This document shows, piece after piece, positions 1 through 45,590 of a stretch of 45,590 nt of DNA (the first letter of the stretch is position 1; every line of letters starts with the position of its first letter). Where the stretch lies: contig JAIQES010000036.1 in assembly GCA_020073705.1 (NCBI GenBank), forward strand, positions 1 to 45,590. Reading direction: 5' to 3'. Both the position numbers and the translations under genes were made by a program. The notes beneath the pieces were generated by a model, which saw only the letters and a program-made list of their open reading frames with translations, made no database searches and was not told the DNA's origin. This stretch comes from Terriglobia bacterium (GTDB taxonomy: Bacteria > Acidobacteriota > Terriglobia > Acidiferrales > UBA7541).

Positions 1-74
1 GCCGAGCGGGCGCGTGAGTTCCTCGCCGAAGGGATATCGCACAAACTGGAGGTTCTGAAGGGCCGCTCCCGGAG

Positions 75-644
75 TCAGTGTGCCGGGCCGGAACCGACCT
101 CGCGCAGAAGCTGCTCCATGCTCGCGTGCAATCGTTCATGCGTGCCCGCCCCCATCCGCTCGATTTCCACGCGCTCGAAGGTCTCGGCCAATTTCCGTTG
201 CTCCGCTTCGCTGAGCATCTGCTCGGCCATCACAAAGAGAACGTCGTTTTCTTTCGTGATGTGCTCTCGAAGCAAAGCCGCATAGGAACGGGCGGCTAGC
301 GCCCATGAAGCAGCGGCGCCGGGCGCGCCAGCGCGATAATCGCCCTCCGCATGGCTCATGCGACGGATCAATTCGCGACCCATTTCATGCTCCTGCAACA
401 TCACACCGACCGGACCATCCTTTTGGGGCATGCCCTTTTCCACCAGCCGGGGAAAGAAGACCTCTTCTTCCTTGCCGTGATGGCACCGGTCCGCGAATTG
501 TTGGAAGAACTCAATCAAGCCCGCGAGTATCGAGTCCGGCACTTTTTCCCCACGCGTCAGTCGCGCCGCCGTGGTTTCCGTTGCCTCGAGCATTTTCAAA
601 ATCGCATCGTGCTCTTTGCGAAGAACTTCGGTCGCCGTTGCCAA
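75..644 (-). CDS. Hemerythrin HHE domain protein
   Basis: This is a predicted cytoplasmic all-helical protein of about 189 residues with a hemerythrin-like cation-binding fold, a di-iron site family that binds O2 or NO or takes part in iron and stress handling. The sequence shows the expected His/Glu spacing: an early LRKEHDAI helix, then RCHHGKEEEVFFP, LLQEHEMGR and LREHITKENDVLF. The TTG at 644 was chosen because a full AGGAGG lies 5 nt upstream (650-655 on the plus strand). An upstream in-frame TTG at 683 has no good ribosome binding site. The gene appears to stand alone, with a CRP/FNR-type dyad about 100 nt upstream. Family membership is clear; the ligand is not determined by sequence. 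Confidence 0.9.
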   Translation of the reverse strand: MATATEVLRKEHDAILKMLEATETTAARLTRGEKVPDSILAGLIEFFQQFADRCHHGKEEEVFFPRLVEKGMPQKDGPVGVMLQEHEMGRELIRRMSHAEGDYRAGAPGAAASWALAARSYAALLREHITKENDVLFVMAEQMLSEAEQRKLAETFERVEIERMGAGTHERLHASMEQLLREVGSGPAH

Positions 645-742
645 GATATCCTCCTGCCCCTGTTGAAACAAACGTCTCTGCAAGTATCTTCTGAGGGATC
701 GACTTCACGCACGATTTATCGCATCTTGGCTGCGAATCTGTC

Positions 743-758
743 TGTGACAATAGTCACT
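743..758 (-). promoter_or_regulatory. CRP/FNR-family-like box upstream of the hemerythrin gene
   Basis: The plus strand reads TGTGACAATAGTCACT, which is TGTGA-N6-TCACT, one base from the TGTGA-N6-TCACA core of CRP-type sites. The inner arms GTGAC/GTCAC form a perfect dyad. It lies about 100 nt before the predicted hemerythrin start in an otherwise empty 281-nt intergenic stretch. Binding is inferred from the pattern only. Confidence 0.35.
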
Positions 759-925
759 CCAGATTGACCGCTTTGATTCCCGAAGTTATCGGCAATCGCG
801 CTCAACCACAAACGCACTTCATTTCCGCGGAATCAATGACAGAAAAAGCGGGTCCTATCCACCGGCGAGGGGTAGAAGAAATCTTGCGAGTATTCCGCTA
901 TACACGATCAGGCCGCAGCTACCGT

Positions 926-1912
926 TTATTTTGCCGCGTCGAGCTTCAGCACTCTCTCGGCATTGCCACGCGCCATCTTAAGCCAATCGGCCTCACTGAT
1001 GGTGTCCAGGTTGTCAAACCAGTTTGCGGCCACACTCATCTTCTCGAATGGATGATCCACCGAGAATAGAATGCGATCCGCTCCGAGCCACAGAATGGTA
1101 TCCAACAGCGACTGCGTGCAGAACTGGCCGCTGGTGGTGACATAGAAGTTCTTCTTGAAATACTCGCCCAACTTCTTCTTCGCGGGACATCCTCTTGAAG
1201 CCATGCTGATGCGGTTATCTATGCGCCACATCAGGAAAGGCAGTGTCTCACCGAGGTGCCCCAGAATGACGGTCAGTTTCGGGTACTTGTCGAAGATCCC
1301 GCAGGACATCAGGCGCAGCGCGTGCGTTGCCGTATCGACGGTGAAACCCCATACCGAACCCCGCAACCAGGGCTGACCGTCGAAGGACGTCATACGGCTC
1401 GGTAGAGGGTCTCTGGGGTGCAGGTAGAAGGGAACATCAAGGCTTTCAACGGTCCCCCAAAAATCCCAGTATTGCGGCAGGTCGTAATAGACGGCCGAAT
1501 CGTCCACGTCGATCTGCGAAAAGCTGTTAACCAAGGCTCCTCTAAAGCCGAGCTGTTTTACGCACCGGACCAGTTCCTTGGCAGCAGCGTCCGGGTCCTG
1601 CAGGGGCAGAGCCGCGAAGGCCTGAAAACGTTTGGGGTTCCTGGCCACCTGTTCCGCCAGATAATCGTTAGCGCGCCGGGCGGCTTCAACGGCCCGCTTC
1701 TTGTCCGGGATGCCCTGAATCGCAGGACAATTCAGTGAAAGGACCGACATTCCAATGCCGGCGGCGTCCATGTCGGACAGCAGTTGGCCATGGATGTCCA
1801 ACAAGGCGTGGCTAATTTTTTGCCATGCTTCGGGTTCGAAACGATCCGGAACTTTGTCTGCGGTTCCCGGTACGGCCACGTGATCTTCAAGAGTGATCTT
1901 CGGAATTTTCAT
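926..1912 (-). CDS. Amidohydrolase-2 family decarboxylase, gamma-resorcylate decarboxylase-like
   Basis: This is a cytoplasmic TIM-barrel metalloenzyme of 328 residues. The overall sequence closely follows gamma-resorcylate (2,6-dihydroxybenzoate) decarboxylases, which reversibly decarboxylate hydroxybenzoates using a divalent metal. The expected ligands are visible: E9 and H11 in LEDH, the His of FYLHPRDPLP, the His of ILGHLGETLPF and the Asp of LFSVDHPFE. Family hallmarks such as ALPLQDPDAA, YYDLPQYW and THALRLM are also present. The ATG at 1912 has GGGAGG about 11 nt upstream. No aromatic degradation partners sit next to it, so the substrate is uncertain. Related enzymes with the same fold include ACMSD and 2,3-dihydroxybenzoate decarboxylase. 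Confidence 0.88.
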   Translation of the reverse strand: MKIPKITLEDHVAVPGTADKVPDRFEPEAWQKISHALLDIHGQLLSDMDAAGIGMSVLSLNCPAIQGIPDKKRAVEAARRANDYLAEQVARNPKRFQAFAALPLQDPDAAAKELVRCVKQLGFRGALVNSFSQIDVDDSAVYYDLPQYWDFWGTVESLDVPFYLHPRDPLPSRMTSFDGQPWLRGSVWGFTVDTATHALRLMSCGIFDKYPKLTVILGHLGETLPFLMWRIDNRISMASRGCPAKKKLGEYFKKNFYVTTSGQFCTQSLLDTILWLGADRILFSVDHPFEKMSVAANWFDNLDTISEADWLKMARGNAERVLKLDAAK

Positions 1913-1919
1913 TGCGTTA

Positions 1920-2138
1920 TCAGCCTCCCATAACTTCGCAGCGTTTACGCGCTAGGCTAACGAATGTCGCCTCTGACGGGGCTTGATTTCCGCTCCATAC
2001 AAACAGCGTGGCAAATTTCGCGCGGTGATCCAGGAAATCGATGAGCATTATCCCCGTGCGAGCGGCAACCCGCAACGAAAATTTCACAGCTTCCGGGGGA
2101 TGGTCGATCTTGTGAGCCGGAGTTCGTATCAGTGCCAT
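1920..2138 (-). CDS. Small hypothetical protein upstream of the decarboxylase gene
   Basis: This is a possible 72-residue protein starting MALIRTPAHK at an ATG preceded by GGAAA. It ends 8 nt before the decarboxylase start, and the GGGAGG ribosome binding site of that gene falls inside its last codons, a layout compatible with translational coupling. I recognise no domain. The composition is mixed, with no membrane segment. It may be a chance frame; only its position and ribosome binding site support it. Confidence 0.3.
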   Translation of the reverse strand: MALIRTPAHKIDHPPEAVKFSLRVAARTGIMLIDFLDHRAKFATLFVWSGNQAPSEATFVSLARKRCEVMGG

Positions 2139-2341
2139 TTTCCTTTCCCTATTCCGGTGTCCCGTACAATACACCGGGGCGCATAAAAATGTTTCAGCCG
2201 GTCAGAGGCGAACCACACTCTGTTGTCCCGATCGATTCCGGATTGTAGATCAATGGTATGAATCCAGCACGGCGACTCTTGACATGTTTCTACCAACCTC
2301 AAGACGCGCATCGCAAGCGGTTGCGTGTGCCAGTCACCCAC
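2129..2341 (-). CDS. Possible small hypothetical protein
   Basis: This is a possible 70-residue protein with a GTG start, ending in a TGA that overlaps the start of the next small frame (2138). It has no recognisable domain, signal peptide or repeat. It sits in the roughly 500-nt stretch between the decarboxylase and the prohibitin-family gene. Support is weak: frame length, the overlap with the following frame, and a GAGGAG about 18 nt upstream, which is too far for a standard ribosome binding site. It may be non-coding. Confidence 0.2.
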   Translation of the reverse strand: MGDWHTQPLAMRVLRLVETCQESPCWIHTIDLQSGIDRDNRVWFASDRLKHFYAPRCIVRDTGIGKGKWH

Positions 2342-2346
2342 GATTT

Positions 2347-2376
2347 TTCACATTCCATTCTCCTCGGGCATATAGA
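2347..2376 (+). promoter_or_regulatory. Candidate sigma70-type promoter for the SPFH gene
   Basis: TTCACA (2347-2352, 5/6 match to TTGACA) is followed after 18 nt by TATAGA (2371-2376). It sits about 48 nt upstream of the SPFH ATG. This is pattern matching only. Confidence 0.3.
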
Positions 2377-2423
2377 ATGAAGAGGAAGTTCACCCATCAC
2401 CAACCATTTCAGCGGAGGAAAAT

Positions 2424-3284
2424 ATGACATTTTCGGGCAAACACATGGACGATCTGAGTTCGGATCTGCGGATTGCAGCCAGTAGAAATTGGCGTTTCTC
2501 GGACGTCGTAAAAATTCTAGCCGGAATCCTTGTGGCTGTTGTTGTGTATATGTCGATTGCGTACGTGCCCGCCGGGCACGTTGGAGTACTGACGTTCTTC
2601 GGCAGGGTCACCGGCGAAGTCCTAGCGGAAGGTACGCATTTCGTAAACCCCTTTAAGGTAAACAATACGCTTACCGTCCGAACGATTGAGATGAAGGAAA
2701 CCGCTTCCGTACCCTCCAACGAGGGCCTGATCCTGACCCTCGACACCTCTTTGCTTTTCCGCCTGGATGCCCATAAAGCCGATGAAGTGTTCCGCAGCAT
2801 CGGACCGAATTACCAAGAGATCGTTGTCGAACCTAATCTGCGATCCGCCATCCGGGCCGTGACTGCGGCGCACAGCGCCAATGCCCTTTACACTGGAGGA
2901 CGCGAAGAAGTCGCCCTGAAAATCCAGGAGGAACTCGGCAAGATTTTGAATGCACGCGGAATCTTGGTGGAGAGCGTTCTCCTGCGCGACGTTCAGTTAC
3001 CTGCGATGCTGAAATCTTCCATCGAGGCCAAGCAGCAAGCCGAACAAGACGCGCTGCGGATGAATTTCGTCCTGCAGAAGGAAAAACAGGAGGCCGAACG
3101 CAAGCGCATTGAGGCGCAGGGAATTTCCGATTTTCAACACATCGTTGCGCAGGGCATCAGCCCGCAACTGCTGGAATGGAAAGGCATCGAAGCGACCGAG
3201 AAACTGGCGACAAGCGGAAATTCAAAAGTGGTCATTATCGGCAACTCACGCAACGGGCTCCCATTGATCCTGGACCAGAAGTGA
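2424..3284 (+). CDS. SPFH/prohibitin-family membrane protein
   Basis: This 286-residue protein has a short cytoplasmic N-terminus, one membrane helix at about residues 29-48, and then the SPFH (band 7) domain with VPAGHVGVLTFFGRV and TKG-like VEPNLRSAIRAV segments. A charged, glutamine-rich helix (about 195-235) is typical of the oligomerising coiled coil of prohibitins and HflC/HflK. Family members form large membrane-anchored rings that organise lipid domains or regulate FtsH-type proteases. The ATG at 2424 is supported by an AGCGGAGG-type ribosome binding site. It has no partner gene in the window, unlike the hflK-hflC pair, so the simple prohibitin-type assignment is preferred. Confidence 0.88.
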   Translation: MTFSGKHMDDLSSDLRIAASRNWRFSDVVKILAGILVAVVVYMSIAYVPAGHVGVLTFFGRVTGEVLAEGTHFVNPFKVNNTLTVRTIEMKETASVPSNEGLILTLDTSLLFRLDAHKADEVFRSIGPNYQEIVVEPNLRSAIRAVTAAHSANALYTGGREEVALKIQEELGKILNARGILVESVLLRDVQLPAMLKSSIEAKQQAEQDALRMNFVLQKEKQEAERKRIEAQGISDFQHIVAQGISPQLLEWKGIEATEKLATSGNSKVVIIGNSRNGLPLILDQK

Positions 3285-3447
3285 CGCGGCTCAATCGGTC
3301 AAATGACACTTCGGCAAGAAAGGAACTGCCGTGAAGTACTGACTATCCACAGAGGCGGAAAAAGAAATGCCGACTAGGGCCTCACCCGTGACCGGCATTC
3401 AAACTGGTCTTATGTATTGTGCCTGGTTTGCTGCAGGGGATTGGCCC

Positions 3448-3810
3448 CTACTTGCTGTCTGGGGAAGATGGGGCCGCCGCAGGACCATGTCCGCCGCCAA
3501 CCGGCTGGCTCTTGACGACGTCCCACTGCCCGTTCTTGCGTTGGAGGACATATTCGACGGACATACCAATGTTCTGATCGCCGTCCTTAAGCCGGAAATC
3601 CACGTCCGCCAGCGCCTGATCGCCATTAATGGTTATCTTCTTGGTCTGTTGGTTCATGGCGTCAACGTTCACGCCTGACTCGCTCAGGTGCCGCTGTATA
3701 CCGGCGCGGACGGCGGCTTCATCATTTGTGGAAATCTTGGGCTGGCTCTTGCAGCCCCCTGCGATTACCAGCAACAGCAGGATCATGCCCATCAGCGTTC
3801 GGTTCGCCAA
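3448..3810 (-). CDS. Small lipoprotein of unknown function
   Basis: This is a predicted 120-residue exported lipoprotein. A short hydrophobic stretch MGMILLLLVIAGGC ends in a lipobox (IAGGC) whose cysteine would be lipidated. The rest is a small soluble domain with alternating beta/alpha character (KKITINGDQALADVDFRL, MSVEYVLQRKNGQWDVV), resembling small NTF2-like or DUF-type periplasmic domains. The tail is rich in Gly, Pro and Ala. The TTG at 3810 is chosen because GGAAAGGGA precedes it; a longer frame to 3876 would bury the signal peptide. It is convergent with the SPFH gene and has no operon partners. Confidence 0.72.
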   Translation of the reverse strand: MANRTLMGMILLLLVIAGGCKSQPKISTNDEAAVRAGIQRHLSESGVNVDAMNQQTKKITINGDQALADVDFRLKDGDQNIGMSVEYVLQRKNGQWDVVKSQPVGGGHGPAAAPSSPDSK

Positions 3811-4075
3811 GTGAATTCCCTTTCCAGATCCTCTAGATTTTCCTGCGGATTCGATTCCCGGTTCTGACGACCCCATCCGGGATGCCCCACCATCATAACA
3901 AGAATATGATCGCCACGAATCCTATAGTATTTCGACACAACTTCAAAACCGGAGGAGTTGGGATAGAAGGCTTTCTTGCGGGCGCAATCATTGCGCGTCA
4001 CTTTTTGTGAATACACTGGGACGCGCGCCGAAGCGGCGAAGAATGTTGCGTGTCGCCTGTTGTACGGCGGGGTTC

Positions 4076-6127
4076 TCATACTTGTTTCCGTGGAGTTGAA
4101 CCGGGTTTGGCTTGCGCGGTAGCAATCGCTCGCCACGCGCGCAACGTCTCTCCCACGGTCCATGCTTGTGCAACGCAGCCGTTCGGTGTAAATGGCGCGT
4201 CGCCGTCGAAGATCTCGCTTGCAGTGCCGAGCCCGGCGGCTTCGATGTGGCGCAACATCGGTTCAAGGAACGACGCCGCAGTGTCGGGATCCTGATAAAC
4301 GCGCAAGTGCGCCAGCGCGAACGGACCGAGCAGCCAGCCCCACACCGTGCCTTGGTGATAGGCGGCATCGCGCTGTTCCGGCTTGCCTGCGTACCGCTCG
4401 TGATAGCCGGACTCGCTCGGGCCGAGGCTGCGGAGACCGAATGGCGTGAGCAGGTCGCGGGCGCACACATCGACGATGGCCCGCTGCTGTGCCGGCGTCT
4501 GAGCGGTCTCTGGCAGCGAGACGGCAAGGATCTGATTGGGGCGCAATGAAGCGTCGTTGTCACCGGCCCCCCCGGGTCCATCGATCACGTCGAAACAGAA
4601 TTGCCCGCCGGGATTCCAAAAACGCGCAAAGCCGGTCCGCGCGCGCTGCGCCAGCGCTTCATAGGGGTTTGCCGTTCGACCAAGAGCGCGTGCAAATCGG
4701 ACCATGGTTGTTGCGGCATTGAACCATAGTGCGTTCACCTCGACCGGCTTTCCAATGCGCGGCGTGACGACCCAATCGCCGACTTTCGCGTCCATCCACG
4801 TGAGCTGCATGCCCTGCTCCCCTGCGTAGAGCAATCCGTCGGCTGGATCCACGTGAATGTTGTAGCGTGTGCCGCGCACGTGCGCGTCCACAATGCCGGC
4901 GAGCACGGGAAACAGTTCGCGCAGCAAACTGATGTCGCTCGTCAATTCGAAATACTCGCGTACGGCTTCGAAATACCAGAGCGCCGCATCGACGGTGTTG
5001 TACTCGGGAGCTTGGCCGGTGAGCGGAAAATTATTAGGCAGCATCCCCTCGCTGACAAAGCGCGCGAATGTTCGCAGGATGTCGCGTGCGAGCCAGGGGC
5101 GTCCAGTGGCAAGACAAAGTCCCGGAAGCGCGACCATGGTGTCGCGTCCCCAGTCGCCAAACCAGGGGTACCCCGCCAGGATTGTCCATGCATCCGGCGC
5201 GCCAGCAAGCGGCCGGGCCGCAATGAATTGGTCCGCAGCGAGCACAAGTTGTTGAATCGCCGGGGGGGCCGTTGGCGAAATCCCCATGTTTCCCGCGAGA
5301 AAATGATCGAGCAGAGCGCGCGCCTCCGTGTGGCGCACCGCCAGAGCGGCTTCGCCATCCAGCGAAGGCGCCGCAGCGGTGCTCGCGACAATCGTGAGCG
5401 ACTCGCCCGGAGCGATCGTCGCCGAAAATTCTCCGGCAAACAGATGATCGGCGTGATCGCGCAGACCGCGGGCACGTTCGGAAGCAAGATCGAAATTGCG
5501 ATACCAGTCGCGCGCAGGCCGCGCCACAGCGGCCGAGCTCAGAAGATAAAACGGGACGGCGCTGTCAAAGGCTGTGACACGCAACCCATTTTCGACTGGT
5601 GCGATATCCATGCGCCAATCGCCTGCGGACGTTGTGCCGTGCTCTTCGCAATAGTCCACCAGCGCCTTAATCGACAACTCAATTGGACCGCTTGCGCGAA
5701 CCAGGCGATACACGACGTACGTGGTGTTCGCGCCCGACTGCATGAAAATGCGCTTCTCCAGCAGCGCATCAGCCAGCGCAAACGTCCAGACCGGAGTGGC
5801 GCCTTCCAGATGAAAGCGCTCGATGTTGCGAAAACCTTCCGGAACCACCGCCCCGCCAATCCAGCGATTTGTGGCGAGTTCAAAGTGCCGGACGCCATAC
5901 CGTGCGGTCTCATCGAACTTCGCGACCAGAAGCGTCCGTCCGAGAGGAGGTCGCAACGCGGCCACAAGCAGTCCGTGGTACCGGCGCGTCTGGTGACCCG
6001 CAATCGTCCCGAACGCATATCCACCGATGCCGTTTGTCACCAGCCACTCGCGCGATTCCGCCGAGGCAAGATCACAGCAGATATCGCGGCCAAAATCGAC
6101 GGCCGAAGGAAATCCTGGGGAGGACAT
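4076..6127 (-). CDS. Glycogen debranching enzyme (amylo-alpha-1,6-glucosidase type, GH133)
   Basis: This enzyme of about 683 residues is predicted to hydrolyse alpha-1,6 branch glucose in glycogen-like polymers. The N-terminal domain shows WLVTNGIGGYAFGTIAG and TRRYHGLLVA, hallmarks of the archaeal/bacterial GDE N-terminal region. The C-terminal (alpha/alpha)6 barrel shows YPWFGDWGRDTMVALPGL, EYNTVDAALWYFEAV and YHQGTVWGWLLGPFALAHL, matching the GDE_C catalytic domain. The length is normal for this single-activity type. The ATG at 6127 is preferred, with an in-frame GTG at 6145 as the alternative; neither has a clear ribosome binding site. No other glycogen genes are adjacent. Confidence 0.92.
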   Translation of the reverse strand: MSSPGFPSAVDFGRDICCDLASAESREWLVTNGIGGYAFGTIAGHQTRRYHGLLVAALRPPLGRTLLVAKFDETARYGVRHFELATNRWIGGAVVPEGFRNIERFHLEGATPVWTFALADALLEKRIFMQSGANTTYVVYRLVRASGPIELSIKALVDYCEEHGTTSAGDWRMDIAPVENGLRVTAFDSAVPFYLLSSAAVARPARDWYRNFDLASERARGLRDHADHLFAGEFSATIAPGESLTIVASTAAAPSLDGEAALAVRHTEARALLDHFLAGNMGISPTAPPAIQQLVLAADQFIAARPLAGAPDAWTILAGYPWFGDWGRDTMVALPGLCLATGRPWLARDILRTFARFVSEGMLPNNFPLTGQAPEYNTVDAALWYFEAVREYFELTSDISLLRELFPVLAGIVDAHVRGTRYNIHVDPADGLLYAGEQGMQLTWMDAKVGDWVVTPRIGKPVEVNALWFNAATTMVRFARALGRTANPYEALAQRARTGFARFWNPGGQFCFDVIDGPGGAGDNDASLRPNQILAVSLPETAQTPAQQRAIVDVCARDLLTPFGLRSLGPSESGYHERYAGKPEQRDAAYHQGTVWGWLLGPFALAHLRVYQDPDTAASFLEPMLRHIEAAGLGTASEIFDGDAPFTPNGCVAQAWTVGETLRAWRAIATAQAKPGSTPRKQV

Positions 6128-6253
6128 GCTGGGGAGGCGTCTCACACGGCCATGATGAAACTTTCGCGGTGTTACGGCCAGAGGAAAATAGATCGTTCAA
6201 TATCCAGCCAAGTTGCCAACCGCTTTCGATAGGCTCGTCAAGTTCGAACGGCA

Positions 6254-7864
6254 CTATTCGGCAAGAGCCGCAGTCTCGACGCGAGACATCTGGTAGAACC
6301 CCAATAGGATTGCGCCCGTCCCCCACAACAGAACCGTCAGCCACACGAGCGCTCCAAGGATGGGAATGAGCCCCACAACGTGCAGGATAAACAGACCCAA
6401 AGCGATCCGGCCGATGACTGCACTCGCGACGTTCGAGGTCTCACCCATCACCTTGTTTCCCAGCCAGGCGCCGACAAAGACTTGTGCGATATACAGAATG
6501 GGTGCATAGGCCAGCACACCGGCCACGCCGGCGCCCACGCCGACGAAGATCAGCAGGATCCCGAGGACCAATAGGAAGGCACCGGTGATCAAGGCCAGCG
6601 CCCCCACGCCAATGGGGAGGCCGATGCTACCGGTCTCACGCAGCGTCGCGCGGAAAAAACCGGGTAGGACTGTGACCAATAAAATCCCGATGAGCAGAGC
6701 GACGCCGTAACTGAAGATTCCGTGGATCGCCAACCGGACTGAGGATCTCCTGGAACGGCGAACCTCCTGGGTCGTCTCCACGCGAATGGGGCTCGCCAGC
6801 TTCGCTCCTGCGGCAATCATGGGTTGTTCGCGGCCCCGAAAAGTGGCTGGGCCGTCGATTTCCGCCGTGGAAGTCACTGCGAGACTTCCTCCGCGCAGCC
6901 ACATCTGTCCGCCAATCACGCCATCGAGATAGGTGCGTCCGATGATGCCAAACAGGTCGCGGTGGATGTGGCCGTCAAGGGTTGTCTGACCGCCGACGGA
7001 GATCAGGCCGCCGCCTACTTGTCCTTTCGATGTCAGATCCAGTGTATTCACAATCGACGTGACGTTCTTTCCCACCGATCCTTCGAGTGTCACCATGTTC
7101 GAGATCACGCGGACGTTGCCGTCGACGACTCCGTCCATGCGCATCTCGCCGGCGAATGCGATGATGTCGCCAGTGACGTGCCCGGTGACAGTAAGGTTCC
7201 TGGTGAACGCGATCACGTCGCCCTCCACCGTGCCGTCAATCCGCACCGCAGGCCCTGTGACGATCAGGTCGTTATGGACCGTCTCAGCGGCCGGGATGAG
7301 AACGGATCGCCCATGCCGGACCTCCGCCGCGCCAGCAGGCTGCGGCAGCGCGAGAGCTAGCGCCAGAGCGGACATCATCACCGCGACGGTCGTGAAGCGG
7401 CGAAGCCGCCGCCGAATTAGGCCGAATGCCGCTATCCCTGCGATGACCAAAGCCGAGATCTCTATGACGTCAATCATGTCGCTCCATCCTTCCCAAAATG
7501 CTCCGCTGAACAACAGCGTGCTCACCAAATCTGTTCCACCGAAACCTGCGTTGCTCAATTGATCGAGCCATGGAGCAATCGTGTCGGTCCACAGCCAGTA
7601 CGCGCCTGCGACGAAGAGCCCAAAGGCGACGGTCCAGACCCAGGACGGCACGCCCCAGCCGCGCGTGCTGAGCAGTCGCGCGGGCAAAGGCTCGTTTTCC
7701 TCGGTCAGGGCTGCGGCCAGCACGCGCGATTCGCGCTCGAGCGCATGAAGTAGCGTGCGGCACTGGGCGCATTCGCCGGCATGCGCGGCTACCTCCCTCG
7801 CGCGCGAGGGCTCGAGCTGCCCTTCAAGGTATAGTAGGCACACCATCTCGTCGAAGTGGTTCAT
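6254..7864 (-). CDS. Membrane anti-sigma factor fused to a bactofilin-like polymer-forming domain
   Basis: This 536-residue protein begins with a zinc-finger anti-sigma motif, H-x3-C-x2-C at H28, C32 and C35, in the place expected for zf-HC2 domains that hold ECF sigma factors. Hydrophobic segments follow near residues 70-90, 130-155 and 160-185. Residues of about 190-350 form a repetitive stretch of short V/I-G-D/N strands (VEGDVIAF, VTGDIIAF, VDGNVRVI, VGKNVTSI) typical of bactofilin/polymer-forming beta-helices. The C-terminal third has about four membrane helices. Its ATG overlaps the stop of the sigma gene (ATGA), so the two are translationally coupled. Inference: it binds the partner sigma factor and senses an envelope signal. 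Confidence 0.85.
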   Translation of the reverse strand: MNHFDEMVCLLYLEGQLEPSRAREVAAHAGECAQCRTLLHALERESRVLAAALTEENEPLPARLLSTRGWGVPSWVWTVAFGLFVAGAYWLWTDTIAPWLDQLSNAGFGGTDLVSTLLFSGAFWEGWSDMIDVIEISALVIAGIAAFGLIRRRLRRFTTVAVMMSALALALALPQPAGAAEVRHGRSVLIPAAETVHNDLIVTGPAVRIDGTVEGDVIAFTRNLTVTGHVTGDIIAFAGEMRMDGVVDGNVRVISNMVTLEGSVGKNVTSIVNTLDLTSKGQVGGGLISVGGQTTLDGHIHRDLFGIIGRTYLDGVIGGQMWLRGGSLAVTSTAEIDGPATFRGREQPMIAAGAKLASPIRVETTQEVRRSRRSSVRLAIHGIFSYGVALLIGILLVTVLPGFFRATLRETGSIGLPIGVGALALITGAFLLVLGILLIFVGVGAGVAGVLAYAPILYIAQVFVGAWLGNKVMGETSNVASAVIGRIALGLFILHVVGLIPILGALVWLTVLLWGTGAILLGFYQMSRVETAALAE

Positions 7865-8478
7865 GTGGCGCCTCCGGCCGCGAGGTGCGCGGCGCCACGC
7901 TCGCCCAGCGCGTCGCGCAACTGGTGGCGCGCGCGCAACAGGACGACGCCCACAAATGCGCGGCGCACTCCCAGAGTCGCGGCGATGTCGTCATAACTCA
8001 TTTCCGCGTAATACCGCAGCACGAGCGCCATACGCGCTCGCGCGGGCAGCTCGCCCAGCGCGCACCGCACCTGCTTGCTCGTGCGGTGCTCAATCAACTG
8101 TTCGAGCTGCCCGGGATCGGGATGCTCGAGGGGCATGTTTTCGATCTCACCGGTTTCCAGGTCCTGGCGCACTCTTCGGCGGCGCAGCAGATCCCAGCAA
8201 TGATTCGCGGCCACAGTGTAGAGCCAGGCGCTGAACGGGCGGCCGGAATCGTACTGGCCGAGTTTCTGGCGAATCTTGATGAAAATGTCCATTGTGGCGT
8301 CTTCGGCGTCCTCGCGTGTGGGCATCGTACGGCGGCAGAAACGGAAAATCGCCGGAGCGTATTGGCGGTACAGTTCGCCCCAGGCTTCGGCGTTTCCGGC
8401 CCGTGCCTGGGCGATCCGCTCTGTGTCGCTCGCCTGTTCCGCGGGGTTCATCCCCTCGGGATGTGTCCTCGCATCCAT
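7861..8478 (-). CDS. ECF-type RNA polymerase sigma factor
   Basis: This is a 205-residue sigma-70 family protein. Region 2 is visible as DAEDATMDIFIKIRQKL followed by the FSAWLYTVAANHCWDLLRRR promoter-melting and -10 recognition segment. Region 4 is LPARARMALVLRYYAEMSYD and the helix-turn-helix ending in a LLRARHQLRDAL recognition helix. There is no region 3, as in extracytoplasmic function sigmas. The gene directly precedes and overlaps the anti-sigma gene, so this is a classic sigma/anti-sigma pair. Autoregulation is usual in the family, but I could not assign a promoter. The last 20 residues are Ala/Gly-rich. Confidence 0.92.
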   Translation of the reverse strand: MDARTHPEGMNPAEQASDTERIAQARAGNAEAWGELYRQYAPAIFRFCRRTMPTREDAEDATMDIFIKIRQKLGQYDSGRPFSAWLYTVAANHCWDLLRRRRVRQDLETGEIENMPLEHPDPGQLEQLIEHRTSKQVRCALGELPARARMALVLRYYAEMSYDDIAATLGVRRAFVGVVLLRARHQLRDALGERGAAHLAAGGAT

Positions 8479-8695
8479 CAGTTAATACGCAGCGGTGTGG
8501 AATAATATTTCATCGATGAGCCCGCCGGCTCGCAGGCCACCTGGACCGTCAGTAAGGCAGGGAACCATTGCCAGCCACTGTAACAAACTTGCGCCCTGCG
8601 GCCAAGTTGGGTGTGCTACCGATTTTTTCGTGGGTGGGACTTTTGGCTCGGGTTTCTATGACCAACAACGCGTCGGGGTGATAAAATCGGGGGCC

Positions 8696-9238
8696 ATGAG
8701 TACCGCCAGCACACGGCCGCAGCTTCAGATTCGTCCTGCGCACGAGGACGACGCCGCGTCGATGTGTGAACTTTTCAATGAAGCCGTGCAGGACCACCTA
8801 GAAACATTTGATTCCGATCCGCGCGCCGTGGACGACCAACGGTTGCTGATTGCCGCCGCGGAACAAGACCCGAAACACCCGATTCTGGTCGCCGACGTTC
8901 GGAACTGGATCGCCGGGTGGGTCGTGCTGGCTCCGTACGACACGCGCATCGCACTAGACGATATTGGCGAGGTGTTCATCTATGTACGGCGCACGTTCCG
9001 CAGCTACGGGGTGGGCCGCCAGCTCATGCGCGCCATTCAGGAAGCCGCCGGGAAGCTTGGGTATCGCAAGCTCATCGGCCGGATTCTCGTGGAGAATCGT
9101 GATGGCCTGCTGCTGTGCCGCGCGACCGGCTGGCGCGAGGTCGGCCGCCATTCCGCTCACGCGCGCCTGAATGACGGGCTTCACGACGTGATGATGGTGG
9201 AGTACCTGATCCCCTCCTCCCCTGTGCCGCACTCGTGA
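8696..9238 (+). CDS. GNAT family N-acetyltransferase
   Basis: This 180-residue protein resembles the phosphinothricin/amino-acid N-acetyltransferase branch of GNAT enzymes, which move acetyl from acetyl-CoA to an amine. The beginning LQIRPAHEDDAASMCELFN is typical of the branch. The acetyl-CoA loop is visible in the stretch GEVFIYVRRTFRSYGVGRQLM (V-R..-R-x-x-G-x-G type), followed by LIGRILVENRDGLLL. The ATG at 8696 is chosen because the conserved domain begins 9 residues later; the open frame runs back to 8495 without conserved sequence. The stop overlaps the tadA start, so the two genes are probably co-transcribed. The substrate cannot be predicted. Confidence 0.88.
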   Translation: MSTASTRPQLQIRPAHEDDAASMCELFNEAVQDHLETFDSDPRAVDDQRLLIAAAEQDPKHPILVADVRNWIAGWVVLAPYDTRIALDDIGEVFIYVRRTFRSYGVGRQLMRAIQEAAGKLGYRKLIGRILVENRDGLLLCRATGWREVGRHSAHARLNDGLHDVMMVEYLIPSSPVPHS

Positions 9239-9681
9239 CCGATAGCGATTACATGCAATTGGCGATTGAGCAGGCGCGAGCCGCCGGCGTGTGTGGAGAA
9301 GTGCCCGTCGGCGCCGTGATTGTGCTGGAAGATCGCGTTCTGGCCGCTGCAGGCAATCGCACGATCACCGACTGCGACCCGACCGCGCATGCCGAAATCA
9401 TTGCGCTCCGCGCAGCCGCCCGTGCTCTTGGCAACTATCGCCTCACCGGAGCCGCTCTCTACGTCACCGTCGAGCCGTGCGCGATGTGCGCTGGCGCACT
9501 GGTGCAGGCGCGCATCGCGCGGCTGATCTATGGCGCCGATGATCCCAAGGGCGGCGCCGTCCGCACCTGCTTGCAGGTGCTCGACGCCCCCGCACTCAAT
9601 CATCGCGTCACGGTGACGCCCGGTATCCTCGCCGGCGAATCCGCCGCGTTGCTTCACACTTTTTTCTCCGCCCGCCGCTGA
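9235..9681 (+). CDS. tadA: tRNA-specific adenosine deaminase TadA
   Basis: This 148-residue zinc deaminase converts adenosine to inosine at the wobble position of tRNA-Arg(ACG). The catalytic HAE motif is at H52-E54 and the zinc-binding PCAMC motif at C82 and C85, with E54 as the proton shuttle. GAVIVLEDRVLAAAGNR and YGADDPKGGAV are family hallmarks. The GTG at 9235 overlaps the stop of the acetyltransferase gene (GTGA), which indicates coupling. The length is normal for bacterial TadA. Cytosine or guanine deaminases of the same fold are less likely given the N-R-T and D-P-K-G-G-A motifs. Confidence 0.95.
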   Translation: MTDSDYMQLAIEQARAAGVCGEVPVGAVIVLEDRVLAAAGNRTITDCDPTAHAEIIALRAAARALGNYRLTGAALYVTVEPCAMCAGALVQARIARLIYGADDPKGGAVRTCLQVLDAPALNHRVTVTPGILAGESAALLHTFFSARR

Positions 9682-9701
9682 CAACCGATAGCACTTCAGG
9701 G

Positions 9702-9723
9702 GTGCCGCCCTGAAGGGCGGCAC
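9702..9723. repeat. Perfect 9-bp hairpin downstream of tadA
   Basis: GTGCCGCCC and GGGCGGCAC flank a TGAA loop. It lies 21 nt after the tadA stop and lacks a T tract, so it is more like a REP-type hairpin than an intrinsic terminator, though it could protect the 3' end of the transcript. Confidence 0.6.
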
Positions 9724-9783
9724 TACAAGAACTTTTCGAGTTTGGGTTGCTACGGATTTTCTGGGGGCCATTCTCTTACTTCA

Positions 9784-9922
9784 CAGGCTGCGGAAAACGT
9801 GGGTTATGGTGTCATTCCGAGCGAAGTGAGGAATCTCTCTTTCTTCAAAACCCAAGAAAAGAAAGATTCCTCGGCACGCAGGGTGCCTCGGAATGACAAC
9901 GTTTTGAGTTTTTCCGCAGCCT
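9784..9922. repeat. Nested inverted repeat (REP-like element)
   Basis: Outer arms: CAGGCTGCGGAAAA at 9784-9797, matched by its reverse complement at the right end (to 9922). Inner arms: GTCATTCCGAG at 9811-9821 plus GAGGAATC at 9828-9835, matched by GATTCCTC at 9865-9872 and CTCGGAATGAC at 9887-9897. The GTCATTCCGAG/GAGGAATC pair is a dispersed element I know from many bacterial genomes. The element fills the gap between convergent tadA and the ABC-F gene. Confidence 0.7.
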
Positions 9923-9924
9923 GT

Positions 9925-11889
9925 TCAGTCGAAAGAATCCGCGGATTGCGGCGAAGCAGACGGCTCTTCCAGGGCGACTTCGATTTGCTCCCAATCATTC
10001 ATCATCTTTTTTATCTGAGTGCGGCGCTCTTCGATCAATGCGGCGAGGCGGATGGATTCCTGTGCGCTCTTGAAGTTTGCGAGTTCCAGTTCGTACGCGG
10101 CGATTTCCGCTTCGTAGCGCGCGATTTCTTCCTCCAACTCCTCGCGGCGCTTTCGCATTTTGCGGATGAGAATGGGATTGAGTTTCTTGGACTGCGGCTC
10201 CGGCTCTTCGCGCTTCCCAAACGTCCCGGCTTCCCGGACAGGCTGCAATTCCCCAGGGACAACCACCGGAGCGGCCTCGCGGCGCTGTTTTTGCCACAGA
10301 TAGTCTTCGTAATTGCCGGGATAATCGTAAAGTTCGCCGTCCTCGATCTGGAAGACGCGGGTTGCCAGCTTATCGATGAAGTAGCGGTCATGGGAGACGA
10401 ACACCACCGTCCCAGTGAACTTCCGCAGCGCTTCGAGCAACACATCCTTGGCTTGAAGGTCAAGGTGGTTGGTGGGTTCATCGAGCAGCAGGAAATTCGG
10501 CGGCTGCAGCAACATGCGCGCCAGCGCATACCGGTTGCGCTCACCGCCCGAAAGCACGCCGATACGCTTGAACACATCGTCATCGGAAAACAGGAAGCAG
10601 CCGAGCAGCGTGCGCAGCCGCGTCTGATCGCTCACGGCCGCGGGAGCGATGCTGGCGAGATCGTCGATGAGGCGTGCGGCAGGATCGAGCGCCTTATACT
10701 GGTCTTGCGCGAAGTAATCCACTTCCACGTTGTGTCCCAGGCGGGATTCGCCCCGCGTCACGGTTTCCGCGCCCGCCAACAGCTTGATGAGCGTGGATTT
10801 CCCTGCGCCGTTCACACCCACCAGGGCCACACGGTCTCCGCGGTTGATCACAAAACTTACGCCTTCGAATACCTGTTTCTCGCCGTAACTCTTGGCGACA
10901 TTGCGAAACTCGGCCACCATTCGCCCGCTCGTCGGAGGCTGGGGAAATGAAAAGTGAATCGTCTTTTCCTCGGCGGGCAACTCGATTTTTTCGATCTTTT
11001 CAAGCTCCTTGATCCGGCTCTGCACTTGCTTGGCCTTGGTGGCCTGGTAGCGGAACCGATTAATAAAGGTTTCGAGGTGATGGATCCGCTCCTGCTGGTT
11101 TCGGTAGGCCGCTTCCAACTGGGCGCGCCGCTCTGCCTTCTGCGTGAGGTAGCGGTCGTAGTTGCCGGTGTAGAAATAGGTGCGCCGGTTCCAGATTTCA
11201 AGGATTCTATTTACGGCAACGTCAAGAAAATAGCGGTCGTGCGAAACCACCACGAAGGCAAATGGGTAATCCTGCAGGTACTGCTCCAGCCAATTGCGCG
11301 CCTCGAGATCGAGGTGGTTCGTTGGCTCGTCGAGCAGCAACAGACGCGGTTTGATCAGCAGGAGCTTGGCCAAACCCAAGCGCATCTGCCAGCCGCCGGA
11401 GAACTCCTCTGTGGGACGGTTCGCGTCCTCGCGCGAAAAACCCAGGCCGCTGAGCACCGCGCCAGCCTGCGCTTCCAGTGCGTAGCCGTCGCTGTGCTGG
11501 AACTCCGTCTCGATCCGATGGTAGCGCTCAATGACCTGCTGGTATGCATCGCTCTTCGGGTCAAGCTCTGCCATTTGGTGCGTGAGCGCTTCCATTTCCC
11601 TTTCGATTTCCAGCAGGTGGCCAAAAACGGAAAGGCATTCTTCCATGACCGTGCGCCCGGACAGTAACAGGCCATCCTGGGGAAGGTACCCAGTGGTCAT
11701 GCCTTTGGAGGCGGAAAGTGATCCTTCATCGAGGGTCTCGATTCCCGCCAACACCTTCAGCAAGGTCGACTTGCCTGTTCCGTTCGCACCCACCAGGCCG
11801 ACGCGCTCTCCATCGTTTACGACCCAGTTGAGGCCCTCAAAGAGCATTCTTGAGCCGAAATGTTTTCCCGCCGAAGAAAGTTGAATCAT
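9925..11889 (-). CDS. ABC-F family ATPase (Uup/EttA-like)
   Basis: This 654-residue cytoplasmic protein has two ABC ATPase domains and no membrane segments. Walker A motifs are GANGTGKST (about residues 35-43) and GVNGAGKST (about 360). Signature motifs are SGGWQMRLGLAKLL and SGGERNRYALARML. Walker B motifs are LLLLDEPTNHLDL in both halves. A charged linker (about 245-310, rich in Lys, Arg and Glu) corresponds to the P-site tRNA interaction motif region of ABC-F proteins, which act on the ribosome. A C-terminal coiled coil (about 570-640) is present. The subfamily (translation factor versus antibiotic-resistance type) cannot be set by eye; the length favours a housekeeping Uup/YheS-like member. 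Confidence 0.93.
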   Translation of the reverse strand: MIQLSSAGKHFGSRMLFEGLNWVVNDGERVGLVGANGTGKSTLLKVLAGIETLDEGSLSASKGMTTGYLPQDGLLLSGRTVMEECLSVFGHLLEIEREMEALTHQMAELDPKSDAYQQVIERYHRIETEFQHSDGYALEAQAGAVLSGLGFSREDANRPTEEFSGGWQMRLGLAKLLLIKPRLLLLDEPTNHLDLEARNWLEQYLQDYPFAFVVVSHDRYFLDVAVNRILEIWNRRTYFYTGNYDRYLTQKAERRAQLEAAYRNQQERIHHLETFINRFRYQATKAKQVQSRIKELEKIEKIELPAEEKTIHFSFPQPPTSGRMVAEFRNVAKSYGEKQVFEGVSFVINRGDRVALVGVNGAGKSTLIKLLAGAETVTRGESRLGHNVEVDYFAQDQYKALDPAARLIDDLASIAPAAVSDQTRLRTLLGCFLFSDDDVFKRIGVLSGGERNRYALARMLLQPPNFLLLDEPTNHLDLQAKDVLLEALRKFTGTVVFVSHDRYFIDKLATRVFQIEDGELYDYPGNYEDYLWQKQRREAAPVVVPGELQPVREAGTFGKREEPEPQSKKLNPILIRKMRKRREELEEEIARYEAEIAAYELELANFKSAQESIRLAALIEERRTQIKKMMNDWEQIEVALEEPSASPQSADSFD

Positions 11890-12025
11890 GGATACGAATT
11901 TGCCACGCGGCCCTGAAAACAGAAAATCCTGCGCGGGCTTTCCTCTTTCACTATATCAGCCCTGGGTAGTTATCCTGCGAGAGGATCTCCATCCTGGACG
12001 ATTTTGTCCGTTAAGTCTGCAATGA

Positions 12026-13267
12026 TCAGTTCTTGCTCTCTCCGGTATGGGCCAGGACCGGTTCGGGCGGGGTGGTGGGCGCTGCGGCAAGTGCGACGAG
12101 GCTGCCGCGGAAGTATTCGGAAACGAACACAACCGCGAACGCCATGATCATGAGCGGGCGCCAGTACAGGCCGAAGTCCGGGGCCGGCTTGCGGAAAAGC
12201 TCGGGAAGCACTCCCATCGAGCTGCCCACCAGCGCCCAAGCCCAATCGAGAGTATGGCGCTGAGGAGAGAGCAGAAAGAGGATTGCTACAAGCGCCACCA
12301 CCGGAATGACGATGACGTAGCTGTTCTGCTCAGTCATCGGGTTGAAGAGAACCAGGAAGATGGTGGACAGTCCCAGGATGAAGATCGCCTTATCCGCATC
12401 TGACTTTGCCCGTTTGGCGCCAACCATCGAGAGCCAAGCGGTCGCGGCAGCTGCCAGCATCCTCAGCAGTTGCGAGGCCCTGCCGGGCAAGCCGAGGCCT
12501 AGCGCACGCAACAGGCCGTTGATGTCGGCGAAGCGGTTTTCGGCGGTGGAGGAGACGTGGTAAAGATGTCGGACCGACTGGACGGACTGGGCGTAAACAT
12601 ACGAGGGCGGATTAAAGAAAAACGGCAGCGCAAGGAGAACAGCGCCGCCCACGAGCAGACGCCAGATGACGGGGCGATAGACTAGGACGGCGAGCCCGAT
12701 CATGACCAGGCCAAGCGGCTTGGCAACCACCGCAGCCAACAGAAACAGCGTGGCCGGGCACCAGCGGGAGCGCGCCAGGCTTACTGCGGCATGCACACAG
12801 AGACCGGCGAAAACGAGGTTGCTTTGCCCGTTGCGCAGCGCCTCGAGACTTTGCGAAAGCGCAATCAGCGTCAAATAAAAATACAATCGAGTGACGCGGC
12901 TGCTTTCCACGGGAAGAAGGCGCAGGAGGCGCCAGAGTCCGGTAACGAACACCGCGGTGGAGAAGGCGCGCCAAACGATGTCACACCACGGCTGCGGCAA
13001 CGCGTAAAACGGCATGAAGAAGAAGATGAACTGGGGAAAATAGTGCCAACCGACATTCTGGAGCTGTTGCTGCGCGAACCAGGTGCGCACCGCCCAGTGG
13101 TAAATGCCGGTAACAGACCGCGACCACGGCGCGCGGTACACCAGGACGCAGACGCCGGAGAGAAAGATCGCCCAGAGCAGGATGACCGCGCGCATGTAGG
13201 GATCCCAGAACAAGCGCAATCCCTGGTTCCGTCGTGGAGTGTTCAAGTCCGTGCTCCTGCATGCCAT
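12026..13267 (-). CDS. GT87/DUF2029-type membrane glycosyltransferase
   Basis: This is an integral membrane protein of about 413 residues with roughly ten hydrophobic helices. It has the features of DUF2029 (GT87) polyprenol-phosphate-mannose-using transferases: an acidic residue in the first periplasmic loop region (after VYRAPWSRSVTGIYHW), the conserved LEALRNGQSNLVFAGL segment, and an AVVAKPLGLVM helix. It would add a sugar from a lipid carrier to an acceptor on the periplasmic side. The ATG at 13267 is preferred over a TTG at 13300, but no ribosome binding site is strong. It is not next to the polysaccharide operon, so its acceptor is unknown. Confidence 0.82.
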   Translation of the reverse strand: MACRSTDLNTPRRNQGLRLFWDPYMRAVILLWAIFLSGVCVLVYRAPWSRSVTGIYHWAVRTWFAQQQLQNVGWHYFPQFIFFFMPFYALPQPWCDIVWRAFSTAVFVTGLWRLLRLLPVESSRVTRLYFYLTLIALSQSLEALRNGQSNLVFAGLCVHAAVSLARSRWCPATLFLLAAVVAKPLGLVMIGLAVLVYRPVIWRLLVGGAVLLALPFFFNPPSYVYAQSVQSVRHLYHVSSTAENRFADINGLLRALGLGLPGRASQLLRMLAAAATAWLSMVGAKRAKSDADKAIFILGLSTIFLVLFNPMTEQNSYVIVIPVVALVAILFLLSPQRHTLDWAWALVGSSMGVLPELFRKPAPDFGLYWRPLMIMAFAVVFVSEYFRGSLVALAAAPTTPPEPVLAHTGESKN

Positions 13268-13631
13268 TGTTTCGGGTTCATGATTCCTCAAGTCGAGCAA
13301 TATTGGCCGGAGATGGACCTCAGAGTCGGCTTCCCGCGCCGACTTTTAATTTTAGCCGGATTTTCCTTCTTGACCTCGAAAACGGCACCATTGTACGTCC
13401 GTCTCGACTGTTCGTCGATATTACGTCCCGCTACACCCTGTTGGATGTGTCATTTCTTATATCTCGGCAGTTAGATTCGTGTGCCGGGCTCGATCGGTGA
13501 AGCAGTCGGGCAGGCGGTGGAAGTGACGGGACAGCCGAGTAGAACCGCTTCAGTTCAGGCACCCAGAGCCCAGTCTCAGATATTGCCCTGGTCGGAACTT
13601 TTCCGAGAAGCTGGAAGGGGGCCGGGTCCGT
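13268..13631. other. Intergenic stretch without recognised content
   Basis: This stretch of about 360 nt lies between the GT87-type gene and lemA, both on the minus strand. It has no conserved frame, strong hairpin or tRNA. A promoter for the GT87-type gene may lie here, but I cannot place one. Confidence 0.5.
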
Positions 13632-14216
13632 TCACTGCTTCGCCGGACCTGGAAATTGAACTTTCGGCGTCTCTCGGGATGCCCCCGCAGCACTGAAATA
13701 CGCCGTGTTTGGTTTGAATCCGGCCCATCCTGCAAAAATATTGTTTGGGAAAAGCTGGACGTAAGTGTTGTAGTCTTGCACGGCCTCATTGTAACGCCGC
13801 CGTTCGACCGCAATGCGATTCTCGGTGCCAGCCAACTCGTCTTGCAGGCGCAGAAAATTCTCGTTGGACTTGAGTTGAGGATAATTCTCAGCGATGGCGA
13901 GCAACCGGCCGAGTGCCCCGTCGAGCTGGCCGTTCGCGGCTATACGATCGGCGGGTGTCTGTGCGTTAAGCAGCGCGGAGCGTGCCTTGGCGATGTCCCC
14001 AAAGACGGTCTGCTCCTGGGCAGCGTAGCCCTTCACTGTCTCGACCAGGTTCGGAATTAAATCGGCGCGGCGCTGCAGTACAACGTCCACTTGCGCCCAT
14101 GCTGCATTCACCGCTTGGTTCTTCATGACCATTTGGTTGCGGCGCCCGATATACATTCCGGCGACGCCGAGCGCCACAATTGCCAGCACGACAATGACTA
14201 GAAGTGATTTTTTCAT
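13632..14216 (-). CDS. lemA: LemA family protein
   Basis: This 194-residue protein has an N-terminal membrane helix (residues 4-22) and a soluble helical-bundle domain. The family signature is clear: QAVNAAWAQVDVVLQRRADL, IPNLVETVKGYA, and later AENYPQLKSNENFLRLQDEL and RRRYNEAVQDYNT. LemA proteins are anchored in the membrane with the coil outside. Their biochemical role is not settled, but they commonly sit beside TPM-domain genes, as here. The tail after YNTYVQLFPN is short. It is followed upstream by the nucleotidyltransferase-like and TPM genes in the same orientation, with a gap of about 100 nt. Confidence 0.93.
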   Translation of the reverse strand: MKKSLLVIVVLAIVALGVAGMYIGRRNQMVMKNQAVNAAWAQVDVVLQRRADLIPNLVETVKGYAAQEQTVFGDIAKARSALLNAQTPADRIAANGQLDGALGRLLAIAENYPQLKSNENFLRLQDELAGTENRIAVERRRYNEAVQDYNTYVQLFPNNIFAGWAGFKPNTAYFSAAGASRETPKVQFPGPAKQ

Positions 14217-14320
14217 TAGACTTGCTCCCTCTCCGTTTTCCGGACATAGATTGCTTCGAGATTAAATTTCGCCACACTGTCGCCTAAAGCTTGCCGGAAG
14301 GACTTGTTCCTGGCAGCTTT

Positions 14321-15043
14321 TCACTTTATCGCGAGAAGCCGGTCCATCTCCTCCGCTACGCGCGTCACAGCGTCGAGATATGCCGCAAAAATCCGCTCGT
14401 GGTTGAAACCTCTCGCGCTCCTTTTCCCCTCCCGAAGATCAAGCATGGTATGAAACGCTTCTGCATTGAAGCCAAGGAGCGCCGCCAGCCGGTCGGTGGC
14501 GCTACGACGCGAATCGGGCGCGGTCTCGCCAAGCGCGATGAGCGAATGGCGAAAAAGCGTTGCGAAGGTCGAGGTTGACGCGATCATCAGATCGGTCAAC
14601 TCCGAACGCCGTCCTCGTGATCGCAAGAACGCCTGGCGCAGCCGAATCACGCTTATCCGCAGCTCACGCTCGACCTGCAAGCGGTGTAGCGCCATCGGGA
14701 CGTCAAGATCGGCGAGGAAGTCCTCACCCAGTAGCATGTGATGGTGCTGTTTCATATCGAGCAGCTCAATTGCAAAAACGTCTGCGGAATGGCGCAGTTC
14801 TTCGAGCGTGAAGACGAGCGGCGCAGGGTGCCCTTTTTGCCACCACCACAGCCCGACCGGCCGAAGCTTCGCAAGCGCCTCCCCGTCGAGCCGACCGAGC
14901 AGGCATAAGGTGTTCAGATCCGAGTGCTCCTCGTGAAACTCATGGTCGGCGGCAGAACCATATAACACAACCGCGCTCAGGTTCGTTGCCGCGGCCTCCC
15001 TTAGACGTTTCACAAGTTCGTTCAGCTCTTTCTCTTTGTGCAT
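14321..15043 (-). CDS. Nucleotidyltransferase-domain protein (MNT-like)
   Basis: This 240-residue protein starts with a helix and then VVLYGSAADHEFHEEHSDLN, which matches the GS-x10-12-D pattern of the polymerase-beta nucleotidyltransferase superfamily (here G-S then D-L-N). The rest, about residues 90-240, is helical and looks like the substrate-binding half seen in kanamycin nucleotidyltransferase or HI0074-type proteins. The second acidic residue of the catalytic D-x-D pair is replaced (DLN rather than DxD), so activity is uncertain. The ATG at 15043 lies 17 nt after the TPM stop, with GGAG upstream. It sits between lemA and the TPM gene, so it is probably in one transcript with them. Confidence 0.7.
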   Translation of the reverse strand: MHKEKELNELVKRLREAAATNLSAVVLYGSAADHEFHEEHSDLNTLCLLGRLDGEALAKLRPVGLWWWQKGHPAPLVFTLEELRHSADVFAIELLDMKQHHHMLLGEDFLADLDVPMALHRLQVERELRISVIRLRQAFLRSRGRRSELTDLMIASTSTFATLFRHSLIALGETAPDSRRSATDRLAALLGFNAEAFHTMLDLREGKRSARGFNHERIFAAYLDAVTRVAEEMDRLLAIK

Positions 15044-15060
15044 TTCCGTTTCCACTCCGA

Positions 15061-15879
15061 TCACCAGCTTCCACCTGCTCCTCCGCCGCCGGATGATCCA
15101 CCGCCAAATCCTCCAAATCCACCGCCTCCCCAGCTCCCCCCGCCGGAACCCCCACCCCAACCACCCATCGGCCCCAACCACCATCCACCGCGATAACCCT
15201 TGCCACGACGATACCGCGACCACCCCATAAGCGCGAGCAGGTACGCCAACAGCCGCCAACCTCCAAAAAACGCAAGCACGATCAGCCATTCGAATAATGC
15301 CGGGGGTAAAGATGGCTGCTCGAATTTCGGGGGCGACAAAGATCGCGCACCTTGGCTCAACGTGACGCCGCGGTCCCGCGCAATGACGTCCGCGACCTCC
15401 GACGTCATCTGCAAGAGAGCCGCGCCGTATTGGCTCTGCTTGAGCAGCGGCGCCATTTCACGGCCGAATCCCCCCACTTTGCCGTCAGGGAGAATCGGCT
15501 CGAGTCCATAGCCGACCTCGGTCCAATATTTCCGGTCGTCCACGGCAAGCAGAATCATTACGCCGCGGTCCTTGCCCTTCGGGCCGACCCCCCATTTCCC
15601 GAATAGGCGGTTGGCAAAATCTTGCGCCGTGTCGCCGTCGAGCGAATGAATCGTCACGACGGCGATCTGTGCGTCGGCACTCCGATCCAGCTCCTCACAA
15701 AGCGCCGTCAACTTCTGGCGTGAGTCGGCGTCCAAGACGCCGGCAAAGTCATTCACGTATCCTTGTGGTGAAAGTTGGTCGATCTTTTCTGCACGAACCG
15801 CTAACCCGGGAGAAATCACGGGCAATACAAGAAGGACGAGAAGTGATGCGGAAAATGCCCAATACCGGCCACGCATCAT
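15061..15879 (-). CDS. TPM-domain membrane protein (YgcG/DUF477 family)
   Basis: This protein of about 272 residues has an N-terminal signal peptide or anchor, a TPM domain (about residues 35-165) and a hydrophobic segment near residue 200. Its tail is Gly/Ser/Trp-rich and ends GGGGAGGSW. The family motif is seen in YVNDFAGVLDADSRQKLTAL, DAQIAVVTIHSLDG, WGVGPKGKDRGVMILLAVDD and YWTEVGYGLEPILPDG. Such proteins are envelope-located; a plant homologue has phosphatase activity, but the bacterial function is unclear. The Gly-rich tail is usual in the family. The ATG pair at 15879 is chosen because the signal peptide follows at once; the frame stays open to 16095. Confidence 0.88.
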   Translation of the reverse strand: MMRGRYWAFSASLLVLLVLPVISPGLAVRAEKIDQLSPQGYVNDFAGVLDADSRQKLTALCEELDRSADAQIAVVTIHSLDGDTAQDFANRLFGKWGVGPKGKDRGVMILLAVDDRKYWTEVGYGLEPILPDGKVGGFGREMAPLLKQSQYGAALLQMTSEVADVIARDRGVTLSQGARSLSPPKFEQPSLPPALFEWLIVLAFFGGWRLLAYLLALMGWSRYRRGKGYRGGWWLGPMGGWGGGSGGGSWGGGGFGGFGGGSSGGGGAGGSW

Positions 15880-16240
15880 TTGACAAATCTTCACGAGTCC
15901 ACCTGTTGGCTCGAAAGCCGGCGGCCATCTTCCGATGAAAACGTGCTGTTGGCGCTGTGACCCATTACCGTTTCGATCTCCTGAATCCCGTGCCACCGCC
16001 AGATAGAATATCTGTAAGATGACAGAATATGCCAAAACAATTACGACCATCTTGAGAAGTTCTATAAAAGCGGCCAACGAACTCATCCGGGACAAATGCG
16101 AGCGAAGAGATCCGAACCTGAGAATTGGGAATTAGGATAGGACCAGCCTATTTCTCCTGCGATTTATCCTTTCTATTTTGTTGACGAGAGATCACCTCAG
16201 GACGTATATCCTTACAAGTTCATATTGGGGGGGGGCTTCC
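15880..16240. other. Divergent intergenic region (TPM operon / molybdenum hydroxylase operon)
   Basis: This region of about 360 nt separates two divergent operons. A candidate plus-strand promoter lies at 16181-16210. An open minus-strand frame continues through part of it (to 16095) with one hydrophobic stretch, but without a ribosome binding site or family match, so I do not call it coding. Confidence 0.5.
16181..16210 (+). promoter_or_regulatory. Candidate sigma70-type promoter of the molybdenum hydroxylase operon
   Basis: TTGACG (16181-16186) and TATATC (16205-16210) are separated by 18 nt, about 31 nt upstream of the ATG at 16241. Its position argues against the longer open frame that begins at 16178. 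Confidence 0.4.
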
Positions 16241-16876
16241 ATGTCAGACAATGAATTAGCCGACCCTAGGATCTCGGCTGAAAAGAGTGTCTCAAGACGG
16301 AATTTCATCAAGATTGTCATTGCCTCAGGCGCGGTGTCCTCGACGAGCTATCTGTTCCGCGTCTCCATTCCATTGGCCCAGGCATCAGCTCCCGGCGCGG
16401 TCGAGCGCCTTATTACGCTGACCGTCAACGGTCAGCAGCGGCGAGTCGACGTCATGAAGCAAGAGACGTTGGCGATGACACTCCGATACAAGTTGGGCCT
16501 CACCGGCACGAAGATCGGGTGTGACCGCGCCGAATGCGGCGCCTGCACCGTGCTCATTGACGATGTCCCCCACTACTCGTGCTCGATGCTCACACACACG
16601 GTGCGGGGCAAAAAGATCGTGACGATTGAAGGGCTGGCCGGCGCCGATGGCAAGCTGCACCCGGTGCAGCAGGGCGTCATCGACGAGCAGGGATTCCAGT
16701 GCGCGTTCTGCATGCCTGGTTTCGTGATGGCGACGGTAGGATTCCTGAAGACGAATCCGAATCCGACGCGGGCGGAGCTAGCGCAGGGCATTTCGGGCAA
16801 CCTGTGCCGGTGCCAGGACTACGATAAGATCCTCACCGCGATGATGCGCGGCGCAGAGAATATGAGGAAGGCGTGA
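16241..16876 (+). CDS. Tat-signal [2Fe-2S] subunit of a molybdenum hydroxylase (xanthine dehydrogenase family)
   Basis: This 211-residue iron-sulfur subunit carries electrons from the molybdenum site to the FAD subunit. A twin-arginine signal is visible: SRRNFIK at residues 18-24 followed by a hydrophobic stretch, so the assembled complex is probably exported folded. The plant-type [2Fe-2S] cluster ligands are C94, C99, C102 and C114. The second helical [2Fe-2S] domain has C154, C157, C189 and C191 (CAFC and CRC). The ATG at 16241 follows a run of nine G residues and a plausible promoter. It is first in an operon with the large, FAD and cytochrome b subunits, with 3 nt to the next gene. Confidence 0.92.
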   Translation: MSDNELADPRISAEKSVSRRNFIKIVIASGAVSSTSYLFRVSIPLAQASAPGAVERLITLTVNGQQRRVDVMKQETLAMTLRYKLGLTGTKIGCDRAECGACTVLIDDVPHYSCSMLTHTVRGKKIVTIEGLAGADGKLHPVQQGVIDEQGFQCAFCMPGFVMATVGFLKTNPNPTRAELAQGISGNLCRCQDYDKILTAMMRGAENMRKA

Positions 16877-16879
16877 CCC

Positions 16880-19393
16880 ATGCCTACTAACGTGACCGCA
16901 ACCAATCACAAGCTGATCGGCAAGAACTACACGACTCCCGATCTCTACGCGAAGGTGACGGGGAGGGCAAAATACGCCGAGGACTTTCGGGCGGATGGCA
17001 TGCTGTTTTGTAAGCTGCTGCTCAGCCCGTTCCCACACGCTCGCGTCAAGCACATCGATACGCGCGCGGCGCTCGCGATGCCAGGGGTCAAGGCGATTCT
17101 CACCATGGACGATCTCCCCGCCTTGACCGATTGGATCACCGATAACGGCACCGTGATGCTGGCAGACAAGAAGGAAGAACGCGGACTTGCGATGGAGCCG
17201 TTGTACCAAGGCGAGCCGATTCTCGCCGTGGCCGCGGTCGACGAACTCACTGCCGCTGAGGCGATTGAAAAAATTCGCATCGATTTCGAGCCGCTGCCGT
17301 TTGTCGTCGATCCGCTGGTAAGCTTGCGGCCTGGCGGGCCAAATGCCAGAACTGAGGGCAACGTCTCGGTGCGGCCCGCACCACCTCCGAACGTGCCGGG
17401 CCGCCCGGTAACTGTGGCGCCGCCCGAGGTCCGGGAACTTAAGTGGACCGAGGCGGACTTCGCCGAGGCCAAACAGGGTCGACTGCCAATGGGCAAAGCG
17501 ACCGACGAATGGACGTTCGGCGATCTCGACGCGGGTTTCAGGAACGCCGCGCTCGTGCTTGACGAAACCTTCGTCACACCGAACACGAGCCACCAGTGCC
17601 TTGAGCCTCGTACCGCGATGGCGTACTGGCAGAACGGCAAGGTCTATGTTTACACGACCACGCAGAGCACCGCGCAAAGCGTCCCCAACATTGCGCGGTG
17701 GTTGGAGATCGAGCCCAGCAATATTGTTTTCATCAGCGAATACACGGGTGGCGGGTTCGGGAGTAGGGGAACGGCCGGCATCGCGCTGATTATCCCCGCT
17801 CTGCTTTCGAAGAAGGCCCATGCTCCGGTCATGATGCGCATTAGCCGCGAAGAGGAACAGTACATCGGTCGCGCGCGCCCCGGTTTTCAGGGACGAATGA
17901 AAGTTGGCTTCTCGAAGGAAGGCCGGATCCTGGCCCTGGATATGTTTGTTATCTGCGACAACGGACCGTACGGCCAGGTGTCCGATGCCCCTTCGTCGGG
18001 CCGCACCGTCTCGCTGCTGTACCAGCCGCTGGCGATGCGCTGGCGGGGAGTGACGGTCCTGACGAATACGCCGCCACGCACTTACCAAAGGTCGCCGGGA
18101 GGCCTGCAGGCGATCATGCTCATGGAGCCTGTCCTCGCGAAAGCCGCGCGCAAGCTCGCGATCGATCAGGTAGCCATCCGGCGCCTCAACGCCCCGGAGG
18201 GCAAGGCGGAATTCGGGGCAGGAGCTGTGGGGAAGCGAGCGCATGCCACGAGTGCATTCATCAAGGAAGCGCTCGACCGCGGCGCAGAGCAGTTCAAGTG
18301 GAATGAGAGGAAGGCGCGCAGCGGCAAGCGAGTCGGCTCGAAGGTGCGCGGCATCGGCGTGTCGATGAGTTGTTATTCCGGCGGATCCATCGGGTACGAT
18401 GGGCTTTTTGTCATCAAACCCGATGGCCGTCTATACATCCAGTCCGGAATCGGCAATCTCGGCACGGAGTCAGTGTTCGACGTCCACCGCGTGGTGGCTG
18501 AGGTTCTCGGCGTTCCCTGGGAAAAGTGCGAAATCACCTGGGGTAACACGTCGAAGAACCTGCCGTGGAGCTGCACGTCGACGGGCAGCAAGACCATCCA
18601 TACAATGACGCGCGCGGCGCATGCGGCGGCCATGGACGCCAAGAGGAAACTGCAGGAGATTGCAGCAAAGGATCTTGGCGGCAAGCCCGAGGATTACGAG
18701 GTCGCCAACGAACGCGTCTTCCGGAAAGGCGGGGGGCCCGGTATGAGCTTGGCGGACGCCGCTCGGCGCGCGGTCCGGCTCGGAGGCATATACGACGGCC
18801 ACGAACTGCCCAAGGACATCAACAAAATGACGGTAGCATCGGCCACCGCGCTGGCGGGCCAGGGCCTGCTTGCTGTTGCGCGGGACAACTACCCGTGCGA
18901 CGGTGTGACCCATTCGTACGTCGCCAGCTTTGCCGAGGTCGAAGTTGACGTCGAAACCGGCAAATATCGCATTTTGGATTTTCTCGCTTACGCCGACGCC
19001 GGCACCGTGATTCATCCGCGTATTTTTGGTGGTCAGGTTCTCGGCGGAACAATACTGGGCATAGGCCATGCCATCGGCCAGAAGTGGGTCTACGATCAGC
19101 ACTACGGCCTGCCGCTGGCCAAGCGGTTCCACCATACCAAACCGCCGACGATTCTGGACTTACCGGCCAAGTTGGAATGGGCGTCGGTGGGCATTCCGGA
19201 CCCTGAAACACCTGTGGGTGCGCGCGGCATCGGCGAGCCGCCTGTGGGCGGCGGGTGTTGCGCAATCCTGAACGCTCTCTCGGACGCCCTTGGGGACGAG
19301 ATCTTCCGGCGCGCGCCTGTAACCGCCGACGTCATCTTGGCTTCGCTTGAGGCGGGCCGACCAGCCCAAGACGACCTGAGGGCCAACATTTAG
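16880..19393 (+). CDS. Molybdopterin-binding large subunit of a molybdenum hydroxylase
   Basis: This 837-residue catalytic subunit of the xanthine dehydrogenase / aldehyde oxidase superfamily would hydroxylate an aldehyde or N-heterocycle using water. The N-terminal a/b hammerhead domain starts near YAKVTGRAKYAEDF. Cofactor-binding segments include TGGGFGSRG and CTSTGSKT. The catalytic base is expected at about E786 in GARGIGEPPVGGG, which is conserved. A Pro-rich insert at about 160-200 (RPAPPPNVPGRPVTVAPP) lengthens it compared with typical members of 750-780 residues. It has no signal of its own and would ride out with the Tat-tagged small subunit. The exact substrate cannot be read from sequence; carbon monoxide dehydrogenase is unlikely without the CoxL active-site loop. 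Confidence 0.92.
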   Translation: MPTNVTATNHKLIGKNYTTPDLYAKVTGRAKYAEDFRADGMLFCKLLLSPFPHARVKHIDTRAALAMPGVKAILTMDDLPALTDWITDNGTVMLADKKEERGLAMEPLYQGEPILAVAAVDELTAAEAIEKIRIDFEPLPFVVDPLVSLRPGGPNARTEGNVSVRPAPPPNVPGRPVTVAPPEVRELKWTEADFAEAKQGRLPMGKATDEWTFGDLDAGFRNAALVLDETFVTPNTSHQCLEPRTAMAYWQNGKVYVYTTTQSTAQSVPNIARWLEIEPSNIVFISEYTGGGFGSRGTAGIALIIPALLSKKAHAPVMMRISREEEQYIGRARPGFQGRMKVGFSKEGRILALDMFVICDNGPYGQVSDAPSSGRTVSLLYQPLAMRWRGVTVLTNTPPRTYQRSPGGLQAIMLMEPVLAKAARKLAIDQVAIRRLNAPEGKAEFGAGAVGKRAHATSAFIKEALDRGAEQFKWNERKARSGKRVGSKVRGIGVSMSCYSGGSIGYDGLFVIKPDGRLYIQSGIGNLGTESVFDVHRVVAEVLGVPWEKCEITWGNTSKNLPWSCTSTGSKTIHTMTRAAHAAAMDAKRKLQEIAAKDLGGKPEDYEVANERVFRKGGGPGMSLADAARRAVRLGGIYDGHELPKDINKMTVASATALAGQGLLAVARDNYPCDGVTHSYVASFAEVEVDVETGKYRILDFLAYADAGTVIHPRIFGGQVLGGTILGIGHAIGQKWVYDQHYGLPLAKRFHHTKPPTILDLPAKLEWASVGIPDPETPVGARGIGEPPVGGGCCAILNALSDALGDEIFRRAPVTADVILASLEAGRPAQDDLRANI

Positions 19394-19483
19394 CGGCCAG
19401 TAGCCGCGCGAGCGTAACGAAGCGGAGTCTACGAACGGCACGGCAATACACGGCCAGTTAGTAAGAGATGAGGAGAACGGAAT

Positions 19484-20497
19484 ATGGCTGTCATTCGCGA
19501 CGTAATACCAACGTTCGAACTCTTTCAGCCTGTGACGATTGAAGACGCCCTGGCGTTGCTGGCTCGGCACGGTGCGGAGGCCTGGGTGCTGGCCGGCGGG
19601 CTCGACAGCTTCGACTGGTTCGCTGATCGGATCAAGCGACCCGCTGCGGTCATCGATCTGAGCCAGATCAAAGAGCTGAGCGAGGTGCGCTCTGTCGGTG
19701 ACGGGCTTGAGATTGGTGCGATGACGACCTTGACCGAAGTGGTGCGGCATCCGATCGTGCGGGAGAAGTACGGGCTCCTGCCGGAGGCCGCCGAGGCGGT
19801 TGCGTCTCCGCAGATCCGCAACCAAGGGACGATTGGCGGCAACGTGTCCCAGGATGCACGCTGTTGGTATTATCGCGCGGGCTGGCCATGCTACCGTGCC
19901 GGCGGCAACATCTGCTACGCAGATACGCCGACGGGCATGAACCGCGAGCACGCCATACTCGACGCGGATCGTTGTGTTGCCGTCAACCCCTCAGACACGG
20001 CGCCTGCCCTGATTGTCCTCGATGCGAAAATGGTCATTCGCACGCCTCGCGGTGAGCGAGTAGTCAATGCCGAGGATTATTTTATCGGTCCTGGAACCGA
20101 TATTACCCGCATGACGATCTTACGGCCTGGTGATCTCCTCACTGCCATTCGTATCCCGTCCACTTGGGCCGGTGCACAATTCTATTTCGAGAAAGTTCGC
20201 GACCGAAATGTCTGGGATTTCGCGCTGGTTAACGTGGCGTCAGCGATGGTGACTTCGGGGGGCAAGATCGAGCGATTGCGGCTGGCAATGAACGGCGTGG
20301 CCGCTCATCCGCTTCGGTTGAAGACGGTCGAGACCGCCGTGCTCGGTAAACCGCGGAACGAGGAAACGGCGGAGTTCGCCGGGAAACTCGCTATCCAAGG
20401 AGCCAAACCTTTGCAGTCTAACGGTTATAAGGTGCCGTTGATGAGAAATCTCGTGAAGCGTGCGATCCGAGGAGTGGTCGGGGAGGAGGCAGCTTGA
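19484..20497 (+). CDS. FAD-binding subunit of a molybdenum hydroxylase, with four extra cysteines
   Basis: This 337-residue protein of the CoxM/PaoB type passes electrons from the Fe-S subunit. The FAD-binding region is seen in WVLAGGLDSFDWF and NQGTIGGNVSQ. After that motif comes a loop with C127, C136, C144 and C164 (CWYYRAGWPC, GGNICYA, DADRC). Its position matches the [4Fe-4S]-binding loops known in PaoB and 4-hydroxybenzoyl-CoA reductase FAD subunits, so an extra cluster is inferred. The C-terminal domain starts near residue 220. The ATG has GGAG upstream. A 90-nt gap separates it from the large subunit gene, and its stop overlaps the start of the next gene. Confidence 0.9.
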   Translation: MAVIRDVIPTFELFQPVTIEDALALLARHGAEAWVLAGGLDSFDWFADRIKRPAAVIDLSQIKELSEVRSVGDGLEIGAMTTLTEVVRHPIVREKYGLLPEAAEAVASPQIRNQGTIGGNVSQDARCWYYRAGWPCYRAGGNICYADTPTGMNREHAILDADRCVAVNPSDTAPALIVLDAKMVIRTPRGERVVNAEDYFIGPGTDITRMTILRPGDLLTAIRIPSTWAGAQFYFEKVRDRNVWDFALVNVASAMVTSGGKIERLRLAMNGVAAHPLRLKTVETAVLGKPRNEETAEFAGKLAIQGAKPLQSNGYKVPLMRNLVKRAIRGVVGEEAA

Positions 20498-21360
20498 ACT
20501 TCATTCAGTGGGCACTGAATCCGTGGGGTGAGCGGATCCCGATTCATGTCTCTTGGGATCTGCTATGGGCGTCAGCGATTGCGGGAGTGCTGTTCTTAAT
20601 TGTCCACGCAATTTATGTTGGATACTGGGCGAAACCCGTTGCCGAATCGCAGAATGACTCAAAGCTAGCCGCAGCCGCTGCACGAGTCCCTGAGCGCGTC
20701 GCCAGGCATTCGTTTGGGGCGAGAACCTTTCATTGGGTGATGGCGGCTTCCATGTTCGTGCTGCTCTTCACCGCGTTTCTTCCGAAGGTGGGCGTCAGAT
20801 TTTCGTGGGTGACGATTCACTGGGTCGCGGGCATCGTCCTTACGATCTCGGTTCTGTACCACATCATCCACGCCACATTCTGGCTGGATTTCTGGTCGAT
20901 CTGGCCGGACAAGCAGGACGTCGCAGACGCGTCGAGGAGATTCCAGCGGGCCTTGGGAAGAGCGACTCCCCCACTGAAGAAATTTGGTAAGTATCCGCTG
21001 GAGAACAAGCTCTTTCACCTGAGCGTTCTATTCGCGGGTCTTGCGGTGATTTTCACCGGCCTCTTTATGATGTTTCGAGTGCGCACCCCCTTCTTCACGC
21101 GCAATCCTTATCTTTTTGGCGACATGACGTGGGGCGTGATGTATGTATTGCATGGTCTGGCGGGGGTTGGATTTGTCGCGCTCATTACGGCGCACATTTA
21201 CCTCGCGGTCAGGCCAGAGAAGTTTTTTCTCACCAAGTCGATGATCTTTGGTTGGATCAGTCGTGGAAAGTACCTGGAACACCACGATCCAGAGCGATGG
21301 CCCGTCGACGAGGGAGTTCCCGAGGCGGGGCAGTCGAAGGCGCCGGAAGTGGTGATCTGA
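20494..21360 (+). CDS. Cytochrome b membrane subunit (formate dehydrogenase gamma / b561-like)
   Basis: This 288-residue protein has about five membrane helices, near residues 20-45, 80-100, 108-132, 172-195 and 215-240. Likely haem-ligand histidines sit in helices: TFHWVMA, IHWVAGI, LYHIIHA, LFHLSV, LHGLAG and TAHIYLA. Family members pass electrons between a periplasmic enzyme and the quinone pool. The TTG start is supported by GGGGAGGAGG 4 nt upstream and by overlap with the stop of the FAD subunit (TTGA). Its place in the operon suggests that it anchors the exported molybdenum hydroxylase and connects it to quinone. The haem count cannot be fixed by eye. Confidence 0.88.
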   Translation: MNFIQWALNPWGERIPIHVSWDLLWASAIAGVLFLIVHAIYVGYWAKPVAESQNDSKLAAAAARVPERVARHSFGARTFHWVMAASMFVLLFTAFLPKVGVRFSWVTIHWVAGIVLTISVLYHIIHATFWLDFWSIWPDKQDVADASRRFQRALGRATPPLKKFGKYPLENKLFHLSVLFAGLAVIFTGLFMMFRVRTPFFTRNPYLFGDMTWGVMYVLHGLAGVGFVALITAHIYLAVRPEKFFLTKSMIFGWISRGKYLEHHDPERWPVDEGVPEAGQSKAPEVVI

Positions 21361-21364
21361 GACG

Positions 21365-21787
21365 ATGCGCGACGAAATAAGCGCCCGTTGCACCGCCATC
21401 GAGGAATGCTACGAGTTCATGCTGGCGTACGCCGGCCAGGGACTCGCTGGGGACGAGGGCAGCCAGTCAAGTGGGCAGGTGCGCGACTACCTGAATCGCG
21501 CCGTCGAGGCACTTTCAGGGCTGTCAGAGGCTTATGCGATGGCGGTGAAACAAGAAAACCTGCAGTTGGCCGAACGCTACCACGCGTTTCTCGCTGTCCT
21601 GGAGAGTGACGCTCGTGACTCTCTCGCCGCCATCCAGCTTGTACTTGCCCAGATCACCCTCAGCTCTCAGTTGATCGATAATCTGAATGCTTCGATCCAT
21701 CTCCGCGCACTGCTCACAGACTTGTTTCTCGTCGACGAGATCTTGAGGCCACAACGAATGCCGGCTAAACCGGTGAACACGGGCTAG
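21365..21787 (+). CDS. Hypothetical helical protein, last gene of the molybdenum hydroxylase operon
   Basis: This is a 140-residue soluble protein, predicted almost entirely helical, with many Glu, Ala, Leu and Gln residues (AVEALSGLSEAYAMAV, LAERYHAFLAVLESDA). It has no signal peptide and only weak hydrophobic patches. I recognise no family. It starts 4 nt after the cytochrome b gene, so it is almost certainly co-transcribed with it. By position it could be an assembly or regulatory helper, but nothing in the sequence proves this. A simple four-helix arrangement is the most that can be said. Confidence 0.72.
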   Translation: MRDEISARCTAIEECYEFMLAYAGQGLAGDEGSQSSGQVRDYLNRAVEALSGLSEAYAMAVKQENLQLAERYHAFLAVLESDARDSLAAIQLVLAQITLSSQLIDNLNASIHLRALLTDLFLVDEILRPQRMPAKPVNTG

Positions 21788-21884
21788 TGTCTCTACTTGG
21801 AACGCAAGACCAAGCCTCGGCGAGCCAACGATGCCACGCGGCTCATTCTGGTCTCAAAGGTTCTGAAGACGAACACGGGTCGAA

Positions 21885-23441
21885 TCAGTGGACAGACACG
21901 GATTTGGATACAAGTTGTGTTTGTCTAGCTCGAAGGTCTCCCATACCAATTAGTGTACCGACAAATGCCCGGGGAACCGCCTCAGATAATGCCCGCCGGA
22001 ATCCATCATTCAAAAGGTTGATGTCCAATAAGATGGGTTCCTCGAGAGAATCTCTGACAACGGAAAACTGCCCCCACTTCTCGCCGGAAAGCGTCTGTAG
22101 TTCGAAGCGGAATTCCCACGCATGGCTAGATCCAGAAGGATTAGTCCATGCATATTCTAAGCCGCCATCGGAGACATGCTCCAGTGGATTCAGAGTTGAC
22201 TGGGGGAAGCCATCCAGGTGGTCGGTTCTTAGCACGAATCCGTCAAACCCTAGAGGTTCCAAGGCGTCCTTTAACACCCGGCACAGTTGATCAAGATCTA
22301 CACACGCGTTTAGCGATTCCTTTGCTCGTCTGATGTGCACATTGTTGGCGATGATCTGCCTGCGGTTTATACCGTTATGGAAGAAGGCATACAATTCGGC
22401 GAACTCCGCATATTGAAGATGCTGTACGCCGATCCATACCCCAAGTCCAACTACGGCAAGCACCAGAGCAATCATGGAGTCGCCGTGAAGCAACGCGAGA
22501 CTCAAGAATCCAAACGCGGCTGTGACGGCATAGAGAACGAGCACGGCGTCACGGTGCGAGTAACCCCGCTTCAAGAGTTTGTGATGAATGTGATCGTCGT
22601 CGCCTGTGAAAAGTGGCTTCCTGCTGAGGAAGCGGCGAACGACAGAAATGGCTGTGTCTAGAATTGGAAGCCCGAGAGAAACAACCGGGATCGCGACGGC
22701 AACCATCGTGGTGGCTTTGTCCGAGGAGCTTAAGCCAAGCGCAGCAAGCATGAATCCAATGAAAAGGCTCCCTGAATCACCAAGAAAAATTGTCGCCGGA
22801 TTAAAATTGAAGCGCAGAAAACCAAGGATGGAACCTGCAAGAATGATGGTCAACAACGAAACAACTGAGTTGTGCCGCACCAGTGAGACAACGAAGATTA
22901 CGATGGTCGAAAACAAGGCCGAACCGGCTGCAAGACCATCTAGCCCGTCAATCAAGTTAAATGCATTGGTGATCAGGACAACCCAAAGGATTGTCAGCGG
23001 GAACCCAACAAAAGCACGCAGCGGATGATTTGTGGAAAAAAAATCGAATTGATAGATCCCAAAGCCACCGAAATATAGCAGAACCCCTGCCGCACCTTGG
23101 ATAATGAACTTCCAAGTGGGTTTAAGTGGGCGCAGGTCGTCGTAAAGACCGATGAGAAAGATGATCGAAGCCGGGGCTAGAACGGCCAATACCGTATTGG
23201 CAGAAACTGAATTCCCGGCTGTGGTAAGACGTGCGAGAATGAAAGAAATAACAGTCGCACAGAGAAAGGCCAGCAATATGGCAACCCCTCCGATACGGGG
23301 TACCGGCTTTGAGTGGAAATGACGGCCTACATTTGGCTTGTCGACCCACCCGTGAGCAATCGCGCAGTCACGAATATAGCGGGTGAATACAAATGCCAAG
23401 AGCACACTCGCTAGGAAACTCTGTATGTAGACAGCGGGCAC
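21885..23441 (-). CDS. Polyprenyl-phosphate sugar-1-phosphate transferase (MraY/WecA family) with C-terminal extension
   Basis: This 518-residue protein probably starts the polysaccharide by moving a GlcNAc-type sugar-1-phosphate to undecaprenyl phosphate. About ten membrane helices fill residues 1-345. Family motifs are visible: HSKPVPRIGG, GLYDDLRPLKP (the catalytic Asp pair), NAFNLIDGLDGLAAG, FLGDSGSLFIGF and DHIHHKLLKRGYSHR. After residue 350 there is a soluble domain of about 165 residues (GFDGFVLRTD, WEFRFELQTLSGEKWG), possibly GAF-like, that is absent from ordinary WecA (about 360 residues). The GTG start has AGGAGG 8 nt upstream. It is the last gene of the polysaccharide operon, convergent with the molybdenum hydroxylase operon. 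Confidence 0.9.
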   Translation of the reverse strand: MPAVYIQSFLASVLLAFVFTRYIRDCAIAHGWVDKPNVGRHFHSKPVPRIGGVAILLAFLCATVISFILARLTTAGNSVSANTVLAVLAPASIIFLIGLYDDLRPLKPTWKFIIQGAAGVLLYFGGFGIYQFDFFSTNHPLRAFVGFPLTILWVVLITNAFNLIDGLDGLAAGSALFSTIVIFVVSLVRHNSVVSLLTIILAGSILGFLRFNFNPATIFLGDSGSLFIGFMLAALGLSSSDKATTMVAVAIPVVSLGLPILDTAISVVRRFLSRKPLFTGDDDHIHHKLLKRGYSHRDAVLVLYAVTAAFGFLSLALLHGDSMIALVLAVVGLGVWIGVQHLQYAEFAELYAFFHNGINRRQIIANNVHIRRAKESLNACVDLDQLCRVLKDALEPLGFDGFVLRTDHLDGFPQSTLNPLEHVSDGGLEYAWTNPSGSSHAWEFRFELQTLSGEKWGQFSVVRDSLEEPILLDINLLNDGFRRALSEAVPRAFVGTLIGMGDLRARQTQLVSKSVSVH

Positions 23442-23680
23442 GCTGTTTGCCTCCTGACATCTCGGAATGATTCTCTTGGATCAACCTGGAAGAAGTTCCG
23501 AGTCGCACAATCGCACCTACACTCATCCATCGGATGGGACAGAGTCTGATTCAAAACGGCGTGTAGATATGGATCTTCCCCGAGGCCCGACTGGGTGGAT
23601 GCTCGAATCTTTTGTCAAAGCAAACCAGCAAGCCCAATTCAGAAATCGCACCTTGCATGGTAGAAAGCCGGAATCATCAT

Positions 23681-24919
23681 CTAAGACCGGGTGGCCAAAA
23701 GCGCTTCGGGTTGCTCATGGTTGCCAGCCACAATGGACAGTTCTTCTAGAATCTGTACAGCAGCCGCCCGTGAGGAGAATGTACTCTCCAGTAAAGATCT
23801 GGCATTACGTCCCATTTGTGTTCGGAGCTGAACATCACTGGCTAGCTGGAGTGCTGCGGCGATAAGATTCGCGTCATCACCATTTACAAAACAGAAGCCA
23901 GCGCGTTTGTGACCGAGAAGAGTGAACAGGTCGTTTCCTGGATTCAGGCTCGCCAGAACGGGCTTGCCCCAATACATATAACCAAACAACTTCCCGGGGA
24001 CATTATGGGTCGTAAGCCTCCGGTCAAGGCTGAGAAGTCCTACATCACATTCCGAAAGCATCGCGAGATATTCACGCTGGCCAACGGCTGGCAACAGGTG
24101 AATATTCTGCAGCTGCCTGGATTCGATGATTCTTTTCATTCGGGGCGCCTCAGTCCCTTCGCCCACCAACAGAAAATGGATTTCCGGCCTGCCGGTGAGG
24201 CTGGCAGCGAGACGGATCAGGTTATCGACATCTTGGGCAACGCCGAGGTTGCCTCCGTAAACGAAGATAACTTTGTCTCGCAAATCCAGACGACTACGGT
24301 AGCTCGTAGCTGGCAGGCCTGCCTCGCTGGACCTCGCCCAGTTGTACAGCACTGTGAGACGGTAGTTCTTGCGTGGAAAATGTTCCTTGAAGTACCGAAG
24401 ATCGCCGCAAGACTGAACTGCAATGACATCGGAGGCATCATATTGCGCCCTTTCTTTCTCGCGGAAGAATCGCCAAACAATTCTTTTCTTAAGAATGCCA
24501 GCGTCCACGGCCCACTGCGGGAAAATATCCCGCAGGATAAGGTAGGATGGGCAGCTCCAGAGTGATTTCAGGCGTCTTACTAGCGCCCCAAAAAAAATTG
24601 TCGGCGAGTAATAGATTATTGCGTCAGCCGGATTGGCTTTCAGAAAACGCTGGGCTCTGCGCCATATAACATGGGATAGTCGGACTTCTTGAATGGCACG
24701 CACAATCTTCGGCATGCCCTTAATTTTTCCCATTTTAACCCGGGCGATTCGCAATCCCTGGTCGTCACTCACCTGAAAGGCTCTAGTTATATAATCGCTA
24801 ACAGTAATAATAGTAACGTCATGGCCTAAGTCTCGGCATTCGAGCGCCAAGTCGTGAATGTGCTTCGCGCCGGATTTTCGGCTCGGAAGGTAGCAATCGA
24901 TGAGAATCACAATCCGCAT
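23681..24919 (-). CDS. Glycosyltransferase family 4 protein
   Basis: This 412-residue GT-B fold protein is predicted to add a sugar from a nucleotide sugar to the lipid-linked repeat unit on the cytoplasmic face. The N-terminal Rossmann half starts MRIVILIDCYLPSRKSGAKH, with the usual Gly/Ser-rich acceptor region, then HDVTIITVSDY. The C-terminal half carries VIFVYGGNLGVAQDVDNLI and HFLLVGEGTEAPRMK. The nucleotide-sugar region is near GLLSLDRRLTTHNVPGKLFGYMYWGKPVLA, in place of the E-x7-E motif of many GT4 members. The closest resemblance is to WcaI/WbuB-like enzymes. It has gaps of about 240 nt to the MraY-family gene and 86 nt to the 2-epimerase gene. Confidence 0.9.
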   Translation of the reverse strand: MRIVILIDCYLPSRKSGAKHIHDLALECRDLGHDVTIITVSDYITRAFQVSDDQGLRIARVKMGKIKGMPKIVRAIQEVRLSHVIWRRAQRFLKANPADAIIYYSPTIFFGALVRRLKSLWSCPSYLILRDIFPQWAVDAGILKKRIVWRFFREKERAQYDASDVIAVQSCGDLRYFKEHFPRKNYRLTVLYNWARSSEAGLPATSYRSRLDLRDKVIFVYGGNLGVAQDVDNLIRLAASLTGRPEIHFLLVGEGTEAPRMKRIIESRQLQNIHLLPAVGQREYLAMLSECDVGLLSLDRRLTTHNVPGKLFGYMYWGKPVLASLNPGNDLFTLLGHKRAGFCFVNGDDANLIAAALQLASDVQLRTQMGRNARSLLESTFSSRAAAVQILEELSIVAGNHEQPEALLATRS

Positions 24920-25005
24920 ATATTACGGTGTGGTGGTTTCTAGAATTCTGAACCGCCCACGACGTGAACCGAGTGATTCGAAAAGCCTGAGAAGCAATTG
25001 TGAAA

Positions 25006-26226
25006 TTAAGGGAGTTCCAAGCCGTATGCTTGGCGGGCGAATGGATTGGTCCGAAGCATTTCAAGGGTTCGCGATTGGGCGAAAAAGCCAAACCGCATTT
25101 TCTCTATAAGGTCTTGGTAGATCCTCTCGCTCGGGCTTCCCCCGGTAGGGTTGAGAGCATCGCGGTTCCATCCCGTATCCATTTGCGATGCGCGATGGGC
25201 ATTCGCGCAGAGATCGTCATCCGCCAGGATCGTAGCTCCGGCAGCGATCGTTTCAGGGCGCTCCGTTGAGCGTCTTGTCACCAGACACGGGACGCCGAGG
25301 ATCAAGGCTTCTTCTTGCACCGTGCCGCTGTCAGTCACGATCACGCGGGCGGCGCTCTCGAGTTTCAGAAAATCTAGGAACCCTAGCGGTTTCGTGCATA
25401 TCATTCGTCCGCCGGCCAGCAACTTCTCGAGACGGAATTGTCTGACCCGTGCCTGGACACGCGGCATGACAGGAAGCACTACGGGCATGGCCTTCGCAAG
25501 ATCCCGGAGCCCTTGCAGTTTGGCTGCTAGGATATCCCGATTTTCTATGTTTTCCTCGCGGTGTATCGTGCAAAGGGCATACTGTTTCGCTTCCAGGTGG
25601 AGATTCTTGAGTATGGATCTCTGTTTGGCAACGGGCATGAAATCATTCAGGGCGTCCACGATGATGTTGCCGACGACAACCGCCCGGCAGGAAGGAACTC
25701 CTTCAGACAATAGAATATTCTTGTATCGTTCGAGATAACAATAAATTATGTCCGACAAATGGTCGGCGAGGATTCTGTTCTTTTCCTCTGGCATGCGCCA
25801 GTCATAACTCCGGCCCCCGCCTTCGATGTGGATCACGGGCACTCCATACTTGGCTACGATCAGAGCCGAAGTCACTGTATTCGTGTCACCCAGGTAAAGC
25901 ACTGCATGGGGCCGAAGTTTCTCGAGCATTTCAGCGGTCTTGGTGAAAAGAAGCGCTGATTGGTGAACATGGCTGGTCTTGCGGGTTCGCTTAAGAATTT
26001 TCCCAATGCGAAGATCAAGGTCGGGGCGTCGAACACCGAGCTGCTTGCGAAACACTCCGTCTAGTTGATAGTCGAAGTGTTGACCCGAATGTACATACAC
26101 GTGCTCATACCCAAACTTTTTCTGACCCTGATCGAGCATTCCGATTAATCGGCGCGTTCGGATAATATCGGGGCGAATGCCGAGGAATGTGACAAGTTTA
26201 AACTTCTTGTTTGAGAATGGACTCAT
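25006..26226 (-). CDS. UDP-N-acetylglucosamine 2-epimerase-like protein (WecB/FnlC family)
   Basis: This 406-residue enzyme of the non-hydrolysing 2-epimerase family inverts C2 of a UDP-N-acetyl sugar. The motifs are slightly divergent. GIRPDII replaces the usual GTRPEII; HVYVHSGQHFDYQ, LGDTNTV, HIEGGGRSYDWRMPEEKNR, TIHREEN and VTDSGTVQEEALILGVPCL are present. The rewritten GTRPE and PEExNR motifs suggest a specialised branch such as FnlC/WbjD rather than housekeeping WecB, which fits the reductase and epimerase genes around it. The ATG overlaps the stop of the preceding gene (ATGA). The product would be an amino sugar such as ManNAc or a FucNAc-type sugar; this is inference. Confidence 0.87.
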   Translation of the reverse strand: MSPFSNKKFKLVTFLGIRPDIIRTRRLIGMLDQGQKKFGYEHVYVHSGQHFDYQLDGVFRKQLGVRRPDLDLRIGKILKRTRKTSHVHQSALLFTKTAEMLEKLRPHAVLYLGDTNTVTSALIVAKYGVPVIHIEGGGRSYDWRMPEEKNRILADHLSDIIYCYLERYKNILLSEGVPSCRAVVVGNIIVDALNDFMPVAKQRSILKNLHLEAKQYALCTIHREENIENRDILAAKLQGLRDLAKAMPVVLPVMPRVQARVRQFRLEKLLAGGRMICTKPLGFLDFLKLESAARVIVTDSGTVQEEALILGVPCLVTRRSTERPETIAAGATILADDDLCANAHRASQMDTGWNRDALNPTGGSPSERIYQDLIEKMRFGFFAQSRTLEMLRTNPFARQAYGLELP

Positions 26227-27107
26227 GGGCGCAGCGCCGCCAACATTTCATTAAATGAAGGGACTTTGAGGAGTCCATTTAGTTCTTTCACCGTCGTGAG
26301 AGAGCGATTGAGTTTTTTTTCATGCTCCGGAACGATCGTGCAATCCAGCCCGTACTTTTGCTGAAACACCCGCAGCATCTCGTATTTCGAGACAACTGTG
26401 GAAAATACGTGAAACAACCCCCGCCGCGGAAATGACTCGGGAGAAGACATCAATTGGTGACAAATTTCGCCGAATTGTTGTGTCGTGACGCCATTCCAGT
26501 AGTGGCCACTGAACCCGGTGATGGTCTTTCCTGCTTGCTGCAGGAACCATTCCAGTAGGCCGGTGAACCCTTCCAGTTCACGCCCGATGATCGAGGTGCG
26601 AATCGTCAGGCACTTTGTGGGTTCACCGAGGCTCTTCGACAGGCCGTACAGATCAACGGGTGATTTGGCAGAAGTTTCATTGTAGGAATATCCCTCGGCG
26701 CCGCTGTAGACACAATCTGTTGTGATGTGGATCAGCTTCTCACCAAACATTTCTGCCAGTAGGTGCGGGAGAGCGCCGTTGACGAAGAATGTGAGCACCG
26801 GCTCTCGCAAAGCGAATGGGATGGTCACCCCAATTGCATTTATCACATGGTTCACTTCTCCTACTTCGCTGACAAATCTCGTAAGCGCGGTGCCGGGAAA
26901 GCCGCGTTTCGATACGAAATCTTGGTACATTGCGGCAGCGTCATACGCCACGATACGGTGTGCGGCGGTTCCTCCGTAAACCCGTTCGAGTAAATCAATT
27001 TTGTTCGGATTTCGGACCGCCAAAGTCAGCTTATACTTGTTTTGCAGCACCCCGTAGACCGCACTGCCCAGCATTCCTGTCGCTCCGAGTAAAAGCACTC
27101 GCTTCAT
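26223..27107 (-). CDS. RmlD-like NAD(P)-dependent sugar reductase
   Basis: This 294-residue short-chain dehydrogenase belongs to the dTDP-4-dehydrorhamnose reductase / FnlB group, which reduces a 4-keto nucleotide sugar. The cofactor-binding LLLGATGMLGSAV is at the N-terminus. The TTDCVYSGAEGYSYNE segment and the catalytic YGLSKSLGE (Y-x3-K) are typical of RmlD. The ATG at 27107 has AGGAAAACC upstream; a longer open frame would overlap the cupin gene out of frame, so it is not used. It lies between the cupin and 2-epimerase genes, overlapping the latter by 4 nt. Together these resemble a split version of the CapF/CapG route to FucNAc-like sugars. Confidence 0.87.
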   Translation of the reverse strand: MKRVLLLGATGMLGSAVYGVLQNKYKLTLAVRNPNKIDLLERVYGGTAAHRIVAYDAAAMYQDFVSKRGFPGTALTRFVSEVGEVNHVINAIGVTIPFALREPVLTFFVNGALPHLLAEMFGEKLIHITTDCVYSGAEGYSYNETSAKSPVDLYGLSKSLGEPTKCLTIRTSIIGRELEGFTGLLEWFLQQAGKTITGFSGHYWNGVTTQQFGEICHQLMSSPESFPRRGLFHVFSTVVSKYEMLRVFQQKYGLDCTIVPEHEKKLNRSLTTVKELNGLLKVPSFNEMLAALRP

Positions 27108-27120
27108 TAGAGGTTTTCCT

Positions 27121-27579
27121 TCACCGAGATTCAACGCTCCACACGTCGGCTCCCCAGTAGTCCGCCGGAAACCGGTAATCGTCGTTTGCCGCTTCTTCCA
27201 TGGTCGCTGTAGAGAAGAAAATAATCTTCGTGCCTGGTTCGAGTGGCCGGAAGCCATTCGCATATCCTGCGGGAATGTGCAGGATTTGGGGCTTTCTGTC
27301 GGAGAGAACAAACCGGTGCGGCTTGACGTTCGTGTTGGGGCGGACGGGATCATCGAGCGCCACGGCAGCCACAATGGCCGATCCGGCTGGCACGAATACG
27401 AATTTGTTTTCTTTCAAGTGTCCGTGGAAGGCGCGCACAACATCGGTTGAAAAATTCTCAACCATATAGAACCTGCGGACGCTGTCAAAAGAAAATGCGT
27501 TCGCAAAGCTTACCTGGCCGCGATCGTCTACTGCCAAGCTGCCTGGAATTACCGTCGGCTCCTTAAGCAAATTGTCCAT
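27121..27579 (-). CDS. RmlC-like cupin sugar epimerase or isomerase
   Basis: This 152-residue single-domain cupin is related to dTDP-4-dehydrorhamnose 3,5-epimerase and WxcM/FdtA-type enzymes. The sequence starts with a DDRGQVSFANAF segment corresponding to the D-x-R-G family start. RAFHGHLKENKFVFVPAG carries the conserved catalytic histidine, and LHIPAGYANGFRPLEPGTKI is the second cupin motif. The catalytic Tyr region of RmlC is not obvious, so it may act as a C3-epimerase or keto-isomerase. It ends 14 nt before the RmlD-like gene and overlaps the upstream epimerase gene by 17 nt. In CapF the same two activities are fused in one protein. Confidence 0.82.
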   Translation of the reverse strand: MDNLLKEPTVIPGSLAVDDRGQVSFANAFSFDSVRRFYMVENFSTDVVRAFHGHLKENKFVFVPAGSAIVAAVALDDPVRPNTNVKPHRFVLSDRKPQILHIPAGYANGFRPLEPGTKIIFFSTATMEEAANDDYRFPADYWGADVWSVESR

Positions 27580-28516
27580 GAACTTTTAGGTTCTCTACGT
27601 GACGCACATTGAAGTACACGTCGTTTTCGGTTTGCTTGATTCGGCCAACCCGCACGAGTCCGACTATTTCTCGGACTCCATCTTGAATGGACCTCATGGT
27701 ATTCGGATTAAACACGCCATCGCGCAGCGCCTTCTGCGTGGTCACGTGATAGTTGCGCTGATCCTGAAATTTCTCTTCTGTATACAGCACGCGGCATCCT
27801 GTCATCTGGCTAACAATGGCCGCTAAGTCCTTGATTTGGATATTGGTGGCGGCGAGGTTATAAACGCCGCGAACCGGCCGCTCCAAATTTGACACGATGG
27901 CTTCAGCGATGTCCTTCACGTGAATCAGCGGCCTCCATTGCGTTCCCCCGAATACGCTGAGTTCTCCCTTTGTGATAGCGTTTGCGGTCATGTAGTTTAC
28001 GACCAAGTCCATGCGAGGGCGGGAATACGTATCGGACACGCCGAAGGCAGTTCCCAGCCGGAAGATGAGGCTATTTTCACCTTGCAGATATTGCTCCGCC
28101 TGCAGTTTTGTCCGGGCATAAAGGGAAAGCGGGTTGACGGATGAGTCCTCTTTCAGTTCGGCATCGTGCTGTCCATAGACCGAACATGTGGAAGTAAAGA
28201 TGATTCTCCCTGTGAAGTTGGATGCGAGCCATTGGACACTCTTCTGATTCACATCTGTGGTGAGGTCGGGAGTCACCGCACACGCGGCGTCGCCGACAAT
28301 TGCAGCCAGCCACACCACATGCGTGACTTCCGATAGCAGCGGCCTTAGCTTTTCTGCATCACGAATGTCGCCGCGAACAAAATCGACTCCTTTTAGGTAA
28401 TGCGGCTCGTACACCAGGCTGTCATACACACGGAAAGGTATCTTTGCCGCGGTCAGTAGCTCAGTCACCGCACCGCCAATATAGCCTGCACCTCCTACAA
28501 CAAGCACTTTGGTCAT
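27563..28516 (-). CDS. NAD-dependent sugar epimerase/dehydratase
   Basis: This 317-residue extended short-chain dehydrogenase is predicted to make a 4-keto or 4-epimer nucleotide sugar for the polysaccharide. The NAD-binding VVGGAGYIGGAV is at the N-terminus. Downstream are HVVWLAAIVGD, FTSTCSVYG and the catalytic YARTKLQAE (Y-x3-K). WRPLIHVKDIAEAIV and GVYNLA are also family hallmarks. The ATG at 28516 has GAGAGGAAAAGCG upstream and is preferred over the longer frame to 28561. It is first of four sugar-nucleotide genes packed with overlaps. 4,6-Dehydratase and 4-epimerase activities cannot be separated by eye. Confidence 0.87.
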   Translation of the reverse strand: MTKVLVVGGAGYIGGAVTELLTAAKIPFRVYDSLVYEPHYLKGVDFVRGDIRDAEKLRPLLSEVTHVVWLAAIVGDAACAVTPDLTTDVNQKSVQWLASNFTGRIIFTSTCSVYGQHDAELKEDSSVNPLSLYARTKLQAEQYLQGENSLIFRLGTAFGVSDTYSRPRMDLVVNYMTANAITKGELSVFGGTQWRPLIHVKDIAEAIVSNLERPVRGVYNLAATNIQIKDLAAIVSQMTGCRVLYTEEKFQDQRNYHVTTQKALRDGVFNPNTMRSIQDGVREIVGLVRVGRIKQTENDVYFNVRHVENLKVHGQFA

Positions 28517-28579
28517 CGCTTTTCCTCTCTCAATGATATTTGAATGACATCCTTTCAACAATCGTGTCGGACTTACAGA

Positions 28580-29842
28580 CTAAGCACGGCCGGGACCCGG
28601 CGAGTTTCCCCCGGCGCACTTCTCACGCACTCCAGCGGATTCTCCAAGCGGGTCCGGGGGCTTCGGTGGACCTTGACGGTTAAGCGCCAAGTTAAATAGT
28701 TGAACGGTTTCGTGGTGGTGATTGTTCGACGTAGTCCACGTTTCGACAAACTCCCGCGCCCGCAAAGAAAATGTTGTGTAAGCCTGCTGGTCCATGTCCA
28801 CGCATTGCTGCAAGACGCGCCGCCACAACTCGCGATCCTCAAGCGGCAAACTCCATCCCAGCCCCCGTTCCGTCGCATCCCGCCACGGGGTCCGGTCACT
28901 CAAAATGACAGGGCATCCTGAGGCCATCGCCTCTAGAATTGCGTATCCGAAATTCTCGCCGAGCGTAGGCAGGAGAAAAAAGTGATATTCCGATGCCACC
29001 TGCGGGACGATCGCGCGGGGAATTGCTCCCCGGTAGTCCACACTCACATTCCCGGGGAGTGTCTTTGCTCTCTTCTCGCATTCCTGCCAATAGGTGTGGT
29101 CATCGATCGGGCCGACTACGTCGCATTCCACATGGCCTGTGAGCTTCCCCAGCACGTCCAGGGCAAAGAGAAGATTTTTCTTCGGTGAGATCCGGGAAAG
29201 AAAGAGAAATCGTGCTGCGCCGGGAGCCTTTGCTGGCTTGGCCGGACCATTGGTTATTCGCAGCCAATCCGGGTCCGGCAACTCCCAAGCAACGCGGACA
29301 CAGGAGTGTTTCAAGCCCATTCTGTGCAGCACTGCTTCGATGTGTACTCGCTCAAGTTCTGAGGATGCGTGCCAGACTAGATCGTGATAGAGCCCGCCGC
29401 GGAGGGCAAGGTTCCGATAGAGCCACTTCCGCCATCGCTTGAGCTCAAGCGCACCCGGCGAGAACTCGCCGCGCGGAGCCAGAACGATTGCACAGTCGGG
29501 CAGCAGGCCGAGACTGCGCATACAGAGTGTCTTGATTGTTAGAACTGAAAAGAAACTGTTCAGGTAGATTACGTCGGGCGCTATCTCGATGATGCGCTTC
29601 CGCAGGTGACGGAATGAAAAATCTACCGTATACACTACCCTTGCCTTTCCCGTCGACGCCCACTCATTGCAGTGGACTCCAGGGTACGGCTGTGCATCGG
29701 TCAGATCGCGATCGCGGGTGATCACGAAAAACTCGAATGAGTCCCCTAGAGACTCGACTACGTTGGCCACTGAGGTCACGAGGCCGCCCGCCTTGTAGCC
29801 GGGCAGATACCAATCGGCAAGTACAAAAATTCTCGGCCCCAT
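28580..29842 (-). CDS. Glycosyltransferase family 4 protein
   Basis: This 420-residue GT-B glycosyltransferase starts with FVLADWYLPGYKAGGLVTSV, where the G-G near the start is the usual acceptor-binding turn. The C-terminal half has FLFLSRISPKKNLLFALDVL, VDYRGAIPRAI and the E-x7-E type motif in LLPTLGENFGYAILEAMASG, followed by CPVILSDRTPWRDA. This is a retaining enzyme class that adds one sugar of the repeat unit at the cytoplasmic face. The last 30 residues are Pro/Gly-rich and probably disordered. It has gaps of 63 and 75 nt to its operon neighbours. Confidence 0.92.
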   Translation of the reverse strand: MGPRIFVLADWYLPGYKAGGLVTSVANVVESLGDSFEFFVITRDRDLTDAQPYPGVHCNEWASTGKARVVYTVDFSFRHLRKRIIEIAPDVIYLNSFFSVLTIKTLCMRSLGLLPDCAIVLAPRGEFSPGALELKRWRKWLYRNLALRGGLYHDLVWHASSELERVHIEAVLHRMGLKHSCVRVAWELPDPDWLRITNGPAKPAKAPGAARFLFLSRISPKKNLLFALDVLGKLTGHVECDVVGPIDDHTYWQECEKRAKTLPGNVSVDYRGAIPRAIVPQVASEYHFFLLPTLGENFGYAILEAMASGCPVILSDRTPWRDATERGLGWSLPLEDRELWRRVLQQCVDMDQQAYTTFSLRAREFVETWTTSNNHHHETVQLFNLALNRQGPPKPPDPLGESAGVREKCAGGNSPGPGRA

Positions 29843-29917
29843 TTGTGACCTACGACCACCGGATCGTGGATTGAAATGCCGCTACCTGTTCGCGGCTTTT
29901 CCGAAAACTCATGAAAG

Positions 29918-31294
29918 TTAATGACTCTTGCAGGATTGAGAGGACGTTATTGAGAGCGCTCGTGCGCCTTGATACGCGGTAATACTAGGCTTCACCACAG
30001 CTGCTTCTCGTGGATATTGGGATAGCCCCACAAGAGTCGCAAGAGGATATAACGTCCAGAAAATTGTTGAAGCACGGTTAATTGTAAAGGAGGGTGCTCC
30101 AATGCCAGCTAACACCATTAGCAATAACGTCATAAAAGGAAACATTTGTTCGCTGTTGTTTCTGATCAGTTTTCTGGCCCAAGAGAGGGTCCGATAGAGC
30201 ATCAAAACGAAGATGCCCAGCCCCAGGATTCCCCCACTGGCGAATGCCCACAAAAAACCGTTGTCTTGCACCTCATATGGCGCAAAACCAAAACCAAAGA
30301 ATGGGGATACTTTCCACACTTCAGCGAAATAATCTGTGACCTGCGTTGGATTTCCTCCAAAGCGATTCGATGTATAAAGATCAATAAGATCCATCCCCGA
30401 TTCAGGGGTAAACAATCTCATAAAATACGAGAACCCGCTCCAGAGTTCTTGAAAACAAGAAGCAACTAAAATAATTCCGATCAGAACCACGCAGCTTTTC
30501 AGATTTAAAATATACTTGCGATAATGTTTACATATTGAGACAAAAATGAGACAAAGTAGAATGCCTCCGAAAATAAACACCTTTGAAACTGAGACAAGGC
30601 CGCCGAATAACAAGAGGACCAATCGGCCATATTCCCAAGACATGGCCTGCCTGAGATCGCCCTGTATTCGACACCACCCCAAGAGCGCGAGCGAATAGCC
30701 CAGACCGGCTTCAAAGGGCTGGTTGAAGATCCCTCCAAATCGTCCCATCTGCACAGAAAGAGTCCAGACGGAATCAACATCCGCACCTGAGGGAGGTAGC
30801 CATGGAAGAAACAGCCCCACGCTTCCTGTTCTCATGAACCAAACGATCAATAATGAATTCAGACACAACCCCCAGACAAGAACATTCAATGCCCTGCGCA
30901 GGGATATTCTTAACTGCTCAGAAGAAAGAGTTCCTGCCCATGCGCACAGAAGACCAACGACAACCAGTGGTTGGACTTGATGTTCAACCGCGGCAAGCAA
31001 TCGCCCCGTCGGGGCCGCCGCCCGCGCCAGGCTCGATGACCAGACGAAACCTATCAACTGGCAAATCCCGAGGCCGAGCCAAAGGTGCATCGTAGAGGAA
31101 AAATCAACCCAAGGGTGACAATGAAAACGAGGGAAGAGCATTACTAGATAGATGAACGCGCTTCCGTAAATAATGATGTGTTCAACCTTCAAGCCATAAT
31201 TACCCAAATAAGGACCGAGAGCCGCAAAAATAAAAACGGACGGCATCCACAAGATCAGCTTGGTGGAGTTAGTGTGAGTCCCGGAGTTCGTCAA
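29918..31294 (-). CDS. wzy: O-antigen polymerase / ligase-like membrane protein (Wzy candidate)
   Basis: This 458-residue integral membrane protein has about 11-12 hydrophobic helices and one large loop near residues 275-340 (GFSYFMRLFTPESGMDLIDL, then RFGGNPTQVTDYFAEVWK). This is the layout of Wzy polymerases and WaaL ligases, whose large periplasmic loop carries key Arg/His residues. Sequence identity in this family is always low, so the call rests on topology and context: it sits beside Wzx, Wzz and glycosyltransferase genes. The TTG start at 31294 has GGAG 8 nt upstream. Base composition here is visibly richer in A+T than in the export genes. It would join repeat units in the periplasm. 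Confidence 0.8.
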   Translation of the reverse strand: MTNSGTHTNSTKLILWMPSVFIFAALGPYLGNYGLKVEHIIIYGSAFIYLVMLFPRFHCHPWVDFSSTMHLWLGLGICQLIGFVWSSSLARAAAPTGRLLAAVEHQVQPLVVVGLLCAWAGTLSSEQLRISLRRALNVLVWGLCLNSLLIVWFMRTGSVGLFLPWLPPSGADVDSVWTLSVQMGRFGGIFNQPFEAGLGYSLALLGWCRIQGDLRQAMSWEYGRLVLLLFGGLVSVSKVFIFGGILLCLIFVSICKHYRKYILNLKSCVVLIGIILVASCFQELWSGFSYFMRLFTPESGMDLIDLYTSNRFGGNPTQVTDYFAEVWKVSPFFGFGFAPYEVQDNGFLWAFASGGILGLGIFVLMLYRTLSWARKLIRNNSEQMFPFMTLLLMVLAGIGAPSFTINRASTIFWTLYPLATLVGLSQYPREAAVVKPSITAYQGARALSITSSQSCKSH

Positions 31295-31340
31295 AACTAT
31301 TCTCCATATATCGTAGGCGGTTGTCGCACCTTGCAGTGCA

Positions 31341-32546
31341 TTATTTCAGCGAAGTAAAAGCAGATTTCCACGATGCTTTTTCTCCGAGAATAGTCGACAC
31401 AAATTCGGAAGCCGAACGAATATCCGGATAAGTGCCGTATTCTTGAGAATAGCCGCGTGGGGTGGGCCTGATGCTCCGCCTTATGTAGTACCAAGACGTG
31501 GCTCCAAATGCTCTTGCGATCTGCATGGCTATAGACAGCCAGATTAATCCCCTAGATCTTCCTCGAGTTAAGGCTCCCACAGAAATAGCTCTTCGGATTT
31601 CATGAAAATAGTCACTATGTCTAAGAAAACAAATGGCGTATAGATACGGGAAATTAAATACAGACAACATTTCTTCCCAGTTCGCGCGTCTTACCGCTTC
31701 CAAAGCAGCCTGAGCCCAGACGGTTTCAATGCTGAAAAATTCAGGGTTGCCCTCAGGCCAGATTTCGTCACGAAAGGCCACCATATGAGGGTCCTTCTTT
31801 AGATCTCCCTTGTGTTCTCGCTTGGCGGCTCTCCCGGAATTGCTTCCTCCTGAGGAACCAGGAATAGTCAGGGGTGTATCTGTGCATGCCTGCCGAATTA
31901 CCTTCCGTGCGAGGGCCATTGCCATGTAAACATCCGGGCTGACACCAAAACAATAAGCACCCGTTTCAGCCTTCAGTTCTTCTAATAGAGACCTTCGAAC
32001 AATCCCGTGGTAAAGCTTTGGAAGCCAAGCAGTTCCCTGCCCGGCACGACGCATACATGCAAAGGCTTCCCTCTTGGGATTTCCCACCCAGACTTGCCCT
32101 TCCCATCTATCGGCGTATATTTTCCCCGCTTGCCGCTTTCCCCAATAGCGATGCACCAAATCTGGCCAACAATAACGGATGGTGGTGCCTGGTGTCAGGG
32201 CGTCGAGCTTCTGTTGATGAGCGCATCGGCAACCGTCAAGGATAGTTGGTAGAACCGTATCGTCATCACCTATCAAGCAGACAAACTCCCCGCTAGCCAT
32301 TCCGAATGCATGGTTATGGTTCTCCGTCATAGAGAGAGCCCCAGTGACGCGCTTGTAGATGAGCCGCGGGTCGTTGCATTGATGGGTCACCCAGTCTGCT
32401 AGGGTGTTGTCATCGCTGTTGTCACTTACGACGAGTTCGAAGACGTCCCCTTTCAGATCCAAAATGGACTCGATCATAGAAATGGCGTATCGCGCTCGAT
32501 TCCTGGTAGGAACGACGATGCTCAAAAGTATCTGTTGTTCGGCCAT
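31341..32546 (-). CDS. Glycosyltransferase family 2 protein
   Basis: This GT-A enzyme of about 401 residues begins LLSIVVPTRNRARYAISMIE, the standard GT2 nucleotide-binding start. It shows VSDNSDDNTLADWV and the metal-binding FVCLIGDDDTVLP (D-D-D). It would transfer one sugar of the repeat unit using an inverting mechanism. Beyond residue 230 the protein is a family-specific helical tail with no membrane helices. The ATG at 32546 is used because the domain begins right after it; in-frame starts at 32573 (ATG) and 32618 (GTG) are possible, and none has a convincing ribosome binding site. Base composition is lower in GC than the genes upstream. Confidence 0.87.
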   Translation of the reverse strand: MAEQQILLSIVVPTRNRARYAISMIESILDLKGDVFELVVSDNSDDNTLADWVTHQCNDPRLIYKRVTGALSMTENHNHAFGMASGEFVCLIGDDDTVLPTILDGCRCAHQQKLDALTPGTTIRYCWPDLVHRYWGKRQAGKIYADRWEGQVWVGNPKREAFACMRRAGQGTAWLPKLYHGIVRRSLLEELKAETGAYCFGVSPDVYMAMALARKVIRQACTDTPLTIPGSSGGSNSGRAAKREHKGDLKKDPHMVAFRDEIWPEGNPEFFSIETVWAQAALEAVRRANWEEMLSVFNFPYLYAICFLRHSDYFHEIRRAISVGALTRGRSRGLIWLSIAMQIARAFGATSWYYIRRSIRPTPRGYSQEYGTYPDIRSASEFVSTILGEKASWKSAFTSLK

Positions 32547-32627
32547 GGGCTTTGTGTCGAAAATCAATTTCATTCCCAACGTAGAAAAAGTAGATTTAGC
32601 GCTTAGGCACTCCGTCACCCGGAATGG

Positions 32628-34028
32628 CTACGGCATCATCCATATGTTTCTGCGAAACTTATTCCAATCAGTCTTGAGTAAGAGTGCGAGTGCCGACAGC
32701 GTGCCCGCCTCAAACGCCCAGAAGCTCTTCGTTGGCATCTTCAATCCGGCAACGCAGAAGCAGACCAGCACGGCGAGATTGAGGATTTGCGCGGCAAGCA
32801 CGGCAGCCGCCAGACCAGCGATGCCGTATCGTGCGCACGCGGGAATACCCAGCCCAACAAGCACCACAAGTCCCAGAAAATTTGAAATAATCCCAGGCCG
32901 GGGGTGCCCGGCGGCGCGCAATCCCTGCTCCAGCACCTGCTCCATGCCCCAGAGAACCGTCGAGCCGATCAACAAGTATGTGGTGGTCAATGCGCCGATA
33001 AATTGCGCGCCGAACACCAGCCGGATTAGCCAGGGAGTGACGGCGGCGGACAGCAGTCCCACGCAGATCACGGCGAGTTGCGCCAGGCGGAAATGCCGCG
33101 CCAGAATCTGCAACGCCTGGCGTGGCTCGACTTCTCCCGCCACTGCGGCGAAGGCCACCTGGATGAACGGATTGACAGTGCCGACCTGCCCCATGGCGAT
33201 GGCCTGCGCCACAGCGTAAAGCCCGATAGCCTCGTTGGGTGCCATCCGCACCAGGATGAACATATCCGCTCGGTACAGTGCGAAAGTGGCCACCGCCGGA
33301 AGATAGAAGCTCAGGCCGCGCTTCAAGAGCCGCTGCGCCGTCGTCCAGTCCGGCATGGTTCGCCTGAGCACGTTCCAATCGAGCCCCATGCGCACGCCGG
33401 TCGTAAAAACCATCGCTGCCAGAACTCCCACCGCAAAGGTCGCCGGAGAAATGTGGCCGCTCCCCCATGCGATCAGAATAGCCGCCACATAAAGAGCTCC
33501 TGGAAGCGCGAGTAGGAGGCTGAACCGCCCGAAATGCCCTCTCCCCTGGTCGCTCCCCATCAGCGTGGCTGTGATATAGGCCGCGGGGAGATAAACCATA
33601 AACCAGCGCGAAGCAGAAAGGGCGTGCAATTTGTCAACAGGCAAATACAGAGGAAGCAAGCCTGCTAGGAGAAGCGCCTGGAGGACACCGAGCCCAACGG
33701 CCAGCCAGAAGCTTGAGGCGATCACAACGGGGGAAATTTCGTCCACGCGGCTGACTTCATAAGCAAGGCTGCGCGGCAACTCCAATTGTCCGAGTTGTAC
33801 CAGCAGCATTGGCAAGAAGATAATGACCGCCAATTCCCCGCGCCCCTCTGGCCCCAGCAATCGCGCCGCCAGAACGCCGGAAATCAGTCCAAGACTTTGT
33901 ATGGCCGCACTCGCGGCAAATGTTTGCACGTACGCCCGTTTGCTCGAAAATCGAACGGGGGATGCTGGGGCTGCGAGGGGGATATCGACAGTCAGGACCT
34001 CCGCACTTTCAGAAGAAATTTGTGTCAT
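32628..34028 (-). CDS. wzx: Oligosaccharide flippase (Wzx family)
   Basis: This 466-residue membrane protein has about 12-14 helices and is predicted to flip the lipid-linked repeat unit across the inner membrane. The N-terminal QTFAASAAIQSLGLISGVLA followed by AARLLGPEGRGELAVI is typical of the PST/MATE-like flippase superfamily. The ATG at 34028 overlaps the stop of the nusG-like gene (ATGA), so the first 11 codons of the longer frame are not needed. It lies directly before the glycosyltransferase and polymerase genes, as expected of a Wzx/Wzy-dependent pathway. Assignment is by topology, motif and context. Confidence 0.88.
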   Translation of the reverse strand: MTQISSESAEVLTVDIPLAAPASPVRFSSKRAYVQTFAASAAIQSLGLISGVLAARLLGPEGRGELAVIIFLPMLLVQLGQLELPRSLAYEVSRVDEISPVVIASSFWLAVGLGVLQALLLAGLLPLYLPVDKLHALSASRWFMVYLPAAYITATLMGSDQGRGHFGRFSLLLALPGALYVAAILIAWGSGHISPATFAVGVLAAMVFTTGVRMGLDWNVLRRTMPDWTTAQRLLKRGLSFYLPAVATFALYRADMFILVRMAPNEAIGLYAVAQAIAMGQVGTVNPFIQVAFAAVAGEVEPRQALQILARHFRLAQLAVICVGLLSAAVTPWLIRLVFGAQFIGALTTTYLLIGSTVLWGMEQVLEQGLRAAGHPRPGIISNFLGLVVLVGLGIPACARYGIAGLAAAVLAAQILNLAVLVCFCVAGLKMPTKSFWAFEAGTLSALALLLKTDWNKFRRNIWMMP

Positions 34029-34630
34029 ACGCGTTGGAGAGTGATCTGCTCTTGGGTGCACACGCCAGAGCGAGGCCAGAGGGGTTCGACATCGCTGGCA
34101 TCAACCTCCAAGGACACGGACCGCATAATAAGTTCAACCGAAACGACAAGGCGAAAGGCGCTCTTTCTTCGGACCAGAATGCCTTCGAGACCTCGGAGCG
34201 GGCCGCTTCTTACCCGGACTCGCCGGCCGGCAGTCAGGTAGGCGTGAGGCTCGGCGCGCAGCAGTCCCGTCATGCTCGCGCGCATCGCGTCCACTTGCTC
34301 ATCGGGCAACGAAGCCGGCACTCCGCCAAATCCAACCAGTCGAACGACGCCAGGGACCTCGAGCGCGTGCAGTTTATCTCGCAAGGATATCTGGACGAAC
34401 ACGTACCCTTGAAACAGAGGCAACTCGAGTCTCACTTGCCGATCTTTCCAGCGGCGAACCGACTCATACAGCGGCAGAAAGGATTCCACCGCTCTGCGCT
34501 TAAGTTCCTCGAACACACGCTTCTCATGCTGCGCACACGTATACAGCGCGTACCACTGACGATTCTGATAACTATTGAGCACGACGGGCGCGTTCAGATC
34601 TGTAGTCATTCTTTGCTCAAGCATTTCCAT
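34025..34630 (-). CDS. NusG-family specialised transcription antiterminator (UpxY/LoaP/RfaH-like)
   Basis: This 201-residue NusG paralogue has an NGN domain (about residues 24-120): QWYALYTCAQHEKRVFEEL, then FLPLYESVRRWKDR and LPLFQGYVFVQI. A KOW domain (about 135-190) follows: LTAGRRVRVRSGPLRGLEGI and VSLEVDASDVEPL. Family members bind elongating RNA polymerase and let it read through long operons, often for polysaccharide. The housekeeping nusG sits beside secE and rplK, which are not here, so this is a dedicated paralogue. It overlaps wzx by 4 nt. Unusually, it sits in the middle of the operon rather than first. An intergenic gap of 110 nt precedes it. Confidence 0.9.
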   Translation of the reverse strand: MEMLEQRMTTDLNAPVVLNSYQNRQWYALYTCAQHEKRVFEELKRRAVESFLPLYESVRRWKDRQVRLELPLFQGYVFVQISLRDKLHALEVPGVVRLVGFGGVPASLPDEQVDAMRASMTGLLRAEPHAYLTAGRRVRVRSGPLRGLEGILVRRKSAFRLVVSVELIMRSVSLEVDASDVEPLWPRSGVCTQEQITLQRV

Positions 34631-34740
34631 AAGGGTGTCTGCCGCTACAGCTTCGCCCCGTCACTTACAGGGTGATTTGTGACCTAACCCACTCATAATA
34701 TGTCACTTGCAACGCGACAGCGCGGCTTGCGCACCAACCG

Positions 34741-36252
34741 CTATTCAGGCCGCTCCGTTGGTCGCCCGCGCCGCAACATTCGTTCCCGTATCTTCACCAC
34801 CGTCGATTTCAAGGCATCACTGTACTGTGTGACCCACCCCGTGTCCGACTTAATCATCGCGAACACTTCCTGAACGGCAAGCTTTTGTGGATCAGCCGGA
34901 TCAATCTCCCGCCAGCGGCTCACGCCCAAAATCCAAACGATGGATAAAGCGCAAGACAAAGCCATTCCCATCAAAGCAATGAGCGCGCGCGGGGGAAAAG
35001 ACTTCTTCTCCGGCAATGTGGCCGGGGCCAGGACCTTGACGCTCGGTGTTTCCTTGGCTTCTTCCACTTTGGCCAACTCGTATTGTTCGGTCAGAAGTTC
35101 GTACACGGTTTCCTGGACCTTCGCTCGACGGTAATAATCCGCGTATCGCGCCCCCAAAAAAGGCAATTGTCGGAGCGAAGGAGAAGGAAGATTGCCTGAT
35201 TGGTTGGCCGGTGGGTCCACTGTAGATTCACTGATGGCCTTTGCCGGGTCAGATTTGTCGGATGGGGCCTGGCGTTCGGCTATGAGCTTCTTCTGCAGTT
35301 GGATTTGATCGTCGTGCTTGCCGGGTGGATCGGCGTGCGCAGCGCCGTCCTTAATCCCGCTGAGCCTATCCAGTTGCTTTCTGAGTTCTTCCGAGCGTGC
35401 GCTCAACTCGCGCACTCGCACATTGTTGTCGGTATAGATTTGGCGCAATCCCTCGAGTTCCGACTGGGTCGCAACTATTTCACCAGCCAGGTTTGCCGCC
35501 GCATCGAACATCGCTTTGCCTTGCTGCTGAACGTCAATCATGCCGTTCTTGCTGGAAAACTGGGCAAGCTGAGCTGATGCATCGTCCAAATCTCGCTTCA
35601 CGTCTGTGAGACGTTCCCCCAGAAAAACACGTTCGCGATGCGCAGATGAGGTCGAAAGCTCAACAACGAGCGAATTCAGTTTGTCAATATACGCATTTGC
35701 AAGGTCAGTAGATCTCTTGGGATTCTTGTCCGAAACCGTGATTGTAATGATTCCACTTTTTCGATCTTCCATAATCGAAGTGTTGTGATCCAGCGTGGCG
35801 CGTGCATCAACCAGGAGCTTCTGGCCATACACCCTTCTCAAATCAAACTTCTTTACTAGATCTTCCTGCACGCTCTGGCTCCGCATGATTCCGATAAAGA
35901 GCGCACCAGAGCTTTTCATACCAAGCATGTCACCCGCTAACGCCCCCAAACCACTGCCTGTCTTTGCGGTCAGCGCGGCCAACATGGCCATCCCGGAACC
36001 GGATTGTGTATCGGGAGGCATGAGTTGCGCGGAAGCCCGGTACTGCGTGGGAATCACAAGTGCGATTAAAAGTGCGCCGATCAAGCCTGTTACCGATGCC
36101 CGAAACACAAGCCGGCGACGGCTCCTCACAATTCGAATCTTCGCTGCGAGTTGATTCGGCGCACGCTCTTCCAGGCTCGAAACAGAGACCATGTCCTGAA
36201 CCTCTGCCGATTCGTCGGGCGGCCGCGAAGAATTTGCCTCTGAGCTGCTCAT
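34741..36252 (-). CDS. Wzz-type polysaccharide chain-length / co-polymerase protein
   Basis: This 503-residue inner-membrane protein has a membrane helix near residues 52-72 (SVTGLIGALLIALVIPTQY) and a second near 430-450 (LIALMGMALSCALSIVWILG). A long periplasmic part lies between them, with coiled-coil stretches (about 200-300). This is the Wzz/PCP topology. There is no cytoplasmic Walker motif, so it lacks the tyrosine kinase domain of Wzc. The N-terminal VPTQYRAS-type stretch and the C-terminal proline-containing helix before the second membrane segment (LPEKKSFPPRALIA) fit the family. It would set polymer length or link the polymerase to the SLBB exporter. No separate BY-kinase gene occurs in the window. 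Confidence 0.88.
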   Translation of the reverse strand: MSSSEANSSRPPDESAEVQDMVSVSSLEERAPNQLAAKIRIVRSRRRLVFRASVTGLIGALLIALVIPTQYRASAQLMPPDTQSGSGMAMLAALTAKTGSGLGALAGDMLGMKSSGALFIGIMRSQSVQEDLVKKFDLRRVYGQKLLVDARATLDHNTSIMEDRKSGIITITVSDKNPKRSTDLANAYIDKLNSLVVELSTSSAHRERVFLGERLTDVKRDLDDASAQLAQFSSKNGMIDVQQQGKAMFDAAANLAGEIVATQSELEGLRQIYTDNNVRVRELSARSEELRKQLDRLSGIKDGAAHADPPGKHDDQIQLQKKLIAERQAPSDKSDPAKAISESTVDPPANQSGNLPSPSLRQLPFLGARYADYYRRAKVQETVYELLTEQYELAKVEEAKETPSVKVLAPATLPEKKSFPPRALIALMGMALSCALSIVWILGVSRWREIDPADPQKLAVQEVFAMIKSDTGWVTQYSDALKSTVVKIRERMLRRGRPTERPE

Positions 36253-36343
36253 ATCTCGGATCTCAAATCCGCTGGCGAACTTTCTGCCCAGCAGGATTGG
36301 GCCTGTGTGGTCTTGTAGTCCATCAAAGCGAAACGAATCGTCA

Positions 36344-38869
36344 TTAGAACTTTGCGCCCTTCAGAAGCGCCCCGAATTCAATTGAGGCGCTCACATTGTT
36401 CACTTGTCCATGAAACAGTATTGGATAGTGCTGAATATGCTCGAACTGAACCATGCTCTTCACGTATAGGCCCGACCGGAAATGGATTTCATGGCTGGCT
36501 GTGTAGTCTTGCCAAGATCCGCCCCCAGGCACCAAATGGGGAACCTGATGATCTGTGAAGGAGAATTGGATTTCGTGGAGAGCCGAAAAATGGAATGTGG
36601 TCCATCCCCGAAAGGTTCGGCCTTGGCGGCCGACCGTATTGCCCATCAGTTGACCATCGTTTGTCCAGCCGTCTCGATAAACGTAATTCCAGTAATTCAG
36701 GTGACCACCGAATGGATCTTCAAAGCCTGGTGATTCGGTCGAGATCGCCTCAGCCCTGAGATCTACGCGCGATAAGTGAGGCAGCCGAGGGATAAACATT
36801 CCCACCCTATAGGCTCCTCGGGTCGGCTTGTAAAAAATAAGCGGGACATCGTCGCCATAAAAATCGCCATAGAAAGATACCGCGTGCCTGAGCCCCGGCG
36901 GGTCGAAATTGAAATCGAATGCGAACCGGCTGTCACCCGGAACCCCAACCGGGCCGCCAGGCGATTTCCGCACGGAAATACCAAAGAAATTCTCAATAAA
37001 ATTGGCGGTGGTGAACGCATCACCGTCCATTGCATTAGCTCCCCTGCCTAGGATGACTGTCCGCCCCCATCCCATCTCGAAATACGGCGTTACGTTGATG
37101 CTGATCTTCTGTCCCCACACCAATCGGTGCGGGACGTACAATCCCCCGTCAAGTTTGGCAACAAACAATTCCGTCCGAAATTTTCCGAAATGGCGGAAGA
37201 AACCAGGCAATTCAGCGGGGACGGTGCGGGTAAGCCGAATCATTTTAAGCGGCTCGGCGTTGTTGCTAAAGAGCATGCCACCGCCTTTACCTACGCCCCA
37301 GGACATCGCCTGTTTGCCAGCAGACACTTGCCATCCATCGTGGTTGAAGGTGACGTAGCCTTCGAGAAGATCCGCCCGATTGATCGGGGCAAATGCATGC
37401 GGAGCCTGTAAGGGCAGTCCATCGTTTGTAGAAATAAACTGCAAAACGGACCCCGAAAGCGGTGGCGCCGATGGCGAGTGTTGATATTCCACGCGGACAA
37501 AGATGGCCAGCGGCCCTTCGGACGCGCGCAGTGAAGTTCCCGCTATCGCATTCGTACCTCTCCGAAACGGTCGGCCAAAGTCGTAAGAAATCGTTTGCCC
37601 GAAGTTGAAGCCGTCCGTCAAGATCGGGCCGCTGATAGACATGACCCGCGAATAGATCGAATCCACTGCAAACGACAGGTTGCGACCGCCATCCAGGACC
37701 GCGATCTCTTCGGCGAATTCGCGCTTCAACGCCTCTTGTAGTTGAACCGCCTGCTCATCCGGATTGACATCTTGGCGCGTAGGTTCTAGCAGAGCGTCGC
37801 CTGCTTCTTCGGTCAGCCTCGCGCACTCGATCCGAGTCCAGGGCTTCATCCCCTGCAAAGCAGATGTCACATATCCCATGGCTGCGAGACGGGCAAAGGC
37901 GGGATATATCCAGCTATCCAGGGGCACGAACGTCGATGCGGCATTCTTATCAGGAAGCCCCCTTCTCCTGGCCTCTGAATCATCCTCAAACGGCAGACCC
38001 CATGAGCTCCCGCCCAACTCCGGATCGTGGTGGGCTAGATATACGTGCCGGCCGACAAACCACCCGATTCCGCCTCCGATCAACACGTCTGTTGGAAAAT
38101 GATCCTCACCCGTGATCCGGGAAATGCTCACGGCCGAAGCGAGTCCGTAGACAAGCAACTTTGTTAACGGGCCGGGATATTCGTGCGCTATCACGCTTGC
38201 CGCCGCCCACACCGCTGTGGAATGGTCCGAAGGAAACGAGGTTCCACCGTGCCAGAATCCTCCCCCTCCGTTGCCGTCCGTAGGCCGCTGGCGACCAAAC
38301 GCGTACTGAAGCGCAGTGGTCATCCCAACTGCATCTACAGCGGCCTCACCGGAGAGCAACCCCGTCTCACGCCTGTGATCGTCGTGGGTCATTTTTCCCC
38401 AGAGATACATGCCGCCTGCAACGCCACCCAGAGCAGCCACTCCGTAATTCGAAAAGCTGGTGCTCCTGCTTACAGTCGAAGGAGAACCTGTCAATGCCCT
38501 GGACAAACCGGTATCGGATGCCAAAGAGGCAGCTGTTACGCCGGCGAGGGGCGCCAGCCAGTTGGCATCCTCCAGCCTCAGGTGCATCGGACTGGTCCAC
38601 ATCGCCTTCTGGTCGAGTGCGATGTTCTTCAGCAGAGATAACCCAAGTTTGTTCTCGGAAAACTGATGGTCCTTCGCCTGCCAAGCGCTTGCTCCCATCC
38701 GTTGGTCCGATGTGATCGAGTCTGCTTTCTTGACGTCAGCCGCCAGCTCTTGCCTGCTCTCTACTTGTTCTTGCCTTCCCTGTGGCTGCGCAAAGCAATT
38801 CGTGCTCATTACTTCCACGGCCATGAGCAGACAAGAATTGAGCACGAATTTAGGTCCCCTAGAAATCAT
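36344..38869 (-). CDS. Fusion of a PAP2 phosphatase domain to a Wzi-type outer-membrane capsule assembly domain
   Basis: This 841-residue envelope protein has an N-terminal signal peptide (LLMAVEVMSTNCFA). A PAP2 domain lies at about residues 100-275, with AFGRQRP, FPSDHSTAVW and SRITGEDHFPTDVLIGGG matching the three PAP2 motifs. The first lysine (K-x6-RP) is replaced by Gln, and PSGH reads PSDH as in BcrC-type undecaprenyl-pyrophosphate phosphatases. From about residue 380 a beta-strand-rich region (GWQVSAGKQAMSWGVGKGGG, FHFSALHEIQFSF) matches Wzi capsule-assembly proteins, predicted beta-barrels. The gene lies 4 nt after the SLBB exporter gene. The fusion suggests that lipid carrier recycling and surface attachment are combined in one protein; this is inference. 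Confidence 0.85.
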   Translation of the reverse strand: MISRGPKFVLNSCLLMAVEVMSTNCFAQPQGRQEQVESRQELAADVKKADSITSDQRMGASAWQAKDHQFSENKLGLSLLKNIALDQKAMWTSPMHLRLEDANWLAPLAGVTAASLASDTGLSRALTGSPSTVSRSTSFSNYGVAALGGVAGGMYLWGKMTHDDHRRETGLLSGEAAVDAVGMTTALQYAFGRQRPTDGNGGGGFWHGGTSFPSDHSTAVWAAASVIAHEYPGPLTKLLVYGLASAVSISRITGEDHFPTDVLIGGGIGWFVGRHVYLAHHDPELGGSSWGLPFEDDSEARRRGLPDKNAASTFVPLDSWIYPAFARLAAMGYVTSALQGMKPWTRIECARLTEEAGDALLEPTRQDVNPDEQAVQLQEALKREFAEEIAVLDGGRNLSFAVDSIYSRVMSISGPILTDGFNFGQTISYDFGRPFRRGTNAIAGTSLRASEGPLAIFVRVEYQHSPSAPPLSGSVLQFISTNDGLPLQAPHAFAPINRADLLEGYVTFNHDGWQVSAGKQAMSWGVGKGGGMLFSNNAEPLKMIRLTRTVPAELPGFFRHFGKFRTELFVAKLDGGLYVPHRLVWGQKISINVTPYFEMGWGRTVILGRGANAMDGDAFTTANFIENFFGISVRKSPGGPVGVPGDSRFAFDFNFDPPGLRHAVSFYGDFYGDDVPLIFYKPTRGAYRVGMFIPRLPHLSRVDLRAEAISTESPGFEDPFGGHLNYWNYVYRDGWTNDGQLMGNTVGRQGRTFRGWTTFHFSALHEIQFSFTDHQVPHLVPGGGSWQDYTASHEIHFRSGLYVKSMVQFEHIQHYPILFHGQVNNVSASIEFGALLKGAKF

Positions 38870-38873
38870 CTCG

Positions 38874-41800
38874 CTAGTAGTGCATTCCGATTAACACACT
38901 GGTGGAAATGGCAGACGCCGTCTGTGCAATCAATAGAATGCTCTGCCACTGCACACCGCCACCGAATGCTTTTTCTGGCACGACTATGGTGTCTCCTGGC
39001 TGTAGCGTGGCGCTCAACGATTCTCCACTCCACAGGCTACTCTTCGTGCCAACCACGGAACCATCGGCTCGGATCACAAAGATCGCTTTTTTGTTGGCAA
39101 GTTGAGTTGGCCCTCCAGACTGACTGAGATACCACTTCGCGCTCTTCCCCCCCCGGAAAGACACAGCTGTGGAATTGAACACTTGCCCCGTAACTATCAC
39201 GTAGCTCGGCCTCTTGGGTATGACCAGAGTGTCTCCCGCCCTGACCCCGATGTCCGCAGAGGTGTTCCTCCATTGATCGACCTTGGATGAAATGCGGATC
39301 GTGACGCGTCCTAGCGGAGGATTAGAACTCAATTGCAGCAGTGTTGTTTGCCATTGTTCCAAGACAGCCTCTTTCGCCTGTTTCTGCTTCGGATCGGTGT
39401 CCGGCAAAAGTTGCAGATTGCTTTGCACGTCTTTGACACGCAGGATCATTTCGTTCTGTGCGCTGGATTCCAGCTCACGCACCTGCACTCTTTGCAGGAT
39501 GGCCCCATATGGATAGGCATCGGGTTGGAAGCCGCCGGCTCGTTCCAAAATTGAACTGAGCCGTTCACCTGGACGGATGCCGTAGGTCCCTGGGTGTTTC
39601 ACCTCACCCTTCAGAACGATGGAAGCACCCAGATCATCCCAGCCTGGCATCCGCCGAATCGTGAGGACATCCCCGTTGTGCATAGGCACGTTCGAATTCG
39701 GATCACCCGCAAGCGCTGCTGAAAGGGCGATCACTTCTTGCTGTCCACTCAACTTATTCTGGTCGGACCATTGGTACTTGATCAGGTCGCCTGCTTGCGT
39801 GTCCGCGCTGGGCTTCATTCCGCCCCCAACGCGAATCAAATCCGCGACGCGCATGTTCGTTGTCAACGGATAGCGGCCAGGTCTCGCCACTTCTCCCTGG
39901 ACATACACTGTGGCCGGCTCGACTGTGTCCGGATTTCGGTGAATCAAGAGTCGGTCCCGCGGCTGCAGGATGATGTTTTCGACTGGATCTCCCCCGAGGG
40001 CCTGGCTCAGACTGACGCTGAAGATCTTGAACTTGCCGTCCGGCAGGTAACGGAATACTTGAGCATCCGCCATCTCAGCGTCAGGGGCGAGTCCCCCGGC
40101 CAGGTGAACTGCATCGGTCAAGCGGAGCTGGCCGGATGTCTGGTAGGTTCCCGGCATACGCACGTCACCCAAGACAGAGATGGTCGGCGGATTTTCAAAA
40201 TCAAACCGGCTGAAGATCCGAACCGTATCCATCGGATGAAGAACTGGCGCCTTGGAAGGGTTGGCCAGAGCATCGGCCAAATCAAAACCTTCGACACTCG
40301 GATGGAAGTCTGGAGCGTTGAGGCGAATAATTTCGGCGTACCGGGTCGAGGGCTCCGGGAGCAGGTCCTTGTAGGAGGAAATGACATCGGTAACCCGCAT
40401 CTCCGCACGGAAGGAGTACCGGCCTGGCCGCACGACGTGACCTTCGAGGTAAATCGTGTCCTGGTTATAGGGCACAATCGGGTAGATTCTCACTCGGTCG
40501 CCATCGTGGATGCCGAAGGACTCTAGTTTCTGTCTCACGATTGCATCGCTATCGGTTTCGGGGATATCCAAGCTCAACATGGTCTGCTTTTCGTGGGCTA
40601 CCAGCCGCTGCACCTCGATGTGGCGCAGCGTGGCGGTAGGAAGAAGGCCGCCGGCAAGTTCGAGCACACTCGCCAGAGTCTTCTCATCCCGCAACTCGTA
40701 GATCGCCGGGCGCCGAACCATTCCCTCGACGGTCACCTGCGGCCCAATCGGCGGCACTTGAACCGAATCGCCGTTTTCTAACCGCTGGAGATCCGTCTTC
40801 ACTCCGTGGAGGAGAAGGTCATAGACATCGACGGTCTCAATCAGTCGTGTGCCGCGATAATGCTTCAGGATCCGCATCGACCCACGTGGCGTCGGTCCAC
40901 CCGCAACGAACAGAGCGTTGAGCGGAGTGGAAAGTGAACTGATGTCGTAAGCTCCCGGGTTTACGACATCACCCACTTCATAGACCCGGATCGTGCGAAG
41001 TCGAGCGAGCGAAACATCCGCCGACACATCCCGGAATTGTGTCCTCAGGATCTGCTGCAAGTTCTGTTGCACCGCAGCTAGACTCTTTCCGCTGACCAGG
41101 ATCGGACCTACCTCTGGAAGGCTGACCCGGCCCTCACGATCCACGGTGCGGTAAAGGCGCTGAGACACACCACCCCAGAGATCGACTGACAACCCGTCGC
41201 CAGGTCCAACTATGTAATCCGGTCCGACCGGAAGATCCATCGGAATCAACTGGGAGTCACGAGTCCCATTCTCAAAAACTTCTGCTCCAAATCGCCTCGG
41301 AGCGGCAGGGCGCGTGACCGCCTGAACATACATGTCATACAGTGATGGGATGTCGTCATAGGGACTCGGCTTTCGAATCATCTCGGGCGGTTGGGGAACC
41401 GCCGTAGACGGGGACCGTCGGTTGGGCGGCTGCATGGGGAGGACCGGCGACGCGCCAAGTGAGGCCGAAGGACCTGTTCCCCGGCCGTTCATTCCGCCCC
41501 CATCCGGCCATCCACCCATCGGCGTGTTCATTCCCATTCCACCACCATATGCCGCGAGCAATCCGTCACTCGGACTCCCCATACCGGAATTGCCACGCGC
41601 AAATGCACTGCCGGACGGCCTCCCCGCGCCCGCTCCTGCTGCCTGCGTTCCAATAGACTCCGAGGCGTTCACATTCGGCGTATTAGCAGACGATCCGGAG
41701 TCGTAGAAGCCAGGCAACGGAAGTCGAGAAGAAGATAGAGCGGTGGAATCTCCTGCCGTTTGCATGAGTTGCGCGCGCATCGTGGGGTTTCCACCGGCGT

Positions 41801-42476
41801 TCGGGAGATCCGAAGGATTCTCCCCACCAGGAGCCGTCCTGAAGGGTGGCTGTCCTAGCTGAGGTTCCTGTCCAGGACCGCTTGCAGGAGATGGACGCGT
41901 TTGCGGAATACTACAAGTCCTATCAAATTGTGGGTCGCAGGAACCCGCATTCTGCGGATTCTGCGTTCTTCGCTGACGCGCCTGTGTCAACTCTTCTTCC
42001 TGGTTTTGCGCGAGCCATTTCGTACGCTCCTGGATCAGCAGCGTCTGTTCCTTTGCAGCCTCGGAATCCGGATTCAGCTTCGGAAGAAGATACCCATATC
42101 GTTGGACCAATGCCGTTGCAACGGACCGGAATTGAAGATCCGACTCCAACCGCTCGAAGACGGCCTCACTGGTCAGGTCTAGGTCGCTGACGATCTGGCC
42201 GTGGTCGGTCGCATCCTTTGCGACCCAGCGTTTCAACTCGACCATCAGCCCCACGTCCTTGAGCAAAATCGTTTTAAGTTCTCCTGCAGAGGCTGCAACG
42301 TGGCTCAGATTCTGCACTGACAAATCCGAAGCGTTCGTCGTGTCGTCTTTCTGTCCTTGCGCCTGCGCCCCAGGTACAAGCCACAAAACCAGGAGCAAAA
42401 GGCCTGCGCTCACCAAAAGGCTCCGCTTTCTCGCCATCAGCCGGGGATTGAAAAACCGCATATGTCCTGAAAGCAC
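38874..42476 (-). CDS. Multi-SLBB polysaccharide export protein (Wza-like)
   Basis: This very large 1200-residue exporter starts at a GTG with GGAGGAGG 6 nt upstream and has a signal peptide (VSAGLLLLVLWLVPGAQA). Residues of about 165-395 form a Pro/Gly/Ser/Asn-rich, probably disordered linker. The polysaccharide export domain begins near DYIVGPGDGLSVDLWGG (about 420). It is followed by roughly six or seven SLBB-type repeats, each seen as V-x-G-x-V-x-x-P-G-x-Y/Y-x-L (DVVNPGAYDI, GHVVRPGRYSF, GDVRMPGTYQT, GEVARPGRYPL, GEVKHPGTYGI, GQVFNSTAVSF). A hydrophobic segment near the end (SILLIAQTASAISTSVLIG) may be a membrane anchor. Standard Wza has about 380 residues. It would form the outer-membrane/periplasmic channel. 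Confidence 0.9.
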   Translation of the reverse strand: MLSGHMRFFNPRLMARKRSLLVSAGLLLLVLWLVPGAQAQGQKDDTTNASDLSVQNLSHVAASAGELKTILLKDVGLMVELKRWVAKDATDHGQIVSDLDLTSEAVFERLESDLQFRSVATALVQRYGYLLPKLNPDSEAAKEQTLLIQERTKWLAQNQEEELTQARQRRTQNPQNAGSCDPQFDRTCSIPQTRPSPASGPGQEPQLGQPPFRTAPGGENPSDLPNAGGNPTMRAQLMQTAGDSTALSSSRLPLPGFYDSGSSANTPNVNASESIGTQAAGAGAGRPSGSAFARGNSGMGSPSDGLLAAYGGGMGMNTPMGGWPDGGGMNGRGTGPSASLGASPVLPMQPPNRRSPSTAVPQPPEMIRKPSPYDDIPSLYDMYVQAVTRPAAPRRFGAEVFENGTRDSQLIPMDLPVGPDYIVGPGDGLSVDLWGGVSQRLYRTVDREGRVSLPEVGPILVSGKSLAAVQQNLQQILRTQFRDVSADVSLARLRTIRVYEVGDVVNPGAYDISSLSTPLNALFVAGGPTPRGSMRILKHYRGTRLIETVDVYDLLLHGVKTDLQRLENGDSVQVPPIGPQVTVEGMVRRPAIYELRDEKTLASVLELAGGLLPTATLRHIEVQRLVAHEKQTMLSLDIPETDSDAIVRQKLESFGIHDGDRVRIYPIVPYNQDTIYLEGHVVRPGRYSFRAEMRVTDVISSYKDLLPEPSTRYAEIIRLNAPDFHPSVEGFDLADALANPSKAPVLHPMDTVRIFSRFDFENPPTISVLGDVRMPGTYQTSGQLRLTDAVHLAGGLAPDAEMADAQVFRYLPDGKFKIFSVSLSQALGGDPVENIILQPRDRLLIHRNPDTVEPATVYVQGEVARPGRYPLTTNMRVADLIRVGGGMKPSADTQAGDLIKYQWSDQNKLSGQQEVIALSAALAGDPNSNVPMHNGDVLTIRRMPGWDDLGASIVLKGEVKHPGTYGIRPGERLSSILERAGGFQPDAYPYGAILQRVQVRELESSAQNEMILRVKDVQSNLQLLPDTDPKQKQAKEAVLEQWQTTLLQLSSNPPLGRVTIRISSKVDQWRNTSADIGVRAGDTLVIPKRPSYVIVTGQVFNSTAVSFRGGKSAKWYLSQSGGPTQLANKKAIFVIRADGSVVGTKSSLWSGESLSATLQPGDTIVVPEKAFGGGVQWQSILLIAQTASAISTSVLIGMHY

Positions 42477-42478
42477 GT

Positions 42479-42856
42479 TTAACCTCCTCCTGCGAGTTGC
42501 CCTTTACGGCGCAGTGCGTCGAGAATTCCAGCTTCGGAAGATTCCGCCGGGCTTTCGTGAATGTCGAACGAAGCCCAAAAGAACATGCTGCTATTCCGTT
42601 CCGGAGCGACAGCCAAAATCTTCATTTCGGGATAGCGGCGCAGGAGAATGTCGCAAAGGGGAGGACGTTTGTCGGATTCATCCAATGTGATGATCAGGCA
42701 ATCCGGATGGGTCGCGTCAACCGCTTCCGCAATTGCCGATTCGTTTTCTATCTCCGCGATGATTTCAATACCTGACTGTTCGTTGATGGTCTCTAAGACA
42801 AGTTCGCGCATTAGCCGTGGCTGGTTTGCGACCACTACACGAATTACGTTATCCAT
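42479..42856 (-). CDS. Stand-alone degenerate receiver-like protein
   Basis: This 125-residue protein has the alpha/beta pattern of a response-regulator receiver (IRVVVANQPRLMREL, DCLIITLDESD, MKILAVAPE). The acidic pair that binds Mg2+ in active receivers is replaced by A10-N11, and the usual Lys near strand 5 is not visible. D59 remains at the phospho-acceptor place. There is no output domain. It may be a pseudo-receiver working by protein contacts, perhaps as a regulator of the downstream export genes. GGAGG lies 5 nt before the ATG, and the stop is 2 nt from the exporter GTG, so it is the first gene of the polysaccharide operon. Confidence 0.75.
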   Translation of the reverse strand: MDNVIRVVVANQPRLMRELVLETINEQSGIEIIAEIENESAIAEAVDATHPDCLIITLDESDKRPPLCDILLRRYPEMKILAVAPERNSSMFFWASFDIHESPAESSEAGILDALRRKGQLAGGG

Positions 42857-42883
42857 CGCTGCCTCCGCAGAGCGAGCACACTA

Positions 42884-42899
42884 TCAACGAATGTGTTGA
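42884..42899. promoter_or_regulatory. Small inverted repeat upstream of the polysaccharide operon
   Basis: TCAAC and GTTGA arms are separated by 6 nt, 28 nt upstream of the first gene of the operon. It may be an operator half-site pair; this rests on pattern only. Confidence 0.25.
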
Positions 42900-42948
42900 A
42901 AAAAGGTAGGTTCAAAGAAGTACGGAAAAGGTACCTACGGAATTTGCC

Positions 42949-42968
42949 TACGCAGATCTACTTGCGTA
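42949..42968. promoter_or_regulatory. Dyad TACGCA-N8-TGCGTA upstream of the polysaccharide operon
   Basis: A perfect 6-bp dyad lies about 95 nt upstream of the first gene of the operon. The surroundings repeat related GTAC/CCTACG words (near 42930-42940 and 42965-42971). The layout could be a regulator binding site; no clear -10/-35 pair was seen. Confidence 0.25.
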
Positions 42969-43319
42969 CCTATCTTCGGCGCGAAGTCGAGCGCCGGTGG
43001 TACCGGTTTAAGTACCCAATCGTTGGCGTCCCACAGTGACTGCATCCTTTCACGCCGATGCCCCATAAATTTAAATAAGGAGTGGGTGTCCAGCTGGTCC
43101 TGGCTCCGGCGTGAAGCAATTATCGCGCTCGACGATCCGGCGCTGCTTGTAGCCCTAATGAGATTCCGCCAGCAACTGCTAGAGGATTCGAAACGTCCCC
43201 CGTCCTGCGCAGCTATTCCGCCAGGGTGCGGATAAACCGTGAGGCGCCATTTCTATCCGGCCTGCAAAACTTGCGGGCCGGTAAATGAAAAAACTAGAAA
43301 ACCAAACTTTGTTTATCAA

Positions 43320-43495
43320 ATTGCACGATGCGCCAAGGTCCTGCTCATTGATATAAGTGATGACCCAGAGACCTTTCTCAAATGTGTTCGGGTGGGTGCT
43401 CTCGGGTATCTACTGAAGGACGCGAGTTCTGCAAATGTCGTGGCTGCGGTCTTCGGTTCGTGGGTGCTTTGCCTTGTCACCTGCAACACGAATGA
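43320..43495 (+). pseudogene. Decayed NarL-type response regulator fragment
   Basis: In one frame the sequence gives KVLLIDISDDPETFLKCVR then GALGYLLKDASSANVVAAV, which matches the second half of a NarL/FixJ receiver, including the K of LLKDAS. The first half (acidic pair and phospho-Asp) is absent. After about 43455 the match seems to continue in another frame (GALPCHLQHE then stop), suggesting a frameshift. No helix-turn-helix output domain follows. This is a remnant, not an active gene. It lies between the polysaccharide operon and tRNA-Ser. Confidence 0.65.
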
Positions 43496-43537
43496 ATCCA
43501 CGTGTCAAACGACAAGAAACGCAAGATGCGCTCAAAC

Positions 43538-43627
43538 TGGCGGAGGAGGGGGGATTCGAACCCCCGAGACCCTTTCGGGCCTAACGGTTTTCAAGACCGC
43601 CGGATTCAACCACTCTCCCACCCCTCC
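43538..43627 (-). tRNA. tRNA-Ser (anticodon TGA), CCA encoded
   Basis: The minus strand folds as a class II tRNA. The acceptor stem GGAGGGG pairs with CTCCTCC (one G-T pair), with a G discriminator and an encoded CCA (43538-43540). The T arm contains GGTTCGAATCC. A long variable arm (GCCCGAAAGGGTC region) and anticodon TGA (43591-43593 on the plus strand) identify tRNA-Ser for UCA codons. The total is 87 nt without CCA. Confidence 0.95.
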
Positions 43628-43701
43628 GCTTCTTTGTAAGTGTACTCGGCATGGCTCTGCTCTTCCAACAGAAGCTGTGAAAAAACCTAATCGAAAACGC
43701 C

Positions 43702-44064
43702 TTAATTCGGGCGGACGGCGGCGGGTGAGGCGGGCCAATCGGCGGGGACGAAGTCAACGCCCCAGAAATGCGGCGATGGAGTAAGAAACTCGACGCCTAC
43801 GCGCTGGCCTTTATTGGTGGCGTCACCCAAAAAAACGACGCGGCATTCCTGCTCTTCCTGCGTGAACGGGTTTGTGAGGACGAGCATTGCATCCATGCGG
43901 AGCGTCTGGTCGAGGCAAAGCAGGCCACCGTGCGCATTGATCAGGATGGATTCACAGGCCTCGCGGAAACGGCGGCCGTCGGAGTTTTTTCCCGCAGCGA
44001 CCACGCGCACGCGCATGAAGACTCGGGTACTGCGTCGAACTTTGTCGAAATCCGCATTCGGCAT
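43702..44064 (-). CDS. PilZ domain protein
   Basis: This is a single-domain PilZ-like protein of about 120 residues, a family that often binds cyclic di-GMP. The N-terminal RRSTRVFMRVRV is the R-x3-R part of the c-di-GMP motif. The second motif (D/N-x-S-x-x-G) is degenerate here: INAHGGLLCLDQTL. The end is FLTPSPHFWGVDFVPADWP, seen in a branch of small PilZ proteins. The ATG at 44064 has GGAG 5 nt upstream; a GTG at 44085 is an alternative. Because the second motif is altered, binding of c-di-GMP is uncertain. It lies next to tRNA-Ser and near the start of the polysaccharide operon, a reasonable neighbour for control of surface polymers. Confidence 0.85.
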   Translation of the reverse strand: MPNADFDKVRRSTRVFMRVRVVAAGKNSDGRRFREACESILINAHGGLLCLDQTLRMDAMLVLTNPFTQEEQECRVVFLGDATNKGQRVGVEFLTPSPHFWGVDFVPADWPASPAAVRPN

Positions 44065-44158
44065 GACAACTCCATGCTGCGTCACTTCCTTTTTGCCGTC
44101 AACGAGGCTGTCAATAAAGTGTTCCCGCTCTGCAACCTTGCGTTCTGACTCGGAAGTT

Positions 44159-44175
44159 TGCTGACAGAGTCAGCA
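44159..44175. repeat. Perfect 7-bp inverted repeat
   Basis: TGCTGAC and GTCAGCA are separated by AGA. It lies between the divergent PilZ gene and the FtsK-type gene and may be an operator or a small hairpin. Confidence 0.45.
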
Positions 44176-44205
44176 TATTTCCGAGAAGATGTGTAGCTCA
44201 CCGGG

Positions 44206-44248
44206 TAGCGCGTGTTTCCATGTGTCTTGTGGCAGGGGAAACGCGCTA
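44206..44248. repeat. Imperfect hairpin with 12-bp stem
   Basis: TAGCGCGTGTTTCC and GGAAACGCGCTA pair with one bulged base around a loop of 17 nt, about 50 nt upstream of the FtsK-type gene. No T tract follows. It could be a leader structure or regulatory site. Confidence 0.4.
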
Positions 44249-44298
44249 TGATTTCGCTGACCATTTGCCAAGAAGGACGCTAATAAAGGGAGCGGCAT

Positions 44299-45531
44299 AT
44301 GAACCTGACGGAATACATTGAATCGAAGCGTGAAGAGCACCTGAGCGATTTCTGGCCGGAACCGAACCCGCTGCCGGACGAACAGCAATCCCTGGCACAG
44401 CTTCAGCAACTTCCCGCCGTCATTCGCGCTGGACTGGACGAGTTCAAGAAATTCTCATTGCCGCGATTTTTCAGATTTTTCCCGGTCTGGTTGCTGACCA
44501 TCCTGCTGTTGTTGGCGATCGGCATCGTCTGCGCCATGTCTCCGCACCCCGCACTCAATGCCGGTTTCCTGGCGATGCCGGTCGCGGTTTTTGCTGTCCT
44601 TTGGCTGGCCATGCTGGCGGTTCACTTTTATGGCCGATTTCAGGCCGGGCCGGTGGCTAAAAAAATCGCCCGCGACCTGGCCACGGCGCGCCGACTGCAC
44701 GATGCGTCCCTCGAAAAGGCCGAACAGCGCTGCCGGCAGGAACAGGAACGGATCCAGAAAGAGTCCGAGGACAACACGCGCCGGCTCAACCAGCAATGGA
44801 AACAGACGGTCAAGGAAGCCGTGGGCACGCGCGGCCAACGGGCCATGGCGGCGGATGAAAAAACCTCCCGCGCCCTGAAAAAGAACGAGCAAGTCAGCCG
44901 CGCAAAATTGAGCCAGCTCGACCGCGACCACGCCGCTGACATTGCCCATCTGCGGGAAGAGGCGGAGGCACGCACCAATCAACTGGCCGCCGTCCACAAA
45001 ACCAGGCTGGCCAAATTAAATGACGAGCAACAAACCCGCTGGCAAGCGCTGGCTGACGAATGGAAGACCTGCATCCAGCCTGTCCACGATACGATCCGCG
45101 CCGCCAACGCTGCCGCCGGGGAACTTTTCCCCGGCTGGCAGCAACCGGTCTGGAAACAGTGGACGCTCCCCGAGGTATTCAAAAACGCGGCGAAATTCGG
45201 GCGCATCGAAGTGGACGCCGACAAACTGGCCGAGGCCGCGCCCAGGGACCAACGGCTTGCCCTGCCCTTCCCCGTCAGATTCTTCCTGCCGCTCACGCTC
45301 AAATATCCGGGCCAGGGCTCTGTCTTGTTTGAAACCGCTAAAAACGGCGGCGACGAAGCCATCGCGGCCATCAACAACATCATTTTCCGTCTCCTCTCAA
45401 CCCATCCGGCGGGCAAGCTGAACTTCACCATTTTTGACCCCGTCGGGCTGGGCCAGAATTTCGCCGGCCTGATGCAGCGTCTGTCAGCGTTTTTCCGCGT
45501 CAAAAAATTTCTTTTGATCGCATATTCATGA
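44299..45531 (+). CDS. Truncated FtsK/SpoIIIE-associated membrane coiled-coil protein
   Basis: This reading frame of 410 residues has two membrane helices (about 58-80 and 85-110) and a long charged coiled coil (about 120-265). A region then follows (LPFPVRFFLPLTLKYPGQGS, then LNFTIFDPVGLGQNFAGLM) that I associate with the N-terminal part of large FtsK/SpoIIIE-like ATPases, usually over 1000 residues. The match stops at FAGLM. The last 18 residues (QRLSAFFRVKKFLLIAYS) look unrelated, and the frame ends at 45531 without Walker motifs. The ATG has GGGAG upstream. The gene is either truncated by deletion or rearrangement, or affected by an assembly error near 45475. The 59 nt after it contain no recognisable continuation. 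Confidence 0.6.
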   Translation: MNLTEYIESKREEHLSDFWPEPNPLPDEQQSLAQLQQLPAVIRAGLDEFKKFSLPRFFRFFPVWLLTILLLLAIGIVCAMSPHPALNAGFLAMPVAVFAVLWLAMLAVHFYGRFQAGPVAKKIARDLATARRLHDASLEKAEQRCRQEQERIQKESEDNTRRLNQQWKQTVKEAVGTRGQRAMAADEKTSRALKKNEQVSRAKLSQLDRDHAADIAHLREEAEARTNQLAAVHKTRLAKLNDEQQTRWQALADEWKTCIQPVHDTIRAANAAAGELFPGWQQPVWKQWTLPEVFKNAAKFGRIEVDADKLAEAAPRDQRLALPFPVRFFLPLTLKYPGQGSVLFETAKNGGDEAIAAINNIIFRLLSTHPAGKLNFTIFDPVGLGQNFAGLMQRLSAFFRVKKFLLIAYS

Positions 45532-45590
45532 ATAATCCGGGCTGGCAGGCCCCATCTGGCTTCCGGATTCCGGGTGAATGATGCCGACGC

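Follow-up and report, generated by a model that had tools for sequence, protein, structure and literature searches.

A putative periplasmic molybdenum enzyme of the xanthine oxidase family encoded with an FdnI-type cytochrome b in Acidobacteriota

The electron acceptor of PaoABC, the molybdenum-containing periplasmic aldehyde oxidoreductase of Escherichia coli, was reported to be unidentified in 2014 (PMC3958847). The locus described here raises the question of whether an exported enzyme related to PaoABC may be wired to quinone by a cytochrome b encoded beside it. A preliminary description of this DNA had proposed such an arrangement, that of an exported molybdenum hydroxylase with a cytochrome b partner, and we followed it up by computational analysis.

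Layout of the cassette

The window, by which we mean the whole stretch of 45,590 nucleotides analysed, carries the five-gene set of the preliminary description; all five open reading frames were confirmed to be adjacent, head to tail, on the + strand.

16241..16876, + strand: predicted Tat-signalled 2x[2Fe-2S] subunit, 211 aa; Fer2 and Fer2_2 (Pfam); PaoA-like
16292..16312, + strand: twin-arginine motif SRRNFIK, residues 18-24 of the Fe-S subunit
16880..19393, + strand: predicted molybdenum cofactor-binding catalytic subunit, 837 aa; Ald_Xan_dh_C, MoCoBD_1 and MoCoBD_2 (Pfam)
19235..19237, + strand: predicted catalytic glutamate E786 (GxGEPPVG) of the molybdenum subunit; E in 59/59 sequences
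19484..20497, + strand: predicted FAD subunit, 337 aa; FAD_binding_5 (1.5e-48) and CO_deh_flav_C (Pfam)
19862..19975, + strand: putative four-Cys [4Fe-4S] motif of the FAD subunit (C127, C136, C144, C164); each Cys in 70/70 sequences
20494..21360, + strand: predicted five-helix cytochrome b, 288 aa; TTG start; Ni_hydr_CYTB PF01292 (4.6e-21)
21365..21787, + strand: predicted soluble helical-bundle protein, 140 aa; no Pfam family

Along the cassette the genes are spaced by 3 bases, 90 bases, a 4-base overlap and 4 bases. The overlap, TTGA at 20494-20497, is the start/stop overlap of the cytochrome b and FAD genes that had been noted previously. The start of the set had been placed near 16181, which is about 60 bases too early: the Fe-S frame is readable from a TTG at 16178, but the genes of relatives start at the position of the ATG at 16241, and this ATG was therefore taken as the start. 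The upstream neighbours (TPM-domain and LemA-family genes) and the downstream neighbour (a glycosyl transferase family 4 gene) all lie on the opposite strand, so that the cassette forms a unit of its own. Also upstream, a 322-aa open reading frame on the - strand (14321-15289) matched no Pfam family; a short part of it, VVLYGSAADHEF, resembles a minimal nucleotidyltransferase.

Conservation and spread of the gene set

The host genome (3.79 Mb, 97% complete) contains 13 matches to the Fe-S subunit but only one such cytochrome; among named genomes it is closest to MAGs of Terriglobia and Candidatus Acidiferrales (Acidobacteriota). Cytochrome matches were found in 16 of 61 genomes (its own and related ones), with a clear split between 12 strong matches, the host included, and 4 weak ones; in all 11 strong-match relatives the neighbouring genes and their order were identical within the limits of the contigs. 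When about 85,000 species genomes were scanned with the cytochrome, 401 relatives were obtained among named genomes, and the best 80 of these, a set that overlaps with the 11 relatives, were analysed. The small gene followed the cytochrome gene in 80/80 of these loci, the FAD gene preceded it in 79/80, and the complete five-gene cassette was present in 62. Of the 18 incomplete loci, 17 have a contig end at or close to their start; in the remaining one (L071) only the last part of a FAD gene is left, after unrelated sequence. The overlap of the FAD and cytochrome genes was kept in 74 of 79 relatives, and the cytochrome and small genes overlapped in 44 of 77. A separate search detected the small protein in 25 of 396 genomes of the phylum, and the cytochrome and FAD genes adjoined in each of the 10 loci examined. 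The distribution of the cassette is patchy, and the cytochrome and small genes always occur together where they are found. Because the gene order is conserved in the best 80 named loci, chance neighbourhood is excluded. The preliminary description had considered that the cytochrome b gene might not be conserved beside the enzyme; in the 11 relatives and the best 80 named loci it was, and this conservation, together with that of the Tat motif described below, supports the reading of the gene set as one for an exported molybdenum hydroxylase with a cytochrome b partner.

Judged from the best 80 of the 401 matches, the cassette is so far essentially found in Acidobacteriota, and many of its carriers are uncultured members from soil and peat. 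A search of a plasmid collection gave no match for the cytochrome or the small protein, and matched the molybdenum subunit at only about 29% identity. In a tree of FAD subunits, the window fell in a group (five rows, support 100/98) with MAGs of the Acidiferrales and Terriglobia. The acidobacterial group of the tree also includes the cassette of a MAG labelled Deltaproteobacteria (L087, PMOH01000006.1), which points to either a mislabelled MAG or transfer. One genome (G054), the same as that of locus L033, encodes a paralogous Tat-signalled FeS-Mo-FAD trimer (L141:7056-11194, G054:C6; 72/54/71% identity) without adjoining cytochrome b or small genes. This trimer sits inside the cytochrome-bearing group of the tree, with weak support and on a long branch, a position that suggests loss. 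Its lack of a cytochrome gene counts against the wiring considered here, in that an enzyme of this type may use another acceptor. Orphan molybdenum subunits were also observed in G054 (L139:7624-10143, 72%, and L140:7251-9701, 60%), with no such Fe-S or FAD gene in the stretches fetched.

One could envisage that the enzyme is a soluble, PaoABC-like periplasmic protein with a soluble acceptor of its own, and that the cytochrome b and the small protein have a separate, co-transcribed function. PaoABC indeed functions with an operon that lacks a cytochrome b: this operon, paoABCD, contained none on checking, in line with the preliminary description, and, unlike the cassette, no small helical protein either. 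The cytochrome-less trimer of L141 could be taken in the same sense. However, the cytochrome gene was always near the enzyme genes where the contig was long enough, save at the locus where the FAD gene is broken (L071), and it overlaps the FAD gene; in addition, the divergence of the cytochrome tracks that of the FAD (r 0.82) and molybdenum (r 0.77) subunits, although shared ancestry alone could give the same result. This alternative seems quite unlikely to us.

The enzyme subunits

The Tat motif SRRNFIK claimed for the Fe-S subunit was present. The pattern [ST]RRx[FLV]I was found in 58/58 Fe-S subunit sequences, window included, whereas the remaining N-terminus is variable, and TatC is encoded in the host genome. 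The same 58 sequences all have the eight [2Fe-2S] cysteines (C94, C99, C102, C114, C154, C157, C189 and C191). A constant cleavage site was absent after the Tat h-region, so that the segment may possibly serve as an uncleaved anchor. The h-region in the window is weakly hydrophobic, which might be taken to mean that the Tat-like segment is non-functional and that the complex faces the cytoplasm in the manner of aerobic CO dehydrogenase, a donor to quinone or cytochrome b; however, weak hydrophobicity is usual among Tat signals. Quinones are indeed used by the form I aerobic CO dehydrogenase, a member of this family (PMC10992861), but a cytosolic enzyme would be hard to reconcile with twin arginines and a following [FLV]I that are kept in every sequence while other N-terminal residues vary, or with the FdnI-like topology of the cytochrome (see below), which would have the docking haem face the periplasm. 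We therefore hold a cytosolic location to be very unlikely.

The Fer2/Fer2_2, FAD_binding_5/CO_deh_flav_C and Ald_Xan_dh_C/MoCoBD domains all exceeded the Pfam cut-offs. The catalytic subunits are thus members of the xanthine oxidase family, the molybdenum hydroxylases, with 4-hydroxybenzoyl-CoA reductase (4-HBCR) and E. coli PaoABC as the nearest relatives. The closest solved molybdenum chains were 1rm6_A of 4-HBCR (6.4e-60) and then PaoC (5g5h), and E786 aligns with the GEL of PaoC and the SEG of 4-HBCR. The NCBIfam equivalog cut-offs were missed for PaoA (134 vs 322 bits), PaoC (255 vs 1180 bits) and 4-HBCR (TIGR03193-03195; 154/258, 328/995 and 191/405 bits), and the best molybdenum-subunit paralogue in the host genome shared only 29% identity with the cassette subunit across the main domains. 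The substrate site differs from that of xanthine dehydrogenase (purine hydroxylase): GGGFGS[KR] is followed by I, V or G in 57/59 sequences, and the purine-binding Glu that follows GGGFGGK in the bovine enzyme (E802) is absent. At one position of the active-site loop, PaoC and 4-HBCR have Arg; 57/59 sequences have Ser there, but the window has Arg. Relative to 4-HBCR, the window encodes about 40 extra residues between the hammerhead and MoCoBD_1 domains (17339-17512), with a partly conserved KWTxxDF...GxLPxGK; this stretch is a possible docking segment. The best solved match of the FAD subunit was 5y6q_B. The four Cys of this subunit lie in an insertion whose counterpart in the alignment is the Cys-rich one of 5y6q_B, and form a putative [4Fe-4S] site, a feature additional to those in the preliminary description.

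An XdhC-type factor is encoded in the host genome. Elsewhere, mostly in Acidobacteriaceae, the genes after the cassette encode XdhC-family (13 loci), MocA-like (12) and NifU-like (7) proteins; the XdhC-family factor is closest to the aldehyde-oxidoreductase type but below its cut-off, the MocA-like nucleotidyltransferase is also below cut-off, and the NifU-like protein is of the scaffold type. Neighbours of this kind would suit a xanthine oxidase-family enzyme that contains molybdenum and Fe-S clusters. Genes for reductive pyrimidine breakdown lie near the cassette in about six Acidobacteriaceae, with PreA and dihydropyrimidinase above cut-off; for example, PreT, PreA, dihydropyrimidinase and an NCS1 permease are encoded a few kb downstream at L107:13490-20181 and L081:13420-19254. 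We did not accept these as a hint to the substrate, since they are found neither beside most loci nor in the window. By kinship with PaoABC and 5y6q, the most likely substrates would be aldehydes; N-heterocycles are possible.

The cytochrome b, the small protein and the proposed electron path

The cytochrome scored 75.8 bits with PF01292 (cut-off 30.1) and missed the formate dehydrogenase gamma equivalog cut-off (TIGR01583; 42 vs 116 bits), and a PDB sequence-profile search with it gave chance matches only. Its AlphaFold2 model (mean pLDDT 84) has five long helices of membrane length (residues 21-44, 74-99, 105-129, 169-195 and 210-239), in good agreement with the five-helix cytochrome b originally described. 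The best structural match was FdnI of formate dehydrogenase-N (1kqf_C; Foldseek 7.7e-7; VIA Z 15.4, rmsd 3.1, 198 residues), followed by E. coli superoxide oxidase (VIA Z 14.2) and the hydrogenase-1 cytochrome (Z 11.6). The match to FdnI, which has four helices, covers residues 64-283, and the first helix of the cassette cytochrome is additional. His is conserved at ten positions (18, 38, 72, 80, 109, 123, 126, 175, 220 and 234), each in 78-80 of the 80 sequences, about six more than in FdnI. A profile alignment placed H80, H220 and H234 on H18, H155 and H169 of FdnI, presumably haem-binding positions, so that His is kept at the three alignable ones. The counterpart of FdnI H57 in helix 3, a possible fourth ligand, is ambiguous: MAFFT selected H126, whereas hhalign and the helix position favoured H109. 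Lys and Arg residues number 5 in loop 1-2, 8 in loop 3-4 and 7 in the C-terminus, against 1 in the N-terminus, 2 in loop 2-3 and 3 in loop 4-5, a distribution that argues for an outside N-terminus and an inside C-terminus, as an FdnI-like core needs. With the N-terminus outside, several of the extra His would lie toward the cytoplasmic side, where they could form a further haem or quinone site.

The small protein was predicted to be a helical bundle (AlphaFold2, pLDDT 84) with a nearly invariant C-terminal SSQLIDNLNASIHLRALLTDLFL. It had no match in Pfam or NCBIfam and no significant one in PDB by sequence profile or Foldseek, consistent with the small unknown helical protein of the preliminary description. 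The structures matched by its model were generic four-helix bundles (Foldseek E of 0.1 at best, VIA Z at most 12) and were rejected as a guide to function; absence from these match lists excludes nothing. Since the protein has no signal, and no hydrophobic stretch of membrane strength, it would be cytosolic, and from its location and linkage we would guess at a dedicated chaperone, for assembly or export, as its most likely role.

The direction of electron flow was also considered. Electrons could run in reverse, from quinol through the cytochrome b and the molybdenum enzyme to a periplasmic substrate, as in an "inverted" 4-HBCR. 4-HBCR (HcrABC, 1rm6) provides the best-scoring solved molybdenum subunit and shares with the cassette the extra [4Fe-4S] motif in the FAD subunit, and cytochromes b of the NarI kind supply reductases. 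On the other hand, 5y6q and PaoABC, which are oxidases or dehydrogenases, also have the [4Fe-4S] insertion, the closest cytochrome fold, that of FdnI, is quinone-reducing, and the periplasm is not a place where CoA esters would be expected. We regard a reductase as unlikely.

We consider it probable that the cassette encodes a membrane-anchored, periplasmic respiratory dehydrogenase of the xanthine oxidase family that is wired to quinone through the FdnI-type cytochrome b. From the genes, their motifs and conserved linkage, and the predicted cytochrome fold, we infer the following course of export, complex formation and electron transfer. The Tat signal of the Fe-S subunit would carry the folded three-subunit enzyme across the inner membrane, with the molybdenum and FAD subunits hitch-hiking, and the periplasmic enzyme would dock on the five-helix cytochrome. 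Substrate would be oxidised at molybdenum, and electrons would pass through the [2Fe-2S] clusters, and probably FAD and the [4Fe-4S] cluster, to a periplasmic-side haem b, then to a cytoplasmic-side haem b and quinone. Should quinone reduction take place close to the cytoplasmic side, as it does in FdnI, the overall reaction would be electrogenic.

Each module has a known counterpart. PaoABC (YagTSR) resembles the cassette in its Tat-signalled 2x[2Fe-2S], FAD plus [4Fe-4S] and molybdenum subunits and in its XdhC-type maturation factor, but its gene order is FeS-FAD-Mo instead of FeS-Mo-FAD. 4-HBCR is cytosolic and ferredoxin-dependent, and to our knowledge has neither a Tat signal nor a cytochrome b. 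FdnI links a periplasmic molybdenum enzyme to quinone, as proposed for the cassette cytochrome, but its partner belongs to the DMSO-reductase family. Aerobic CO dehydrogenase (CoxMSL) is likewise a trimer of the xanthine oxidase family, for which we know of no Tat signal, [4Fe-4S] insertion or FdnI-type subunit. The CoxMSL trimer feeds quinone or cytochrome b (PMC10992861). In the open-access literature, outside which most subscription papers lie, we found no published description of the five-gene set, and the constant pairing of an FdnI-type cytochrome b with a Tat-exported enzyme of the xanthine oxidase family is, as predicted here, a new combination of known modules.

The cassette provides a genetically fixed acceptor candidate, a quinone-type cytochrome b, for exported enzymes of the xanthine oxidase family. 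If the proposed wiring is correct, this family would join those respiratory dehydrogenases whose modular design rests on an FdnI-type cytochrome. The cassette may matter for the use or detoxification of aldehydes or heterocycles in soil and peat Acidobacteriota, and it suggests that many soil Acidobacteria feed electrons from a substrate, perhaps aldehydes, straight into respiration.
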